Origin: Candidatus Vecturithrix granuli
Lineage (GTDB): Bacteria > Moduliflexota > Moduliflexia > Moduliflexales > Moduliflexaceae
Length of the DNA stretch: 64,000 nucleotides
Direction of reading: 5' to 3'
Assembly: GCA_000739535.1 (NCBI GenBank)
Contig: DF820465.1
Span: 300,797-364,796, forward strand
In this document: one piece after another, positions 1 to 64,000 of the stretch
Numbering within the stretch: position 1 is the stretch's first letter
How the letters are laid out: the number at the start of each line of letters is the position of its first letter
The notes under the pieces: model-generated
The model's database searches: none
What the model saw: only the letters and a program-made list of their open reading frames with translations
What the model was told of the DNA's origin: nothing
Translations under genes and position numbers: made by a program

Positions 1-143
1 GAGTAAAATGTATTCATGACAAGACAATATGGAATACACATCGAGGATAGTAAAGAAAAATTTTGTTGAAACAACGGATCATTTTTATTGAGACGTCGAA
101 CTTGAGTTGAATCAAAAAATTGCTATCTAAACCGACATTTTAG

Positions 144-173
144 GGTAGAGACGGGAATGTCGTCGTCTCTACC
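144..173 (-). terminator. Possible stem-loop terminator after the first kinase gene
   Basis: A perfect 10-bp inverted repeat (GGTAGAGACG / CGTCTCTACC) with a 10-nt loop lies about 30 nt past the stop codon of the minus-strand kinase gene. The run of T after it is poor, so it may be only a 3'-end stem or a repeat. The rest of positions 1-205 shows nothing I can name. Confidence 0.4.
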
Positions 174-205
174 GTTTCAAACCTCATTGTAGCGCATTTT
201 CCCGG

Positions 206-1789
206 TTAGCCTGCGAGCAGTTCTTTGCGTAAGCGGAACGGGTCTTCTTTGGTTGGAACATTGCGAAGTCGGGCGGAGAGCGCACTAAAGGCTGTGCTGA
301 GCGTCCGGTAGGTGGCGACATCTTTGGGATTCGGCTTGATGCGCGTCGTTTCATCCAATTTGATGTAGGGTTCAACTACCTCTTCCAACGTGATGGCTTT
401 TCCCTGTTCCATCTGATATACCCAGAGCGCATGGAGGGCCGCGCCCATAGCCGCGCCTTCGCCTTCAACAGCGACGGTTTCGGCGTTAAAAATATTGGCG
501 ATGGCTTCGCGCCAGGCCACGCTGCGTGAGATGCCTCCGGTTAAACGGATTTCAGAAGGACTGACCGGCATACGTTTGAAGCCATCGTACAAATTGAGCA
601 GATGCCCTTCAAGTACCCCGCGGCACACGACTGCTTTGTGATTCAGGTCGTTCAGGGCAAAACCGAAATAGACGGGCGTGCCGTTGGGAACATCAGGTGT
701 GCGTTCGCCTACATACCAGGGCGCAATCATCCGGCCATTATTTCCGACCGGACTTTTCCGAATGATTTCCGTAAAATCCTGATGGGACAGGTTGTAGAGT
801 TTCAAGATTTCATTATAGCCATTTGCCAGGTTGCTTACACACAGCAAGGGCAGATAATATCCGCTGCTGTCGCAAAATCCGGCAATTTCTCCGGTTGGAT
901 CCACATAAGGCTGCTTGAGGAAGGTGTAGGCCGTGCCGCTTGTGCCCAGGCTGATGGTGACGATGCCTTCTTTGACGTTTCCGGTGCCAACCGCGCCGTA
1001 CATATTATCGCCTGTGCCCGCATCAATCCGACAGGTCGGATTCAGCCCATATTTTTCAACCAATTGTTTCGAGACTGCGCCAATGCTTTTCGTTGAGGGC
1101 TGTACCGGCGCTAATTTTGCTTTCAGCCCCGGATCAATAGCGTTGATGACCACATCCGACCATTGGCCGCTGACGATATTATATAAGGCTGTACCCGATG
1201 TATCTCCCGGTTCCATCACTTTGACTCCGCCGTCCGGCCCGCCGGTCAGATAATAATTGATATAATTGTGTACCAGGAAAAATGTGGCGGTGTTATCGTA
1301 GGTCTCGCGTTCATGGCGATACAGATGGAAAATTTTGGCGGCGGTATAACCGGTGCGTTGGCTATTGCTGACCTCCTTGACCATGGTTTCCAGGCCGCCG
1401 ACTTTTTCTGTGAGCAGATCGCATTCTTCCTGCGTTGAGAAATCATTCCATAACTTGGAGCGTTTGCGGCTCAGGTTGCCCTGGCGATCAAGCGCAACCA
1501 GGCCATGCTGCTGACCGGAAACCGACATGGCTAAAATGTCATGCTGGTTGACTTCCGAATCCGCAAGCTTTTGGAGCAACAAATTGACCGCCTCAATCCA
1601 CATGTTCGGGTCTGATTCACTCGCGCCTTCGCCTAAGCCTTGAATCGCCCCATCTTTTGTTTTGTAGTGCGGAAGATCCTGGTCATAATTGACAGCTTCA
1701 TTGAACACTATCGCCTGTGATTCCGCATCAATCACCAATAACTTTGTACTTTGCGTACTCACATCCCAACCTGCAAATAATTGTCCCAT
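206..1789 (-). CDS. FGGY-family xylulokinase (XYLB-like subgroup)
   Basis: Cytoplasmic sugar kinase, most likely phosphorylating D-xylulose to xylulose 5-phosphate for the pentose phosphate pathway. The 527-residue protein starts with a phosphate-binding segment GWDVSTQSTK (7-16), has SGQQHG (91-96) where xylulokinases carry SGQMHG, and has AGTGDNMYGA with the expected catalytic base Asp261. The N-terminal part (GWD.STQ, DLP.YKT) resembles the animal-type XYLB subgroup more than E. coli XylB. I chose the ATG at 1789 because the 26 extra residues of the longer reading frame come from repeat DNA (1808-1931) and precede the conserved fold. Substrate is inferred from family. It ends a long run of minus-strand genes. 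Confidence 0.85.
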   Translation of the reverse strand: MGQLFAGWDVSTQSTKLLVIDAESQAIVFNEAVNYDQDLPHYKTKDGAIQGLGEGASESDPNMWIEAVNLLLQKLADSEVNQHDILAMSVSGQQHGLVALDRQGNLSRKRSKLWNDFSTQEECDLLTEKVGGLETMVKEVSNSQRTGYTAAKIFHLYRHERETYDNTATFFLVHNYINYYLTGGPDGGVKVMEPGDTSGTALYNIVSGQWSDVVINAIDPGLKAKLAPVQPSTKSIGAVSKQLVEKYGLNPTCRIDAGTGDNMYGAVGTGNVKEGIVTISLGTSGTAYTFLKQPYVDPTGEIAGFCDSSGYYLPLLCVSNLANGYNEILKLYNLSHQDFTEIIRKSPVGNNGRMIAPWYVGERTPDVPNGTPVYFGFALNDLNHKAVVCRGVLEGHLLNLYDGFKRMPVSPSEIRLTGGISRSVAWREAIANIFNAETVAVEGEGAAMGAALHALWVYQMEQGKAITLEEVVEPYIKLDETTRIKPNPKDVATYRTLSTAFSALSARLRNVPTKEDPFRLRKELLAG

Positions 1790-1807
1790 AGCAATAGAAA
1801 GTGAACG

Positions 1808-1931
1808 AAAGTTATAAGGGACTAAAAAGACTAAAGAAAAAACACATTCAACTTTGGTCACATCCAACTTTAGTCCCTTATAACTTTAGCCACTTATAAC
1901 TTTAGTCCCCTTTAATCCCTTTAGTCCCTTA
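1808..1931. repeat. Short-period repeat GGGACTAAAGTTATAA with 19-bp inverted repeat
   Basis: Read on the minus strand, units resembling GGGACTAAAGTTATAA recur four or five times between the TPR gene and the kinase gene. One copy is inverted, giving a perfect 19-bp inverted repeat (1808-1826 with 1869-1887). The first unit supplies the last codons and the TAA stop of the TPR gene. Function unknown. It may fold as a hairpin between the two genes. Confidence 0.7.
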
Positions 1932-4512
1932 CATGCCTCATTTCAAGCAGCGAAAAAAGTTTATAGTGCAATTCTTCTGTTGTTAAGATTTCATCGAGAT
2001 ACGCCTGTTGCAATTTATCAACTAACATGAGATCCTCATCTTGCAACAGCCCAGACTGTGTGACAAGATTTTTCTGCTTCCGCAAAAACTCTTCTGGGGT
2101 TAGCAAGGTGTTTTGCATGGAGTGTGCGAGAATTTGGAGTTTATTAATCAGGATATGGTAATTATCGGCAAGCTCTCGGATCGTCGCAATCTCCTGAGAA
2201 ACATGAGATTTTTCAGGAAGGACGATTAGTTTCGAGTGGATCTGCCAATAATTCTCTGAAAGGGCAAAGCGTATGAGTTCGCCGAACCGTTTGGCATATT
2301 CAAAATAAAGAAAATTCCCTCGATTATCTTGTTTTTTCAGGATCTGTACTAAGCCTTGCTTGTGAACCTGTTTGATGTCTTCATACGCGCTACTGGCTAA
2401 TTTAAAGATCGCGGCGCTGGCGGCCTCAAAATTATGACAGGCCAGAAGTCCAGTACGATCGGCCGTATAGACTGCATGACGGGCAAAATCAACGATCTGG
2501 GCTTTCAGTAAAGATTCCGGTTCCTGCATTTTTTTGGATTTTGAACGTTCGCCTTTACCGTTCTCTTCGAAAAACTCCACATCTTCTTTATGCGATCGTT
2601 CTTCTGTCATAGAGAAAAAATCCAGGATTTTCTGCACATTGACGCGCCTGGTCATTTTATACACTTTTTTCAAACCAGCCGTGGCAAACTGATGGGTAAT
2701 TTTCCCTAAAAACCCTCCCGCTGGCAAGCATTGCAACGCCATTAAAAAACTATCGAATGAGGCCGTGCCGAGACTTTTCCATAAATCCGTATCTGTCACC
2801 AGGAAATGTCCGGATTTGATATGTTCCAACTGCGCCGCGATAATAAACACCAATTCATCTGTTGAAAAATAGCGTTCATTATCCGGGTTCAGATGTTCAC
2901 TGCCGATAAAGATAAAGGGGTGCTCTCTATTTTTGACATTAATGCCGATTTTGCCGCGAGAAATAAAACATTTCGGCGGTTTGACGTCCAGAAAGTCGGA
3001 CAGTTGGAGAATAAGCTGAGCAAGTTCGGGAAAATTCTGGGGGCCGACCTGTTCACAAAATTCCTCAATGCCTTCACTTTCGCCTTCTGAAATAACCAGA
3101 TTCGCCATCCAGTGCTGGATGCGATACCAATAGTCTTGCTCTCGCGGATGAATCAGAATCTGCTGGTCTGCTTCAACCATTTTTTGATAGGCAATTGAGC
3201 GTAGAGTGTCCTCGTCCTTCTGGGGGTTTTCAAAGAGAGAATGATAATCTTCTGTCGCGACAGTTGAGGCATACGGTTCTGGGGCCAGGAGTTTGTAAAT
3301 CTGTAAAAACAGACTAATATCAATCGGCAACGAACAGGTTTCCCCCTGAAAAGATGAATCGCAAAGTTGCTGATAGACAAGCCAGAAATGTTTATACGCA
3401 TCCCGATAAAATGGAGCATGGCGTAGCAAAGCCAGATACGTGGATGCTGCTTTGAAGTAATCATGCGCCTCATACTCATAGATCAGTCCTAGATCAAAAT
3501 AGGCTTTGACTAAATCCGGATCAGCCGAGAACCATTTAAAATCCGACATATCCCATTGGATGTACGCATCCTGCTGAGATTTGTCCAATCCCTGGCGTAA
3601 ATGAATAAATTTCTGGTAATATTCACACGCGGTTTGATACTCTTGTTTCGCATTATACATTTCTCCCAGTTTCAGAAAATAAAGATCAAAGTCAGGGGTT
3701 TTTTGAAGGAGCAGAATGTAACATTCGATACACGTATCCCAATCGCGCCGATCCTCACTCACTGCCGCTAAATACAGCAGCATCTCTGCGTCATCGGGGA
3801 ATTGCAGTTGAATTTCTTCGATTAAGGATTTGGCCGGAGTCTTATGGTATGCCTGATTGAGCACGTTGAACGCCTCTTCCTGTTGTTCCAGATGCGCTAA
3901 AGTGTGGGTTAGCAGCAAAGAGGCTTTGATCGTCGGTTCAAGCTCCAAAGATTTTCGTAAAAATGGGATGGCTTCAAGGTATTCCTCTTTTTTGAGATGG
4001 AGATTCGCAAAATACAGATATTTTTCATATTCAGACAAAGGAAACAGGTTCACGACCTCTTTGAACACACGGCGTTTCACTTCCCAAAGCCCGATTGATA
4101 ATGATTTATCAGCCAATTTAATCGCATCGCGCCCAAAACCATTCTGATATTCGAGCACGACCTGCTGGTCGAAACTATCGGAATATGTGTCGCCTTCTAC
4201 AGAAACAGCGACAAGCAATAAGCGGACGCCGGTAACCACCGTCCAAAGAGGGGCTTTAACAGTTTTTCCCGAATCGGTTGTAAAGGTATGATAGGAGTTC
4301 AATCGGAATAAGACAAAAATAGATTCTCCCGGTTCTAAGAGCGTTGCAATGTAACGAGTTACAGCGGGAGGGATTTCTTCCTCGACAAACTGCGGGCCGA
4401 CAATCGGTAAAGTGAGCTTTTCGTTGGGATGCTGGTAAGAATCGGCAGACTCTCCATCCGAGAGTTCTTCTAACTGCGAGTGAGGTTCAACGTGTAAACT
4501 ATTTGCACTCAT
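1921..4512 (-). CDS. Large TPR protein with inactive M48-peptidase-like domain
   Basis: A protein of 863 residues of unknown role. An N-terminal beta-rich region (about 50-155) is followed by TPR-like helical repeats (about 160-460) and a domain laid out like an M48 zinc peptidase (about 465-730). The catalytic HExxH position reads QLEHIKSGH (561-569), and the downstream zinc-ligand Glu of the usual E-x-x-x-D motif is replaced in TADRTGLL (683-690). The metal site therefore looks lost and the domain probably binds protein instead of cutting it. No signal peptide is visible. The ATG at 4512 is chosen because it overlaps the stop of the upstream membrane-protein gene in an ATGA, implying translational coupling. 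The longer frame would be an artefact of that overlap. Confidence 0.75.
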   Translation of the reverse strand: MSANSLHVEPHSQLEELSDGESADSYQHPNEKLTLPIVGPQFVEEEIPPAVTRYIATLLEPGESIFVLFRLNSYHTFTTDSGKTVKAPLWTVVTGVRLLLVAVSVEGDTYSDSFDQQVVLEYQNGFGRDAIKLADKSLSIGLWEVKRRVFKEVVNLFPLSEYEKYLYFANLHLKKEEYLEAIPFLRKSLELEPTIKASLLLTHTLAHLEQQEEAFNVLNQAYHKTPAKSLIEEIQLQFPDDAEMLLYLAAVSEDRRDWDTCIECYILLLQKTPDFDLYFLKLGEMYNAKQEYQTACEYYQKFIHLRQGLDKSQQDAYIQWDMSDFKWFSADPDLVKAYFDLGLIYEYEAHDYFKAASTYLALLRHAPFYRDAYKHFWLVYQQLCDSSFQGETCSLPIDISLFLQIYKLLAPEPYASTVATEDYHSLFENPQKDEDTLRSIAYQKMVEADQQILIHPREQDYWYRIQHWMANLVISEGESEGIEEFCEQVGPQNFPELAQLILQLSDFLDVKPPKCFISRGKIGINVKNREHPFIFIGSEHLNPDNERYFSTDELVFIIAAQLEHIKSGHFLVTDTDLWKSLGTASFDSFLMALQCLPAGGFLGKITHQFATAGLKKVYKMTRRVNVQKILDFFSMTEERSHKEDVEFFEENGKGERSKSKKMQEPESLLKAQIVDFARHAVYTADRTGLLACHNFEAASAAIFKLASSAYEDIKQVHKQGLVQILKKQDNRGNFLYFEYAKRFGELIRFALSENYWQIHSKLIVLPEKSHVSQEIATIRELADNYHILINKLQILAHSMQNTLLTPEEFLRKQKNLVTQSGLLQDEDLMLVDKLQQAYLDEILTTEELHYKLFSLLEMRHVRD

Positions 4513-4943
4513 ACGTCGCGGCGACCCCAGAAATACGGCTTGTGGTAATAGACGTACATGGCTGTGAACACATACATTGCGATGAAAAGGTAATGTGTTT
4601 CTATGGTGAACTTCATTAAACGTGGAATTGATTCTGTTTGTGATCCTGTGAGTAAATGCCATTCCCAAATTTTTGTTTCATGAATCAGGTTGCAGATGAG
4701 ACCTGCAATACTGATGCATGCTCCGGCAAGATAAATGTACCAGATATGCCTGAAAGGCTTCAGCAAGCCATACCCGATATAGATACTGACAAGAGTTGAT
4801 CCCAGGTGCAACACTATTGCATAAGTTCCGGTATGAAGCATGCCTAAAAATACAATAGGGCGATCCAATATCATGAATAACCCGTTTCCTCCTAAAAAAA
4901 AGCACAACAAACTTAACATGATAATTCCAACAGGTCTTTTCAT
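4509..4943 (-). CDS. Small multi-span membrane protein, unknown function
   Basis: A 144-residue, strongly hydrophobic protein with about four predicted membrane helices: near the N-terminus (GIIMLSLLCFFLG), at about 30-55, 65-90 and 118-135. I do not recognise the family. Its stop codon overlaps the start of the large TPR/pseudo-M48 gene (ATGA), so the two products are probably made together. The membrane protein could anchor or recruit the soluble TPR protein, which is inference from gene order only. Confidence 0.65.
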   Translation of the reverse strand: MKRPVGIIMLSLLCFFLGGNGLFMILDRPIVFLGMLHTGTYAIVLHLGSTLVSIYIGYGLLKPFRHIWYIYLAGACISIAGLICNLIHETKIWEWHLLTGSQTESIPRLMKFTIETHYLFIAMYVFTAMYVYYHKPYFWGRRDV

Positions 4944-5017
4944 ACGATCCGAGCAAATCTGTCAAGATTTAGACGAGACAGATTATCAAAAGCCTCTTGT
5001 AATCCCGATACGAGGCG

Positions 5018-5938
5018 TCACTCCGCTTCCAATCTTAAGATGCTCCTGGCGTTTTCCCATAACATCCGCGTCTCTGCCGCCGTATTCCGGCCTACTGCCT
5101 GACGGAGAGCCTGAAGCGATAGAGTTTGCGGCCAAAAAGGCCAATCACTCCCAAACAACAGACGTTCAGATCCTATCGCCGTCAGAGCCTGGCGAATGTG
5201 CTGCGCCGGCTGACCACTCAGTTCAAGATAGAGATTCTCGCAGCGTTTGGCAAGCGTCAACGCCAACTCAAATTGAGCAATTCCGGCATGAGCAAAAATA
5301 ACAGGAATTTGTGAAAAATGCGCCGGAATGCTCTGCAATAATTCCAGCGCGGCAAACCTGCGATGAGTTCTCTGCCGTTCCCTGCCTGTGAGGCCACTAT
5401 GAAGAATCAACGGAAGATGATAGGGTGCGTATTCCTCGCATAATTCGAACATACAGGGATCATCCCCTGCAACCCGCTGGAAAACCGGATGGAGTTTCAA
5501 CCCCCTGGCGCCCATACGGATATATTCGTCGAGTTTCTCAATCCTGTGCGGATCTTTGGGGTGTACTGAACAAAACGGAATTAGAGAGGGCACCTGTTGA
5601 CAGGCTTGAAGCACAGAGCGTGAGCGCGGAATTCCATCAAGATATTCTATCGGCAGCACAACGCTTTTTTCAATCTCATGCCGCTGCATATCGGTCAATA
5701 AATTAGGAATCACCATGCCTTGCAGAGAGCGTTTCCGTTGTCGCAAAGTGATGAACACATGCTTGAGAAAACCCTTTGACCACCATCGCGGACGGTTTCG
5801 ATAAAACACACGATCCATCTCGACAATTGCAGATGAGCTGATCATAAAATAGTGCAGTAGCGGCGCAAAGCTCTGAAGCTGAATGCCATGATAGTGTGGA
5901 AAAATATCTCCCAGATGAGTATGAAAATCAAGAATCAT
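5018..5938 (-). CDS. Amidohydrolase_2-type TIM-barrel metal hydrolase
   Basis: A 306-residue cytoplasmic hydrolase or decarboxylase-type enzyme of the amidohydrolase_2 family. Metal-binding signatures are visible in order: FHTHLG at the N-terminus (H-x-H), LHPVF and LILHSG in the middle, FAHAG, and GSDWPF near the C-terminus (the conserved Asp). The length suits the family. Members hydrolyse C-O or C-N bonds or decarboxylate aromatic acids, and the substrate cannot be read here. It lies 15 nt after the small gene at 5954-6148 and in the same direction as the surrounding kinase genes, so it may belong to one transcript with them. Confidence 0.75.
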   Translation of the reverse strand: MILDFHTHLGDIFPHYHGIQLQSFAPLLHYFMISSSAIVEMDRVFYRNRPRWWSKGFLKHVFITLRQRKRSLQGMVIPNLLTDMQRHEIEKSVVLPIEYLDGIPRSRSVLQACQQVPSLIPFCSVHPKDPHRIEKLDEYIRMGARGLKLHPVFQRVAGDDPCMFELCEEYAPYHLPLILHSGLTGRERQRTHRRFAALELLQSIPAHFSQIPVIFAHAGIAQFELALTLAKRCENLYLELSGQPAQHIRQALTAIGSERLLFGSDWPFWPQTLSLQALRQAVGRNTAAETRMLWENARSILRLEAE

Positions 5939-5953
5939 GCCTCTCAGGCAAAA

Positions 5954-6148
5954 TTACTCCCCAGGTTCCATCCAGGGTTCGACCTGAAATGGGAAATGTT
6001 CAACCACAACGTCGCCTTTTTTTAATTCAAGCGAATTTTGTTCTTTATTCACTTCCAACACAAATACCGTCTGGCTGGCATTGATTGTGGTAATCATGCG
6101 TTTACAGGTTTCGTAATCCATTTTGATAATATCTTTAAACTTAAACAT
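5954..6148 (-). CDS. Small hypothetical protein (64 aa)
   Basis: A short soluble protein that I do not recognise. The C-terminal half alternates hydrophobic and charged residues and could form a small beta-barrel or sheet domain (LELKKGDVVVEHFPFQVEPW). Start choice is uncertain: ATG 6148 sits one base after AAGGAG but nine bases after GAGG. A GTG at 6163 and an ATG at 6121 are alternatives. It lies between a xylulokinase and an amidohydrolase in one collinear minus-strand run. Confidence 0.5.
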   Translation of the reverse strand: MFKFKDIIKMDYETCKRMITTINASQTVFVLEVNKEQNSLELKKGDVVVEHFPFQVEPWMEPGE

Positions 6149-6276
6149 ACTCCTTACCCTCACATACGTTCAAAGTTTTTGATACTCCACTCACAGATAA
6201 GATGATACATTCTCGTAATCTTGTCAATTTCAAAAAGACAAAAAATACAGAACTCCTGTTGTCTTTATCCTGTCAT

Positions 6277-7785
6277 TCACCGAGAAGTGAGTTGAAATAC
6301 CTCGACAAAACTTTCTTGCAATTTCGGATACAGAGACCGATAAAACTGATAGTACCCTTCATAGCGTGTGGTATGTTCAGCGATAGGGCAGATTTCTTCT
6401 CCCAGAGACACCGATCTCTGGCAAGCCTCATCGAACGAAGAGAAGATGCTCGTACCGATGCCGGCAATCATTGCGGCACCAGTGGCCGATTTCTCCGGCG
6501 TTTGGATAGTGATCAGCGGCAACCCCAGAATATCTGCCTGAATTTGCCGCCAGGTCGGATTTAAGGATCCTCCGCCGCTCGCAAAAATTTTTTCAGGAAT
6601 GACTTGAAGTTGTTTAAAAATTTCCAGACAATCGCGCATGGCAAAGACCACGCCTTCCATAATGGCGCGAATTAAATGCGCGCGGGTGTGTCTGACCGTC
6701 ACGCCAAACATGACCCCCCTGGCAAAACTATCCATGTGAGGCGTGCGCTCTCCGGCTAAATAGGGTAAAAAGATCGCCCCTTCTGCGCCAGGCGCGATCT
6801 TCGCTGCTTCCTGCGTCATTTCCTCATAAGAATAGGGCTGTGTCGGACTTAGTACATTACGAAACCACTTGAAACAAAATCCACCAGCCAGAATAGCTCC
6901 GAGCAGATGCCACTTATTTGGAACACAATGGGGATAGGTGTGCATCCGTAATTCCTGATCCACGACGACGGAATCAACCGTGGTAAATAAAGTGCCGCCT
7001 GTGCCGATCACAAGCATGACTGGCCCTTCTTTGACCGCGCCGCTTGCTAAAGCGCCCATGGTTTGATCATTGCCGCCATTGACGACCGGGGTTCCGGCAG
7101 CCAGGCCTGTTTCCCGCGCTGCTTTTGGGCTGACGGTTCCGACCACATCAATCGCATTCTTGACTTCAGGAAACATCTCTTCAGAGAGGGCGAGCCATTC
7201 CGTCATCTCGGTTGACCAGCGCAGGTTTCTGACGTCGTACAACGACGTTCCGCCAGCGTCGCTGGGATCGGTGACAAGAGCTTCAGTCAAGCGATATTTC
7301 ACATAATCTTTAGGCAGCAGCAACGTCTGAATCTGTTTATAGGTTTCTGGCTCATGGGTTTTGATCCATAAGAGCGTGGCCGCCATAAACCCTGAGTCCA
7401 CCGGATTACATACTGTTCGATACAGTCCTTCTTTTCCGACGATCTCATAGATTTTCTGACATTCCTGCGCGCTGCGTTGATCCGCCCAGATAATCGCCGG
7501 TCTGAGACTGTTGCCCGCTCGATCTAAAAAGACCGGGCCGTGCATCTGACCTGAGAATCCAATACCTCGAATGTGTTTGGGATTAACCTGAGATATGTGC
7601 AACACTTGCTGAATTGTGTCTTTTGCAGCATCCCACCACACTTCCGGATCTTGTTCTGCCCAGCCCGGGTGCGGAGTATCAAAATCGTATGCTTTTTGAC
7701 CGATAGCAACCACTTCACCCGATTCTGCCAATAAAACGCTTTTGGTGCTCGATGTGCCTACATCAACGCCTAGTAAATAGTTCAT
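6277..7785 (-). CDS. xylB: Xylulokinase
   Basis: Phosphorylates D-xylulose with ATP in the cytoplasm, feeding xylulose 5-phosphate to the pentose phosphate pathway. The 502-residue protein matches the usual bacterial XylB length. GVDVGTSSTKSVLL (6-19) is the phosphate loop, SGQMHG (78-83) is the xylulokinase signature, and NGGNDQTMG contains the catalytic base Asp240. The second FGGY-type signature around SGGGSLNPTWRQI is also present. No xylA isomerase or sugar importer is adjacent, so regulation with xylose uptake is not obvious here. The upstream 560-nt gap contains repeats. Confidence 0.88.
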   Translation of the reverse strand: MNYLLGVDVGTSSTKSVLLAESGEVVAIGQKAYDFDTPHPGWAEQDPEVWWDAAKDTIQQVLHISQVNPKHIRGIGFSGQMHGPVFLDRAGNSLRPAIIWADQRSAQECQKIYEIVGKEGLYRTVCNPVDSGFMAATLLWIKTHEPETYKQIQTLLLPKDYVKYRLTEALVTDPSDAGGTSLYDVRNLRWSTEMTEWLALSEEMFPEVKNAIDVVGTVSPKAARETGLAAGTPVVNGGNDQTMGALASGAVKEGPVMLVIGTGGTLFTTVDSVVVDQELRMHTYPHCVPNKWHLLGAILAGGFCFKWFRNVLSPTQPYSYEEMTQEAAKIAPGAEGAIFLPYLAGERTPHMDSFARGVMFGVTVRHTRAHLIRAIMEGVVFAMRDCLEIFKQLQVIPEKIFASGGGSLNPTWRQIQADILGLPLITIQTPEKSATGAAMIAGIGTSIFSSFDEACQRSVSLGEEICPIAEHTTRYEGYYQFYRSLYPKLQESFVEVFQLTSR

Positions 7786-8126
7786 GATGGTTTCCGGAAC
7801 GAACCATGCTTCGGAAATGCCTCATCTCACATTTCTGAAGTCCGGTTATGTCGGCCAAATTAAGGCTCTTTTGAAGGACATTTGATAACAACATGTAACA
7901 ATTGAACACCATACTCACACCAGGGAAACCTGTCAAAGAGAATCTGCAAAGATCTTTGATATTTTAAGTGACTACAAAAATTGAGTATAAGCAGGAATTT
8001 ACGAACTTTTGGGTTGTTTCGAGAACGAATCTTCGGAATTCTTGAAATCTGGATTACCCCTTCTATTTCGGGAATTTCAAAAACTCATTCCCAAAACAAC
8101 GTGAAAAATGTTCGAAATATTGAAAT
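7786..8126. other. Intergenic stretch, AT-rich, nothing recognised
   Basis: It is the proximal part of the 564-nt gap upstream of xylB. I see no open frame of coding character, no RNA gene and no strong promoter match. Several short AT-rich direct repeats are present. The distal part of the gap holds the MITE-like element and a terminator, listed separately. Confidence 0.5.
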
Positions 8127-8253
8127 AAGTATTTGAGCAGAATTATTTTTATAAAAACTGGAGTGCGAAAGCTCTGCCTTTGTTGTCAAAGCAGAACTTT
8201 GACACTCCTGAAAGTTTTTATCAAAATATAAAATTATTTTTGCTCAAGTACTT
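8127..8253. mobile_element. MITE-like palindromic element, copy A (127 bp)
   Basis: The ends are imperfect inverted repeats: AAGTATTTGAGCA on the left and TGCTCAAGTACTT on the right. Inside lies a second palindrome, GGAGTGCGAAAGC towards GCAGAACTTTGACACTCC. A second copy of the same size and internal sequence is at 33769-33894 in the opposite orientation. The matching blocks include an AATTATTTT stretch, a TTGTCAA block and an ACTTTxACAxTCCT block. No open reading frame is inside, as expected for a non-autonomous element. Confidence 0.65.
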
Positions 8254-8261
8254 AATAAAGC

Positions 8262-8292
8262 AAAACCAGGTTTTTGTCAAAAACCTGGTTTT
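8262..8292 (-). terminator. Rho-independent terminator of the STAS operon
   Basis: Perfect 14-bp arms (AAAACCAGGTTTTT at 8262-8275 and its complement at 8279-8292) surround a 3-nt loop. It lies about 60 nt past the stop of the last STAS gene. T-rich sequence follows on the minus strand. Confidence 0.75.
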
Positions 8293-8349
8293 TTACGACT
8301 CAAATATCGCGCTCTTTATTTTCTGAGAAAGCGGCAGGGGAGAGGTTTT

Positions 8350-8706
8350 TCATGGTGATTCCAGGAGAGCGATGGCCTCTTCCTGGGTTTGGGCAATCGT
8401 AAAGATTTCGATGAGATGCGTCAGTTTGAGAATGTCATACACCTGTTCAGGAATATTGATAAACACTACCTTCCCATGATGCCGCTCTAAATCCAGAATA
8501 ATCGCGGAAAACAAACCAACACCGGCACTGCTGATATGCTCTAATTCTTGCAGATTAATCAGAAACTTGTAATGACCTGCGTTGATTAAGGTTTCGACCT
8601 GTTCCTGAAGATGGAAAACTACAACGGTATCTAATGAGCCTCGAATCGTCATAAGTACAATTTGTTCTTCTGCTTCAATCGTACTAACTTTGATATGGCT
8701 GCTCAT
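8350..8706 (-). CDS. STAS-domain protein (anti-sigma factor antagonist type), third of three
   Basis: A 118-residue single STAS domain, as in SpoIIAA and RsbV, which act as phospho-switches in partner-switching control of sigma factors or other outputs. The phosphorylatable-serine loop reads HISSAGVGLF. The preceding strand-turn GSLDTV and the C-terminal helix typical of the family are present. The ATG at 8706 lies inside the upstream STAS gene (23-nt overlap) and aligns with the N-termini of the two paralogues, so I prefer it to the longer frame. No anti-sigma kinase or PP2C phosphatase gene is in the window. Confidence 0.82.
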   Translation of the reverse strand: MSSHIKVSTIEAEEQIVLMTIRGSLDTVVVFHLQEQVETLINAGHYKFLINLQELEHISSAGVGLFSAIILDLERHHGKVVFINIPEQVYDILKLTHLIEIFTIAQTQEEAIALLESP

Positions 8707-9058
8707 CAGATTCAAATGTTTGTAATGCCTGGGCGATGGTTTCTGCCATCCCACACATTTCAGTGACCCCTATTTTTGCAAACAGACGGTAAATTTTTTC
8801 AGGAATGTTTGTGAGAACCACTCCGCCATGATTATCGTACATTCGTTTCTGTAGAAGGATAATTACCTGTATTCCGGCGCTGCTCACATATGTGGCGTCG
8901 CTAAGATCGATAATATATTTGGAGAAGCCTGCCCGAATGAAGCTCTCGATTTTGTCCTGAAGGCAATACGCTGTGACCGTATCCAAACAATTCGGAATAA
9001 GCAGATGGAGAATATCGGCCTGGATTCCGAGTGTTCTGATCCGGAAATTATGACTCAT
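8684..9058 (-). CDS. STAS-domain protein (anti-sigma factor antagonist type), second of three
   Basis: A 124-residue single STAS domain with serine loop YVSSAGIQVI and the shared LDTVTAY element before the first helix. It overlaps the preceding STAS gene by 11 nt and the following one by 23 nt, so the three are almost certainly co-translated. This copy carries QVI in place of the GVF/GLF seen after the serine loop in its neighbours, so the binding surface probably differs. It may be a phosphorylated switch protein, with the kinase and target unknown. Confidence 0.82.
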   Translation of the reverse strand: MSHNFRIRTLGIQADILHLLIPNCLDTVTAYCLQDKIESFIRAGFSKYIIDLSDATYVSSAGIQVIILLQKRMYDNHGGVVLTNIPEKIYRLFAKIGVTEMCGMAETIAQALQTFESDEQPYQS

Positions 9059-9413
9059 GCGGATTCAATTCCTTTATGGCCTCTTCAAGGGTCTGCTTAA
9101 TGCTAAAGATCGTGGTCAGTCCAATCATGTCGAATAATTTATAAATTTTGGGGGGCACATTGATAAACACGATGCCGCCGTTATTTTTTTGTAATTCTAA
9201 AGCCATGCCAGGAAAGACCCCGATTCCGGCGCTGCTAATATAATCAAGCCTTTCAAGGTTCACGATAAATTTATAGACACCGCCTTTTACCAGACTCTCC
9301 ATTTTCTCATGGAATTCGTACGAAGCAACCGTATCCAATGGTCCATTGATTCGAACCATCACCAGCTCTGGATGCTGCTCAACTGTTTCGATAAGAATAT
9401 CTACTTTGTGCAT
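9048..9413 (-). CDS. STAS-domain protein (anti-sigma factor antagonist type), first of three
   Basis: A 121-residue STAS domain with serine loop YISSAGIGVF and the GPLDTVASYEF element. The ATG at 9413 aligns with the paralogues. An upstream GTG at 9476 would add 21 residues with no family counterpart, and neither start has a clear ribosome site. It is the first gene of the three-gene overlapping set. Likely role: partner-switch regulator controlled by Ser phosphorylation, by analogy with SpoIIAA/RsbV. Confidence 0.82.
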   Translation of the reverse strand: MHKVDILIETVEQHPELVMVRINGPLDTVASYEFHEKMESLVKGGVYKFIVNLERLDYISSAGIGVFPGMALELQKNNGGIVFINVPPKIYKLFDMIGLTTIFSIKQTLEEAIKELNPHES

Positions 9414-9483
9414 AATTTGACACGATTCAGAAAAAAGACGTTGAACGAACGTGTTGAGAAATTCAAAAAAAAACACGACATAT

Positions 9484-10449
9484 TTACAATGATTTCAGGG
9501 CATGGTGCATGGCCTGCAGAATTTGGAACGCCACAGACAGGGCGTTCCGTCCATCAATCCCTGAAACCACAGGAGTTTTTCCTGTGCGAACGCACTCGAC
9601 GAACGAGGCTAATTCCGCTTTGAGCGGTTCGTGTTTTTCAATCGGGACCTGGTACGGAACGATTGATGGACGACTATTCGGAAAATCATGTCGTCGTTCA
9701 GGGTGTTGCAATTCCACCACGTGTAACGATTGCGCTTGATAATCGAGCGACAAATATTTTTCCGGTTGAAAAATGCGTAACTTCCGTTCGCGTTTTAAAC
9801 TCACCCGGCTGGCTGTCACATTCGCAATGCAGCCGCTGTCAAATTCTAACCGCGTGTTGGCAATATCAATTTTCGATGTAATCACCGGAACGCCTACCGC
9901 ATCGAGTTTTCTGACCGGAGATTTCACCAGACTCAGAATAATATCAATATCATGAATCATGACATCGAGTACCACGTCAATATCCGTACTCCGTTCCGGA
10001 AAAGGGCTTAAACGATTCGATTCAATAAAGACCGGGTGCGCGACAAGCTCTGCCAGTTTTGCCACAGCGGCGTTAAATCGCTCGGTATGTCCGATTTGGA
10101 GAATGACCGCATGAGCCGCCGCCTCTGCTAAAAGCTGATCCGCTTCTTCCAGGGTGCGGCTCATCGGTTTCTCGATCAACAGATGAATCCCTCGACTCAA
10201 ACACTCCAGCCCGATGGCACAGTGAGATTCCGTCGGTACGGCGATGCTCAAAGCATCAACGTCGTCACACAGGGTGCGATAATCGGCGTAATATCTTGTC
10301 GCATAACGATCGGCGATCTCCTGGCCGCGTGCGCAATTCGTATCCGCTACGCCAACAAGTTCACATTCCTCAAGTTCTGCATACACCCTGGCATGATGTT
10401 GTCCCAGATGCCCGACCCCCACAACTCCTACACGCACTTTCGCATTCAT
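9484..10449 (-). CDS. Gfo/Idh/MocA-family oxidoreductase
   Basis: A 321-residue NAD(P)-dependent sugar or nucleotide-sugar dehydrogenase. The Rossmann motif GVVGVGHLGQHHA (8-20), the conserved EKP motif with catalytic Lys (IEKPMS) and the catalytic HDIDI segment of the C-terminal domain are visible. Members of this type often sit beside lipid A genes, where GnnA oxidises UDP-GlcNAc, but no lpx gene is seen here, so the substrate is open. A GAGGAGAG ribosome site precedes the ATG. It lies between a LysM protein and the STAS set, all on the minus strand. Confidence 0.8.
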   Translation of the reverse strand: MNAKVRVGVVGVGHLGQHHARVYAELEECELVGVADTNCARGQEIADRYATRYYADYRTLCDDVDALSIAVPTESHCAIGLECLSRGIHLLIEKPMSRTLEEADQLLAEAAAHAVILQIGHTERFNAAVAKLAELVAHPVFIESNRLSPFPERSTDIDVVLDVMIHDIDIILSLVKSPVRKLDAVGVPVITSKIDIANTRLEFDSGCIANVTASRVSLKRERKLRIFQPEKYLSLDYQAQSLHVVELQHPERRHDFPNSRPSIVPYQVPIEKHEPLKAELASFVECVRTGKTPVVSGIDGRNALSVAFQILQAMHHALKSL

Positions 10450-10492
10450 GTTCTCTCCTCACGTCTCCACATGCCAGAACGTCATCAACAAC

Positions 10493-11191
10493 TTAAAACG
10501 CTGGCGCTTGTTCTTCTTCCGGTTCTGCTGCCGGTTTTTCTTGCGGTGTTTGTTCAGCAACAGGCGTCTGTTCAACAGGCTGAGGCTCTTCAGCAACAGG
10601 AGGAATCACTGTCGGAGCTATAGGTTCCGCCGGTACCGTTGGTTCGATTTTGGGCGTCACCGGTATCGGGGTTTTCCTTTCCGGAGGCGTTTGAGTCGTC
10701 GGAGCGGTTGTTTGTGCGGATTCAGGGCCGGCGCTGATGGGAACGGCCATCGGCTGTCCGGAACTTTTAGCCGCCCGCTGCCATTGACCAGGCTGCCAGA
10801 GGCCATTGCGGTGCGCCAGTTGTAACCACTCCTGATACATAAAGAGGGGCCGCCAGGATTCTCCGACCGAAATCTGAAGCGTTTGTCCGGCCGGCAGCCG
10901 GTTCGGATTGCGAATCACGCTCCGATTTTCCCGATAAATCCGCTGCCATTGTCGTGGGTCGCCATAGTAATATGCAGCTAAAATGTGCAGATTTTCTCGG
11001 GGATCAATGACATGGCGAACCTTGCCCCTCTCATAGACAGCGCCGGGAGGGAGAGCATTTTGCAAAGACGCAGCATTCGCGGGCAGCGGCGTCACAAACC
11101 CTTGCCCCTGAGCATACCCCAATTGCGCCGGCTGAAAAAGCATGAGCAGCAGATACAAACCAATCCATACCAAAATATCCCGATGTTTCAT
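10493..11191 (-). CDS. Secreted LysM-domain protein with Pro/Glu-rich tail
   Basis: A 232-residue protein with an N-terminal hydrophobic signal (about 8-28, ending near GYA) and no lipobox. It has a LysM-like peptidoglycan-binding domain at about 60-108 (DPRENLHILAAYYYGDP and a PNRLPAGQTLQI-type end), a short Trp-rich linker, and a C-terminal tail of about 80 residues dominated by Pro, Glu, Thr and Val. The tail probably spans the periplasm or crosses peptidoglycan. GAGGAGATG precedes the start. The 278-nt upstream gap separates it from the divergent gene at 11470. Confidence 0.7.
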   Translation of the reverse strand: MKHRDILVWIGLYLLLMLFQPAQLGYAQGQGFVTPLPANAASLQNALPPGAVYERGKVRHVIDPRENLHILAAYYYGDPRQWQRIYRENRSVIRNPNRLPAGQTLQISVGESWRPLFMYQEWLQLAHRNGLWQPGQWQRAAKSSGQPMAVPISAGPESAQTTAPTTQTPPERKTPIPVTPKIEPTVPAEPIAPTVIPPVAEEPQPVEQTPVAEQTPQEKPAAEPEEEQAPAF

Positions 11192-11469
11192 GATGTATCA
11201 TCTCCTCAAAAATTCCTCATAAAATGATGGTGGATAAGTCAAGAAAGTTTATCTAGAATCCTACAAGCCTGTCAAGCTTAAAATAGTATCTTCTCAAGTT
11301 CATGGTCTTTCTTATGAAAAGTCATTGACAAATTTTCCATAACCACAAATCATACCATCAAAAAGCAGTCTATAAAAAAACGTCAATTTTTGTAAAGAGG
11401 AATACAAAAAGATTTTTACGAATGTTCAATTTTTCAATCGAAGTTCTCATGCAATAAAGGAGGAAACTG

Positions 11470-11715
11470 ATGAGCGAAGAGGTTATCAAGGAATTGGAGC
11501 AACGAATGGCCGAGATAGAAACCCTCAAAAGTGAACTCTGGGAGCAGGGGCAATACGACCCCATGATGGAGGCAGAGTACTGGGATTGTCAGATTGTAAT
11601 CAAACAGATGAAAGAAGGCGACCAGGCTGATGTTTCAGACCTGGAGCAGAAAAAACATAATGGGATGATTGCTGCGCAACAGCAAATTCATAAGGCGGCT
11701 CAGGAGAAGAAGTGA
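11470..11715 (+). CDS. Small coiled-coil protein upstream of NurA
   Basis: An 81-residue, highly charged, helical protein with Glu/Lys heptad-like spacing (EELEQRMAEIETLKSELWEQ region). It has no signal peptide and I do not recognise the family. A strong AAAGGAGG ribosome site sits before ATG. It ends 6 nt before the NurA gene, so the two form an operon, and it may be an accessory or oligomerisation partner of the nuclease (inference from order). Confidence 0.65.
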   Translation: MSEEVIKELEQRMAEIETLKSELWEQGQYDPMMEAEYWDCQIVIKQMKEGDQADVSDLEQKKHNGMIAAQQQIHKAAQEKK

Positions 11716-11721
11716 TCACTC

Positions 11722-12903
11722 ATGCTCGATTTTGTCTCATTACACAAGCTGCTCGACGACATGGTGATCGATCAAAAAACCGTTCATCGGAACTATCGTG
11801 AAAAAATTTCTCTGGCGCATCAGACTCTTGTAGATTCGGCGATTCAATGGAAACAGCTTGTCGAAAAAATTGAGAAAAGCCGCACATCGTGGCTACTTGC
11901 CGATGATCTGCACGAACCCTTTGATCGTCGCTATTCCGTGCCGCTGCGTCCAGAGCAGTTTACGGTTGTCGCTACCGATGGATCTCAGATTTTTCCTGAT
12001 CGCCATGAACTTTCTGCCTGTTATTTGATCAATATCGGCACTGTCGTGCTGCACTACGGCAGCGGCGAACGCCCGATTCTTATGAATCAGCCGCGCTTGT
12101 TTTATACGGAAGAGGATACCTCTCGCGAATGGAATGGCCGGCGCGTTCCTGTGAATGCCGAATGGATTTCTGCGCTGCGCGGGGCCTTTGAAATTCAGGA
12201 GTTATCTCTCTTTGCCGAACGGTTTGCCAGCGATCAGCGCCAGGTGATCGGATTAACCGATGGAACCTTGATCTTATGGATTCTTGAAGGCAAACCCATC
12301 GAATTTCAAAAAGAAATTCTGAACTGTTACTTCAGCAGCTTTGAACAGTTGAAAAGCCTGCGCATCCCGCTTTTCGGGTATATCAGTCACCCGACAAGCG
12401 CCGATGTCGTCAATGTGCTGCGCGTTGCGCTATGCCCTGAAAATCCGACAAATTGCGACCGCTGCCCGTATAAAAACCAGCAGCCAGAATTGCCCTGTGA
12501 ACCGATTGCCGGCGTGACGGATGCCATGCTCTTTGCTTCGATTCTAGAGTCTGGCGAACGGTCGCCGACGTTTAAAAGTCAGTCTGAAATTCTGAAACAA
12601 TATGGGGATCATACCGTGTATTTCTGTTACCTCAATGTCGGTGCGGAAATTGTGCGCATTGAACTTCCCAAATGGATTGCGCGAGACGAGGCTTTGTTAC
12701 AACGCGTTCACGCCATCGCTTACGATCAGGCGCAAAAAGGGCAGGGCTATCCTGTCAGCTTGTCTGAAGCTCATGAACAGGCGATTATTCGAAGCAACGA
12801 GCGTGAACAATTTTACCGCTTACTCGAAAATCTGTATGTTCGTGAGGGGCTTGAAGTGAATCTGTCGCGTAAAGTTCTCAAGAAAAGGAATGTGAGCGTT
12901 TAA
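11722..12903 (+). CDS. nurA: NurA-domain nuclease
   Basis: A 393-residue protein with the NurA fold, a manganese-dependent 5'-3' nuclease that in archaea works with the HerA translocase in DNA end resection. Visible acidic motifs are ATDGSQIFPD (about 87-96), LTDGTLIL near 173-180 and VTDAMLF near 268, corresponding to the metal-binding Asp residues. A Cys cluster (CDRCPYKNQQPELPC, about 246-260) lies in the middle and might bind metal. No HerA gene is in the window. It follows a small coiled-coil gene by 6 nt. Confidence 0.75.
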   Translation: MLDFVSLHKLLDDMVIDQKTVHRNYREKISLAHQTLVDSAIQWKQLVEKIEKSRTSWLLADDLHEPFDRRYSVPLRPEQFTVVATDGSQIFPDRHELSACYLINIGTVVLHYGSGERPILMNQPRLFYTEEDTSREWNGRRVPVNAEWISALRGAFEIQELSLFAERFASDQRQVIGLTDGTLILWILEGKPIEFQKEILNCYFSSFEQLKSLRIPLFGYISHPTSADVVNVLRVALCPENPTNCDRCPYKNQQPELPCEPIAGVTDAMLFASILESGERSPTFKSQSEILKQYGDHTVYFCYLNVGAEIVRIELPKWIARDEALLQRVHAIAYDQAQKGQGYPVSLSEAHEQAIIRSNEREQFYRLLENLYVREGLEVNLSRKVLKKRNVSV

Positions 12904-12931
12904 GTTCCATAACTATGAACAACTAGCATGA

Positions 12932-13071
12932 ACTTGCAGGTAAAAACCGGGGTTTGGAAAAACTACAACGAATTGAAGAAAAAAATGAATTACATCTTCA
13001 CATCCGTTTAAAATTCGTTCATTTCTCTTATCTGTTGTAGTTTTTCCAAACCCCGGTTTTTACCTGCAAGT
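12932..13071. repeat. 38-bp perfect inverted repeat with 64-nt spacer
   Basis: The arms 12932-12969 and 13034-13071 are exact reverse complements, each containing AAAAACCGGGGTTTGGAAAAA or its complement. The spacer is AT-rich and non-coding. The right arm ends 20 nt before the ATG of the third kinase gene. It could serve as a terminator for nurA, as a folded leader of the kinase, or be a small palindromic mobile element. Confidence 0.8.
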
Positions 13072-13090
13072 ATTTTCTGAAAAATTTTCT

Positions 13091-14641
13091 ATGTATTTGC
13101 TCGGTATTGATATTGGAACAACGAATTGGAAAGCGGTGTTATATACATACAGCGGGGAAACCGTCGCTCGCAGCGTCACTCCAACCATCACGCACCATGC
13201 CGAATCTGGCAGCGCGGTGTATCATGTTGAAGACATCTGGCAGGGCGTCTGTACCTTGTGCCAGGATATTCTTGCGCAATGCCGGAAGGAACAACCAGCG
13301 TTTCAGCCGGAACAGATTCGCGGGGTGGCGATTACCGGCATGGGTGAAGCCATGGTGCCGCTCGACGCCCAGCGGCAGCCATTATATGAAGTGATTGCCT
13401 GGTTTGATCCGCGCACAGAACCTCAGGCGCGTTGGCTGGAAGAACAGGATCCTGAGGCTCGGATTTTTCGCACGACCGGACTCTCCTTCAGCCCAATCTA
13501 TTCTTTGTGCAAATTACTCTGGATTCGTGAACATGAACCCGCCATATTTGAAAAGGCTGTGAAATGGCTGACCATGCCGGATTTTGTAATGTTCAAATTG
13601 AGCGGGGAATATGCGACCGATTATTCCGAAGCCAGCCGCACCTTATGTTTTGACATTACCCGCAAAACCTGGTCTCCAGAGCTTCTTGATCTGGCCGGTC
13701 TGGACGCTTCCGTCCTGCCGCCGGCTTATTGCGGCGGGACCATGATTGGGCGGGTACACCAACGAGCCAGTCAGGAAACCGGACTGGCCTCAGGTACGCC
13801 GGTCGTCACCGGCGGACATGATCACATCTGCGGAGCGTTGGCGGTTGGCGCGTTTCAGGGCAATGTCATGCTGAATTCCTGCGGCACCACAGAATCGTTA
13901 GTGCTTTCGCTGCCTACTTTGAGCTTAGGCAATCTCCCGCCGGATCAGCAGTTGACGCACGGCTGCCATGTCGCCCGCGACATGTATTACATGATTACCG
14001 GAATCTATGTCGCTGGCGCAGAATTGCAGCGATTTAAAAATCTATTTGCCGGGGAAGCCGACGACGATGCGGTCTGGCAGCAATTGATGGATGAAGCCCG
14101 GCAGGCCGGGGCCGGCTCTGACGGCGTTTTGTTTCTGCCGCATTCCAGAGGAGCGAACGTGCCGCCATTGAATCCCCGTTCTTGCAGCGCGTTGTTAGGG
14201 CTGCGGGCCCATCATCAACGCGGTCATATTATTCGAGCGGTCATTGAAGGACTTTGTTACGAAACCAGACGTTTGCTTACGATTATGGAACAGCAGGCCG
14301 GAACAAGCGTAGATCTGCTGCGCGTCGCCGGCAGCGCGCGAAACACCTTCTGGCTTCAGGTCAAAGCGGACGTTTTGAATAAATCCATCGAAGTCCCCAA
14401 AATGACCGAAGGCTCCTGTCTGGGGGCGGCCATGCTGGCTGGCATCGGCGCGGACATCTATCGCGATGAAAACGACGCTTTCCGACAGATCTATCGCTCA
14501 GGCGACGTATATGAACCGAACCAGGAATACACCGCCTGGTATGACGAATGTTATCAGGAGATTTTTACCAACATCTATCCTGCGCTTGTACCTGTATATC
14601 ATAAACGTGCAAGTGTGTATTTTGAGAAAAGCAATAAGTAA
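13091..14641 (+). CDS. FGGY-family carbohydrate kinase, substrate unknown
   Basis: A 516-residue sugar kinase with phosphate loop GIDIGTTNWK (5-14) and presumed catalytic base Asp244 in GGHDHICGAL. The segment ITGMGEA (82-88) stands where xylulokinases have SGQMHG, so it is unlikely to be a third xylulokinase. Fuculose, L-xylulose or polyol-type sugars are possible. No ribosome site is obvious and the start lies just after a 38-bp inverted repeat. It is followed by another long palindrome and an ADP-ribosylglycohydrolase gene, and no transporter or isomerase is adjacent. Confidence 0.78.
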   Translation: MYLLGIDIGTTNWKAVLYTYSGETVARSVTPTITHHAESGSAVYHVEDIWQGVCTLCQDILAQCRKEQPAFQPEQIRGVAITGMGEAMVPLDAQRQPLYEVIAWFDPRTEPQARWLEEQDPEARIFRTTGLSFSPIYSLCKLLWIREHEPAIFEKAVKWLTMPDFVMFKLSGEYATDYSEASRTLCFDITRKTWSPELLDLAGLDASVLPPAYCGGTMIGRVHQRASQETGLASGTPVVTGGHDHICGALAVGAFQGNVMLNSCGTTESLVLSLPTLSLGNLPPDQQLTHGCHVARDMYYMITGIYVAGAELQRFKNLFAGEADDDAVWQQLMDEARQAGAGSDGVLFLPHSRGANVPPLNPRSCSALLGLRAHHQRGHIIRAVIEGLCYETRRLLTIMEQQAGTSVDLLRVAGSARNTFWLQVKADVLNKSIEVPKMTEGSCLGAAMLAGIGADIYRDENDAFRQIYRSGDVYEPNQEYTAWYDECYQEIFTNIYPALVPVYHKRASVYFEKSNK

Positions 14642-14703
14642 CTACAAGGATAAGAGATAAGAAAGGATATCTGAATACTGCCTGAAAACAAATATTTGGC
14701 CTC

Positions 14704-14765
14704 ATGTTCAAAGCTTTTGATTAACCACGTACTTTAGCTCGTGGTTAATCAAAAGCTTTGAACAT
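14704..14765. repeat. 26-bp perfect inverted repeat, 10-nt loop
   Basis: The arms 14704-14729 and 14740-14765 are exact complements, with a loop rich in T and A. It stands between the kinase and ADP-ribosylglycohydrolase genes and ends 32 nt before the latter's ATG. No T-run follows, so a simple terminator is less likely than a palindromic repeat or an RNA-processing stem. Confidence 0.8.
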
Positions 14766-14797
14766 CGAGTTTGTAAAATTCTTTATGAGGAAAATAT

Positions 14798-15724
14798 ATG
14801 GAGACTGTTGATCGTTATAAAGGCGCGTTATTAGGATTAGCGGCGGCTGATGCTGTTGGCACGACCGTGGAATTCAAGGCTCCCGGAACTTTTACTCCGT
14901 TGACCGATATGGTGGGCGGCGGTCCGTTTCATTTACAGCCCGGACAATGGACCGACGATACCTCAATGGCATTGTGCCTGGCCGCCAGTCTAATCGAATG
15001 TCAGGGGTTTGATCCGCTTGATCAACTCAGCCGCTATCTTCGCTGGTATCGTGAAGGCTATTTGAGCAGTACCGGGCGCTGTTTTGATATTGGCAATACA
15101 GTGCGTCAGGCTCTGCATCGTTTTGAACAGACTCATGTTCCTGACTGTGGGTCAACCGATCCTTATAGCGCCGGCAACGGTTCAATTATGCGCTTAGCTC
15201 CCGTTCCGCTGTTTTATGCTCAACATCCCGCAGAAGCGATTGAAAAATCCGGCGCAAGTTCCCGGACAACCCATGGCGCGCAGAATGCCGTTGACGCCTG
15301 TCGCTATTTTGGGGGACTGCTGGTCGGAGCGGTCAATGGGGTTGACAAACAGCAATTATTGTCAGAAAAATACAGCCCGGTACCCGGATATTGGGACAGA
15401 TTTCCTCTGGCGCCCGACATTCTCGCTGTGGCAATGGGCAGTTTTACCCGCAAAGAACCTCCGCACATCAAGGGGAGCGGGTATGTTGTCCAGTCCTTAG
15501 AAGCGGCGCTCTGGGCCTTTTCAAAAAGTCAGAATTTTCAAGAAGGCTGCCTGCTGGCCGTTAATTTGGGCGATGATGCTGATACGACCGGCGCAGTCTA
15601 TGGACAACTTGCCGGGGCGTTCTATGGCGTTGACGCCATTCCCTCAGCCTGGCTGCAAAAACTGACCCAACGCGATCTGATAGAACAGTATGCTGAACAG
15701 CTCTATCAACTTCGCCGTATATAG
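14798..15724 (+). CDS. ADP-ribosylglycohydrolase (DraG/ARH family)
   Basis: A 308-residue cytoplasmic enzyme of the ADP-ribosyl-glycohydrolase fold, which removes ADP-ribose from proteins or small molecules using a dimagnesium site. The N-terminal [13 protein letters not shown], the WTDDTSMAL motif (first metal ligands) and the C-terminal GDDADTTGA motif (second set) are all intact, so activity is expected. The family also contains members acting on other ADP-ribosyl or crystallin-like substrates. No ADP-ribosyltransferase is adjacent. A GAGG site precedes the ATG. Confidence 0.85.
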
Positions 15725-15761
15725 AGTTCCGGGACAAATAATGTATACAAATCATCTGGAT

Positions 15762-15784
15762 TGTCAGAGCTTCTGCTTTGACAG
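15762..15784. repeat. Short hairpin resembling the core of the MITE-like family
   Basis: TGTCAGAGC, four bases, then GCTTTGACA forms a 9-bp stem with one wobble pair. It resembles the TGTCAAAGC / GCTTTGACA-type inner palindrome of the element at 8127-8253. It stands in the 98-nt gap before bamA and may instead be a weak terminator. Confidence 0.4.
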
Positions 15785-15822
15785 TTAGAGACGAGTATTG
15801 ACACCCATAAGAAGGGCATTGC

Positions 15823-18558
15823 ATGAACGCAAAAATTTTTTTCAGTTTCTGTTGTTGTTTTCTGGCGTGCGCGCTGGGGGTTGAGGCCGGGCCTTACGAT
15901 GGTCTGACTGTGCAAGAGGTTGAGGTGACATGTACTTCGTCTGAAGAGTTAGCGAGACTCGTCCGCAGACAGATTGTGATTGAACCGGGCGACCTCTTTT
16001 CGCAAGAAAAGATCCGCGAAAGCATTCACAAGATTTATGCGATGAAACGCTTTGTGCAGATTACGGTTGAAGCCGAACAGATCGCAAATGGCGTCCGTCT
16101 GACTTTCTGCCCCCGGCAAATTGATACGATTTCAAGAATTCAGGTGGCAGGCAACAAAGCGATTTCTGCGGAACGGATCAAAAATGTGCTCAGCATCAAT
16201 ATTGGCGATCAGGTGCCCCCGAACGGAATGGCCGTGCTCAAACAGCGTCTTTTACAATTATACCGCGATCAGGGCTACCATCAGGTACAAATTGAGATAA
16301 CGGCAGTTGACGATCCGGGGTTTGATAAAAAAATTCTCATGATCGCTATCCAGGAAGGCGTACCAAGTAAAATTGGTTCCCTGAGTTTTAAGGGGCAAAT
16401 GATCTTGAGTGAAAAGGAGCTAATTGCGTTCTCAACGCTTCGAACCGGTATGCATTTTACGCTGGACACCTTAGAAAAAGCCAAAGAACAGATCGAACAG
16501 GCGTATATGAAAAAGGGTTATTTTGAAGCCAAAATTGCCAGCCAGGACATGACCTATAATTATGATACCGGCGAAGTGAATCTGGTCTTTACAATCGTCG
16601 AAGGTCAACCTCTCACCATTCGCTTTGAAGGTAATGCGCAGATAAAAACGAAAGCGCTTCATAAGCTGATTAACATCGGAGAATTTGGCAGAGGTACCCT
16701 GGAAGAATTTCTTGCAGAAAATGTCTCGAAGCTTACAGAATATTATCGCAGCCGAGGTTACTATTTTGCGGATATAAGCTCAGACTACGCGGTCGAAGGG
16801 ACGACCCCAATGATCACCTTTTCTATCGAAGAAGGCCACCAGGTACGGGTCGAACGCATCACAATCGAGGGTCATCGAGCATTTACGACCAGACAGCTTC
16901 GAAAATTAATGCTTACTGATACCGGGGGATGGTTTTCCAAAGGCGTGTATCAGGAAAAGGTGTTTAAAGAAGATCTGCTGGCAATTAAAGCGTTTTATCA
17001 ACAACACGGTTACCTGATTGCTGAAATCGTTTCGACGACCATCGAATTCAATCAGGAACAGAACCAGGTGACGCTTCATTTACAAATTCAGGAAGGCGTG
17101 CAAACCCGAGTTGAGGAGATCCATATTATTGGTGAAGAAGATGAAACCTTTTTGAAAAATCTTCAGAAAAAGCTGGCGTTGCGTGAACAGGATCCTCTTG
17201 ATCTTGATAAATTAGTCCAGACGATCGAACGGTTTCAAGAATTTTACGCTAATAAAGGCTATATTAAAGCTGACATCAAAGACTTCAGGAGTTTCAACGA
17301 AGATCAAAGTCGGGTCATTCTCACCTTGAAAATTGACCGGGGGATTCAGTTTTTTGTTGGCAAAATCAGTATTCAAGGCATTATTCGCACGAAAAAGGAA
17401 TTTATCATGCGAGAACTCCAGGTTCAAGAAGGGGACGTTTATAATCCGCAGAAGATCAGAGAAACTGTCAGACGACTATTACAATTAGGGTTTTACGATA
17501 GTGTCACTTTCCAGATACTCGATCCCAAAAGTACGAATCCGGTGCAGGATATGCTCCTGGTGGTTAAAGAAACATCCGCTAAGGATGTCGAGTTTGGTTT
17601 TGGATACAACACGGAAACGTATTTCAAGGGATTTGTTGAATATTCTGATAAAAATGTGCTCAATTACGGCGGCAAAGCAACTGCGCGCCTCGATGCGAGC
17701 ATTGAGCGTCCTAAAGTGACGCTCCAATATCGGCACCCACATTTTTTCATGCGCGATAATGATTTGGTGCTCTCTGTGTTTGATGATATTCAAAAGGATA
17801 ACAATAGTTTTGAGATTGAGAGGCGAGGAGGAAGACTGGCATTTCAAAAGAAATTCTCGGAATCCTTTTCTACGTCTGTCGGGTATTTTTTTGAAATCGA
17901 GGATCCATCGAATGTCAAAAAAGACGCCGTGCTCTCAAAACAGGATACTTCGATTATTAATGTGGCCGGTTTTGACGTGCAAGCTTCCTGGGATACCCGC
18001 GATGATTTGATCATCCCTCAAAAGGGGGGTTATCTTCAGGTTGGCCTGCGTTCTGCCCTTGAGGCGGTTGGTGCGGAGACGGAATTTCTTGAACTCTATG
18101 GCCAAAGTTATGTGTACTGGGAATTGTTTGACAATGTGATTCTGGCCAACGCCTTAAAAGGACGGCAGATTGAGCCGATTCGTTCTTCTGATCAAACGCC
18201 GATTTATATGCGCTACTTTTTGGGCGGCGATGGTTCGGTCAGGGGATTTGAGCGCCATGAAGTCGGGCCAACCGGCAGTGAAGGCAATAAAATCGGCGGC
18301 GATCGCATGTTTGCGTTCACTACAGAACTCCGTTTTCCGATTTACAGCATACTCGGAGGTGTGGTGTTTTTCGATGCCGGCGCAAACTGGTTGAATGATC
18401 AAGGATTTGAATCGGACGATCTGCGTGAAACATTGGGAGCAGGGCTGCGCATCGCTACCCCGATCGGCCCCTTACGAGTTGATTACGGCTATAAATTGGA
18501 TCGTCGTTCCGGAGAATCTGCCGGAGAATATTATATCGCCATTGGCTCGACATTTTAA
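15823..18558 (+). CDS. bamA: Outer membrane protein assembly factor BamA with about seven POTRA domains
   Basis: Inserts beta-barrel proteins into the outer membrane. The 911-residue protein has a signal peptide (1-22). Seven POTRA-like units follow, each ending in a short beta strand plus EG/RG turn, at roughly 28-98, 102-178, 182-260, 263-337, 341-424, 428-505 and 511-583. The Omp85 barrel occupies 587-911 with the conserved VRGF motif of loop 6. It ends in aromatic-rich YYIAIGSTF with terminal Phe, the expected beta-signal. Proteobacterial BamA usually has five POTRAs, so the periplasmic arm is long. No skp, lpxD or fabZ neighbour is present. The helicase gene follows after one base. Confidence 0.88.
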   Translation: MNAKIFFSFCCCFLACALGVEAGPYDGLTVQEVEVTCTSSEELARLVRRQIVIEPGDLFSQEKIRESIHKIYAMKRFVQITVEAEQIANGVRLTFCPRQIDTISRIQVAGNKAISAERIKNVLSINIGDQVPPNGMAVLKQRLLQLYRDQGYHQVQIEITAVDDPGFDKKILMIAIQEGVPSKIGSLSFKGQMILSEKELIAFSTLRTGMHFTLDTLEKAKEQIEQAYMKKGYFEAKIASQDMTYNYDTGEVNLVFTIVEGQPLTIRFEGNAQIKTKALHKLINIGEFGRGTLEEFLAENVSKLTEYYRSRGYYFADISSDYAVEGTTPMITFSIEEGHQVRVERITIEGHRAFTTRQLRKLMLTDTGGWFSKGVYQEKVFKEDLLAIKAFYQQHGYLIAEIVSTTIEFNQEQNQVTLHLQIQEGVQTRVEEIHIIGEEDETFLKNLQKKLALREQDPLDLDKLVQTIERFQEFYANKGYIKADIKDFRSFNEDQSRVILTLKIDRGIQFFVGKISIQGIIRTKKEFIMRELQVQEGDVYNPQKIRETVRRLLQLGFYDSVTFQILDPKSTNPVQDMLLVVKETSAKDVEFGFGYNTETYFKGFVEYSDKNVLNYGGKATARLDASIERPKVTLQYRHPHFFMRDNDLVLSVFDDIQKDNNSFEIERRGGRLAFQKKFSESFSTSVGYFFEIEDPSNVKKDAVLSKQDTSIINVAGFDVQASWDTRDDLIIPQKGGYLQVGLRSALEAVGAETEFLELYGQSYVYWELFDNVILANALKGRQIEPIRSSDQTPIYMRYFLGGDGSVRGFERHEVGPTGSEGNKIGGDRMFAFTTELRFPIYSILGGVVFFDAGANWLNDQGFESDDLRETLGAGLRIATPIGPLRVDYGYKLDRRSGESAGEYYIAIGSTF

Positions 18559-18559
18559 C

Positions 18560-21500
18560 ATGATGGATTTTTTACAACAACTGAATGAAAAACAACGACA
18601 GGCGGCGACTGCGCCAAAAGAGCCGTTGATGGTGCTGGCAGGCCCCGGAACCGGAAAAACGCGAACATTGATCGCACGGATTCTCTACCTGATCCATGCT
18701 TACCAAATTCCACCGCATAAAATCATTGCGGTGACATTCACCAACAAAGCCAAAGAAGAGATGCGGCATCGCTTGCGCGAAGAACTGGGTGACAGGGCGA
18801 ATGACGTGCGTATTGGCACCTTTCACCATTATTGTCTCGACACGCTTCGCGAGTACTATCAGCAGGCGCAACTTCCCAAACAGTTTACCATTGCAGATGA
18901 AATGACGCAACTCATGATTCTTTCCCGCGCGGCTCATATTGTGGATGAACGCAGCCTGCACACCGTGCTGAACGCTATTAGCAGTTATCGCCTGAACAGT
19001 TCCAGCTTGAACCCCACGCTGCAGGGAATTGCGGTCAAATGGCTGCAACCATACCATCGAGAGCTAATGAAAAATCGTATGATCGATTTTGACCAGATTT
19101 TGCTGATCGCGCGCGATCTGTTTCAGAAGTTCCCTGAAATCACTGAGCAGCAGCAACAACGCTTCGAAGCTATTCTGGTCGATGAATTTCAGGATACTGA
19201 CCCGGTTCAATACGAAATCATGCGGTTGCTGGCCTGGCAGCACCGCAATATTTTTGCGGTTGCTGACGACGACCAGTCCATTTTTGCCTGGCGCGGCGCG
19301 CATATTGGGAATATCAATCGTTTTGTTGAAGAATTTGCGTGTCAGGATCGTGTAATTGTACTCAATGAAAATTATCGTTCGGCGCAATGTATTATTGATA
19401 TTGCCACGCAGTTGTTGCAAGCGCATCGTTTTATTGCGAAGGAGATTGTCGCGGCAGGCGAGGCGGGCAATGGACAAGTTCCTGCGAACCGCGAATTTCT
19501 GGCCTTTGCAGATGACGAAGCGGAAACACAGTTTATTCTTGAACAGATTCAAGCTTTGACGCAGCCGCACCAGCCCACAGAACAGGAATATGAAGAGGTG
19601 TTGGAAACTCCGTTGCGTTATGCCGATATTGCCATTTTATATCCGAATCACGCCATCGGCGAATATTTTGAATCCCGTTTGCTTGCCGCCCGCATTCCCT
19701 GTCAACTTGTGAAACGCCAGGGTGTGTTTGATCAAGAAGATGTTAAAAAAATTCTTTTGTTATTGAAACTGCTGCAAAATCCCGAAGATGACGTAACCCT
19801 GGAACAATATGTTGAACTGGAGTTAAACAATCCGCTGATTTTTGAACAGATCAAAGCCTGGAAATCTCCACGGCGTTCATTTAAACAGACACTTTTACAG
19901 GGTATGCGCTATGAAAACCTCTCCGGCATGTCAAAGGGACAGTTTCGGAAAACTATCAGCACGTATTTTGGCGTTATTTCAAATTTACTCTCATACATAG
20001 ACAATAATCCGACAAGTTCCCTTACAGATCTCATCAATATGATCTGCAACCTCACACAGCCGGCGCATTCCTTCAGTATTCACAGCTATGTCCATTTTAT
20101 GCTCGATCCGTGCGATATTGCTGGTATGCCTGAAACTGTTGAGAAGGTCAGAACAATGCTTGCGAGTAATGAAGGAACGCTCTATATGATCGAGGGTGAT
20201 CCTGACGTGGCCCGGATCTGTACCAGTCTTCTGCAAAAAGCGCTGCCGATGTTTCAGGAGCGGATATCCACGCTTCCTCTTTTCAGGAACACGACTGTTA
20301 AATTCAATCCGACAATCTCACCTCGACTTCGCTCGGTGAGCGGAAAATCGGACGTCGAGAGCAGAAGACCGGACGTCGAGCGAAGTCGAGACGATATTTC
20401 TGAGGCGGATCTCTTTTTGTGCCTGGATCAACCATCAGCCCAATCCCTGAGACAGGCTTTTCCTGAAATTGTTCAGAAGCAGCTTATCGTGATGGAGTCC
20501 ATCAACGAATCACCGTCAATAATCCAGGATGTGCAGGGTACGCTCTTCTCTGCTTTTTCGTCTCCTGTCACGGTGTTTAAACTGCTTCAGGCTTTCAGTA
20601 CCGCCGATGCTCGTAAACCGTTCAGGGATTATGTGGTGATCGATCTGGAAACAACCAGCGGCGATACACGTACAACCCGGATTGTGGAGATCGGCGCGGT
20701 GAAAGTGCGCGACGGAAACATTGTCGCCACCTTTGGTGCACTTGTCAATCCGGAACAACCGATTACTCAAGGTGCGTATCAGGTGCATGGCATTTCCGAT
20801 GATGATGTGCGCAACCAGAAAACCTTCAAGGAATTATTGCCGGAATTGCTTGAATTTCTGGGCAATGACATGCTGGTGGCGCATAATGGTTTTGATTTTG
20901 ATTTTCCGATTTTACTGCGCCTGTATCGTGAAACAACAGGGAGCTTGCTGCCAAACCGGCGTTTTGACACTTTACCGCTGGCACGGCGATTATTCCCAGG
21001 GCAACCGGCCTCAGTTGACGCCTTAATGCAGCGTTTTCAGATTCAGGATACGGGCAACCGGCATCGGGCATTGGATGATACCTTATTTCTTGTTCCGATT
21101 TTTGAACGTCTGCAAGAGGTCGAACAATCGGTTAATCGCCGTTCGGAGCATGAAGAATTGCTTGAACTGGTCGCCCTCGGTTTGTTCCTTGAAAATCCGG
21201 ATCGCCTTTCTTCGTTGCAAGAATCCACTTCTTGTACTCCTGAGGCTGTCTGGCGCGAAGAACGGCTGCTGTTCCAACTTGGCGCTCGCAAGCTGCTTTC
21301 ACGCTTTTCCGAACTGCCGGAAGCTTTTCAGCCGATTCTGGCTCAATATCAGAGTGCTATTGAAACGCTGACAAATCAACTTCTTTCAGATCAGGAGGAG
21401 GCAAATGCGGATCATTATTTTTTCAGCGGACGTGACGTCTCAATCGCCAGGCTCAAAGAACTGGCCGGAACGTTCAAAACGAATGCTATTCATGAAGCGA

Positions 21501-21853
21501 TCAGCCAATTTTTGGATCATGCCACCCTCTATACCTCACAAGACGATCTACGCGACGTCAACGCCGTGAATTTGCTCACCATCCATTCTGCAAAAGGCTT
21601 AGAATTTCCGGTGGTTTTTGTGGCCGGGGTTGAAAAGGGGAATCTGCCCAGTTTTTATTCCGTGCGCGAAGAAGGGGAATTGCGCGAGAAAAAACTTGAC
21701 GAACAGCGCCGCCTGTTTTACGTCGCCATGACGCGCGCCAAACAGAAACTGTTTGTGACCTATGTCAATAAACGCGGGGAATTTCCTAAAAAACGATCCC
21801 AATTCTTGATTGAATTAGGCATTGAAACTCAAGAAGAACTTGATGATCATTGA
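18560..21853 (+). CDS. UvrD/Rep-type DNA helicase with internal DnaQ-like exonuclease domain
   Basis: A 1097-residue fusion. SF1A helicase motifs are Walker A GPGTGKT (28-34), DEFQDTDP (about 208), DDDQSIFAWRGA, ENYRS, HSAKGLEF (about 1005) and VAMTRAKQ (about 1053). An entire DEDDh 3'-5' exonuclease domain is inserted before motif V at about 688-860: VVIDLETT with Asp695/Glu697, HNGFDFDFP, and NRHRALDDT with His835. Unwinding coupled to proofreading-type digestion suggests DNA repair. The start at 18560 is one base after bamA's stop; the longer frame overlaps bamA by 160 nt. Residues about 586-612 are encoded by a palindromic repeat also found in intergenic DNA. Confidence 0.85.
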   Translation: MMDFLQQLNEKQRQAATAPKEPLMVLAGPGTGKTRTLIARILYLIHAYQIPPHKIIAVTFTNKAKEEMRHRLREELGDRANDVRIGTFHHYCLDTLREYYQQAQLPKQFTIADEMTQLMILSRAAHIVDERSLHTVLNAISSYRLNSSSLNPTLQGIAVKWLQPYHRELMKNRMIDFDQILLIARDLFQKFPEITEQQQQRFEAILVDEFQDTDPVQYEIMRLLAWQHRNIFAVADDDQSIFAWRGAHIGNINRFVEEFACQDRVIVLNENYRSAQCIIDIATQLLQAHRFIAKEIVAAGEAGNGQVPANREFLAFADDEAETQFILEQIQALTQPHQPTEQEYEEVLETPLRYADIAILYPNHAIGEYFESRLLAARIPCQLVKRQGVFDQEDVKKILLLLKLLQNPEDDVTLEQYVELELNNPLIFEQIKAWKSPRRSFKQTLLQGMRYENLSGMSKGQFRKTISTYFGVISNLLSYIDNNPTSSLTDLINMICNLTQPAHSFSIHSYVHFMLDPCDIAGMPETVEKVRTMLASNEGTLYMIEGDPDVARICTSLLQKALPMFQERISTLPLFRNTTVKFNPTISPRLRSVSGKSDVESRRPDVERSRDDISEADLFLCLDQPSAQSLRQAFPEIVQKQLIVMESINESPSIIQDVQGTLFSAFSSPVTVFKLLQAFSTADARKPFRDYVVIDLETTSGDTRTTRIVEIGAVKVRDGNIVATFGALVNPEQPITQGAYQVHGISDDDVRNQKTFKELLPELLEFLGNDMLVAHNGFDFDFPILLRLYRETTGSLLPNRRFDTLPLARRLFPGQPASVDALMQRFQIQDTGNRHRALDDTLFLVPIFERLQEVEQSVNRRSEHEELLELVALGLFLENPDRLSSLQESTSCTPEAVWREERLLFQLGARKLLSRFSELPEAFQPILAQYQSAIETLTNQLLSDQEEANADHYFFSGRDVSIARLKELAGTFKTNAIHEAISQFLDHATLYTSQDDLRDVNAVNLLTIHSAKGLEFPVVFVAGVEKGNLPSFYSVREEGELREKKLDEQRRLFYVAMTRAKQKLFVTYVNKRGEFPKKRSQFLIELGIETQEELDDH
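20317..20393. repeat. TTCGACTTCGCTC-type palindromic repeat inside the helicase gene
   Basis: CTCACC and GGTGAG (20317-20322, 20335-20340) form a stem around TCGACTTCGCTC. The reverse-complement core GTCGAGCGAAGTCGAGACG follows at 20375-20393. The same arrangement occurs in intergenic DNA at 36415-36470 and 60489-60537. Here it is read in frame and adds about 26 Arg/Ser/Asp-rich residues just before the exonuclease domain. Confidence 0.75.
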
Positions 21854-21883
21854 CAATTGTCAATGATCAGTTGTCAATGATTT
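21849..21883. repeat. Palindrome around TTGACAATTGTCAA
   Basis: A 20-bp palindrome (TCATTGACAATTGTCAATGA) overlaps the helicase stop codon, and a third TTGTCAATGA follows it. It lies directly before cheD. It could be an operator or a weak hairpin, and I cannot decide which. Confidence 0.5.
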
Positions 21884-21889
21884 ACTTTA

Positions 21890-22498
21890 ATGAATACTGT
21901 AATGAATCATGTCTCGTCAGATTCGCATCTCAAAGTGTATCTCCATCCTGGAGAGTTTTGTATGACCGACAAATCAACAGAAGTCTGGACGATTCTCGGC
22001 TCCTGTCTGGCAATTATTTTTTACAATCCCCGGTTGCAACTCGGAGCCATTGCACATGCTCAACTTGCCGAAAAATGCCTATACGAAGGCAACTGCTTAC
22101 AAAAGTGCAGCGATTATTGCCCGGGGCCCTGTTATCATGAAACCCTGAATTCAAACCCCTATAAATACGTTTCGTGCTCCATTCGCTCGATGCTTGAATT
22201 ATTTGTACAACACGGAATCCTGTCCCACGAGATCGATGTACAACTGTTCGGCGGCGCCAGCATTCTTCCGCTGATCCACCCGGTGAAATCGGTGGGACAG
22301 CAGAATATCGAGATCGCTCATAAAATGTTGGAACAATATCATCTTCATGTAACAAATGAAGATATTGGCGGAACCTCAGGCCGAACGCTCTATTTTTATT
22401 CGGATACCGGCAAAGTGTTCTTGAAACCTCATCGTCGTCTGGCGTTAAACCCCAGAACTTCCGGGCCAACCGTTTCAAATATGGCGATTACTCTGTAA
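21890..22498 (+). CDS. cheD: CheD-like chemoreceptor glutamine deamidase with Cys-rich insertion
   Basis: CheD deamidates receptor glutamines and interacts with CheC in chemotaxis adaptation. This 202-residue protein shows the catalytic motif TILGSC (Cys39), His56 in IAHAQL at the family spacing of 17, FGGAS, and the C-terminal DIGGTSGR. Between the catalytic His and the next conserved helix is an insertion with five cysteines (63, 69, 73, 77, 81; C-x5-C-x3-C-x3-C-x3-C), which is unlike typical CheD and suggests a bound metal or Fe-S cluster. No other che gene adjoins, but a receptor-like gene lies at 50836. The start lacks a clear ribosome site, and ATG 21902 is an alternative. Confidence 0.82.
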   Translation: MNTVMNHVSSDSHLKVYLHPGEFCMTDKSTEVWTILGSCLAIIFYNPRLQLGAIAHAQLAEKCLYEGNCLQKCSDYCPGPCYHETLNSNPYKYVSCSIRSMLELFVQHGILSHEIDVQLFGGASILPLIHPVKSVGQQNIEIAHKMLEQYHLHVTNEDIGGTSGRTLYFYSDTGKVFLKPHRRLALNPRTSGPTVSNMAITL

Positions 22499-22579
22499 AC
22501 TAAATTGTGACAAGTTGAGCTGGAGTGTCAAAGCCTGATGGCGGAACTACGAGCTTCTCATAAGTTTTGTATTTAAAGC

Positions 22580-22608
22580 TTGACTTTTCACAGCAGGTTT
22601 TTTATTGA
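22580..22608 (+). promoter_or_regulatory. Probable sigma70 promoter of aspS
   Basis: TTGACT (22580-22585), a 17-nt spacer and TATTGA (22603-22608) lie about 60 nt before the aspS start. Confidence 0.45.
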
Positions 22609-22668
22609 TTTAGCTTTTCATGGGACACCGTTAAATAGTGATTCTAGAGATATTCGAGGTGTAAGAAG

Positions 22669-24444
22669 ATGTGGAAGAGAACCCATTATTGTACTGAAGT
22701 GAGTAAACAAGACGTCAATTCTGAAGTTGTTCTTTGTGGATGGGTCAACCGGCGCCGAGATCACGGAGGGATTATTTTCGTTGATCTGCGAGATCGGACA
22801 GGGTTGGTTCAGATTGTCTTTAATCCGGAAGTTGATACGATCAGCCATAGCGAAGCGCAGAAAATTCGCTCGGAATTTGTAATCTGCGCCAAAGGGAGGG
22901 TTGAATTACGTCCGGCAGAGATGATCAATCCGAATTTGCCGACCGGTGAGATTGAGGTGTTCGTAACCGAATTTGAAATTCTGAGTGAGGCTGATACCCC
23001 TCCATTTCCAATAGAAGATGAGGTCTCTGCCAATGAGGAACTGCGGTTGAAATATCGTTTTCTGGATTTACGGCGTCCGCGATTGCAACACAATTTATTC
23101 ACGCGGCATAAAGTGTACCAAATCGTTCGGAATTATCTTTCCGAAAGTGGCTATATTGAACTTGAAACGCCTATTCTGACCAAAAGCACTCCGGAAGGTG
23201 CGCGTGATTTTTTGGTGCCAAGCCGGATCAGTCCAGGGATGTTTTATGCTTTGCCGCAGTCGCCGCAGTTGTTTAAACAATTGCTCATGATTGCCGGATT
23301 TGACAAATACTTTCAGATTGCCAAATGCTTCCGGGATGAAGATTTACGTGCTGATCGGCAGCCAGAATTTACCCAGATTGATATTGAAACCTCCTTTATT
23401 GACCGCGAACAGCTTTTTGCGGAAATGGAACAGATGGTGGCGCGGATTTTCGAACAAATCCGTAATGTCACAATTTCTACACCTTTTCCGAGGTTAACCT
23501 ATCAACAGGCCATGGATCGGTATGGCGTTGATAATCCGGATTTGCGGTTTGGCCTTGAATTGGTCAATATCTCCGATCTTGTGCAGAATTCAGGCTTTCA
23601 AGTGTTTACCGAAACGCTCCAACGCGGCGGACAGGTGAAAGGGATCAAGGTCGAACAAGGGGGCAATTTCTCACGAAAAGATATTGATCTGCTCGCCGAG
23701 GTGATCAAGCCTTATGGCGCAAAAGGTCTGGCCTGGTTTAAAGTGAGCGCAGACGAAACCTTACAATCCTCGCTCACGAAATTCTTCACGCCGGAACAGC
23801 TTGCGCAGATCAAAGAGAGATTTGGCGCGCATTCGAATGATTTGCTGCTCATCGTGGCCGACACGCCGAAAATTACTGCGGCTTCGCTTGGCAATCTTCG
23901 TAAGCACCTGGCGCGAAAATTAAATTTGATCCAAAAAGACGACTGGCGTTTTGTGTGGATTGTCGATTTTCCTTTGTTAGAGTACGATGACGCTGAAGGA
24001 CGGCTTCAAGCCGTTCACCATCCTTTTACGGCTCCGATGGATGAGGACATCGCCTTCCTCGATAGAGAACCGACTCGCGTCCGAGCCAAAGCCTACGACA
24101 TGGTGCTGAATGGCTATGAAATCGGAGGGGGAAGCGTCCGAATTCACCGTCGGGAAATTCAGCAAAAAATGTTTTCACTTTTGAATATCAGCGAAGAAGA
24201 AGCCAACGCAAAATTTGGCTTTTTGCTGCGAGCATTAGCCTATGGGGTTCCTCCGCATGGTGGGATTGCCTTCGGACTTGATCGGATTGTGATGTTGTTG
24301 TGTGAAACAGATGCGATCCGTGACGTCATCGCTTTTCCGAAAACGCAAAAAGCCACATGTTTATTGTCAGATGCTCCTTCATCTGTGGATGTGCAACAGT
24401 TGCAGGAGCTTAAAATCAGAACGTTTCACACGACGAAAATATAA
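22669..24444 (+). CDS. aspS: Aspartyl-tRNA synthetase
   Basis: Charges tRNA-Asp (or both tRNA-Asp and tRNA-Asn if non-discriminating) in the cytoplasm. The 591-residue length is standard for the bacterial type with an inserted GAD domain. The N-terminal OB-fold ([15 protein letters not shown]), class II motif 2 ([16 protein letters not shown]) and motif 3 ([12 protein letters not shown]) are intact. Whether it is discriminating cannot be decided here; no gatCAB genes are in view. The ATG follows GAGGTGTAAGA. Confidence 0.95.
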
Positions 24445-24480
24445 TTTCTTTTTTCAGATCTAAAATTTTCGTTTTTTCTG

Positions 24481-24509
24481 TTGACAAGCTATCAGGCAAA
24501 ATTTAGTAT
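24481..24509 (+). promoter_or_regulatory. Strong sigma70-type promoter of the LysM lipoprotein gene
   Basis: TTGACA (24481-24486), exactly 17 nt, then TAGTAT (24504-24509). It leaves a leader of about 110 nt to the ATG at 24627. Confidence 0.7.
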
Positions 24510-24626
24510 AAACTTGATTTGAAAATTTGCTTTTTCTGTAGGAAGCAAGATAACAGATGTCACGTCGTTTTTACGTGAAAGAAATATTAACTGACATGTT
24601 TATTTGAGGTAGTGGAGGTGTAACTT

Positions 24627-25496
24627 ATGAAATACACAAACGTTGCAATACGTTTTCTCTCTCTGACGATTATCGTCATGCTCGTCGCTTTGGCAGGATG
24701 TGCAAAGCCTCCGACAAAGGAAATGAGTGATGCGAGAATGGCTTTTCAGGCCGCAGGCGATGCTGAAGCACAGCGCTATGCTTCTGACAAATATATGAGC
24801 GCGGAAGAAGCGTTGAATCAAGCAACAGCGCTGATGGAAAGTAAAAAATACAAACAGGCGCGCGAGAAAGCGGTCGAAGCCCTGAAACTTGCTCGTGAAG
24901 CGCAGGCGAGTGCTGTGACTCAGAAAAATGCCATGAACCAGAGTGCAAAAAATTCGTATGATCGCGCTTTAGAGGCAGTGAATGCTGCCAATAGAGCCGG
25001 AGCCTATACGTATGCTCCGCAACTCATGGTAGATGCTCAGAAAACGTTAGAGGAAGCCAAGAAAACCTATGAAGCCGGCGATTATATTGCGGCGCAGCAG
25101 TTAGCAGAAACGGCACTGGCAAAAGCAAAACAAGCTGAAGAAGAGGCCAACCGGGTTGCCGCTGAGAAAAGCGCTGAAATGCAGACAAAAGCTCAGCAAT
25201 ATGCAAAGGAGATTCCAGACCCGGGCGCCACTCCGAGACCTTATCCGACAAATCATATCGTGATTAAAGGAGAGACCCTGTGGTGGATTGCTGAGTACAA
25301 ACAAATTTATGACGACCCGTTCCAATGGCCGTTAATTTACAAAGCGAACCGTTCAAAGATCAAAGACCCTGATCTGATCTTCCCCGATCAAGACTTTACC
25401 ATTCCTCGCACTCCCGAGGTGACGGATGGTATGATTAAAGAAGCCATCAAATTTGCGAAGACCAGAGGGGCCTGGAGCCTTCACGACGGGAAATAA
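24627..25496 (+). CDS. Lipoprotein with helical DUF4398-like region and C-terminal LysM
   Basis: A 289-residue envelope protein. The signal peptide ends in lipobox LAGC (Cys at about 26). A long Ala/Glu/Lys-rich helical region with TPR-like or DUF4398-like repeats follows (about 30-195), then a Pro-rich linker. The LysM peptidoglycan-binding domain covers about 210-265 (HIVIKGETLWWIAEY, then LIFPDQDFTIP). Likely tethers the membrane to peptidoglycan. It has its own promoter (24481) and GGAGGTG ribosome site, and a terminator follows at 25528. Confidence 0.8.
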   Translation: MKYTNVAIRFLSLTIIVMLVALAGCAKPPTKEMSDARMAFQAAGDAEAQRYASDKYMSAEEALNQATALMESKKYKQAREKAVEALKLAREAQASAVTQKNAMNQSAKNSYDRALEAVNAANRAGAYTYAPQLMVDAQKTLEEAKKTYEAGDYIAAQQLAETALAKAKQAEEEANRVAAEKSAEMQTKAQQYAKEIPDPGATPRPYPTNHIVIKGETLWWIAEYKQIYDDPFQWPLIYKANRSKIKDPDLIFPDQDFTIPRTPEVTDGMIKEAIKFAKTRGAWSLHDGK

Positions 25497-25527
25497 GCTT
25501 TAGCATTGCAAGCGAATATTGATTGAC

Positions 25528-25585
25528 AAACAACAGGGACTGAGAAGAATCAAGAGGAATCTTGTTCTTGAAGTCCCTGTTGTTT
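25528..25585 (+). terminator. Terminator after the LysM lipoprotein gene
   Basis: Perfect 14-bp arms (AAACAACAGGGACT and its complement) enclose a 30-nt loop that itself contains a CAAGA/TCTTG stem. TTATA follows. It lies between the lipoprotein gene and phoH. Confidence 0.65.
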
Positions 25586-25604
25586 TTATAAAGAATGCGC
25601 CTTT

Positions 25605-26645
25605 GTGATGAGTACATGTTTTACCCACTGTAAAGGCGTACAAGAAAATCAGGTGAGTGAGACATATCAAAAAGTGATTGTTGTTCCTCCGGGCAATTTT
25701 TTGCAAAATTTCGTGGGAAAATACGATGAAAATTTGAAATTACTCGAAGAAACGTTCAAAATTTCCCTCTCAAACCGGGGAAACGAGTTTACCTTACAAG
25801 GTGAGGAAGAGAATGTTTCGCTTGTGGAACGAATTGTCGAAGAACTGGCGTCGCTCGCGGCCCAGGGATATTTTATCGGTTCCGGCGATATTCAGGCGGC
25901 AATCCGTATCATCTCACAGGACAGCCACGCTCATCTTACCGACGTCTATCTCCAGTCAATTCAGGTGTCTTCTCGTAAATCAGGGGTGAATCCGAAAAGT
26001 CTGGTACAAAAGCAATATATTGAGGCCATGAAAAAATATGATCTCGTGTTTGCGATTGGCCCGGCCGGCACCGGGAAAACATATTTAGCCATGGCCATGG
26101 CGATTGCTGCTTTGCAACAAAAAGAGTGCAGCCGCATTATCCTCACTCGGCCAGCCGTCGAAGCAGGTGAACGTTTAGGATTTTTGCCCGGCGATATGTT
26201 TGAAAAAGTTAATCCGTATCTTCGTCCGTTGTACGACGCGTTGTATGATATGCTGGATATTGACCGCGCTCGCAAGCTGATTGAACGCGGATTAATTGAA
26301 ATCGCCCCGATAGCCTTTATGCGAGGCCGAACTTTAAATGATTCATTTATTATTTTAGATGAAGCCCAGAACACCACGGCTGAGCAAATGAAGATGTTTT
26401 TAACGCGCCTCGGTTATAATTCCCAAGCGGTTGTGACCGGCGACATTACCCAGATCGACCTGCCGGCGGATCGTACATCAGGCTTGAAGCACGTCCAAAC
26501 CATCCTGAAAGATATCGAAGGCATCAAATTTGTGTATTTTTCAAAAAAGGATGTGGTGCGCCATAAACTTGTTCAAGATATTGTGGATGCTTATGATCGC
26601 GCCGATGCTCGCAAGAAAAACCATGCGCCTGCTGAATCGGCGTGA
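25605..26645 (+). CDS. phoH: PhoH-family P-loop ATPase
   Basis: A 346-residue (maximum) cytoplasmic ATPase of the PhoH/YbeZ type, linked to RNA metabolism and ribosome maturation together with YbeY. An N-terminal KH-like part, Walker A GPAGTGKT and Walker B ILDEAQN are visible. The start is uncertain: GTG 25605, ATG 25608 or GTG 25653 (before VSETYQKVIVVPP) all lack a strong ribosome site. Gene order phoH-ybeY-corC matches the widespread bacterial cluster. Confidence 0.88.
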   Translation: MMSTCFTHCKGVQENQVSETYQKVIVVPPGNFLQNFVGKYDENLKLLEETFKISLSNRGNEFTLQGEEENVSLVERIVEELASLAAQGYFIGSGDIQAAIRIISQDSHAHLTDVYLQSIQVSSRKSGVNPKSLVQKQYIEAMKKYDLVFAIGPAGTGKTYLAMAMAIAALQQKECSRIILTRPAVEAGERLGFLPGDMFEKVNPYLRPLYDALYDMLDIDRARKLIERGLIEIAPIAFMRGRTLNDSFIILDEAQNTTAEQMKMFLTRLGYNSQAVVTGDITQIDLPADRTSGLKHVQTILKDIEGIKFVYFSKKDVVRHKLVQDIVDAYDRADARKKNHAPAESA

Positions 26646-26787
26646 ATTCAGTGTTCAGTAGTCAGTGAGTAGTGATCAGTGAGCAGTAGTCAGTAATCAG
26701 TTCACTCATCAGTGAACACTGACCACCGAGCACTGCTCACTGATCACTGACTACTGATCACGGAACACTGATTACTGATTACTGAAT
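26646..26787. repeat. Cluster of CAGTGATCAGT-type short repeats
   Basis: The whole 142-nt gap between phoH and ybeY consists of variants of GATCAGTGAGCAGTAGTCAGT in both orientations. The first half is approximately the reverse complement of the second, so it could fold as one long imperfect hairpin. No coding character. Confidence 0.8.
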
Positions 26788-27252
26788 ATGGATGTGTTAA
26801 TTAGCGATTTACAAGATAAAATCCCGGTCGATCTTACTGTTTTAAAACAGATGGCGTTAACCATTTTAGCGCACTTGCAATGCGACTCGCGCTGTGAATT
26901 GAGCGTCGCTCTGGTTGACGATCAGGAAATGCAGCGTCTGAATCGAGAATATCGGGGGATTGACCACAGCACTGATGTGTTATCCTTTGCCCTGCAAGAA
27001 GCGCAAGAACCGTCACTGATTCCTGCACCTTCCGATGAATCTGATTGGCCGATCATGCTAGGCGATGTAATTCTGTCCACAGAGACCACGCAGCGCCAGG
27101 CCCGGGAACATGGACACTCCTTTGAGCGCGAACTCTATTTCCTCGTCATTCATGGCATTCTCCACCTGATCGGGCACGACCATCACACTGACGAAGAAGC
27201 CCGAATTATGGAAGATCTGGAACAAACCTTGTTAAGTAAACTTACGCTTTAG
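26788..27252 (+). CDS. ybeY: Endoribonuclease YbeY
   Basis: Zinc-dependent endoribonuclease for 16S rRNA 3'-end maturation and ribosome quality control. The 154-residue protein has the diagnostic metal motif HGILHLIGHDH (three His ligands) and the DVLSFAL segment. Its position between phoH and a CorC-type gene is the conserved order. The ATG is preceded only by repeat DNA without a good ribosome site. Confidence 0.92.
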   Translation: MDVLISDLQDKIPVDLTVLKQMALTILAHLQCDSRCELSVALVDDQEMQRLNREYRGIDHSTDVLSFALQEAQEPSLIPAPSDESDWPIMLGDVILSTETTQRQAREHGHSFERELYFLVIHGILHLIGHDHHTDEEARIMEDLEQTLLSKLTL

Positions 27253-27256
27253 TTGC

Positions 27257-27297
27257 GATGAATCCTGCTCCTTGAATAGGAGGAAGATTCATCGTAT
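27257..27297 (+). promoter_or_regulatory. Hairpin between ybeY and the CBS gene
   Basis: GCGATGAATC near 27257 and GATTCATCGT near 27288 pair around CTCCTTGAATAGGAG-type sequence. It has no T-run and is nine bases before the next ATG, so it may modulate translation of the downstream gene. Confidence 0.35.
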
Positions 27298-27305
27298 AAC
27301 CAAAT

Positions 27306-28187
27306 ATGTTGATTGCCTTCATGGATTACCCCCTGTACCTGGTGGGATCGTTTTTATGCCTTTTTCTCGTTGTGCTTGTTTCATTCTGGTCCCACAGAAA
27401 ACACACGATCCCTTCTTCTCAAACGGTCTCGTCAAACATTGATTCTGATGCGAATTCTTCCTCACTCGACGAAGAAGAACAAAAACTCATCCAGAATATC
27501 AAAGAATTTCAGGATGGAATTGTCCGCGAAGTCATGATCCCTCGCATCGACATGATCGCGGTCGAAGAATCAACCCCTCTGCACGATTTTCGCTTATTAG
27601 CTGTTGAAAAAGGCCATTCCCGCATTCCTGTATATAAAGACACAATTGATCATATTGTCGGCGTCGCGTATGTCAAAGATATGCTACGTTACTGGGATAC
27701 TGACGAATCCACCATTACCGTCGCGGCCTTTATGCGTCCACCCTATTTTGTACCTGAAACCAAAAATATCGGAGACTTACTGCACGAATTCCAAGCGAAA
27801 AAAGTCCACATTGCCGTGGCCATTGATGAATATGGCGGTACCGCTGGAATTGTGACCATTGAAGATTTACTTGAAGTCATTTTCGGCGATATTGTTGACG
27901 AACATGACGAAGAAGAAGAAGCATTGATCAAGGTGATTGATGAAAATACGCTTGAAGTAAGTGCTAAGGCCGGAATTGACGAACTTGAAGAGTATGTCGG
28001 CGAATTGGTGATCGAACAGCAGGACTTTGATACTGTCGGTGGCCTTCTGTTTGCGATTCTTGGCGACATTCCCGAAGAGAACAAAACTGTTGAATTTCAG
28101 CATCTGCGTTTCACCATTCTCAAAGCCGACCGGCAACGTATCTTGCAAGTCAAAGTCGAATGGAATGTGGAACCCGTTGTATCGTAA
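27306..28187 (+). CDS. CorC/HlyC-type CBS-domain protein with N-terminal membrane helix
   Basis: A 293-residue protein. One hydrophobic helix (about 8-30) precedes an acidic linker, two CBS domains (about 70-195: REVMIPRIDMIAVEE and the VAIDEYGGTAGIVTIEDLLE signature) and a C-terminal CorC_HlyC transporter-associated domain (about 210-290). Relatives take part in divalent-cation homeostasis or efflux. Unlike full CNNM-type transporters it has no four-helix DUF21 domain, although the single helix suggests membrane association. It is third in the phoH-ybeY-corC cluster. Confidence 0.85.
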   Translation: MLIAFMDYPLYLVGSFLCLFLVVLVSFWSHRKHTIPSSQTVSSNIDSDANSSSLDEEEQKLIQNIKEFQDGIVREVMIPRIDMIAVEESTPLHDFRLLAVEKGHSRIPVYKDTIDHIVGVAYVKDMLRYWDTDESTITVAAFMRPPYFVPETKNIGDLLHEFQAKKVHIAVAIDEYGGTAGIVTIEDLLEVIFGDIVDEHDEEEEALIKVIDENTLEVSAKAGIDELEEYVGELVIEQQDFDTVGGLLFAILGDIPEENKTVEFQHLRFTILKADRQRILQVKVEWNVEPVVS

Positions 28188-28262
28188 TACGCCTGCCTGC
28201 CATATTCACGTGTCGCAGAGAACTAACTTCTGTCAATTCTGAGTGTTGCACGTATTTTTTTC

Positions 28263-28291
28263 TTGACGATCTTCAGTGAGTAAGTTATGGT
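28263..28291 (+). promoter_or_regulatory. Probable sigma70 promoter of the unknown membrane-gene cluster
   Basis: TTGACG (28263-28268), a 17-nt spacer and TATGGT (28286-28291) lie about 100 nt before the first gene at 28389. Confidence 0.5.
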
Positions 28292-28388
28292 TTAGCAGAA
28301 TTTTGTTTTTCTTTCTAAACACTCGACAGAAAAGATAACCCCTCGGATCTTATGATCGATTGAATTTCAAGGCAAGGAGGGTAAGAAC

Positions 28389-28988
28389 ATGTTGTTATTC
28401 CAGATCGCTCAACAGAGTCTTCTTGGCAGCATTGTGAGTCCTTTTATTCGCATAATACGATTCATTGGTTCATTGTTGCTAAAAATTCTTCTGTTCCCCT
28501 ATTATCTTGTAAAATATCTTGTGCTTGGCATATTGAAAATTATTTCGTGGTTACTCCCCGATTTTTACGAAGAAAATCTTATTCATTCCTTTAAAGGCTT
28601 GTTGTGTGCGTTTAAAATATTTTTTATTATTTTAACAGGTCTGATAGTCATGGTCTTAGTGCCTCTGCACTTTCTGCCATTGCTCGCGTCGCATGGCATT
28701 CTGGCGACAAAATTCTCTTATCAATTCGACCTTGTCCAGGCATTAATATTGATGGTAAAAACCTTTACCATTACAGAAGTGCTTATTTTGGGGATACTGC
28801 TTGTTGGGTTTGTATTGTCTTTCGCGCTTGCATTTATCTTTATTACCACCTATTCTCCTTTGAAAGAATTTGTTGAGTTTGCAAGTGAAATTATAGAAGA
28901 TCGGTTAATACTCATTCTTATGTTCTTGTTCTCTCTTGTCATTTTTGGAGTACTCTATCTCTTACTTATAGGAAAGATTCCTTGGTAG
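28389..28988 (+). CDS. Unknown integral membrane protein (199 aa)
   Basis: Very hydrophobic, with an amphipathic N-terminal segment and about four or five helices (roughly 18-55, 70-95, 115-150, 172-195). I do not recognise it. A strong AAGGAGGG site precedes the ATG. It is the first of five same-strand genes of which three encode N-terminally anchored small proteins and one a pentapeptide-repeat protein. Confidence 0.65.
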   Translation: MLLFQIAQQSLLGSIVSPFIRIIRFIGSLLLKILLFPYYLVKYLVLGILKIISWLLPDFYEENLIHSFKGLLCAFKIFFIILTGLIVMVLVPLHFLPLLASHGILATKFSYQFDLVQALILMVKTFTITEVLILGILLVGFVLSFALAFIFITTYSPLKEFVEFASEIIEDRLILILMFLFSLVIFGVLYLLLIGKIPW

Positions 28989-29004
28989 AGAAAGAAAAAG
29001 CATT

Positions 29005-29226
29005 ATGATGGATTCTCATAAAACATTTCCGTGGTATTTGAGCGTCATGTATCTTCTTCCTGTCTTGCTTTGCATAACAATCACTCTGACAATGGTGATC
29101 AGATATACCAAAACCGCCTCTCCTCAAGTTTCGATCGCTGAATCGGAATTGAGAGAGGAAACAGCGCGAGCCGATGAAATTCTTCGAGAACAGCAAGCAC
29201 AAGATGAAGCAGAGTTGTCAAAATAA
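29005..29226 (+). CDS. Small single-span membrane protein (73 aa)
   Basis: One membrane helix at about 10-30 (LSVMYLLPVLLCITITLTMV) is followed by a charged helical tail rich in Glu and Ala. Unrecognised. It starts 16 nt after the preceding membrane-protein gene, in the same transcript. Confidence 0.55.
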   Translation: MMDSHKTFPWYLSVMYLLPVLLCITITLTMVIRYTKTASPQVSIAESELREETARADEILREQQAQDEAELSK

Positions 29227-29263
29227 CCTGTAAATCCACCAGGATTCATTGGAGGTGTCTCCT

Positions 29264-29677
29264 ATGAAAAAATTTTTCGGTTTTTTAGTCCACCTTTTTA
29301 TAATTCTCCTGGAACTGGCGATTTGTGCGTTTCTGGTGTTTTACCTGATTTCACATCCAATTATAAAGCAAGATGGTGACTCTATTATGGAAACAAGATC
29401 GCCTAATTCGCCTGATTCGTCCGGTTCATCTGATTTGCCGACCGGTTCGACACGTTTGATCGCAGCGCGTCCGGTCCAGGCATCGTTGTATATTCCCCCG
29501 GTCATCTGGGTTCCGGAATATTTTGCCCCGGAAAAACAGTGGGGGTATGACCGGGTCTATTCTTGCACCAGATTAGAGCGAGTCCCCGGATTTTGGCATA
29601 TACCCGGTTCACAACCGCCAATATCCCCGCATTTTCCCATGTATATTTTTGATGAGTGTACAATGCGATACTTTTAA
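29264..29677 (+). CDS. Small membrane-anchored protein with extracytoplasmic domain (137 aa)
   Basis: One N-terminal helix (about 4-30) and a Ser/Pro-rich stretch precede a short Trp/Pro/Tyr-rich domain with two cysteines that could form a disulphide outside the cytoplasm. I do not recognise the family. The ATG at 29264 is preferred over the earlier GTG-type start because GGAGGTG stands at proper distance. Confidence 0.55.
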   Translation: MKKFFGFLVHLFIILLELAICAFLVFYLISHPIIKQDGDSIMETRSPNSPDSSGSSDLPTGSTRLIAARPVQASLYIPPVIWVPEYFAPEKQWGYDRVYSCTRLERVPGFWHIPGSQPPISPHFPMYIFDECTMRYF

Positions 29678-29710
29678 AAACACGACGATTTCGAGGGAAA
29701 GATACGCCCT

Positions 29711-30499
29711 ATGACTCCAATGATGTATGTTGTCTTAGTTGCTGTAGCTGCTGTAGCTGCTATTTGTTTCTTGGCAATTCTGGCCGCCATACCTATGGCT
29801 CCGGTACAACGCTTAATGATGTATGTCACGCCAACCTGGCTGCTCAATATTATGTGCTTCTTCTGCCCGAAAACAGTAATTGGATTGTTGTGCCATTGGC
29901 TGAATGAAAAAAATCCGGATCTCGGTGAGAGAGGACTTGCGCCGCGACGGATTAATCCCGTGCCTGTCTCCAAAAAAATGTCGAAGCTTTCGGTATTGGG
30001 CATCTTATATCTGCTGAGGCAGGATGAGAGTTTATGGAAATTTTTTGCTCCTAACCCGAAAGGGGGTAAGGTGATTAACTTGCAACCCTTGCCGTATATT
30101 TTGCTTGAATTGATGTTTGATTTGGGCGGTCCGGAAGGTCGTGAAAAAGTATCTAAAGTGATTCAAAAATGCCGCATGACTCTTGGGGGCGTGAAACAAA
30201 CAGAGATTTTGCAAAATTTCAAGGTTGATAATGTGATTGAACTTTTTGAAATGTTTCCCCCTGGTGAAGTTAATATGTGTCTTAAAAATCAGCGGTCCGC
30301 AGAAGTTGTCGCATTCTGGCTCTATCACTGGGATCTCAGAAAACAAAAAGCTGAAGCGCCTATCATCTCACCCTATTGGATTGGTCAACTTCCCGCAAAT
30401 CAGGCATCTGAAGTCCAAAGAGCACTGGGTCATACAGAATTGAGAGGAGAAGGGAGAAGAGACCTGTATAAATTTCATGATGTGCATTACCAATTGTAA
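29711..30499 (+). CDS. Unknown membrane-anchored protein (262 aa)
   Basis: An N-terminal membrane helix (about 5-30) and a second hydrophobic stretch with three cysteines (about 45-62) precede a soluble helical region of about 180 residues. No catalytic motif recognised. Topology is probably N-terminal anchor with the bulk in the cytoplasm, which is inference. It lies 33 nt after the previous gene and 27 nt before the pentapeptide-repeat gene. Confidence 0.6.
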   Translation: MTPMMYVVLVAVAAVAAICFLAILAAIPMAPVQRLMMYVTPTWLLNIMCFFCPKTVIGLLCHWLNEKNPDLGERGLAPRRINPVPVSKKMSKLSVLGILYLLRQDESLWKFFAPNPKGGKVINLQPLPYILLELMFDLGGPEGREKVSKVIQKCRMTLGGVKQTEILQNFKVDNVIELFEMFPPGEVNMCLKNQRSAEVVAFWLYHWDLRKQKAEAPIISPYWIGQLPANQASEVQRALGHTELRGEGRRDLYKFHDVHYQL

Positions 30500-30526
30500 A
30501 AAATCGCTGATTTAAGGAAAAAACCT

Positions 30527-31192
30527 ATGTCCACAGAAGAAACATATACGGTGCAGGACGTCCTTAACTGGCTGGAGGATGGAGAGTCGCTTGAAGAAGC
30601 AGATTTAAGCGGAAGCCAACTGCAAAGAATCAATCTTTCGGGAAAAAATCTCACAGGAGCAAGTTTACGAGGAGCCGATTTATCAAAAGCCATCCTGGCA
30701 GGAACGAATTTAAAAAACGCCAATTTGAGAGAAGCGATCTTATCAGAAGCCGATCTTTCAGGAGCGAACCTGAGTAATGCAGATTTAAGCGCGGCAATTT
30801 TAGTCAGAACAAACCTGAGCAAAGCATGTTTGCAGGATGCTAAATTAGTCCAGGCCTCTCTGAAATCCGCACAGCTTGCCGGCGCAGATTTTACCAGTGC
30901 AGATATTCAAGACGCCAACTTATTCGGAGCACTGGGATTAGCCTCAGCAAAGTTACAGGGAGCGAAGAATTTGGGCAGAGCAATGTTGAATTATCCCGGA
31001 TTAGGTAAACCTGTTGTCTTTAACTTTTTCAAAACCTCCTGGACTGAATTTGTTCCATCTCCCAAAAAGATCATTCTGGCCCCGTTTCGTTGGCTGTTTA
31101 CACTTCTGCGCTGGCTCTTCACGCCATTCATCTGGCTGTTCCGCGTGGCGCGAAACCTGCACCCGTTTCGAAAAAAACAACGCAGCAGTTAA
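30527..31192 (+). CDS. Pentapeptide-repeat protein with basic aromatic C-terminal tail
   Basis: A 221-residue protein. About 20 A(D/N)LSx pentapeptides at roughly 25-145 (ADLSGANLSNADLSAAIL) should form a right-handed quadrilateral beta-helix. The C-terminal 50 residues are rich in Phe, Trp, Leu, Arg and Lys (LFTLLRWLFTPFIWLF), with the look of a membrane-associating helix ending in a basic tail. Function is unknown; some relatives mimic DNA, but the membrane tail argues for an envelope role here. It is the last gene of the five-gene cluster. Confidence 0.75.
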   Translation: MSTEETYTVQDVLNWLEDGESLEEADLSGSQLQRINLSGKNLTGASLRGADLSKAILAGTNLKNANLREAILSEADLSGANLSNADLSAAILVRTNLSKACLQDAKLVQASLKSAQLAGADFTSADIQDANLFGALGLASAKLQGAKNLGRAMLNYPGLGKPVVFNFFKTSWTEFVPSPKKIILAPFRWLFTLLRWLFTPFIWLFRVARNLHPFRKKQRSS

Positions 31193-31477
31193 GCCTTCCA
31201 TTTTGCTACGTCGTTTCCTTAACCTCGCCTTTTTCATTGTTGTTCCCCGGCCAGGTTTCTTGTTTCTTGCGCGACTTGAAACTGTACCGATTCAATTGGT
31301 CTGGTGAAAAAATACAAGATAATTCTCCTTGACAAAACTTCTTCACTACACCATAAGAAAGATTATCCGGCACTATTATCACGATATTTCCTCAATCAAC
31401 TTCAAGATGATTGAGATATACTTTGTATTAGCGACATTGTCAAGACAGAACCCTCAAATTTTCATGAAAGAGGTTCG

Positions 31478-32488
31478 ATGCCTATGGACATGACAGATAG
31501 TATAGCAACTTTCTCCGTATCAGTAGTTGTCCCGGTATATAACAGCCAGGTCACACTTGAAGAACTCACCACGCGGATTTATGCTGCCTTAGAACCTAGT
31601 GTTAAAAGTTTTGAGATCATTTTTGTCAATGATGGCAGTCGAGACGAGAGTTGGCAGACGATTACCAGCCTTATAGAACGCTATGCAACCATTCGCGGCT
31701 TGAACTTGATGCATAATTATGGCCAGCATAATGCACTTCTTGCCGGTATCTTGAAAGCAAAATATGACATTATCGTGACGATTGACGACGATCTTCAGCA
31801 CCCCCCGGAAGAAATCCCCAGGTTACTTTCAAAATTGGTTGAAGGATATGATGTAGTGTATGGGAAACCGGAAAGCAGAAAACATAGTCATTGGCGAAAT
31901 TTTTCTTCTCATATCCTGAAAGCAGTCTCGAAAATTGTTTTAGGCTCCGAGATGTCTCGCCATAGCAGCCCTTTTCGGGCCTTTCGCACCATCTTACGGC
32001 GAGGGTTCGAAAATTTTACAGACGCTCAGTTATCACTGGAAGTGCTGTTGTCCTGGAGCGCTTGCAGAGTGACCCACATCCTCGTCCAGCATCATTCAAG
32101 AAAAATAGGAAAGTCAGGATATACGTTTGGGAAGTTGATGGTATTAGCCTTCAATGTTCTGACCGGCTATTCGACGTTGCCATTACGGTTGGCGAGTTGG
32201 CTGGGTTTTTCAACATCTGTATTTGGATTGTTGATGTTTCTGTACGTTGTTATCCGTCGTCTCCTTCAAACCAGCTACGTTCCAGGTTTTGCGTTTATCA
32301 CTGCGGAAATTGCCTTATTTGCAGGATTACAACTATTCGCGATCGGAGTGATCGGGGAGTATATTGCCCGTCTGCACTTTCGAACAATGGGCAAGCCTCC
32401 CTATGTGATTCGAGACGATATCGGGCAAAGTCTCGATGTACCCCAACAGTTTCCGAAGATTGCCCAAGAAACGCCTGAAGGATTATAA
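31478..32488 (+). CDS. GT2 glycosyltransferase of the undecaprenyl-phosphate (GtrB/ArnC) type
   Basis: A 336-residue inner-membrane enzyme that probably moves a sugar from a nucleotide donor to polyprenyl phosphate. The GT-A domain carries VVVPVYN, FVNDGSRDES and the DDDLQHPPEE metal motif, with GQHNALLAG typical of the ArnC/GtrB/DPM1 group. The C-terminus has two membrane helices (about 245-270 and 285-310) followed by IGVIGEYIAR, also typical. AGAGG precedes the ATG. It begins the plus-strand arm of the surface-glycan region. Confidence 0.85.
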   Translation: MPMDMTDSIATFSVSVVVPVYNSQVTLEELTTRIYAALEPSVKSFEIIFVNDGSRDESWQTITSLIERYATIRGLNLMHNYGQHNALLAGILKAKYDIIVTIDDDLQHPPEEIPRLLSKLVEGYDVVYGKPESRKHSHWRNFSSHILKAVSKIVLGSEMSRHSSPFRAFRTILRRGFENFTDAQLSLEVLLSWSACRVTHILVQHHSRKIGKSGYTFGKLMVLAFNVLTGYSTLPLRLASWLGFSTSVFGLLMFLYVVIRRLLQTSYVPGFAFITAEIALFAGLQLFAIGVIGEYIARLHFRTMGKPPYVIRDDIGQSLDVPQQFPKIAQETPEGL

Positions 32489-32524
32489 ATATAGTATTCA
32501 GCGATAATAAGGAGGGATGCAGAC

Positions 32525-33724
32525 ATGCACTCCGACAAAAAAAAATTAATGATTTTGGGAGCAGGTCCCAGTCAATTGCCTGCAATCAAAAAAGCGGTTG
32601 AACTTGGCTTTTATGTGATTACGGTTGATTATTTACCTGAGAATATCGGCCATACCCTGTCACATCACTTTGTCAATTGCAGCACGGTCGATCAAGATGG
32701 AGTACTTCATGCTGCAAAGGAACTGGCGATTGATGGCATCATGACATTTGCGTCTGATGTAGCGACCCCGACGGTTGGCTATGTTGCTGAACAACTCGGA
32801 CTTGCCGGGGGCCACAGTTCGGTTGCGCTCATTATGTCAAATAAGTCCCGCTTTCGTACGTTTCAAAAAAAGCAGGGACTGAATTGTCCGAATTTTGTGA
32901 TCGGCCAGGATTTTGAAACCATCCGAAACCAGCTTACACAACTCACTCCACCCGTGATTATGAAACCCGTTGACAGTTCCGGCTCTCGGGGGATTTCGAC
33001 AGTTGATGACCTTAATAGTGAGCACTGCTTCCAGGCATTTCACTATGCTCACGAGTATTCGCACTCCGGGCAGGTGTGTATCGAAGAATTCGTAGAAGGT
33101 TTTGACACTAGTGGAGATGGTTTTCTGATTAATGGAAAATTATTTGCCGTCATTACTCACAAGCATAAACAGGGACTGATCCCCAGAGGACATCGCTTAC
33201 CAACGACCCTTTCTGTTGAAGATCAGCAGAGAGTGAAGCATGAAGTCTCTGTACATTGTTGTGCTCTGGAATATTCTGATGGTCCGTTAGATTTTGACGT
33301 ACGGGTTTCCAAAGACAATGTGACGATTTTAGAAATGAGTCCCAGATTGGGAGGGAATGGCATTCCTATGCTCATCGAACATGGAAGTGGAGTCGATTTA
33401 ATTGCCACGACAATACAGTTCGTTGTCGGAGAATCGGTTGAACTTCCCGAAGAGATTGCGATTACCAGAGGATGCGGTTCCTGGATTTTGGGCAGCGAGC
33501 ATACTGGTTTGCTGAAAGATATCGCCTCAAAAGAAGCTATGGTGTCGGCTATCCCTGAAATATTCGAATATGTGCTCTATTCCAACATTGGCTCAAAGGT
33601 GTCAGAATTTGTGCATAGCGCGAATAGTCTGGGGTACGTGCTCTTTGATTGCGATTCTGAAGCCCATTACCTCAAAACTGTCGAAGGAATTCAGAACATC
33701 TTGAATTTACACGTTTCACAATAA
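32525..33724 (+). CDS. ATP-grasp carboxylate-amine ligase-type protein
   Basis: A 399-residue enzyme of the biotin-carboxylase/PurK/CarB-like ATP-grasp superfamily. A Rossmann-like N-terminus (LMILGAGPSQLPAIKKA) precedes the ATP-binding part with IMKPVDSSGSRGIS (about 146-159) and VCIEEFVEG. The metal-binding acidic motif is LEMSPRLGGNG (about 268-278). Such enzymes join a carboxylate to an amine through an acyl phosphate. Beside glycan and decarboxylase genes it may attach an amino acid or amine to a sugar or peptide. An AAGGAGGG site is present. Confidence 0.75.
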   Translation: MHSDKKKLMILGAGPSQLPAIKKAVELGFYVITVDYLPENIGHTLSHHFVNCSTVDQDGVLHAAKELAIDGIMTFASDVATPTVGYVAEQLGLAGGHSSVALIMSNKSRFRTFQKKQGLNCPNFVIGQDFETIRNQLTQLTPPVIMKPVDSSGSRGISTVDDLNSEHCFQAFHYAHEYSHSGQVCIEEFVEGFDTSGDGFLINGKLFAVITHKHKQGLIPRGHRLPTTLSVEDQQRVKHEVSVHCCALEYSDGPLDFDVRVSKDNVTILEMSPRLGGNGIPMLIEHGSGVDLIATTIQFVVGESVELPEEIAITRGCGSWILGSEHTGLLKDIASKEAMVSAIPEIFEYVLYSNIGSKVSEFVHSANSLGYVLFDCDSEAHYLKTVEGIQNILNLHVSQ

Positions 33725-33744
33725 AAGGCAATTTCACCCTATTC

Positions 33745-33765
33745 GTGCTGAACTTGTCGAAGCAC
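33745..33765. repeat. Hairpin with CTTCGACAAGTTCAG-type core
   Basis: GTGCT and AGCAC pair around GAACTTGTCGA, the complement of a TTCGACAAGTTC core. It is a variant of the palindrome family seen at 36445 and 60489. A further degenerate copy (CC-TTCGGCCTGCTCA-GG) is at 33962-33978. Confidence 0.55.
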
Positions 33766-33768
33766 ACT

Positions 33769-33894
33769 AAATACTTGAGCAAAAATAGTCGCATAGTTCG
33801 AACATGGAGGAATGTTAAAGTAACGCGTTGACAAGCAAAAGCTTCGCTTTTGTACTCCACCTATTTCTATGAAAATAATTTTGCACAAGTCCTT
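33769..33894. mobile_element. MITE-like palindromic element, copy B (126 bp)
   Basis: The ends AAATACTTGAGCAAAA and TTTTGCACAAGTCCTT are imperfect inverted repeats. Its reverse complement aligns along its length with copy A at 8127-8253, including the GGAGT, AAAGC, TTGTCAA and ACTTTAACATTCCT blocks. Non-coding. The remaining intergenic sequence to 34151 shows only the degenerate hairpin noted above and a good AAGGAG site for the flippase gene. Confidence 0.65.
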
Positions 33895-34151
33895 ATTCTT
33901 ACGTTGTTACATTTTTTACAAGCTACCCCATTCGTGGGGGAGCTTGTCGCCCCAATCATCTCCTTCGGCCTGCTCAGGGTGAACGGAGCAATGATAATCT
34001 AACAAAATAGGATGATATAGAGTATTTTTAGGCCCTTACAGATTTATAGCTCGTTCGGTAAAATCTCCGCCATGTACAAAATCCCTAACACACTGAACTA
34101 TCATGCAGAGTAAAGGGTTCTCTGATTTATTCGAGTTCTCCAAGGAGCATA

Positions 34152-35633
34152 ATGAGCCAGGCAATTAGCATTAATATTACAAAACTCCTTTTCAGCAGAG
34201 TAACCGCACAAGTCTTAATGCTCATCACGACGCCTGTCGTCACGCGCTTGTTTTTACCAGAGCACTTCGGCGTTATGCAGATATTTGAATCAATTATCAC
34301 TCCGTTCTGTATCATCGCGAATCTGAAATACGACCAATCGATCCCTTTAGGCAAAAATCAACAGGAAGCCAGTGCAAGCTTGATCCTGAGTCTATTTTTC
34401 GCGGTCAATATGACAGCATGCAGTTTTGCAGGCATCCTGATAGGAAAAGACTATATTGCTCGCTGGTTTCATGCCCCTGATTTGGCCCGCTTTCTCTGGC
34501 TGCTACCGGCATTTGTTTTCATTGTCGGGTTGAACAATGTTCTTAACTCTTGGGCTTCGCGCGAGGGAAAATTTGGGATAATGGCTCTGTCCGGCTTGGG
34601 GGATACAGTAGGTGATAAAACCTTGACTATCGTGTGGGGATACCTGTTGAGAGCGTCAACCACAGGCCTGGTACTCGGCCGTTTTGTCGGGGTTTTTACA
34701 AATGCTGTCGCGCTTCTTTGGTCGTTGGGAAAAACATTATTTACTGATGTCAAAAACGCTCACCTTACACTTGCCACGATTCGGGCAATCGCGGTGCAGC
34801 ATAAGAAATTTCCACTTTTTAGCACCTGGATAGCACTCATCGCCTCGATTAATATCCAATTGCCATCGCTTATCTGCGGTCTCTATTTCTCTCCTGCTGT
34901 GGTTGGATATTACTCCCTGGCAAACAGGGTGGTTTCAGTCTCAAGCATATTTTTGGGAACAGTGATTGCGCAAGTCTTTTTTCCCGCTGCGGCGAAAGAA
35001 TATCATCAGACGGGAACCTTCTCGCCGATCGTGAGAACGATCTTAAGACGGCTTGTCCAGATCGGTGTATTTCCAATGGCAGTATTAGTATTTTTTGGGC
35101 CATCCCTGTTTATCGGTATATTTGGTCAGCAATGGAGCGAAGCAGGCATCTATGCTGAAATCATGGCCTCATGGCATTTTCTGATATTCCTGAACCTCTC
35201 TCTGGATATCTTCGCTCTTGTGAATCGTCAGGATTTAGATTTGATGATTGTTCTGACAGGCCTTATTGTTCGAACGATCGTCCTGTTCGCCAGTGTCACC
35301 TTTGGTTCTCCGCGGATAACACTGGGATTATTTGTATTTTTTAGTGTGATCTTTCTGATTGGGCAGCTTTTTTGGAAATTGCGCATTTCCCACATATCAA
35401 GTCGCTGGGCCTCAACATTATTCCTGAAATATAGCGCGTTGTCATGCGCCCTGCTTTTACCAGCCAAGTGGTTTTCCTGGATTCTCAACGATGTTAGGGT
35501 TGATTTTGTCGCCGTTTTGATCGCTACAGGCGGATATGTTGCAGTGTTGCTGATGTTTGAGCCTGAATTACAGCAATTTATTGTCACAGTGGTTCGCAGA
35601 TTAAAGGGAATGGCTTCGAATAAGACGTTGTAA
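34152..35633 (+). CDS. Wzx-like polysaccharide flippase
   Basis: A 493-residue inner-membrane protein with about 12 to 14 hydrophobic helices spread over the whole length, of the MOP/polysaccharide-transporter superfamily (Wzx/RfbX type). It should move a polyprenyl-linked glycan unit across the inner membrane. The N-terminal LITTPVVTRLFLPEHFGVMQ is typical. It is the last gene of the plus-strand arm, converging 4 nt from the GNAT gene on the minus strand. No Wzy polymerase is visible. Confidence 0.82.
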   Translation: MSQAISINITKLLFSRVTAQVLMLITTPVVTRLFLPEHFGVMQIFESIITPFCIIANLKYDQSIPLGKNQQEASASLILSLFFAVNMTACSFAGILIGKDYIARWFHAPDLARFLWLLPAFVFIVGLNNVLNSWASREGKFGIMALSGLGDTVGDKTLTIVWGYLLRASTTGLVLGRFVGVFTNAVALLWSLGKTLFTDVKNAHLTLATIRAIAVQHKKFPLFSTWIALIASINIQLPSLICGLYFSPAVVGYYSLANRVVSVSSIFLGTVIAQVFFPAAAKEYHQTGTFSPIVRTILRRLVQIGVFPMAVLVFFGPSLFIGIFGQQWSEAGIYAEIMASWHFLIFLNLSLDIFALVNRQDLDLMIVLTGLIVRTIVLFASVTFGSPRITLGLFVFFSVIFLIGQLFWKLRISHISSRWASTLFLKYSALSCALLLPAKWFSWILNDVRVDFVAVLIATGGYVAVLLMFEPELQQFIVTVVRRLKGMASNKTL

Positions 35634-35637
35634 GCCG

Positions 35638-36366
35638 TTAGTTATGTCCGATTTTCGAAAAGGTTTTCCATAATTCCTGATCTACCGCCGTAGTACCCCA
35701 GAATATTTTTTTTCTGTTGGTCTCGCAATCCCTGACAGAATAATATTTTAGAAAACACAATTTCAGATAGAAGACCGTTTGGTATTCTTTAAATCCGGCT
35801 TTTTTGTTTACTCTCTGAGACGGCGCATTATCGGGTTTAATCATAAGAAAGATTCTGTAGTAGCCATGCTCGCGCAAATATTGTAAGACAGGTAATTTCG
35901 CCCTCGATGCAATTCCCCTTCCCCTGTATTCTGGCACAGTATAGATATATGCCATACACGCCGTGTGCTCAGGGATAGAAAACGATAGATCTAGATATGG
36001 GATATCAACCTTCGAAAATTCAAGCCATTGGTAGAAGGTATTCGTTTCGCGATCTTTCACAACTAAAAGCACCCGCCCTTGTTCCAGACGTCTCAGGGCT
36101 TCTTCCTTTGGGAACCATCCATCGCAATATTGATCGATCGGTTCAATATCTTTCTTTTCCAGCCTGACAAGCTCAATATCATGGTCATTGTTGGGGGTTG
36201 GGTGCACCTGTAATTCCTGTTCGAAAAACACCAGAACCCGTTTCTTGAATAGCCCGGTATATTCGATGATTAGAACAATTGCTTTCCTTAAACCATACTT
36301 TTGATAATACTCGTAGAGGTTTCGATATTTTGTTCGAATTGTCTGATACATTTTAATCGCTTTCAT
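35638..36366 (-). CDS. GNAT-family N-acetyltransferase
   Basis: A 242-residue protein with a GNAT domain at about 70-210. The acetyl-CoA pyrophosphate loop is YTVPEYRGRGIASRAK (R-G-x-G-x-A), and an NAPSQRVNKKAGF segment marks the later conserved motif. The N-terminal 60 residues are basic and the C-terminal 35 are unique. Acceptor unknown; context suggests an amino-sugar, amino acid or polyamine. GGAAGGG precedes the ATG. It is the last gene of the minus-strand arm of the glycan region. Confidence 0.78.
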   Translation of the reverse strand: MKAIKMYQTIRTKYRNLYEYYQKYGLRKAIVLIIEYTGLFKKRVLVFFEQELQVHPTPNNDHDIELVRLEKKDIEPIDQYCDGWFPKEEALRRLEQGRVLLVVKDRETNTFYQWLEFSKVDIPYLDLSFSIPEHTACMAYIYTVPEYRGRGIASRAKLPVLQYLREHGYYRIFLMIKPDNAPSQRVNKKAGFKEYQTVFYLKLCFLKYYSVRDCETNRKKIFWGTTAVDQELWKTFSKIGHN

Positions 36367-36381
36367 ATCCCTTCCTTTTTT

Positions 36382-36498
36382 GGGTAGTGGCTACCTTGTA
36401 CATGATGCCCGATCGTCGAGCGGAGTCGAGACGAGCACGCAGGCGTTCCCTTCGACTTCGCTCAGGGAACGTGCATCATGTACAGGATACCACTACCC
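36382..36498. repeat. Nested palindromic element between GNAT and decarboxylase genes
   Basis: Outer arms GGGTAGTGG/CCACTACCC (36382-36390, 36490-36498) and TGTACATGATGC/GCATCATGTACA (36397-36408, 36473-36484) enclose GTCGAGCGGAGTCGAGACG (36415-36433) and a GTTCCC-TTCGACTTCGCTCA-GGGAAC hairpin (36445-36470). T-runs lie at both outer edges. It may act as a terminator. Confidence 0.75.
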
Positions 36499-36538
36499 TT
36501 TTTTGTGAATGCAATCGTGACAATATCCTTTCATCTGT

Positions 36539-37960
36539 TCATGAACCAGACCATGACACCCGATCCAACTGGGTCATATCGTCATACCGCTCCCGTTCCC
36601 GTAAAACCCGATGACGCCCACCGGAAACCATAACCACGGCAGGACGAGGGAAGGAAAAGTCATTAGAAAATGATGTGAAATACGCGCCGGCATCCATAAT
36701 TGATACAAGATCTCCGATCTCCAACTCCGGCAATTTTTTCCGCTTAGATACAACATCCTGGGGAGTGCAAATCGGCCCGACGATGCTATAAAACTCTTGA
36801 TAAGCAGAAGCCATCTTATTCGCAACAAAAATTTCATGATATTCCCAGGAAGTCGGAAGAGCAATATTCATTCCAGCATCAATCATAGCGATTTTTCCTC
36901 TTTGATGCGTTTTGAGATCACCAACTGTTGCAAGCAATATCTGGGTATTGCTTGTCATGGCTCTCCCTGGTTCAAATAATAAGATCGGCACTGGCAGTTT
37001 GTATTTTTCACATCCTTTTTGGACAGCAGCAACAACCTTTTCTGCAAATGTTTCGATGAGTGAAGCATTGTTAGATCGAGGCGCGATATAAGGAACGTCA
37101 AAAATGTGATGGAAATTGTATTCAACCTTGTGAAATGGCCTTACTGTTGGGACACCAAAACCGCCACCTAAGTCAAGATACTTGATACCAATACCCTTTT
37201 TCTCTTTGAGCGTATACATAAATTGACAAATATCATTGATCGCCCACTCATAAGAAGAAGCATTTCTGATATTCGTGCCAAGATGGGTATGAATCCCTTC
37301 AATATCTATCCTCTTCAGGCTGCTCAAGCGGTCAAACGCCTCAAATGCTGCGCCTGTCTCTATGCTAAACCCAAACTGCTCCGCCCAGCCAACACTTGTG
37401 CATAAACGTACTCCAACTCGTACCCGGGTCCCCAATTGTTCTGCGAGATGGGTAATCATCTCTATTTCATGGCATGAATTGATATTAATAAGCTTGATTC
37501 TATTCTCGATGGCTGAATGCAAACCTGCCTCAGATTTATTCGGTCCATTATAGATGATCAAATCCGGACTGATCCCTGATTTCAGTGCAAGCCATAATTC
37601 GTAAGGTGAGATGACTTCTGCGCCGGCCCCATATTCATGAAGAATACGTAAAATTCCTGGTATCGGATTGGTCTTATATGAATAATAGATCTCAACCTGA
37701 ATATCATGAGACGTAAAGCTCTCACGAAAGGCATGATAATTCCTTTGTAACAAATCACTATCTACGATATGCACAGGCGTGCCATATTCTTCAGCAAGTT
37801 CAACGCAATCGCAGCCCCCAATGACTAAATGGCCTCTTTCATTAACCTGCAATCCCCATAATGCATAGTCTAAATTAAGGCGACTACTGCGTTCAATACT
37901 CCGCGTCATATATTTAACGCAAGGATATAGGATGTTTTTTACATTCTTTTTTAGCATCAT
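36539..37960 (-). CDS. LysA-like fold-III PLP decarboxylase (473 aa)
   Basis: Homologous to diaminopimelate/ornithine-type decarboxylases. The PLP lysine sits in YYSYKTNP, the phosphate-binding loop is DLGGGFG, EPGRAM keeps the Arg that contacts substrate in DAP decarboxylase, and VGPICTPQD carries the Cys of the second subunit's active site, with Thr where CESGD has Glu. That change and the company of ligase and glycan genes argue for a specialised amino-acid decarboxylase and not lysine biosynthesis. It follows the adenylating enzyme gene by 9 nt. Confidence 0.78.
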   Translation of the reverse strand: MMLKKNVKNILYPCVKYMTRSIERSSRLNLDYALWGLQVNERGHLVIGGCDCVELAEEYGTPVHIVDSDLLQRNYHAFRESFTSHDIQVEIYYSYKTNPIPGILRILHEYGAGAEVISPYELWLALKSGISPDLIIYNGPNKSEAGLHSAIENRIKLININSCHEIEMITHLAEQLGTRVRVGVRLCTSVGWAEQFGFSIETGAAFEAFDRLSSLKRIDIEGIHTHLGTNIRNASSYEWAINDICQFMYTLKEKKGIGIKYLDLGGGFGVPTVRPFHKVEYNFHHIFDVPYIAPRSNNASLIETFAEKVVAAVQKGCEKYKLPVPILLFEPGRAMTSNTQILLATVGDLKTHQRGKIAMIDAGMNIALPTSWEYHEIFVANKMASAYQEFYSIVGPICTPQDVVSKRKKLPELEIGDLVSIMDAGAYFTSFSNDFSFPRPAVVMVSGGRHRVLRERERYDDMTQLDRVSWSGS

Positions 37961-37969
37961 TCTTTTTGA

Positions 37970-39253
37970 TTAATTGGTTGCTAATTTGGAAATAACAACC
38001 CGGAATTTTCCTGATTTATCGTGTACAAGACTCTCCACAACCACCGGCTTAATCTCAACATCCTTCCCGACGACCCCCTGACATTGTGTTTGTATCTTAC
38101 GGAGTGTTTCCGGAGAGAACCCATCGCCTTTGATGAAATTCACAGTGATTTGTTTTGCCGCCTCCTGGATGATCTGATACCGCACGATCCCTGGAATATC
38201 TTCAATCGCACAAGTTAAGAGATAAGGAGATATTCGTTTTCCATTCTCCAGGACGATAAAATCGACACTTCGCCCTTCTATCGCCATCATAAGAGGAAGA
38301 TTTCTGCCGCAAGAACACATTTTATCGCTTAAAATCCCCCGATCTCCGACAGAATATCGAATAAAGGGCATGGCGTAGGAGTGCAGGTTTGTGACAATCA
38401 GTTCTCCACTTTCTCCCGATTGAACGTGCTTTCCGTTATTGATACATTCCACAACGACAGTATCAATATTGATGTGGTAGCCCATGCGTGCACTGCACTC
38501 CCACGCAATACCGCCGCATTCTGTCGAACTATATTGGTCAAGAGGGGCGACGCCAAAGACTGAAGCAATCAATCTTCGACGATTGGGATCGAGGAATTCG
38601 CCAATCGTATAAATGGCTTTAGGCCGGGTTACTCGGATGTTATCTGCTTGCATGCGACTTGCAATCAGTACTATATTCGATGTAAGCGTCCAGATAATGT
38701 CGGGTTTCATTGTTTGGATTCTCTTTATATGCTCTTCCACTGGACTGAGAATAGAAATATACTCTCTTCTCAGAATGCCTAAACGCTGGAACCAGTATGT
38801 GGTGCCAAGATGGCGATCATCAATAATCGCAAGCGTTGAATCAGTCGCTTTATAACCGACAGAAGCAAGCATTCGAATCTCGACAGGAGAACGAATATCC
38901 ATATCATCTCGGGTGAAGAAAAAATTCAGAGGCATCCCTGTTGAGCCGCTGGTTCTATCCTTAATACAGGTCTTAAGATCAATATTTTGTGCAGTAATTT
39001 GATTTAAAGGGAGTTCTCGTAGAGTTGACTTTGTGGTAATCGGCAGAACTGACAAATCAGACACGGTTTGAATATCTCCCGGTTTCACTCCCACTGAATC
39101 AAAAAGCTGGCGATAGTACGGCACATTCGTGTACGCATGGTGAAGAAGTTTGTGCAATTTTTTTTGCTGGATGTCTTGTATTTGCGATGTTTTTAACCAT
39201 TGGTTTTTCAGTAATTCTCTTACCAGAAAGAATTGCCGTATCTGCCTTTTCAT
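37970..39253 (-). CDS. CapK/PaaK-like adenylate-forming enzyme
   Basis: A 427-residue member of the phenylacetate-CoA ligase/CapK group of AMP-forming enzymes. It has the SGSTGMP phosphate loop (DRTSGSTGMPLNF), YSSTECGGIAWEC in the adenylate-binding region and FIRYSVGDRG, where the Asp binds the ribose. Four Cys near CSCGR may bind metal, as in some PaaK relatives. Homologues in capsule clusters have unproven substrates. The ATG at 39253 is chosen because GGGAGGAG precedes it. The longer frame runs into a palindromic repeat. No carrier-protein gene is seen. Confidence 0.75.
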   Translation of the reverse strand: MKRQIRQFFLVRELLKNQWLKTSQIQDIQQKKLHKLLHHAYTNVPYYRQLFDSVGVKPGDIQTVSDLSVLPITTKSTLRELPLNQITAQNIDLKTCIKDRTSGSTGMPLNFFFTRDDMDIRSPVEIRMLASVGYKATDSTLAIIDDRHLGTTYWFQRLGILRREYISILSPVEEHIKRIQTMKPDIIWTLTSNIVLIASRMQADNIRVTRPKAIYTIGEFLDPNRRRLIASVFGVAPLDQYSSTECGGIAWECSARMGYHINIDTVVVECINNGKHVQSGESGELIVTNLHSYAMPFIRYSVGDRGILSDKMCSCGRNLPLMMAIEGRSVDFIVLENGKRISPYLLTCAIEDIPGIVRYQIIQEAAKQITVNFIKGDGFSPETLRKIQTQCQGVVGKDVEIKPVVVESLVHDKSGKFRVVISKLATN

Positions 39254-39276
39254 ATTCTCCTCCCTTGAAAATGTAG

Positions 39277-39331
39277 CGCGAAATTCCTTTTCGCGCCTAA
39301 GCCTGAAATAGCCGCGAAAAGGAATTTCGCG
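39277..39331. repeat. 19-bp perfect inverted repeat in the CapK-like gene leader
   Basis: The arms CGCGAAATTCCTTTTCGCG (39277-39295) and its complement (39313-39331) lie 24 nt upstream of the start codon at 39253. Each arm is itself nearly palindromic (CGCGAAA...TTTCGCG). This may be an RNA attenuator or a REP-like repeat. Confidence 0.7.
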
Positions 39332-39520
39332 GGACATCTGATCGCTCCTGAACAGAGAATTTTCATCTACCGTGGTGTGTTTGCCACAACACATGAAGAA
39401 CTCCTAAAAGTAGGGTCTTTCTTTTGTGATCTGGTTCATAGATCAGACAAAAATATATGTACATCAGGATGTTATCTCGCGCATATTCCCAAGGTATAGA
39501 ACAAACGCTGTTTCAGAAAA

Positions 39521-40186
39521 CTATTGGAAACTTTTGAGATCAGAGCTTGTATGTATGGATACGCTGGCTTTCTGCCCCGGATAGACTTCACCTGTCCGGG
39601 TATCATTCACGATAAGTGCTCCGGCACCAATAACACATTCAGGGGCAATAGTGACTCCTTCCCTGATCGTGGCATTGGCTCCCACAAAGGAATACTGACC
39701 AACATTGACTTTCCCAGCAACCACTGCATGAGGTGCAATATAACAATGTTCGCGAATATAGGAATTATAGCCAATGTTCCCACTCCAGATAATCACATCA
39801 TTCTCGATTTCCGCAAATGGCTGAATGACAGTATTTGCCATAATAAAGCAATTATCCCCAATCGCTAAATGTTTACAGTACGACGCCTTTGAACTGATAT
39901 AACTAATCAATTCGTATCCTTTCCTCTTACAAAGATTGTAGATTTCTGCTCTGGCCTTATTCACTCTTTTGTAACCGATCGCGACAAACATGGCAAAGTG
40001 TTCCGGAGGATAAATTTCCTCGATACGTTCAAAAGGAACAAGATCCAATTCAAACAATTTTTTCTCTTTTAGATAGTCCTCATGAACAGTAAATGCTGTG
40101 ACTTCATAAGGACTATCTTCGGTCAGATACACATAAGCAAGACGTGCGAGAGTCGACACACCAAATATTACCACTTTTTTGTTCAT
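39521..40186 (-). CDS. NeuD-type sugar O-acyltransferase (left-handed beta-helix)
   Basis: A 221-residue protein with an N-terminal Rossmann-like PglD/NeuD domain (KVVIFGVSTLARLAYVYL) and a C-terminal hexapeptide-repeat acyltransferase domain (about 95-205; IGDNCFIMANTVIQPFAEI, VGANATIREGVTIAPECVIGAGALIV). It transfers an acetyl or other acyl group to a sugar or amino-sugar. The ATG at 40186 is preceded by GGAGGAG; the longer frame adds an unsupported N-terminus. It lies between the two decarboxylase/ligase parts of the minus-strand arm. Confidence 0.82.
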   Translation of the reverse strand: MNKKVVIFGVSTLARLAYVYLTEDSPYEVTAFTVHEDYLKEKKLFELDLVPFERIEEIYPPEHFAMFVAIGYKRVNKARAEIYNLCKRKGYELISYISSKASYCKHLAIGDNCFIMANTVIQPFAEIENDVIIWSGNIGYNSYIREHCYIAPHAVVAGKVNVGQYSFVGANATIREGVTIAPECVIGAGALIVNDTRTGEVYPGQKASVSIHTSSDLKSFQ

Positions 40187-40225
40187 TATAACTCCTCCTA
40201 TATCTGGAATACCATTGTTTATCAC

Positions 40226-41467
40226 TTAAAACACGTACGTTGAGAAGATATGGGAAAACTTTTCCTGGTGTCTGATCACCGTAACATCCTTTAGATTAGC
40301 ATCATAAGAAATTATAGGGGGACAGGGAGAAATGAATGGTGGTTTCAGCACGATAGTGTATGCCCCTACATTATCAAAGACAACATAATCGCCTACAGAC
40401 AAATGCCCCTGATATCCTGTATAGAGGCAATCGTCTTCCATACAGGTATATCCGACAAGATCAATTATACCATCAGCATATCTTGATTTTATATCGTCAT
40501 TATTATGAAAGACACGAATCGGGAGATTTCTTGTGTTTTTTGTCGGCTTAATATTATAGATACTGCCTGATAAAAGCGCAATCACCCTGGAGCGAACAGT
40601 TTTGATGTCGATAACTTTCGCAACAAACTGCATAGTGTCTGCTGTAATGGCAATGCCGGGCTCAAGAAGCAGTTCTGGTCCTAAACCGCCGGGAAAGGTA
40701 TTGGCAAACAAAGGAGAAATAGCCTGAGCATATTCTTGAAATGTCGGGATAGCAAATGGAAATTGTTTCCTCAACGCCGGAATCATCTTACTAAAAAACC
40801 CTCCTCCTACATCAATGAACTGCGGAGGTGCATCTTCAAACAACCCAGCAGCAATCTCCAACATTTTTTTTACCAAAAAGGCATAAGATTCGGCGCTCCT
40901 GGTCGGTGTAAGCAGGTGACAATGTAATCCGGCTACACGACAATTCTTTACACGACGAAGAGTTCTGAATGCAGACTCCAGCATCTGTCCTGAGGTATCG
41001 AAACCAAAGCGAGAAACATTCTCTATGCCAAGATCAACATTACAACGCAGCCCAACAGTGAGTATTTGCCCAGGCGCGCGTCGGGCTATTGCCTCGACCA
41101 TAGCAACTTCATAAAAAGAATCCAGGTTGACAATCGAACCTGCTAACAAAGCTCTTTCAAGATCAAATTCACTCTTGTAAGGTCCATTGAAAATGATTCT
41201 TTGCGAGGGAACTCCAATATGTACAGCCAAATCATATTCCATGCTGGAAACAACTTCAGCATACCCCCCCATCGTATTTACCAATTGACACAACTTTGGG
41301 ATATAATTGGTCTTATAAGAATACGCAATATTGCTATTCGGATAATCAGCACGGAAGGCTTCGAGAAACTCTTTGTAATTGGCTTCGAATGCGTCAAGAT
41401 GCAACAAGTAATATGAATCTCCATACGTTTGTTCTAGCGTATGAAGTAATTGCCAGGAAATATTCAT
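40226..41467 (-). CDS. Second LysA-like fold-III PLP decarboxylase (413 aa)
   Basis: A paralogue in fold, but not closely similar, to the enzyme at 36539. The PLP lysine is in AYSYKTN, the glycine loop is IDVGGGFF, and GYTCMEDD carries the active-site Cys. EPGIAI has Ile where DAP decarboxylase has the substrate Arg of EPGR, so a different substrate is likely. GAYTIVLKPPFIS near the C-terminus resembles ornithine/carboxynorspermidine-type family members. It could make an amine that the ATP-grasp or GNAT enzymes then use, which is inference. Ends 39 nt before the NeuD-type start. Confidence 0.76.
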   Translation of the reverse strand: MNISWQLLHTLEQTYGDSYYLLHLDAFEANYKEFLEAFRADYPNSNIAYSYKTNYIPKLCQLVNTMGGYAEVVSSMEYDLAVHIGVPSQRIIFNGPYKSEFDLERALLAGSIVNLDSFYEVAMVEAIARRAPGQILTVGLRCNVDLGIENVSRFGFDTSGQMLESAFRTLRRVKNCRVAGLHCHLLTPTRSAESYAFLVKKMLEIAAGLFEDAPPQFIDVGGGFFSKMIPALRKQFPFAIPTFQEYAQAISPLFANTFPGGLGPELLLEPGIAITADTMQFVAKVIDIKTVRSRVIALLSGSIYNIKPTKNTRNLPIRVFHNNDDIKSRYADGIIDLVGYTCMEDDCLYTGYQGHLSVGDYVVFDNVGAYTIVLKPPFISPCPPIISYDANLKDVTVIRHQEKFSHIFSTYVF

Positions 41468-41742
41468 TCTTTTTTTCCTTTAGATTGGAATAATTTAAAC
41501 AACCTTCAATTGTAAGGCTTTCTGGAAGTACATAATTATATTGAATCCATTACTTTTTTGACAAGAATAAAATTTCAGGAATTTTCACATTTTCATAGTA
41601 TTATGCTTACAGCATTATGCATCATGATAGAATCTGCCTTTGTCAACTTTTATAGAAACCAATATACGTGAATAATAGAGTATGGGTGTTTTTAATCTCT
41701 CTTTTTGGAAAATATCGGAAGTCTGTAAGTGAAGAAACTGAC
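41468..41742. other. AT-rich intergenic leader of the second decarboxylase gene
   Basis: A gap of about 320 nt between rmlA and the decarboxylase, both on the minus strand. A minus-strand TTGACA is present at about 41647-41642, without a convincing -10 at proper spacing. No open frame or RNA gene recognised. A separate promoter here is plausible but unproven. Confidence 0.4.
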
Positions 41743-41785
41743 ACGTGACGAAAGCTTGAAGAAGTTTTTAATTTTCGCCACGTGC
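41743..41785 (-). terminator. Possible hairpin terminator after rmlA
   Basis: CACGTGACGAAA (41743-41754) and TTTCGCCACGTG (41774-41785) pair with one mismatch directly after the rmlA stop. The following minus-strand sequence is only moderately T-rich. Confidence 0.4.
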
Positions 41786-41789
41786 CCTT

Positions 41790-42659
41790 TTAGCTTACTT
41801 TCACCAGGTCTCTTAAATAGATACAATATGGATTATCCCTGGAATAATTCGCAATCTCTAAAAGTTGCTCTGCGCCAATATAGCCTTTTCGATACGCAAT
41901 TTCTTCAATACAGCCGATTTTCAAGCCCTGGCGTTTTTCAATCGTTCGCACAAAATCGCTCGCTTCCAGCAGACTTTCATGGGTGCCAGTATCAAGCCAG
42001 GCCACTCCTCGTCCAAACACCCTGACCTTCAACTGTCCTTGTTCCAGATACACCTTATTCACGTCCGTAATTTCGAGTTCTCCTCGGCCAGATGGGCGTA
42101 AGGCCTTTGCAATCCGCACCACTTGCTGATCATAAAAATAGAGGCCGGTGACAGCGTAGTGCGAGCGTGGTTTTTTTGGTTTTTCCTCGATACTGAGCGC
42201 ATTAAAATGCTGATCAAATTCTACCACGCCATAACGTTCAGGGTCGCTGACATAATAAGCAAATACTAACCCTCCATCTGTCAGGTGGCCGGCCTGAGCT
42301 AAAAGAGCAGAAAGTTGATGACCATATAAAAAATTATCACCTAACATTAACGCACAAGGCTGATTCTCGATAAAATTTTCTCCAATAAGAAAAGCCTGGG
42401 CGATCCCCTCAGGTTTGGGTTGAACAGCATACTCAATCCGCAGGCCGAGGCGCTGCCCGTTTCCAAAAAGCATCCGGTAAAAATCGATATGCTGTGGAGT
42501 CGAAATAATCAGAAACTCCCGAATATTTGCAAACATGAGCACAGAGAGCGGATAGTAGATCATCGGTTTGTCAAAAATAGGAAGAATCTGCTTTGAGAGT
42601 GACAGCGTAAGAGGATACAGTCGTGTGCCTGCTCCCCCAGATAAAATAATACCTTTCAT
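41790..42659 (-). CDS. rmlA: Glucose-1-phosphate thymidylyltransferase
   Basis: Makes dTDP-glucose from dTTP and glucose 1-phosphate, the entry step to dTDP-rhamnose and other 6-deoxy sugars for surface glycans. The 289-residue length is standard. [11 protein letters not shown] is the nucleotide-binding loop, [16 protein letters not shown] is the adjoining signature, and LGDNFLYG carries the catalytic Asp. The rmlB, C and D genes are not in the window, so only dTDP-glucose supply is certain. AAAGGAGAG precedes the ATG. It is the first gene of the minus-strand glycan arm. Confidence 0.92.
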
Positions 42660-42902
42660 ATATTTACTCTCCTTTCATGATAACTCACAGCAATTTCTAT
42701 GACACATTATTGTAATCGCCGGGTAGATTGACTATTGTTTGAACAAACACAGAAGTCAAGGAAAAACCTTGCAGAAAACTCTTTAAGAAACAGTGAGGAG
42801 GCAATCTTGCCAAAAAAACTATCGGCTATCCTAATGAAATGCCCCTGAGAAAGAATACTTTGATTTTTTAAAACCCTTAGCGCAAAAAAAATGAGAAAAT
42901 CG
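42660..42902. other. Divergent intergenic region between rmlA and the NhaC-type gene
   Basis: Part of a 348-nt gap that should hold promoters in both directions. A plus-strand promoter is listed at 42903. On the rmlA side I see the ribosome site but no confident -10/-35 pair, and no RNA gene. Confidence 0.45.
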
Positions 42903-42931
42903 TTGACATCTTCCTTATCATAAATTATTTC
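42903..42931 (+). promoter_or_regulatory. Probable sigma70 promoter of the NhaC-type gene
   Basis: TTGACA (42903-42908), a 17-nt spacer and TATTTC (42926-42931), about 80 nt upstream of the ATG. Confidence 0.45.
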
Positions 42932-43007
42932 ATGACTGCTGTTCTGTTGTTGGTCATGAGAAGGTCTTATTAACCGGGTTATCACTATCAACACAAGGAG
43001 AGAAAGT

Positions 43008-44561
43008 ATGGAAGAAGGATATGGGTTTCTGGCATTGCTGCCGCCTCTGGTAGCAATTGTACTCTGTTTTGTCACCAAAGGAGTCATTATTTCGTTATTT
43101 GTAGGAATATTTACCGGCGGGATCATTATGGCAAAAGGGAATCCCTTAGGAGGAATCACATATACGCTTGATAAAATCATTGGTTCCATGTCTGATGAAT
43201 GGAATGCAAGACTCCTGCTCTTCAATTTATTAATGGGGGCAGGTATTGCCCTGATTTGGCGACTTGGGGGGAGTAAAGCCTTGATGAATTGGGCGAAAAC
43301 CAAAATTAAAACTCGAACTCAGGCTGGCGTAGGCGCCTGGATTCTGGGAGTGCTTGTCTTTTTTAATGATTATGTCAATGCTGCCATTGTCGGAAATGTT
43401 TTTCGTGACATCTTTGATGAATTTCGACTTTCGAAAGAAAGGCTCTCATATATCCTCGATTCAACGGCGGCTCCGGTGGCAACCTTCTTTATTTCCGATT
43501 GGATTGCTTTTCAAATTGGGATGGTGCAATCCGGGTTGGATGGGGCTGGCATTACGGATATCTCCGCATTTTCAGCCTATTTACAAGGGATCCCTTTCAA
43601 TTTCTATTGTATCTTTACTGTATTGTTTGTCGGAATGCTCGCCATTACAGGAAAAGATTTTGGCCCGATGTTGAAAGCCGAGCGCCGAACTATGACAACA
43701 GGCGTTGCCTATCGCGAAGGTGCAATGCCGATGCTGGATGTGGCACGTGAACTAGGCGAAGTGAAAGAAACGAAACCGATGCTCATGACATTCTTTCTCC
43801 CGATTATTGTGTTGATCGTGATCACTCTGTTCGGCTTTTATTGGACAGGACGAGAGGGGAATGGGTTAATGGACATCCTGGCCAATGCGGATGCGGCAAA
43901 GGCCCTGTTGTGGGGGGCGTTTTATATGACCATCATCGGTATAATTATTGCGCTATATCACAAAATTATGAATGTGACTGAGACGATGAACACCGTGATG
44001 GACGGAATGAAACTGATGTTGCTAGCGTGTTCGATTCTGGTTCTGGCCTGGAGCCTTGGATCCGTGACGAAAGACATGAAACTTGCCGACTACATCATTG
44101 GCGTGATCGGCGATTCCATTTCCTTCAGTTATATTCCGCTGCTCATTTTTGTCACGGGCTGCATCATCTCGTTTGCGACCGGAACATCCTGGGGAACAAT
44201 GACCATCCTCACTCCTATTGCCATTCCGTTAGCCTATAAAATGACAGGGGATGTGTATAGCGCCGTGATTATGTCTGGGGTTGTCTTCTCAGGTGCGATC
44301 TTTGGGGATCATTGCTCGCCGATTTCAGATACGACTGTGTTAGCCTCCATCTTTGCCGGAGCTGATCACTTGGACCACGTGTCAACCCAACTTCCCTATG
44401 CGCTCACATGCGCAATTGTCGCAGGGATCTTATTTATGGTGTATGGAATGTTTGCGATCTCGCCGATCGTGCTGATTCCTATCGGGATTGTTGCCTTGTT
44501 TATCATCATGTATGTAGCGAATACCTGGTCTGCCAAAAAATACGGCATTACAACGACATAA
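43008..44561 (+). CDS. NhaC-family Na+/H+ antiporter
   Basis: A 517-residue inner-membrane transporter with about 11 to 13 helices. The NhaC signatures include FFNDYVNAAIVG and, near the C-terminus, SGAIFGDHCSPISDTTVLAS. It should exchange Na+ for H+ or for an organic cation or amino acid. The family annotation Na+/H+ antiporter is often provisional. AAGGAG precedes the ATG and a strong terminator follows. The next gene is a racemase of the alanine/ornithine type, and I recall this pairing in ornithine-fermentation clusters of clostridia. Confidence 0.88.
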   Translation: MEEGYGFLALLPPLVAIVLCFVTKGVIISLFVGIFTGGIIMAKGNPLGGITYTLDKIIGSMSDEWNARLLLFNLLMGAGIALIWRLGGSKALMNWAKTKIKTRTQAGVGAWILGVLVFFNDYVNAAIVGNVFRDIFDEFRLSKERLSYILDSTAAPVATFFISDWIAFQIGMVQSGLDGAGITDISAFSAYLQGIPFNFYCIFTVLFVGMLAITGKDFGPMLKAERRTMTTGVAYREGAMPMLDVARELGEVKETKPMLMTFFLPIIVLIVITLFGFYWTGREGNGLMDILANADAAKALLWGAFYMTIIGIIIALYHKIMNVTETMNTVMDGMKLMLLACSILVLAWSLGSVTKDMKLADYIIGVIGDSISFSYIPLLIFVTGCIISFATGTSWGTMTILTPIAIPLAYKMTGDVYSAVIMSGVVFSGAIFGDHCSPISDTTVLASIFAGADHLDHVSTQLPYALTCAIVAGILFMVYGMFAISPIVLIPIGIVALFIIMYVANTWSAKKYGITTT

Positions 44562-44585
44562 TCCCCCAGAGATACCTGCTGTTTG

Positions 44586-44622
44586 CCGGATGTTGAAATT
44601 TTTTCAGCATCCGGTTTTTTTT
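44586..44622 (+). terminator. Intrinsic terminator of the NhaC-type gene
   Basis: A 13-bp stem (CCGGATGTTGAAA / TTTCAGCATCCGG, one wobble) with a TTTT loop is followed by a run of eight T. Confidence 0.9.
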
Positions 44623-44670
44623 CATTTCTTTTCCTTAACTTAACCCCAAAATCCGTGTATAAAATTCTTT

Positions 44671-45750
44671 ATGACTATTAAAAATCCTACACTCATCGCT
44701 GATATAGAGAAAATTGAATACAATGCAAAGGTCATCACCACACTTTGCCAACACTATAACATTCAGGTTGCGGCTGTCACCAAAGGCGTCTGTGCAGAAC
44801 CGGAAATTGCCGAAGCAATGCTGCGCGGCGGCTGTACTATGCTGGCGGATTCACGGCTTGAAAATTTACAACTCCTGCGAGAGCAACATTTTGACGTGGA
44901 TCATCTGCTTTTGCGCCTCCCAATGATTTCCGAAATTGATGAAGTTGTCCGCCTGGCTGACATTTCCCTCAATTCAGAAATTGCCACGATCAAAGCGCTG
45001 AATAGCGCGGCTCAAAAACAACAGACAACGCATCGCATCATCCTGATGATTGATGTTGGGGATTTGCGCGAGGGAATCTGGCCTGAGACCATCCACAAAA
45101 TCCTTCCTGAGATTCTTCAATGTGAGTATATCATCTTTGAAGGGATCGGGTGTAACCTGGGCTGTTATGGCGGGGTCATTCCATCGCCGGAAAACATGGG
45201 CCTGCTTTTACAACAAAAGCTTATGATCGAAACCTCTTATCCCATTTCTGTGAATCTGGTGTCCGGCGGAACAAGCACCGCTCTTCAATTGGTGGCTTCC
45301 GGAAAAATGCCAAAAGGGATCAACCATTTTCGAGTAGGAGAAGCCATCTTACTCGGGCGGAATCCGGTTGACCGGTCTCCTTTCCCCGGTACTTGTCAGG
45401 ATGCGTTTATTATTCAAGGGGAAATCATCGAATGTCAATGGAAACCCTCAGTACCTCTTGGCCAGATCGGGCAAGATGCTTTTGGGCATCTTCCGGTATT
45501 TGAAGATCGCGGGATTCGTTTGCGAGCCATTCTTGCGCTTGGGCGCCAGGATATCGCAGTCAATGGACTCACACCATGCGATCCTAAGATTCAGATACTG
45601 GGTGCCTCAAGTGATCATCTCCTGATTGACATCACAGAAACTCACCACAGGTATCAGGTCGGCAGTACCATCTCGTTTTTTCCCAATTATGCTGCTGTTC
45701 TTGCCGCATCGACGTCTCGGTATATCAGAAAAATCTGCATTAACTCCTGA
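44671..45750 (+). CDS. Alanine/ornithine racemase-family PLP enzyme
   Basis: A 359-residue enzyme with an alanine-racemase N-terminal TIM barrel. AAVTKGVCAEPEIA holds the PLP lysine; the gene ends without the full C-terminal domain of classical alanine racemase. The length and the HFRVGEAILLGRNPV segment match ornithine racemase (Orr) and relatives. Predicted role is interconversion of L- and D-ornithine or a similar amino acid. It lies after an NhaC-type transporter, though a terminator separates them. The start has no clear ribosome site. Confidence 0.75.
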   Translation: MTIKNPTLIADIEKIEYNAKVITTLCQHYNIQVAAVTKGVCAEPEIAEAMLRGGCTMLADSRLENLQLLREQHFDVDHLLLRLPMISEIDEVVRLADISLNSEIATIKALNSAAQKQQTTHRIILMIDVGDLREGIWPETIHKILPEILQCEYIIFEGIGCNLGCYGGVIPSPENMGLLLQQKLMIETSYPISVNLVSGGTSTALQLVASGKMPKGINHFRVGEAILLGRNPVDRSPFPGTCQDAFIIQGEIIECQWKPSVPLGQIGQDAFGHLPVFEDRGIRLRAILALGRQDIAVNGLTPCDPKIQILGASSDHLLIDITETHHRYQVGSTISFFPNYAAVLAASTSRYIRKICINS

Positions 45751-45804
45751 AATGTCATGGGCACGTTCTACAGAACATCAGTTCCGTAAAACGTGCACAC
45801 CCCT

Positions 45805-47046
45805 TCATGGTTGTATAGGACTGGCAGGCGTGGGCGTCGGTGGCGAAGGAAGTTTCGGTGTCGCTGTTGGGGTCGGCGTTGGTCTCGGGGTTGGCATTGG
45901 AGTTGGTGTCGAGGTTGGCGTTGGAGTTGGTGTCGGCTCACGAGAACCCTGTGGAGAACCTGAATCTGGAGGCGGAGGAGCAACAGGTTGTTCTTGTGGC
46001 TGAGTTAATGTTCGCGCGGCTGGCGTCTTTTCCTGGGGTACAGCTAAGGCCCGGCTTGTCCCTTGTATTTGGTCAGAGGCCCAATACTCAAATGAACCAG
46101 TTTCGATCATTTTGCCATTCACATAAATAGGTCCTTTATCTGCAAATACATATAATCCCTCATATTGCGTGGTCCTGTCCTTATACCACAAAGCAATATT
46201 CATTTGTCCTACTAAGTTCAAGAGAAGTCCACCCTGACGAGGGATCCCAAACGTTGCAGCGCGATCTTGATCCAATCTTGCAATGATCCCGGAATACGCC
46301 ACTTCTACTGGATTCGTACCAGCATTATCAACTTTTAATGTATTATCATTGTCTCCTAACATTGTACGCAATCCCTGAATAGATCCCTCGCCTTCAAGCA
46401 CAATTTTGCGAACAATTCGCTGCACACCAAGACGAATTTTGGTCCCTATCTGCGCCAAGGAAAAGATCATACCTTCCTGGTCGTCAAGCATTCCTGAGAC
46501 CATTATCTCGCCTTCACGAGTTTTAACCAGATCAAGTTCTCCTTGCAAGGCGGTCACAAAAGTTTGCCCTTCTCCTTCAAGAACTTTCACTTCAACCTCG
46601 GCAAATTTCATTTCAACGACAACGCTATCTGTTGCGATCTCACATAAACTTTCAGTAAAACCAAGCTTGGTAATTTTCGCGGAAACAACGCCTTTTTGCA
46701 GAGAGAACCGGGCGATTCGTGTCTTCTTGGCGATAGAAACCTCTAATTCGGTAATGACTAGTAGCGTCACTTCTTCAAGACGAACCAGGCTTCCATCGTC
46801 AAACCATAGTTCAACAGCACTTCCCGGGCTGGTTCGGATTTGATCGCCAGCTTTCAGTTGCATGACTGCGGTCAAAGGTTTCCACGCTTGTTCCCCTGGC
46901 AACAACACTTCCACCGTGCCACTCATCGCTTGCGGCGTCAATGTCGCTTCCGCTGAGGTCGCAGACAACCACATTCCTGGTACAATCAAAAAACACAGCC
47001 AACCCCACAAGGCCAATATACAATTATGACACCCTTTTATCTTCAT
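45805..47046 (-). CDS. Secreted FecR-domain protein with Pro-Thr repeat tail
   Basis: A 413-residue protein. A signal or anchor helix at about 9-33 is followed by a FecR-like beta domain (about 45-150; LKAGDQIRTSPGSAVELWFDDGS), a second beta-rich domain (about 190-320), and a C-terminal tail of about 75 residues dominated by PTPT repeats. Such FecR-domain proteins without a FecI sigma factor are common exported proteins of unknown role. The start at 47046 follows AAAGGTG. The tail is low-complexity and encoded by a short tandem DNA repeat (45826-45950), so its length may vary between strains. Confidence 0.75.
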   Translation of the reverse strand: MKIKGCHNCILALWGWLCFLIVPGMWLSATSAEATLTPQAMSGTVEVLLPGEQAWKPLTAVMQLKAGDQIRTSPGSAVELWFDDGSLVRLEEVTLLVITELEVSIAKKTRIARFSLQKGVVSAKITKLGFTESLCEIATDSVVVEMKFAEVEVKVLEGEGQTFVTALQGELDLVKTREGEIMVSGMLDDQEGMIFSLAQIGTKIRLGVQRIVRKIVLEGEGSIQGLRTMLGDNDNTLKVDNAGTNPVEVAYSGIIARLDQDRAATFGIPRQGGLLLNLVGQMNIALWYKDRTTQYEGLYVFADKGPIYVNGKMIETGSFEYWASDQIQGTSRALAVPQEKTPAARTLTQPQEQPVAPPPPDSGSPQGSREPTPTPTPTSTPTPMPTPRPTPTPTATPKLPSPPTPTPASPIQP

Positions 47047-47205
47047 AATCACCTTTCCCCCCTAAAATACTCCAGTAACCATGATTTATCAGGTTAAAAC
47101 AATTTATTAATATATTATTGTTTCATATCAATTGTCAAGGAATTCTTACGGAGAAACGCGAAATCATGATAGAATTATATGCTATGATCTCTCAGATTCA
47201 ACTTT

Positions 47206-47747
47206 TTTAGAAATTCCCCATCGAGAATTTTTTGAGAAAAGGGAACTGTGACTAACCCGTTCATCAGGGACATAGCCTAACTCTCTCCCGGGCCCATCGA
47301 CAAGAATTTTTGAGAAAATGCTTGCCTGGGGTTTCCTCCTGTTCGTTACGATGGGACACGGAGCGGATGCAAAGAACACGACGAGATTGTGCGAGAGCTT
47401 ACCCGCCTGGAACGGACTCGAACTGACATGGCGGGTAAGCCTCCTCATCCGGGTGTACGGCTTCCCCCACGACCCCTGTCGCGATCCGGGGCATGTGCCA
47501 ATCAGCGTGAATGCTCCCCAACTGGTGCTCACAAAATTTCTGAAAATCCTGGAATTGGAGCGAATCTATCCGCCTCACCTAGCCTTTCGGCACACCTTTG
47601 CTGTCTAGACTCCGTGTGTCAGTTCTCTCTTAAGAAAAAGAAGAAAAAAAAGAAAAAGAATCTTGACCTTCCAGGACTCTTCAGATTACATTACGAACAC
47701 AACAAGAATAAGTCCATTCATTTTTTCAAACATGGGGAATTTCTAAA
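47206..47747. mobile_element. Possible small mobile element bounded by 16-bp inverted repeats
   Basis: TTTAGAAATTCCCCAT (47206-47221) and its exact complement (47732-47747) enclose 510 bp that is visibly more GC-rich than both flanks. Inside are a direct repeat of CCCATCGA...GAATTTTTTGAGAAAA (47218-47241, 47289-47315), an 11-bp hairpin GCTTACCCGCC/GGCGGGTAAGC (47397-47440) and a purine run (47632-47660). Two mutually antisense frames (116 and 96 codons) have no recognisable product. It may be a decayed intron or insertion sequence. No target duplication is clear. Confidence 0.4.
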
Positions 47748-47779
47748 TAAATAACATTAACATTGACAAATAAAATCAG

Positions 47780-47830
47780 GAGTGTGAAAGTAAGTTTTTC
47801 GCTGCAAAAATTCCACTTTTGCACTCCTAT
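47780..47830. repeat. Hairpin related to the MITE-like core, in the clpP leader
   Basis: AGGAGTGTGAAAGT and ACTTTTGCACTCCT pair with two mismatches. The sequence matches the inner palindrome of the elements at 8127 and 33769, without their outer ends. It lies 20 nt before the clpP start. Confidence 0.5.
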
Positions 47831-47849
47831 TATTAAGAGGACGCAGTTT

Positions 47850-48437
47850 ATGACATCCGTCTATATCCCCTGGGTGATTGAACAAACCGGGCGTGGAGAA
47901 CGAGAATACGATATTTTCTCGCGCCTGTTGAAAGATCGTATTATATTTCTTGGAACCGCCATTGATGATGACGTGGCGAATCTGATTATTTCGCAATTAT
48001 TATTTTTGGAAGCCGAAGATCCGGAGAAAGATATTTATCTCTATATCAATAGTCCCGTCGGCATTATTACCTCCGGCCTGGCAATCTACGACGCCATGCA
48101 ATACATTAAAGCCGAAGTTGCGACGATTTGCCTGGGGCAGGCGGCCAGTATGGGGGCCGTTCTGCTGGCCAGTGGAGCGAAAGGAAAACGCTATGCCTTA
48201 CCCCATGCGCGTATCATGATCCATCAGCCCTGGGGCGATATGGAAGGGCAAGCGACGGATCTGCAAATTCATGCCAAAGAAATTTTACGCATGAAAGAAG
48301 AATTGAATCGTATTCTTGAATTGCACACCGGTCAGACCCTTGATAAAATTCAGCAGGATTCAGAGCGTGATTTTTATCTTTCCCCGCAAGAGGCTATTGC
48401 GTATGGCTTGATTGATCAGATTATTGAGAAACGGTAA
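47850..48437 (+). CDS. clpP: ATP-dependent Clp protease proteolytic subunit
   Basis: A 195-residue serine peptidase that forms the 14-mer degradation chamber with ClpX/ClpA ATPases. The catalytic triad is visible: Ser in GQAASMGA, His in ARIMIHQP, and Asp in ERDFYLS. The ATG at 47850 follows AAGAGG and gives the usual N-terminus before the [18 protein letters not shown] segment. The longer frame starts inside a hairpin repeat. It is not beside tig or clpX, so it may be a separate second copy or a stand-alone gene. A terminator follows. Confidence 0.92.
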
Positions 48438-48468
48438 GTAAAAACGTGTTCATAAATTTCTAAACAGA

Positions 48469-48500
48469 AAAACCGGATTTCTTCAAGAAGTCCGGTTTTT
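48469..48500 (+). terminator. Terminator after clpP
   Basis: AAAACCGGATTTCTT and AAGAAGTCCGGTTTT form a stem with one wobble, and T follows. It separates clpP from the glpQ-like gene. Confidence 0.75.
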
Positions 48501-48518
48501 AGAACAGAGTTTAAGCTC

Positions 48519-49538
48519 ATGAAAAAAAAGTATGTATGGTACATTTTAATCATTATAGCTGTTCTTTGTTGTGCACTCAATTTGAATGTACCTGTTCAAG
48601 CGCAACATACAAACAGCCAAAAAATGATTATCGCCCATAGAGGGGCAAGCGGATATTTACCGGAACACACGCTAGAAGCCGTCGCTATGGCCTATGCCTT
48701 AGGTGCGGATTTTATCGAGCAAGATGTGGTGTTAACCAGAGACGGAACGCCGGTAGTTTTGCATGATATTTATCTTGATTTGACAACGAATGTCCGCGAA
48801 ATCTTTCCGCATCGGGCGCGTCCTGATGGCAGATGGTATGTGATTGATTTTACCCTGGCGGAAATTAAAACACTTCAGGTTTCCGAACGTGTGCAGCCAG
48901 GCACCCGGATGGTTGTGTTCCCCACTCGCTTTCCGGTCGGAAAATCAGATTTTGAAATTCCGACGCTGGCTGAAGAAATCGAACTGATTCAAGGCTTAAA
49001 TACGAGCACTGGCAGAAATGTCGGTATCTACCCTGAACTCAAACAACCAGCCTTTCATACCCGCGAAGGCTATGATATTGGGAAGATCGTGTTGGATATG
49101 CTGGCGGAATATGGCTATGAGGGACCAGAAGCAAACGTATATGTGCAATGCTTCGAACCGGATTACACCCAGCGATTGCGGCAGGAATTAGGAACGAAAC
49201 TCCCTTTGGTTCAGTTGATCGGCGCAGGTCGCGTGTATGATGTTCTGGTCACGGCTGCGGGGCTGGATTTGATTGCCAGCTATGCTAATGGTATTGGCCC
49301 CGCGTTGAGCCGCATTGTCAGTGAAAAAGCCGGAAATGCAAGAAAAATCTCAGAACTTGTGACCCAGGCTCACAAACGGGGACTTGTGGTGCATCCCTAT
49401 ACATTTCGTCAGGACGAACTGCCGCCATACATTCAAAATTTTGATGAACTCATTCGCCTATTCTTCTTTGACATTGGCGTTGACGGAGGATTTACAGATT
49501 TCCCCGATAGGATGAAAAATGCGTTCTCTCAAAGATGA
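48519..49538 (+). CDS. glpQ: Periplasmic glycerophosphodiester phosphodiesterase
   Basis: Hydrolyses glycerophosphodiesters to glycerol 3-phosphate and an alcohol in the periplasm. The 339-residue protein has a signal peptide (about 1-28) and the GDPD barrel motifs IIAHRGASGYLPEHT (His/Arg/Glu), FIEQDVVLTRDGTPVVLHD (metal Glu/Asp/His) and PELKQPAFH. The size and VVFPTRFP insertion resemble E. coli GlpQ. No glpT transporter or glp operon genes are adjacent. Confidence 0.9.
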   Translation: MKKKYVWYILIIIAVLCCALNLNVPVQAQHTNSQKMIIAHRGASGYLPEHTLEAVAMAYALGADFIEQDVVLTRDGTPVVLHDIYLDLTTNVREIFPHRARPDGRWYVIDFTLAEIKTLQVSERVQPGTRMVVFPTRFPVGKSDFEIPTLAEEIELIQGLNTSTGRNVGIYPELKQPAFHTREGYDIGKIVLDMLAEYGYEGPEANVYVQCFEPDYTQRLRQELGTKLPLVQLIGAGRVYDVLVTAAGLDLIASYANGIGPALSRIVSEKAGNARKISELVTQAHKRGLVVHPYTFRQDELPPYIQNFDELIRLFFFDIGVDGGFTDFPDRMKNAFSQR

Positions 49539-49892
49539 GAAGGTTGATGACAAATTCGGAAATTTAAATTCTCTTCCTGTCGCCTATCGGGTGACAAATT
49601 AGCGATAGATTTTCAAAGCGTCGTCTGGCACAATATTTGCTTTGCTTTATTCTCATAGGAACACTCTGTAATTACAAGAATAAAGCAAAGCAAGAATTTT
49701 TTGACTTTTTTGTAACTCTTTACCAGGCTTTTTCGCCGTAGGCGATACGGTATTGTAGAAACGATAAAGCCCTCCTCCTCTGGCATTCGTCGGGCGATAC
49801 GCAGTGTAACTCCTACGCGGTAGAAAGGAGAGCAACTACAATACTTGAAGCCCTATGGGCTATGACTGTTAAATAGTTAGGAGGAAAACATT
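49539..49892 (+). promoter_or_regulatory. Structured 354-nt leader before the M48 lipoprotein gene
   Basis: It contains a perfect 17-bp inverted repeat (49637-49653 / 49677-49693) and a TTGACT at about 49700. A folded segment follows with GTATTGTAG/CTACAATAC closing (49750-49758 / 49836-49844), two GGCGATAC boxes and an AGCCC-TAT-GGGCT hairpin at 49849-49861. A GGAGGA ribosome site comes next. I recognise no known riboswitch class. Confidence 0.45.
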
Positions 49893-50777
49893 ATGTACCG
49901 TTATATAAACATCCACATCTCTCAATGTTCTTTTTTGGTGCTTCTGGTCAGTTTGCTTGTTTTCATCACATCTTGTGCGACGGTTCCGGTGACCGGACGC
50001 AGTCAATTGAGCCTGATCCCGAGTGACAGCTTACTCTCCATGAGTTTCCAGCAGTATAGTGAATTTTTGCAAGAAAACAAGCTCAGCAGTAACACCCAGC
50101 AAACCCAGATGGTGAAACGCGTCGGGACCCGGATTCAATCTGCGGTTGAACAATACTTCCAACAACAGAACATGTCTCAAGAATTACGAAATTACCAGTG
50201 GGAATTTAATCTGGTGGAAAGCGAAGATGTCAACGCGTGGTGTATGCCCGGAGGCAAAGTCGTCGTGTACACCGGCATCCTGCCAATCACTCAGGATGAA
50301 ACCGGACTAGCCGTGGTGATGGGGCATGAAATCGCCCATGCTATTGCGCAGCATGGCAATGAACGCATGAGTCAAGGATTATTGTTAGAACTCGGGGGCA
50401 TGGCATTGTCGGAAGCGTTGCGAAGCCGGCCACAAAAAACGCAGCAGCTCTGGATGACGGCTTTTGGTCTCGGAGCGCAAGTCGGCGCGATTTTGCCCTA
50501 CAGCCGCCTGCACGAAACCGAAGCCGACCGCTTGGGGTTAATTTTTATGGCCATGGCTGGTTACGATCCCCGTGCTGCTGTGGATTTCTGGCAACGTATG
50601 GCTCAAGCCGGCGGCGCAGGCGTCCCGGAATTTTTGAGCACTCATCCCTCGGACACCACGCGCATCCGCAATATCCAGAATTTTATACCGGAAGCCCTGC
50701 AATATTATCAAGGAAATACCACTATCGGCCCCGCGAATACCACTAACCGACCCGTACGCGGCGGTTACCGACGTTAA
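49893..50777 (+). CDS. M48-family metalloprotease lipoprotein
   Basis: A 294-residue periplasmic zinc protease, probably acylated on the Cys of FITSC (about residue 29). The active site reads VVMGHEIAHAIAQH (HExxH), with third ligand Glu in HETEADRLG. The family includes LoiP, BepA and Oma1-like quality-control proteases of envelope proteins. The C-terminal region ends in STHPSDTTRIRNI, typical of the LoiP/YcaL group. GGAGGA precedes the ATG, and a bidirectional terminator follows. In contrast to the TPR protein at 1921, all catalytic residues are present. Confidence 0.88.
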   Translation: MYRYINIHISQCSFLVLLVSLLVFITSCATVPVTGRSQLSLIPSDSLLSMSFQQYSEFLQENKLSSNTQQTQMVKRVGTRIQSAVEQYFQQQNMSQELRNYQWEFNLVESEDVNAWCMPGGKVVVYTGILPITQDETGLAVVMGHEIAHAIAQHGNERMSQGLLLELGGMALSEALRSRPQKTQQLWMTAFGLGAQVGAILPYSRLHETEADRLGLIFMAMAGYDPRAAVDFWQRMAQAGGAGVPEFLSTHPSDTTRIRNIQNFIPEALQYYQGNTTIGPANTTNRPVRGGYRR

Positions 50778-50804
50778 GGAAATCCCTTCTGGGGGTGTCA
50801 ACGC

Positions 50805-50836
50805 AGCAACCCGGTTTTTCAAAAAACCGGGTTGCT
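50805..50836. terminator. Bidirectional terminator between convergent genes
   Basis: AGCAACCCGGTTTT and its exact complement pair around TCAA. The right arm overlaps the first base of the minus-strand receptor gene's stop codon. It should serve both the M48 gene and the receptor gene. Confidence 0.75.
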
Positions 50837-53553
50837 CATTTGTATCCGTTGTTCTGGTGAACTTGTCTCGTGGGAATATAGATCGTTTTTTCCTGAATCT
50901 CGTCCGCACGAATTTCTTTTGTTATCAATCGGTGAAGCCAGAAAAATGCCTGTCTCCCAATTTCTTCGGGGTGCTGAAAAATGGCTCCGATCAGTTCGCC
51001 TTTGCGAATAGCTTCTTCGGCGAGCGGGGTTTGATCATAGCCAACGGCCAGTAAGCGCATGGAGGGTAAGTTGCCTTTGTGCAGGGCGTGCAGATATTCG
51101 GTCGTCACCGCTTCGTTTGTGAGAAAGATGCCGTGTAATTCAGGGTTTTCTTCGATGGCTGACGCCAGATAATTTTGCACGTCTTCCCTGTTGGTCATGT
51201 CACAATAAATTTCGACGACATCAAAGGGGTATTGTTCCGCTTTTTGGTGAAATCCCAGGGAACGACGGCACATAGATTCAACCGTCCGATCGACAATCAC
51301 GCCGACAATTGAATTTGGCTGAAGATGGTTCATGAATAATTCAGCCGCCCGGCTTCCGCCTTCCCGATTTCCTGATCGAACGGTGATTGTTGCTGGAACG
51401 GTTTCATCGGCTGCGACAAAAGGAATGCCTTGCAAACTTCCTTTTTCAATCAGTTTCTGCGCCACCGCAATATCGGCAGGGCACAAGATAATGCCCTGGA
51501 TGCCCGGCTGTCGTAATAAACAATTCACCTGTTCCACCTGGGTTGTCGCCTCATACAAAGAGTTCGTAGATAGAACGTCATAGCCATTCCGAAGAGCTTC
51601 GGTCCGAACCCCTTCCAACATCGCATCGAAAAACACATCTGGACCGCGTTTGACAAATCCGATCAGCGGCCGATCAGGGTGTTCTGGATAAACAGGAGCA
51701 GAGAGCGTAAACTCTCCCATGGTAAACGCCAGATTTCCTCCAATGCTAAACAATTCAGACGTCAGTTGCGTCGTTTTTTCTGTTCCAAGTGTGGTTCGGT
51801 GTACCAATTTCCGGATGTATTCTACGGCTTCGACAATCTGATGGGACATTGTGACATTCTGGCTCGTTGCTTGGCCGATCTCGCTGGTGAGGAGATTTAA
51901 GTTCTGAACCATTGCCGCAATGCGGGCGCTCCCTTCTGCCTGTTCTGAAGTAATGCCTCGGATTTGGGCAATCGTTTGCATCAGTTGCCACAACACATGG
52001 CTCACTTGTTCTTGTCGTTCGGTCTGCGATATGACGAGATCAAGCATGATCTGGCGAATCTGTTCATGTTCTCGGGATTGATCGGCTGTTGCCTCCGCGA
52101 TGCGTGAGACCATGCCATGGGTGCTATGAATACTTTCCAATAAAGTATCGAGGGTTTTCCCGGCTTGATCAGACAAGGTCACGCCATTGGAGATAGCTTT
52201 GGATGACCGTTGCATCGCTCGCATGGCGTCACGAAACTCCAATTGAATGGTGCGCAGCAACTCTTCGATTTCATTGGCTGAGTCGTGGGTTCTCTCCGCA
52301 AATTTGACAATCTCATCCGCGATGACCGCAAAATCCCGTCCATGTTCGCCGGCATGAGCAGAAATAATGGCGGCATTAATGGCCAGCAGGTTCGTTTGAT
52401 CTGCAATATCACTAATTACTTCTAAAGATTCGCCCATTTCTTCTGATCGATCTCCCAACCGTTTCACGATCTCGAAGAAGTCATTCATGGATTCCTGAAC
52501 ATGCCTGATCCCTTCAATGCTCTGCTGAACCACCTGTTTGCCCTCCATGGCATCTTTTGAAGCTTCCAGAGAAAGAGCCACGCAGGTTCTGGCGTCTTTT
52601 TCAATGGACTTGGTGGCATCATACAGGCGATCAAGAGAAAACGTCGTTTTTTCTGAAGCTAATGAGGAGGGCGTATTTTTTTCGACAATCTCTTTAAGAT
52701 GGGTAATCGTATTGGCAATCTCTTCAACCGAATGGATCGTTTGCTCGATGGAAGAAGAGGTATCATCCAGTAACGATGATTGTCCCTGGAGACGTTTGGC
52801 GGCATTCTGGATATTGATCGCCATCGTGTTAATTGATTGAGAGATTTCATTGATCCGCTTTGCCGCAATTTTGGTGTCCTGTAAGCTTTGATTTGTAATC
52901 GAATTAATTTGCGCGCCAGCCCTGACAATCTGATTGGTATAATGGCGCGCTTTTGACACCAGAGTGTGCAATTCCGCAATCATAATCTGAATCGGCGCCG
53001 GTCCTGTTCCTTCCGAAAGATCATCGGGAGCAGGAGACCTCAAATTGCCGTGCGTTACGTCCGTAATAGCTTGTTGAACATGATGAAGACGGGTAATAAG
53101 GGTATTGACTGCGTTCACGAATTCATCATCTTCCGACCGCAACATCATTGTGATATTTTCGGTAGAATTTTTGATAATGGCTTTGATCACCTCGGTAATT
53201 TCATCATGAAACGCGACATGTTCTTCCAGATGGTCATAAAGCGGTTTCAATTCCTGATACAGTGGTCGTTTGCGCATGGCATGGAGTTTCTTGCCGACCC
53301 GCATCATTTTTGCAGCATCCGTCAGAAAGGCGATTTGTTCGGTGAGACGCTGCGAGAGAGCCAGCGCCACTCCAATGGAACAGGCGACCACGATGCCCAA
53401 CAGGATAAAAATCATCCCATTCGAGAACATGGCATACACCAATTCAGGAGGGTTGTAGGCCCAAACGCAGGCAAAAGTAAATGCTCCTGCAATTGCTACA
53501 GGAAGTAGCATGAAGAGTATCAGAGCAATCGTGATCCGGTTAGGTGACCTCAT
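50836..53553 (-). CDS. Chemoreceptor-like protein with C-terminal periplasmic-binding-protein fold
   Basis: A 905-residue protein. Two membrane helices (8-31, 46-67) are separated by only about 14 residues, so no periplasmic sensor exists. A HAMP-like region and long coiled coil (70-620) contain the MCP signalling tip IADQTNLLAINAAII...AGEHGRDFAVIADEI (383-415), where the usual EAAR reads ISAH. Residues 628-905 form a LacI/ribose-binding-type domain (PLIGFVKRGPDVFFDAMLEG, ADETVPATITV). By topology this domain is cytoplasmic, so it probably senses an internal sugar-like ligand. It lies 9 nt after an FHA-sigma54 activator gene and probably shares its mRNA. Confidence 0.85.
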   Translation of the reverse strand: MRSPNRITIALILFMLLPVAIAGAFTFACVWAYNPPELVYAMFSNGMIFILLGIVVACSIGVALALSQRLTEQIAFLTDAAKMMRVGKKLHAMRKRPLYQELKPLYDHLEEHVAFHDEITEVIKAIIKNSTENITMMLRSEDDEFVNAVNTLITRLHHVQQAITDVTHGNLRSPAPDDLSEGTGPAPIQIMIAELHTLVSKARHYTNQIVRAGAQINSITNQSLQDTKIAAKRINEISQSINTMAINIQNAAKRLQGQSSLLDDTSSSIEQTIHSVEEIANTITHLKEIVEKNTPSSLASEKTTFSLDRLYDATKSIEKDARTCVALSLEASKDAMEGKQVVQQSIEGIRHVQESMNDFFEIVKRLGDRSEEMGESLEVISDIADQTNLLAINAAIISAHAGEHGRDFAVIADEIVKFAERTHDSANEIEELLRTIQLEFRDAMRAMQRSSKAISNGVTLSDQAGKTLDTLLESIHSTHGMVSRIAEATADQSREHEQIRQIMLDLVISQTERQEQVSHVLWQLMQTIAQIRGITSEQAEGSARIAAMVQNLNLLTSEIGQATSQNVTMSHQIVEAVEYIRKLVHRTTLGTEKTTQLTSELFSIGGNLAFTMGEFTLSAPVYPEHPDRPLIGFVKRGPDVFFDAMLEGVRTEALRNGYDVLSTNSLYEATTQVEQVNCLLRQPGIQGIILCPADIAVAQKLIEKGSLQGIPFVAADETVPATITVRSGNREGGSRAAELFMNHLQPNSIVGVIVDRTVESMCRRSLGFHQKAEQYPFDVVEIYCDMTNREDVQNYLASAIEENPELHGIFLTNEAVTTEYLHALHKGNLPSMRLLAVGYDQTPLAEEAIRKGELIGAIFQHPEEIGRQAFFWLHRLITKEIRADEIQEKTIYIPTRQVHQNNGYK

Positions 53554-53562
53554 AGGCGTGAC

Positions 53563-54885
53563 TCACTCAGGATTATAACCATATTTTTTAATGTCTCGGA
53601 GCTTAATGCCGTAGCGATTGGCCTTATTTTGGATGGCTTTTGGCGTGACTCCTAACAATTTTGCGGCTTTTCGCGTATCCCAATTCACTTCTTCGAGGAT
53701 TTTCATGAATTGGGGGCGCGTCGGATTTTTCAGAATAGAGTCGCCCATTGGCTGCCGAATGTCATCAAGGATCAACTCATCTATATCAATCGGAGCATCA
53801 TCGGCTTTATAGAGCAAGGTACGCTTGATCGCACTCTCAAGCTGACGAATATTGCCCGGCCAGGGGTATTGCTTTAAACGTTCCAGCGCTTCAGGAGTGA
53901 TCCTGGGAATAAACCCGAGCTTCATTAAGCCGTATTTTTTGAGGAAGTGCATGGTTAAACGTTCAAGATCATCACCGCGTTCACGCAGAGGAGGCAGGAA
54001 AATCGTAAAAATACTCAACCGTTGGTACAGATCTTCCCGGAACGTCCCTTCTGCTATGTGGCGTTCAATGGGCTGATTTGTTGCGCTAATCACCCGAACA
54101 TCCACCCGAATCTCCTGTCGTCCTCCAATCCGATAAAAGACGCCATCTTGCAGCACACGTAACAAGGCCACCTGGGTTTCCGGCAAGGTATCGCCAATTT
54201 CATCCAGGAACAAGGTGCCGCCATGGGCTTCTTCAAATTTTCCGATCTTGCGAGCATCCGCCCCGGAAAAAGAGCCCTTTTCATGACCAAAGAGTTCGCT
54301 TAAGAGCAGATTTTTTTGAATCGCACCGCTATTGACGGCAATGTACGGTTTATGCGCACGATTGCCAGATACGTGCAGCGCCCGTGCAACCAATTCTTTC
54401 CCGGTGCCAGATTCTCCCCGAATCACTACAGGTTCTTTTTCTTTCGCCACCTTTTGAATCTGGGCATAGACGTTACACATGGCTTCACTCTCACCAAGCA
54501 TGGAGCCAAAGTTCAAATTATCATCCAGATAGCTGTCAACATCATCGACCGCGACAATCTTCGTCCCACCTTCACGTTCCTCTTCCTGAACGATTTTACA
54601 GGTTAACGTGAAGGGCAGAATGGAGATGGTACACTCCTCAGGCAGTTCACGCCGGAGTTTTTTTCCAGGAAGCCGCACATTATTCAAAAATGTCCCGTTT
54701 GTACTCTCATTATCGTAGATGAAAAATCTTCCGGCTTCTTTGATAATAACAGCATGATTTCGGGAAACGCGGGGATCATGAAGGACAATATCGCTATCCT
54801 CAAGTTTCCCAATTTTGATCGCTCGTTTTTCACGGGAGGAATCCCACACAATCTGATTTCCCAAAAACACGATTAATTTTGACAC
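53563..54885 (-). CDS. FHA-domain sigma54-dependent transcriptional activator
   Basis: A 440-residue regulator. An FHA domain (about 20-90; GKLEDSDIVLHDPRVSRNH, NESTNGTFLNN) that binds phosphothreonine replaces the usual receiver domain. The AAA+ domain (about 130-360) has Walker A GESGTGKE and Walker B GTLFLDEIGD. The sigma54-contact loop reads GSFSGA where GAFTGA is canonical. A Fis-type helix-turn-helix ends the protein (TRKAAKLLGVTPKAIQNKANR). Activity should depend on a Ser/Thr kinase elsewhere. Located 9 nt before the receptor-like gene. Confidence 0.9.
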   Translation of the reverse strand: MSKLIVFLGNQIVWDSSREKRAIKIGKLEDSDIVLHDPRVSRNHAVIIKEAGRFFIYDNESTNGTFLNNVRLPGKKLRRELPEECTISILPFTLTCKIVQEEEREGGTKIVAVDDVDSYLDDNLNFGSMLGESEAMCNVYAQIQKVAKEKEPVVIRGESGTGKELVARALHVSGNRAHKPYIAVNSGAIQKNLLLSELFGHEKGSFSGADARKIGKFEEAHGGTLFLDEIGDTLPETQVALLRVLQDGVFYRIGGRQEIRVDVRVISATNQPIERHIAEGTFREDLYQRLSIFTIFLPPLRERGDDLERLTMHFLKKYGLMKLGFIPRITPEALERLKQYPWPGNIRQLESAIKRTLLYKADDAPIDIDELILDDIRQPMGDSILKNPTRPQFMKILEEVNWDTRKAAKLLGVTPKAIQNKANRYGIKLRDIKKYGYNPE

Positions 54886-54908
54886 AATCGTCTATTGGCA
54901 TCGGGCAT

Positions 54909-54980
54909 AAGGCGAAGGGCGAAGGGTAAATTTACCATTTGTCCTTCGCCTTGTGCCTTTTACCCTTCGCCCTTCGCCTT
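54909..54980. repeat. 22-bp perfect inverted repeat of AAGGCGAAGGGCGAAGGG type
   Basis: The arms 54909-54930 and 54959-54980 are exact complements. The arms and spacer are built from short CCTTCGCC-like units. It lies between the DUF89 gene and the FHA activator gene, both on the minus strand, and could terminate the upstream operon. Confidence 0.75.
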
Positions 54981-54998
54981 TTACCCTTTCACAGGTTG

Positions 54999-55847
54999 TC
55001 AAAAGAGGATCACATTATTCCCTTTTTTGACATTCAAACTTCTGGCAATCGGATGACACACGGCTTTCAAGAGAAATGCAATATTTTCCCGACCGCCGAA
55101 CAGAGTCTGGTAATAGCCGATCCCTTTGGCAATGATCAGATCAGAGTTATCCCAGACCTGCATAAACCCTTCGGTCATCACATCCATCGTTAGCCCAATC
55201 GTATCGTGCGTATGGGGAATAATGGCCCCGTATTGGCCCAGGCCGATTTCTTCCACATCATCAACAGTCGCGTCGTTCAATATCGGTGTTTCTTTCGGAG
55301 AGATTACAATCGTTTTTCCCATCTCGGCAATCGCTTCAATTAAGATGGCATCAAGCGCAATTTCACCGCAATTATCTGTCAGATAGAGCACATTTTTGGC
55401 TTCCTGTAATTTGGCCTCAAAGCGTTCAAATTCATCAATAGCAAACCCTTGTTGGAGTCCCTCCGATATGGGTTCGGCGAAATATCCGATCGTCTCTGCA
55501 TGGGTTTCCAGGGGCACCGCGGCCTCAATAGCGTTGGCTAAGACTGCCGCCAATACTTTATCTTTGAGCGTATGGAGGTCAGGTTTCACTTCTTCAGCCA
55601 GTGAACGAAACACAGCGTTCGTTTCTGTTTTCAAATCTTTATACGGGTCAGTACTTGAGGCGCTTTTGACCATTTGATGAATTTCGCTTGCCAGCAATTC
55701 CGGAACAGCCTCATGAAATGAATTTTGGAGTTTATCGATCACCCATTGGATTGTTTCATAACGTTCTTCCCAATCATTAAAGGCATGATCGCAGGCTTCA
55801 CAGGCCTGACGTAGCAAGCATTCTGCACACAAATATGTTGTTTTCAT
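54999..55847 (-). CDS. DUF89 (ARMT1-like) metal-dependent phosphatase family protein
   Basis: A 282-residue protein of the DUF89 family, whose members are metal-dependent phosphatases thought to remove damaged sugar phosphates or related metabolites. Signatures are an N-terminal CAECLLRQ with paired Cys, VLYLTDNCGEIALD (metal-site Asp and Asn), ILNDATVDDVEE and LIIAKGIGYYQTL. Length fits the small archaeal/bacterial subgroup. It overlaps the DUF4177-like gene by an ATGA, so it is translationally coupled and the last gene of the operon that starts with the OmpA-like gene. Confidence 0.8.
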   Translation of the reverse strand: MKTTYLCAECLLRQACEACDHAFNDWEERYETIQWVIDKLQNSFHEAVPELLASEIHQMVKSASSTDPYKDLKTETNAVFRSLAEEVKPDLHTLKDKVLAAVLANAIEAAVPLETHAETIGYFAEPISEGLQQGFAIDEFERFEAKLQEAKNVLYLTDNCGEIALDAILIEAIAEMGKTIVISPKETPILNDATVDDVEEIGLGQYGAIIPHTHDTIGLTMDVMTEGFMQVWDNSDLIIAKGIGYYQTLFGGRENIAFLLKAVCHPIARSLNVKKGNNVILF

Positions 55848-56062
55848 AACTCTCCTTCTTCCCCTAGTAGTTCTCCAGCCTCGCTGGTATCGTCTCGAGA
55901 TCGCACGAAAAATAGAAACGCCATGGATGGGCGTTTCGACCCGGTTCCCATTGCAAAATGCAGGCTTTCAAAGGTCCAGCCCCGGGGCGTCCAGGTATTC
56001 AGAACCTCTTCAATGTTGTCATCGGTCACAATACTTAATTCAACAACTTTATACCTCATCAT
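55844..56062 (-). CDS. Small DUF4177-like protein (72 aa)
   Basis: A compact alpha-beta protein: MRYKVVELSI, then a helix (DNIEEVLNTW) and the sequence RGWTFESLHFA, which resembles DUF4177 (LN..G..GW.L). It ends in an acidic tail. No known biochemical role. It starts 18 nt after the LolC/E-type gene and overlaps the DUF89 gene. Confidence 0.65.
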   Translation of the reverse strand: MMRYKVVELSIVTDDNIEEVLNTWTPRGWTFESLHFAMGTGSKRPSMAFLFFVRSRDDTSEAGELLGEEGEL

Positions 56063-56080
56063 CAGATCACACGTTTGTTC

Positions 56081-57358
56081 TCATTCACAGCGCAGAACGA
56101 CTGCCGGATCAAGCCTCGCCGCTTGTTTAGCCGGATACAGCGTTGCCAAAAAACAGATCAAAATCGAGGAGATCGCGACAAGCGTCAGATCAAGAGGCAT
56201 CATCCGAAACGGCAGATAATTTAAATAATATACGCCCCCCTCCAGATGGATGAGATGATATGTATCCGCAACCCAACAAATGACCGCCCCTAACCCGCAT
56301 CCTATCACTGTGCCGACAACGCCGATAAATAGTCCCTGCATGACGAATAAGCGCATAATGCTGGCTGAATTGGCCCCCATGGATTTCAGAATAGCAATAT
56401 CATGATTTTTTTCCATGACCATCAGGATTAACGTGCTCGCAATATTTAAACAGGCCACAATCACGATTAATGTCAACATAAGGAACATCGCTTTTTTGTA
56501 AAGGCGAAAAATAGCAAACAAATTTTTGTTCATCTCAGTCCAATCTCTGACGTTATATGCATATCCGAGAGTGTACTGAAGGTCGGAAGCAATCTGTTGT
56601 GAGCGAAAGATATTATCTACCTTGATTTCTATGCCGGTCGCAAAATCGCCGATTTGAAAATATTCCTGAGCTGCGAGAAAAGATATATACACCAGATTGG
56701 CGTCATATTCATACATCCCATACTCAAAAATTCCGGTAATTTCAAACATCTGTCGTTTCGGCACCGGCCAGGAAGAGGTGTCGTCTTTCATCGGGGAAAT
56801 GAGCAGTATCGTATCTCCAACAGCGACCTGCAATGTTTTCGCCAGTTCGGCGCCAATCAGGATGCCATATCCTGGCTGCAGCGCATCTTCAGACGGCGAT
56901 TCCAGAAAATCTAACTTCCCCTGCACAATATTCGCGGCCAGATCAGAAGTATGCTGCACAGCATCAATCATTACGCCTTTGACCGTCGATTCTGTCGAAA
57001 ACGCGTTGGCTTGAATCATGACCTGGCGCAGGATAAAGGGCGCAACGCCCTTGACATGCTCGGCGTTGGCGATCTGGTGATCAAGTTCACGATATTCTTC
57101 GATCCATCCGCCACGCTTAAAGATTAAAATATGCGCGTTCGTGCCCAGAATTTTATCGCGCAGTTCACCACTCAACCCTGTCATGACAGCCAAGACAATG
57201 ATTAATGCCATTACTCCGACCGCCACCCCGGTAATCGAGATGATGCTAATCAGCGAGATAAACACTTCTTTGCGTTTGGAACGCAGATATCGCCAACTGA
57301 TAAACAGTTCATATCCCGAAAGATATTTTCCTGGAGATGTTATTACTTGCAACGTCAA
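56081..57358 (-). CDS. lolE: LolC/LolE-type lipoprotein-releasing permease
   Basis: A 425-residue FtsX-like ABC permease. It has one N-terminal helix (about 30-60), a large periplasmic MacB-like domain (about 65-270) and three C-terminal helices (about 290-320, 335-370, 385-415). The N-terminal YLRSKRKEVFISLISIIS and AVMTGL segments are typical of LolC/E, which extract lipoproteins from the inner membrane for LolA. Only one permease gene and no LolD ATPase are in view, so it may act as a homodimer (LolF-like) with LolD encoded elsewhere. It starts 3 nt after the OmpA-like gene. Confidence 0.85.
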   Translation of the reverse strand: MTLQVITSPGKYLSGYELFISWRYLRSKRKEVFISLISIISITGVAVGVMALIIVLAVMTGLSGELRDKILGTNAHILIFKRGGWIEEYRELDHQIANAEHVKGVAPFILRQVMIQANAFSTESTVKGVMIDAVQHTSDLAANIVQGKLDFLESPSEDALQPGYGILIGAELAKTLQVAVGDTILLISPMKDDTSSWPVPKRQMFEITGIFEYGMYEYDANLVYISFLAAQEYFQIGDFATGIEIKVDNIFRSQQIASDLQYTLGYAYNVRDWTEMNKNLFAIFRLYKKAMFLMLTLIVIVACLNIASTLILMVMEKNHDIAILKSMGANSASIMRLFVMQGLFIGVVGTVIGCGLGAVICWVADTYHLIHLEGGVYYLNYLPFRMMPLDLTLVAISSILICFLATLYPAKQAARLDPAVVLRCE

Positions 57359-57361
57359 CTC

Positions 57362-58144
57362 CTACCTGGTGGTTAAAATGATTCGAAAGACTTCGGCGCG
57401 TCGATTTTTTGCCCTGCCCTCCGTAGTTTCATTCGGAGCAATCGGCTGTTTCTCTCCATAAGACCGGGTAATGAGGCGGTCAGCATCGATCTGCCAGGTT
57501 TTGATTAGATAATTTTTCACTGCCTCTGCCCGGCGTTTCCCCAGACGTTCATTGTTTTGCTCATTCCCAATATAATCAGTGTGTCCTTCGATCAACACTG
57601 AATATTCAGGATTTTGCAAGACTTTTTCAGCAATGCCATCAAGTTCAGTTTTGGCAGTAGCGTCAAGATTGGCTTTGGCAAACTCGAAATGTACCATCGT
57701 ATCAAGCGCACAGTTACACAATACTTTGACTTCAACCGAGCGCGTGACTGAGCATTCTCCATCGGTTACTACGCCTCGAACGGTATAGACTTTTTCGGGA
57801 TCTTCTATCGTTTGACAGGTTGGGGTATGCCATACGGCCCGATGCCCTGTTTCAAAGGATTGTCCCTCGATTTCCCACAGATAGCTTAATTGATCTGACT
57901 GAGGAGCCGTGGCTGCCAATTCTAGCGAGACCGGATCGCCGCATTTGGCGGTTAGAGGCGTCACGGTGAACACAGTAATTGATGGACACCAACCCTCGCC
58001 TTCAGCACCTCTCTGGGCCGCAATGTCTCTTCCCATAATCCTCTGCGTCAGATCAGAGGTCTGGGTACATCCTGACATGATCAGAATAAGAAGAAGTATT
58101 CCTGCTACGTCAATGCCTATTCTTGTTGCTGTGTATTTTCCCAT
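57362..58144 (-). CDS. OmpA/Pal-family lipoprotein with PKD-like domain
   Basis: A 260-residue lipoprotein. The signal peptide ends in MSGC (Cys about 26). An immunoglobulin/PKD-like domain (about 50-145) precedes a C-terminal OmpA domain (about 150-255) with HFEFAKANLD, VLIEGHTDYIGNEQNNERLGKRRAEAVKNYL and SYGEKQPI. The OmpA domain should bind diaminopimelate in peptidoglycan. It heads a tight operon with a LolC/E-type permease, which is fitting because it is itself probably a Lol substrate. Confidence 0.82.
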   Translation of the reverse strand: MGKYTATRIGIDVAGILLLILIMSGCTQTSDLTQRIMGRDIAAQRGAEGEGWCPSITVFTVTPLTAKCGDPVSLELAATAPQSDQLSYLWEIEGQSFETGHRAVWHTPTCQTIEDPEKVYTVRGVVTDGECSVTRSVEVKVLCNCALDTMVHFEFAKANLDATAKTELDGIAEKVLQNPEYSVLIEGHTDYIGNEQNNERLGKRRAEAVKNYLIKTWQIDADRLITRSYGEKQPIAPNETTEGRAKNRRAEVFRIILTTR

Positions 58145-58263
58145 ACAAAACCTCGCTATTAGAGATGTTAACGGACATCAGGATGTTATTGATGTGCATT
58201 TTCATCACCAGATGCCCTGCCAGTAATCGAACGTATGCTATGGTTAGAACACAATATCATAAA

Positions 58264-58292
58264 GTTTATCTTGGTTCTTCAAATTTTGTCAA
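58264..58292 (-). promoter_or_regulatory. Possible sigma70 promoter of the OmpA-like operon
   Basis: On the minus strand TTGACA (58292-58287) is followed after 16 nt by GATAAA. It lies about 120 nt upstream of the OmpA-like start, in the divergent region shared with ribF (58145-58451). That region holds no other feature I recognise apart from the promoter at 58362 and an AGCC...GGCTTTTTT stem near 58333. Confidence 0.4.
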
Positions 58293-58361
58293 AAGAAAAT
58301 TGCAGAATTTAATAAGGAGATAATAGATTATAAGCCGCGATGAAGCCATGTGGCTTTTTTA

Positions 58362-58390
58362 TTGACACAGACCCAGGGTGTTTCTATACA
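58362..58390 (+). promoter_or_regulatory. Strong sigma70-type promoter of ribF
   Basis: TTGACA (58362-58367), a 17-nt spacer and TATACA (58385-58390) lie about 60 nt before the ribF ATG. Confidence 0.75.
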
Positions 58391-58451
58391 CTGACTTGCT
58401 TGTAAAAGCTCGACTGCATCGCTAATTATCAGAGGTGAAAAAGAAACACAC

Positions 58452-59396
58452 ATGAAAATTTTTTCAACGCTCCAGGAGGTTACAGAAATTTTTCCAACTC
58501 CTATTCTGACTATGGGAAATTTTGATGGAGTTCATTTCGGACATCAACATATTTTTCGGTTAGTTTGCGAACGCGCCCAACACCTTCAGGGAACCTCGAT
58601 GGTCTTGACATTCGATCCCCATCCACAAAAAATTCTTTTTCCAGATCGGGAATTTTTTCTGATTAATCACATTGAAGAAAAAATCGAGATTCTTCGACAG
58701 ATCGGGATCGATGTCTTGGTGTGCATGAAATTTACACTGGCATTCTCGCAACAGAATCCGAAAGATTTTGTCCGTGAGGTGCTTGTCAACACGTTACACG
58801 TTCATGAAATTTACGTTGGATATGACAGTCGGTTTGGGCAACATCAACAAGGCGACCCAGAGGCGTTAATCCGTTGGGGACAATTCTATGGGTTTGGCGT
58901 CACCATTATTCCACCTATTAGCAAAGATGGTAGCATTGTGAGCAGCACCAAAATTCGACAATTGATCCGCGAGGGAAATCTTGAAGAGGCCAGTCGTTTG
59001 CTCAATCGTCCGTATGCCATTGATGGGCGTGTGATTTCAGGCGTCCGACGCGGTTCGACGCTCTTAGGCTATCCAACAGCCAATATAGAAATTCTTCACG
59101 AACTGATTCCAAAACGAGGGGTTTATATCTGTCGGGTCCTCTGGAAAACCTACAGCTATTCTGCGGTGGTCAATATTGGGGTCAATCCCACGTTTCACCA
59201 TCAGCACACCTCCGTAGAAGCGCACCTGCTCGATTTTCAAGGAAATCTCTACGGAGAACGCCTGAAAGTCATTTTTCTCAAACGTATTCGGGATGAAATT
59301 TCTTTTCCGGATCATAACGCCTTAGCAGCACAAATAGCGCAAGATGTTTGCACTGCTAAGGCATATTTTACTCATCAAGATTCTTGTTCAACGTAA
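58452..59396 (+). CDS. ribF: Bifunctional riboflavin kinase / FAD synthetase
   Basis: Phosphorylates riboflavin to FMN and adenylates FMN to FAD. The 314-residue length is standard. The N-terminal adenylyltransferase has TMGNFDGVHFGHQ (the class HxGH-type nucleotide site) and the C-terminal kinase half has GYPTANI. No FMN riboswitch is visible in the leader, so flavin control is not evident. Its last 22 nt overlap the 3' end of the convergent DksA-type gene. Confidence 0.93.
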   Translation: MKIFSTLQEVTEIFPTPILTMGNFDGVHFGHQHIFRLVCERAQHLQGTSMVLTFDPHPQKILFPDREFFLINHIEEKIEILRQIGIDVLVCMKFTLAFSQQNPKDFVREVLVNTLHVHEIYVGYDSRFGQHQQGDPEALIRWGQFYGFGVTIIPPISKDGSIVSSTKIRQLIREGNLEEASRLLNRPYAIDGRVISGVRRGSTLLGYPTANIEILHELIPKRGVYICRVLWKTYSYSAVVNIGVNPTFHHQHTSVEAHLLDFQGNLYGERLKVIFLKRIRDEISFPDHNALAAQIAQDVCTAKAYFTHQDSCST

Positions 59397-59740
59397 ATGC
59401 GCAATTTTTTCTGCCGCTCTTGTTTGGCTTTACAATCAAGGCATAAGTGTGTAAATGGGAGGGCCATTAATCGCTCTATCTCAATATCATCGCCGCATTC
59501 ATCGCACTCGCCATAGGTGTCCTCTTTGATCCGTTTTAAGGCTTCATCAATATTCTGAAGTTTTTCTCGTTCCCGTTCTTCAAAAATATAATTCAGTTCA
59601 TGTTCCAGGCTGTCGGTTGCAATATCAATAAAATCTCCTCGCAGATCTCCTATTTCCCCCTTTTTCCCCCTGATCTTTTGTAAGATTTCTCGTTTTTGTT
59701 CTAGCAACATCATGCGAACTTGTTCGAATCGTTCATCCAT
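59375..59740 (-). CDS. DksA/TraR-type C4 zinc-finger protein
   Basis: A 121-residue protein with an N-terminal coiled coil (about 1-75, highly charged) and a C4 zinc finger YGECDECG...HLCLDCKAKQ (four Cys). It has the DksA layout and probably binds RNA polymerase in the secondary channel to tune transcription. The coiled-coil tip lacks an obvious DxxDxA motif, so the response to ppGpp is uncertain. It converges with and overlaps ribF by 22 nt. Confidence 0.85.
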   Translation of the reverse strand: MDERFEQVRMMLLEQKREILQKIRGKKGEIGDLRGDFIDIATDSLEHELNYIFEEREREKLQNIDEALKRIKEDTYGECDECGDDIEIERLMALPFTHLCLDCKAKQERQKKLRIYVEQES

Positions 59741-60035
59741 AAATCCTCTCTATTCGCTTCAGGGAGTAACAAAACCATCGTTTTTGCTCATCCCTGAGAG
59801 CGCGATCCTTTTCCTGCGTTATAATTAATTGATCTTGACTTGCCCTGAATTCATATTTTTGCGTTCTCTTGAACAAGGGCATAAACGCTAAGAATCGTTG
59901 TAATAGAAGTCAAGGAAATTTTTCGGTTATGATATAAATTTTAATAACTCCTTGTATTATCAGAAGATAGACGGAACTTATGTGTGAGGTGAATGGTGAA
60001 AGAACATCAACAACCACCTTTCATGACGCCTGGGT

Positions 60036-60467
60036 TCATTGTAACGCAATAATTTTTTTTTGCAGATAACACATTACATCCATAGTCGTAAGAATGCCAG
60101 CCACCTTTTCCTGGTCATTTAAAACAACCAGGCGATGGTTTTTCTCCGTACACATTTTATCGATAACCTTTGCGAGCGGATCGGTTTCATGTACGCATGA
60201 AATTTCCGGCACCATAATATCTTGCACATACCCTCCCGTTTCTTCCAGGCGAGAATCCAAATAATCTTCAGAGTGTAAGTCGAGTTCGACGATGTCGGTT
60301 TGTGACACAAACCCGATGACATTTTCTTCACTATCCAGAACCGGAGCACCAGTAATAAGATTTTCAATAAAAATACTTGAAAGTTCCTTAATACTCGTTT
60401 TCGGATACACACAGATGACATGTTTTGTCATGACATCACGCGCCAGAGTGTTCAATAAAAACTCCAC
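60036..60467 (-). CDS. Two-CBS-domain protein
   Basis: A 143-residue stand-alone CBS pair: ARDVMTKHVICVYPKTSIKEL (first) and VQDIMVPEISCVHETDPL (second), each with the GxxTxxD-type end (GFVSQTDIVEL, GILTTMDVMCYL). Such modules bind adenine nucleotides and regulate partners. The start is GTG at 60467, fixed by AGGAGGAG just upstream. It lies about 95 nt after the PHP gene, with a palindromic repeat between, and 295 nt before the DksA-type gene. Confidence 0.85.
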   Translation of the reverse strand: MEFLLNTLARDVMTKHVICVYPKTSIKELSSIFIENLITGAPVLDSEENVIGFVSQTDIVELDLHSEDYLDSRLEETGGYVQDIMVPEISCVHETDPLAKVIDKMCTEKNHRLVVLNDQEKVAGILTTMDVMCYLQKKIIALQ

Positions 60468-60488
60468 GGATTCTCCTCCTTTTTCTAT

Positions 60489-60537
60489 ACACTTCGACTT
60501 CGCTCAGTGTGCGGCGGTAGTCGAGCGGAGTCGAGAC
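60489..60537. repeat. TTCGACTTCGCTC-type palindromic repeat
   Basis: ACACT and AGTGT (60489-60493, 60506-60510) pair around TCGACTTCGCTC, and the complementary core GTCGAGCGGAGTCGAGAC follows at 60520-60537. Same architecture as 20317-20393 and 36415-36470, with different but complementary stem bases. Confidence 0.7.
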
Positions 60538-60562
60538 ACGTGCAATTAAACTCTATGTCAAG

Positions 60563-61381
60563 TTATGCCAGGTTGACAGCCTCTAAAAACGGCTGAATCC
60601 GGGCTGAGTCAACATAAAAATTTCCAAGATTTTGCATCTGGTTATAGCCATGCCAATCAGAACCTCCGGTGATCAGAAGCTTCTTATCTTTCACCACTGT
60701 TTCAAGATAAAATTCTTCAATGGCAGAGCGCGACACTTTAAATATTTCTACCCCTTGAAGTCCAAAGGCAATCAATGTATCAATATGTCGGTCGAACAGA
60801 TCAATTGTGGGATGTGCGAACACCGGAACCCCTCCAGCCTCCAAAATAATTTGAATAGCCTGTTGAGGCGGAATAAAATCCTTGGGTACAAGCGTTTGAA
60901 TATCATAACTCAGATAGCGATCAAACGCTTCTCGAATAGTCCGAACATAGCCGCGTTTCACCAATAACCGGGCAATGTGCATACGCCCCAGACTCTCGGT
61001 ACAATATCCATTTTTCACCTCTTCCAGTGATATGCGAATCCCTGCATATTGCAGCCGATTCAGAATTCGTCCCACGCGTCTCTTGCGTCGACGTTGGGCT
61101 TTCGTCAGAAGCTGCTGCATTGCAGGATGACATTCATCAATTCCATATCCTAAAATATGCACTTCATCGCAATCAAGGCACGTGCTCAATTCAACGCCGG
61201 CGAGCAATTTCACCGTACTCCAGGTTTGGATCGCCTTTTTTGCTTCCAGAATTCCGGTCATCGTATCATGATCCGTCAAGGAAATAATATCTAAGTGACT
61301 GTACGCAGAATACTGAACAATAGTAGAAGGCGAATATTTTCCATCAGAAAGATTTGAGTGGATATGAAGATCGACCTTCAT
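60563..61381 (-). CDS. PHP-domain metal-dependent phosphoesterase
   Basis: A 272-residue enzyme of the TrpH/YciV group. PHP motifs run in order: DLHIHSNLSDGKYSP, ISLTDHDTM, GVELST, EVHILGYGID, FAHP and GGSDWHG. Relatives hydrolyse 3',5'-nucleotide bisphosphates (pAp) or trim RNA 5' ends. All metal ligands appear intact. A GGGAG site precedes the ATG. Likely co-transcribed with the CBS gene. Confidence 0.85.
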   Translation of the reverse strand: MKVDLHIHSNLSDGKYSPSTIVQYSAYSHLDIISLTDHDTMTGILEAKKAIQTWSTVKLLAGVELSTCLDCDEVHILGYGIDECHPAMQQLLTKAQRRRKRRVGRILNRLQYAGIRISLEEVKNGYCTESLGRMHIARLLVKRGYVRTIREAFDRYLSYDIQTLVPKDFIPPQQAIQIILEAGGVPVFAHPTIDLFDRHIDTLIAFGLQGVEIFKVSRSAIEEFYLETVVKDKKLLITGGSDWHGYNQMQNLGNFYVDSARIQPFLEAVNLA

Positions 61382-61691
61382 GTATTCTCCCAGTATTTAC
61401 GTTGAAAAATTCAGAGTAAATTGCCACAATCCCTTTCACCATGATGAGAGAGAAAAAACCTGTCAACGGAAAATAACTCTTCTTAGAAAATAATTACTTG
61501 TCACGCGCCTATTGATTCACCTATTGGTTTATGTAATAGTTTTCTTCGTGAAAATCAATACTTTGTCAGCGAAAAAGTATATTTTTCTTTTTGAATAATC
61601 TTTTGAAAATTTCCTTGCAAAAATTTCATGTTGGTTCTTTTACTTTCAGAGTATAAATGCAGCCACGAAAGTGAACAAAAGAATTTTTCTA
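61382..61691. other. Divergent AT-rich region before the TRAP transporter genes
   Basis: Part of a 403-nt gap between the PHP gene and the TAXI protein gene. It shows AT-rich sequence without a gene. Plus-strand promoter sequence is listed at 61692, and nothing else is supported. Confidence 0.4.
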
Positions 61692-61720
61692 TTGACAATT
61701 TTTAAGAATCTGGATAATTG
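61692..61720 (+). promoter_or_regulatory. Possible sigma70 promoter of the TAXI-TRAP operon
   Basis: TTGACA (61692-61697), 17 nt, TAATTG (61715-61720), about 65 nt upstream of the ATG at 61785. Confidence 0.45.
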
Positions 61721-61784
61721 GCGGAAAGTCAAGAGTTGTATTCATACACAAAATATCCATTTTACGTCTCAAGGAGGTAATTTT

Positions 61785-62798
61785 ATGAGATCAAAATATC
61801 TTGGTGTGACAATCCTTGTTGTAATGCTTGCTGTCATGGTTGTTCCAACAACAACCTATGCTGAAACGAAATTTTTTGCGATTGCGACAGGTGGCACGGC
61901 GGGCACATATTATCCGCTTGGCGGCGCGTTAGCGCAGGCATTGAGCAGTAAAATTGAAGACCTGGAAGTGACCGCCCAAACCGGAAATGCCTCGGTTGCC
62001 AACTGTAATCTGATCAATGATCACGAAATCGAATCGGCCTTTGTACAAAACAACGTGGCGTACTGGGCGTACACGGCTACTGGCGTGTTCGAAGGTAAAG
62101 AACCGATAGAAAACCTGCGCGCAATTGCCTCACTGTATCCTGAGGTGTTTCAGCTTGTCGCGACAAAAAGCTCGGGGATTAAATCATTTGCCGATCTGAA
62201 GGGAAAACGAGTTTCTCCCGGAGATCGAGGCAGTGGCACGGAATCTGATTTCCGTAGTATGACCAAAGTTCTGGGCATGAGCTATGACGATTTCGGCAGC
62301 GTGGATTATTTAAGTCTGGGCGGGGCTGTGGAGCGAATGAAAGACGGACAGGTCGATTTCTTGATTTTTACCGGTGGTTATCCGACCTCCGGGATTATTG
62401 ATCTGGGAACCTCTGTGGATTTAACCTACATCTCCATTCCGGATGAAGAACGTGCGAAAATCAAAGAAGCTCTGCCTTATGTGATTGAACTCGTCATCCC
62501 GGCCGGTACGTATCCTGGTCAGGAAGAAGATGTGAAAACCTTGAGTGTGGTGGCGCAGTGGGTCGTTGATGCCGATGTATCAGACGATCTGGTCTATGAA
62601 ATTACCAAAGCGCTGTGGGAAAAAGGCGAAGTGAAAAAAGGAAGCAGCAAAGGCCAGATGAAAACCGGGGCCGAAATCATGGCTGAAGTGCATGCCAAAG
62701 GCAAAGAAGTTACCCTGGAAACAGCACTCGCTGGAAACGCAATTCCGCTGCATGCGGGCGCTGAGAAATATTACAAGGAAATCGGGGTGGTTAAATAA
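61785..62798 (+). CDS. TAXI-family TRAP transporter solute-binding protein
   Basis: A 337-residue periplasmic binding protein. The signal peptide covers about 1-27 (cleavage near TTYA), followed by FFAIATGGTAGTYYPLGGALAQ, the TAXI signature, and GKRVSPGDRGSGTE in the ligand-binding cleft. It delivers a carboxylate such as glutamate or another acid to the adjacent permease. The ATG at 61785 is chosen because AAGGAGGT precedes it and it opens a proper signal peptide. The earlier in-frame start is unsupported. Confidence 0.9.
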   Translation: MRSKYLGVTILVVMLAVMVVPTTTYAETKFFAIATGGTAGTYYPLGGALAQALSSKIEDLEVTAQTGNASVANCNLINDHEIESAFVQNNVAYWAYTATGVFEGKEPIENLRAIASLYPEVFQLVATKSSGIKSFADLKGKRVSPGDRGSGTESDFRSMTKVLGMSYDDFGSVDYLSLGGAVERMKDGQVDFLIFTGGYPTSGIIDLGTSVDLTYISIPDEERAKIKEALPYVIELVIPAGTYPGQEEDVKTLSVVAQWVVDADVSDDLVYEITKALWEKGEVKKGSSKGQMKTGAEIMAEVHAKGKEVTLETALAGNAIPLHAGAEKYYKEIGVVK

Positions 62799-62952
62799 GC
62801 GTAAAATCGCGCTGATACCCTTTTTTTCTCACAAGAGATTCTCTGGTTGCACCTGCGTTGCGGACACTGGAGAGTCTCTTCTTTTTTAAAGATGTCTGTT
62901 GTGGAGTTGAGATGCGTGTCTTTCTTCATCCTTTACGTAAGGAGGCAGAGCT

Positions 62953-64000
62953 GTGAATACGAACAATCATAAAGACTATCGTGAACAATCTTCTCAGCCT
63001 TCCGAACCGATAGCAGACCATGAACCCTTATTAAATGGAGTGCAAGAGTTATCGGAAGAAGAAAAGAAGAAACTGATTGAAAAGTATGATGCAGAATCTC
63101 GGTATCGTCACGTCGTCGGTTGGACCAAGCGGCTCGTAGCCGTGATGGCGATTATACTGTCATTTATTGCCTTATATACGGCGGGATTCGGACTGCCGCC
63201 AGAATGGATCCATCGTTGTGTGTACCTCACCTTTGTGCTGTCATTGGTCTTTCTGCTGTATCCGATTAACCCGGGGGCCAGTTGGAAACCCATTCCCCTG
63301 ATTTTAGATGGGTGTTATGGCCTGATAGGGGCCACACTGATTACCATTATCGTCAAAAACCTGATCAAGGATCCGGGGCCGGGGATTCCGGTAATTTTTG
63401 TATTATGCGCCGTCACTCTCTTTTATTTCAAGATCCGTACCCTCTTAGCAGCGCGTACCATTGTGTTCTGTGATCTTGCGGTGAGCGCAAGCGGCTTCAT
63501 TATGCTGCTGGATTTCACTTGGAAATTGTTGCAAGCTCCGAAGAATTTTACCGACACGACAACACTTGGCTTTCAATTGTTTCTATGGGCGATCCTGGTT
63601 GCATTGCATGGAGTCTTGCTCAGTACGTTATACAGCTCCATCAAAAAAATAAAAATGGAGGCTCCCAGCCTCCCGAACCCTGACACGCCAACATATTTTG
63701 ATTGGATTTGCGCCATCCTCTGTGTGGCATTTTCCATGTATATTGTGGTCGATTACGAACAAATTATTTTTCGAGCCGGGGATGCGGTGCGATTGGATTT
63801 TATCATCGGGGCCGTTGCAATCGTCCTCGTACTGGAAGCCACCAGGAGATCGGTTGGGACACCTCTACCGGTGATCGGCTTGCTGGCGCTCATGATCGCC
63901 TTTTATGGTAGAAACATGGCTGGGATACCGGTGCTGCAATATTTCGCGCATCGGGGGTACTCGGTGCCTCGAATCATTGAGCACATGTATCTTGGAACAG
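62953..64000 (+). CDS. TRAP transporter fused permease (TAXI type), 5' part
   Basis: The frame opens at GTG 62953 after GGAGG and remains open to the window edge (349 codons). A hydrophilic N-terminus of about 50 residues precedes hydrophobic helices at about 55-80, 85-102, 110-130, 138-155, 172-190, 200-225 and onwards. The AISR-like VLEATRRSVG and the RIIEHMYLGT end resemble the fused 4TM/12TM permeases that partner TAXI proteins. It lies 154 nt after the binding-protein gene. The C-terminal DctM part is outside the window. Confidence 0.85.
   Translation, partial: MNTNNHKDYREQSSQPSEPIADHEPLLNGVQELSEEEKKKLIEKYDAESRYRHVVGWTKRLVAVMAIILSFIALYTAGFGLPPEWIHRCVYLTFVLSLVFLLYPINPGASWKPIPLILDGCYGLIGATLITIIVKNLIKDPGPGIPVIFVLCAVTLFYFKIRTLLAARTIVFCDLAVSASGFIMLLDFTWKLLQAPKNFTDTTTLGFQLFLWAILVALHGVLLSTLYSSIKKIKMEAPSLPNPDTPTYFDWICAILCVAFSMYIVVDYEQIIFRAGDAVRLDFIIGAVAIVLVLEATRRSVGTPLPVIGLLALMIAFYGRNMAGIPVLQYFAHRGYSVPRIIEHMYLGT

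Follow-up and report, generated by a model that had tools for sequence, protein, structure and literature searches.

PBPs normally report extracellular sugars to chemoreceptors. The window, a stretch of 64,000 nucleotides of Candidatus Vecturithrix granuli DNA (contig DF820465.1, positions 300,797 to 364,796), holds a gene in which a PBP-type domain is joined to the chemoreceptor itself, behind the MCP signalling region (Table 1), and this raises the question of what such a receptor would sense and on which side of the membrane. Its assembly measures 8.38 Mb (93.8% complete, 10.8% contamination) and has very few close relatives in the genome collection.

Table 1. Features of the receptor locus, in window coordinates.
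Feature	Coordinates	Strand	Description	Basis
Chemoreceptor gene	50836..53553	minus	905 aa, ATG start, TM-TM-MCP-PBP	ORF; Pfam MCPsignal and Peripla_BP_4
TM helix 1	53479..53535	minus	residues 7-25	hydropathy; AF2 helix 4-31
TM helix 2	53356..53412	minus	residues 48-66	hydropathy; AF2 helix 37-85
MCP signalling domain	52051..52572	minus	residues 328-501	PF00015, E 1.9e-39
Altered tip residues	52354..52365	minus	ISAH (397-400) instead of EAAR	alignment of the genome's MCPs
C-terminal type I PBP domain	50857..51672	minus	residues about 628-899	PF13407, RbsB alignments, AF2, Foldseek
FHA-sigma54 activator	53563..54885	minus	9 bp upstream of receptor	Pfam FHA and Sigma54_activat; synteny; 70% identity to second-genus copy
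ARMT1-like damage-control phosphatase	54999..55847	minus	conserved neighbour, same synteny block	PF01937; synteny in L044

The PBP domain is predicted to lie inside the cell

Hydropathy analysis found only two TM segments, separated by a loop of about 14 residues, and the corresponding AF2 helices meet in a turn at residues 32-36. The two methods agree with the earlier note, which had described a membrane hairpin with no room for a periplasmic domain. Basic residues are abundant on the N-terminal side and again after TM helix 2, and the loop has 0; this charge pattern predicts that both ends of the TM pair are cytoplasmic. The MCP hairpin and everything downstream of it, including the PBP, are likewise predicted to be cytoplasmic, and a periplasmic location for the PBP was rejected on topology.

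Pfam assigned MCPsignal (PF00015; 135.7 bits, cut-off 34.6) and Peripla_BP_4 (PF13407; residues 635-879, E 1.4e-24, 87.5 bits, cut-off 35.1), both with E-values well past chance level, and phmmer aligned the receptor with the Thermotoga MCP 2ch7. No HAMP domain scored above the Pfam threshold in the receptor, with sub-threshold traces in relatives. In the full-length AF2 model, the membrane hairpin leads into long helices that run to residue 613, and a short linker joins these to a PBP that is ordered from about residue 630; the model's mean pLDDT is 63.6, with weak values outside the PBP and mostly 75-91 in blocks of the PBP. The earlier claim of a complete PBP C-terminal to the MCP domain and inside the cell is thus borne out by Pfam, the predicted fold and the predicted topology.

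The receptor shares TM anchors and a cytoplasmic MCP signalling hairpin with Tar, Tsr and the Tm MCPs; unlike them, it lacks a periplasmic sensor, carries a sensor-type domain after the hairpin, and has I and H for E and R at the trimer lock. As with RbsB and Trg of E. coli, an RbsB-like PBP with a largely kept pocket would feed a chemoreceptor. However, RbsB is free in the periplasm, where it acts on Trg's periplasmic portion, whereas the PBP here is covalently attached and predicted to be cytoplasmic. In Helicobacter pylori TlpD, the CZB sensor lies inside the cell, C-terminal to the signalling domain (PMC13001251), and the receptor resembles TlpD in having a C-terminal, apparently intracellular sensor. 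TlpD is nonetheless soluble, and its zinc-binding domain is small; the receptor is anchored by a TM hairpin, and its PBP is 270 residues long. Assignment as a CZB-type cytoplasmic chemoreceptor was rejected on the two TM helices and the lack of a CZB match in Pfam.

The PBP resembles RbsB and keeps most of its pocket

Modelled alone with AF2, the C-terminal part reached a mean pLDDT of 83 (mostly 80-96 over the PBP), and its best PDB matches in Foldseek were ribose-binding proteins (1drj, TM-score 0.83 by target). RbsB is the best match in both sequence and structure, at an overall identity of about 20% and an E-value of 4e-28, compared with 7e-15 for the best LacI protein. Peripla_BP_3 fell below its cut-off (23.8 vs 26.5 bits), and Pfam found no HTH_LacI domain in the receptor. 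The former label, "LacI/ribose-binding-type", is better given as RbsB/CUT2-like: the pocket and fold are of this sugar type, the Peripla_BP_3 score is sub-cut-off and RbsB is the better match. On domain content, a LacI/GalR repressor was rejected as an identity, as was an exported ABC-transporter SBP, because the PBP belongs to the same chain as a cytoplasmic MCP domain and the protein has no TM segment beyond the two of the hairpin.

We compared nine RbsB contact positions, which we take to be the ribose-contacting sites of RbsB-ribose structures. Seven of the nine are retained in the receptor (receptor = RbsB: F641=F15, F642=F16, D716=D89, R764=R141, N813=N190, D840=D215 and Q860=Q235); the altered ones are N13, which is D639 in the receptor, and R90, which is E717, and the orthologue L010 has D and G at these two positions. 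An alanine scan of RbsB identified D89, R141 and D215 as critical for ligand binding (PMC5557919), and the equivalents of all three are invariant in 5/5 family members. Set against the roughly 20% identity overall, the pattern is, at the level of sequence, one of selective retention. As seven pocket residues are kept, the three critical ones among them, the PBP probably binds a ligand, and the N13 and R90 changes indicate that this ligand is probably not ribose itself. The nucleotide ligand that had also been suggested drew no specific support. Between the receptor and L010, identity is 56% in the PBP, 49% in MCPsignal and 25-35% in the coiled-coil arms, making the PBP the best-conserved large domain.

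The altered hairpin tip marks a class of MCPs

The receptor has the conserved MCP hairpin tip (TNLLAINAAIISAHAGEHGRDFAVIADE; tip sequence NAAIISAHAGEHGRDF), with I and H at the E and R lock positions. In the trimer of dimers, E385 and R388' link one dimer to another through an ionic lock (PMC8144572), and by homology the I and H positions would correspond to these residues. Among about 64 distinct MCP frames in the genome, 18 have I at position 1 with Q, H or K at position 4, and the other ~46 have E with R, K or G; these tip classes covary without exception, the combinations I+R, E+Q and E+H being absent. Judged from the alignment, the I..Q/H/K tip is a feature of an MCP class that affects the trimer contact. 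The literal reading of ISAH for EAAR was correct, but the tip does not by itself imply the non-standard CheA/CheW partner once drawn from it, a reading rejected after the genome's MCPs had been counted, since 18 of about 64 share the class signature. Candidates for CheA in the genome, judged by size and the presence of a CheW domain, number about ten. Our literature search returned no description of an IIAAQ motif.

The domain order is rare and seems to have arisen more than once

The orthologue L010, from a second genus, is 42% identical to the window receptor, and an FHA-sigma54 gene lies 12 bp upstream of it. Three further members, L016 and L022 in the receptor's genome and L017 in the second genus, bring the family to five. 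L022 and L017, which belong to different genera, each follow araD (L-ribulose-5-phosphate 4-epimerase). L039 (1193-3358), a further protein in the receptor's genome, shares the domain order but has a conventional EAAR tip and another PBP. It comes directly after genes for two sugar ABC permeases and one binding protein, and deoC and an FGGY kinase lie divergently upstream. As the genome holds about 70 Peripla_BP_4 matches, nearness of such fusions to sugar genes is partly expected. None of L016, L017, L022 and L039 has an evident FHA-sigma54 neighbour.

In PBP trees (read for branching order and not for group counts; the LacI label pattern missed several repressors), the five-member family forms a clade (support 100/99 and 100/100). 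The PBP of L039 is nested deep within the exported binding proteins, where L210 is its neighbour (99/90), and is well separated from the family. A common origin of the window family and L039 was rejected because they differ in both MCP class and PBP branch; by this sequence evidence, the TM-TM-MCP-PBP layout arose at least twice independently in the lineage.

A check for other proteins of this order, proposed with the original observation, returned the orthologue, three further relatives and L039, and none in about 650 other genomes (2-15 candidates scored per genome, a sample small relative to known diversity). With a family profile, full-length matches among 385 diverse genomes were limited to two genomes of the receptor's family, every other match stopping before the PBP, and in 195 genomes of one phylum there was no match at E 1e-90. 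The L039 query returned MCP-only matches from the 385 genomes and 77 of another phylum, and the matches listed from a full-length scan were all MCPs (C-terminal PBP in 0 of the best 80 loci). Our literature search gave no description of an MCPsignal/Peripla_BP_4 fusion. The order is thus rare, as had been supposed, and confined to the family members and L039 among the genomes searched.

Two proteins of other composition were also noted. L045:11911-13764 (minus) encodes 617 aa with an N-terminal sugar-type ABC ATPase domain followed by PAS-HisKA-HATPase (a histidine kinase), close to the araD/receptor pair of the second genus. L041:649-4365 (minus) encodes 1238 aa with a P-loop NTPase-like start and Peripla_BP_4 near its N-terminus.

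The receptor and an FHA-sigma54 activator form a conserved pair

The FHA-sigma54 gene and the receptor gene keep the same order in the second genus (gap of 12 bp there and 9 bp here), within a run shared by both genera: OmpA-like, FtsX-MacB-type permease, ARMT1-like phosphatase, FHA-sigma54 and receptor. The linkage to an FHA-sigma54 activator, which the earlier note had called unusual for an MCP, is therefore supported by a pair conserved across two genera with activators 70% identical. No sugar-utilization gene lies alongside the window receptor and no che gene adjoins it. A search of the window for the sigma54 -24/-12 pattern gave two sites, neither near the receptor or activator genes. Where the ARMT1-like gene is separated from the FHA-sigma54 gene (54886-54998), the DNA consists of degenerate AAGGGCGAAGGGTAAAAGG-like repeats and includes an inverted repeat of 16 pairs at 54916-54952.

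Discussion

On sequence and predicted structure, we consider it reasonably probable that the receptor is a membrane-tethered MCP for an intracellular sugar-like ligand, with the cytoplasmic RbsB-like PBP behind the signalling hairpin as its sensor. The sugar-gene settings of L022, L017 and L039 count in its favour; the window locus, whose neighbours include no sugar-utilization gene, counts against. The ligand, a sugar or sugar derivative that has been taken up or is being catabolized in the cell, would bring the two PBP lobes together. The linker (about residues 614-629) would transmit this closure to the C-terminal MCP helix at its membrane-proximal end, and the resulting change in how the dimer's four-helix bundle packs would alter the activity of CheA bound at the tip. 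The output could be motility or gene expression, and coordinated control with the receptor is a candidate role for the FHA-sigma54 activator. FlhA was not found in the receptor's genome or its family member; a motility output would therefore probably be gliding, and flagellar swimming is unlikely in the host.

It is unlikely, in our estimate, that the PBP no longer binds ligand and serves instead as a structural or protein-interaction module, for array spacing or partner docking, while sensing proceeds through the membrane hairpin or another route. Such a role would fit the two differing contact positions of nine (D639 and E717) and a window copy without a flanking sugar gene, but not the invariance of the three critical contacts in 5/5 family members, the standing of the PBP as the best-conserved large domain between orthologues, or the gain of a different PBP at the same place in another MCP lineage. 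The domain may stem from LacI-type proteins or from SBPs. A PBP derived from a LacI repressor, binding a sugar phosphate or other cytoplasmic effector and not free sugar, would suit the cytoplasmic location; a 20-row tree groups the family with LacI-type proteins (89/90), and a 43-row tree places it between the LacI-type proteins and the SBPs. The sub-cut-off Peripla_BP_3 score, the E-values favouring RbsB and the missing HTH domain speak against this reading of origin and ligand together, which we regard as very unlikely.

A further possibility, which we regard as rather improbable, concerns output: the receptor might feed transcription and not motility, working with the FHA-sigma54 activator as Che3 of Myxococcus xanthus works with the NtrC-like CrdA. 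Che3 is a chemosensory system tied to this sigma54-dependent activator and provides a precedent for such control (PMC3510030); two genera share the pair in the same order, with short gaps and similar activators, and the failure to see FlhA also fits. However, the precedent is distant, as CrdA is a phosphorylated response regulator whereas the activator here has FHA where a receiver would be, so that a CheA phosphotransfer route is not apparent. The absence of an adjoining che gene and of an evident FHA-sigma54 neighbour at the other fusions (0/4) also speaks against it.

Returning to the receptor as an intracellular sensor, the occurrence of two independent fusions within a single genome points to a functional layout. 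More tentatively, the lineage may possess a class of chemoreceptors in which sugar PBPs were moved to the cytoplasmic MCP tail, at least twice independently, so that sugars are sensed once past the transporter, with a link to sigma54-dependent transcription in one branch. A PBP in this position would report sugars that have entered the cell or are being metabolized, and its signal would enter the MCP hairpin from the far end. KSB3/Modulibacteria filaments have >60 methyl-accepting proteins and no flagella, and gliding has been reported for them only in gradients of glucose or maltose (PMC4312070). The genome here agrees with this description in its number of MCPs and its lack of FlhA. If the host is among the KSB3 bulking filaments, the PBP receptors would be concrete candidates for part of the gliding in glucose and maltose gradients.
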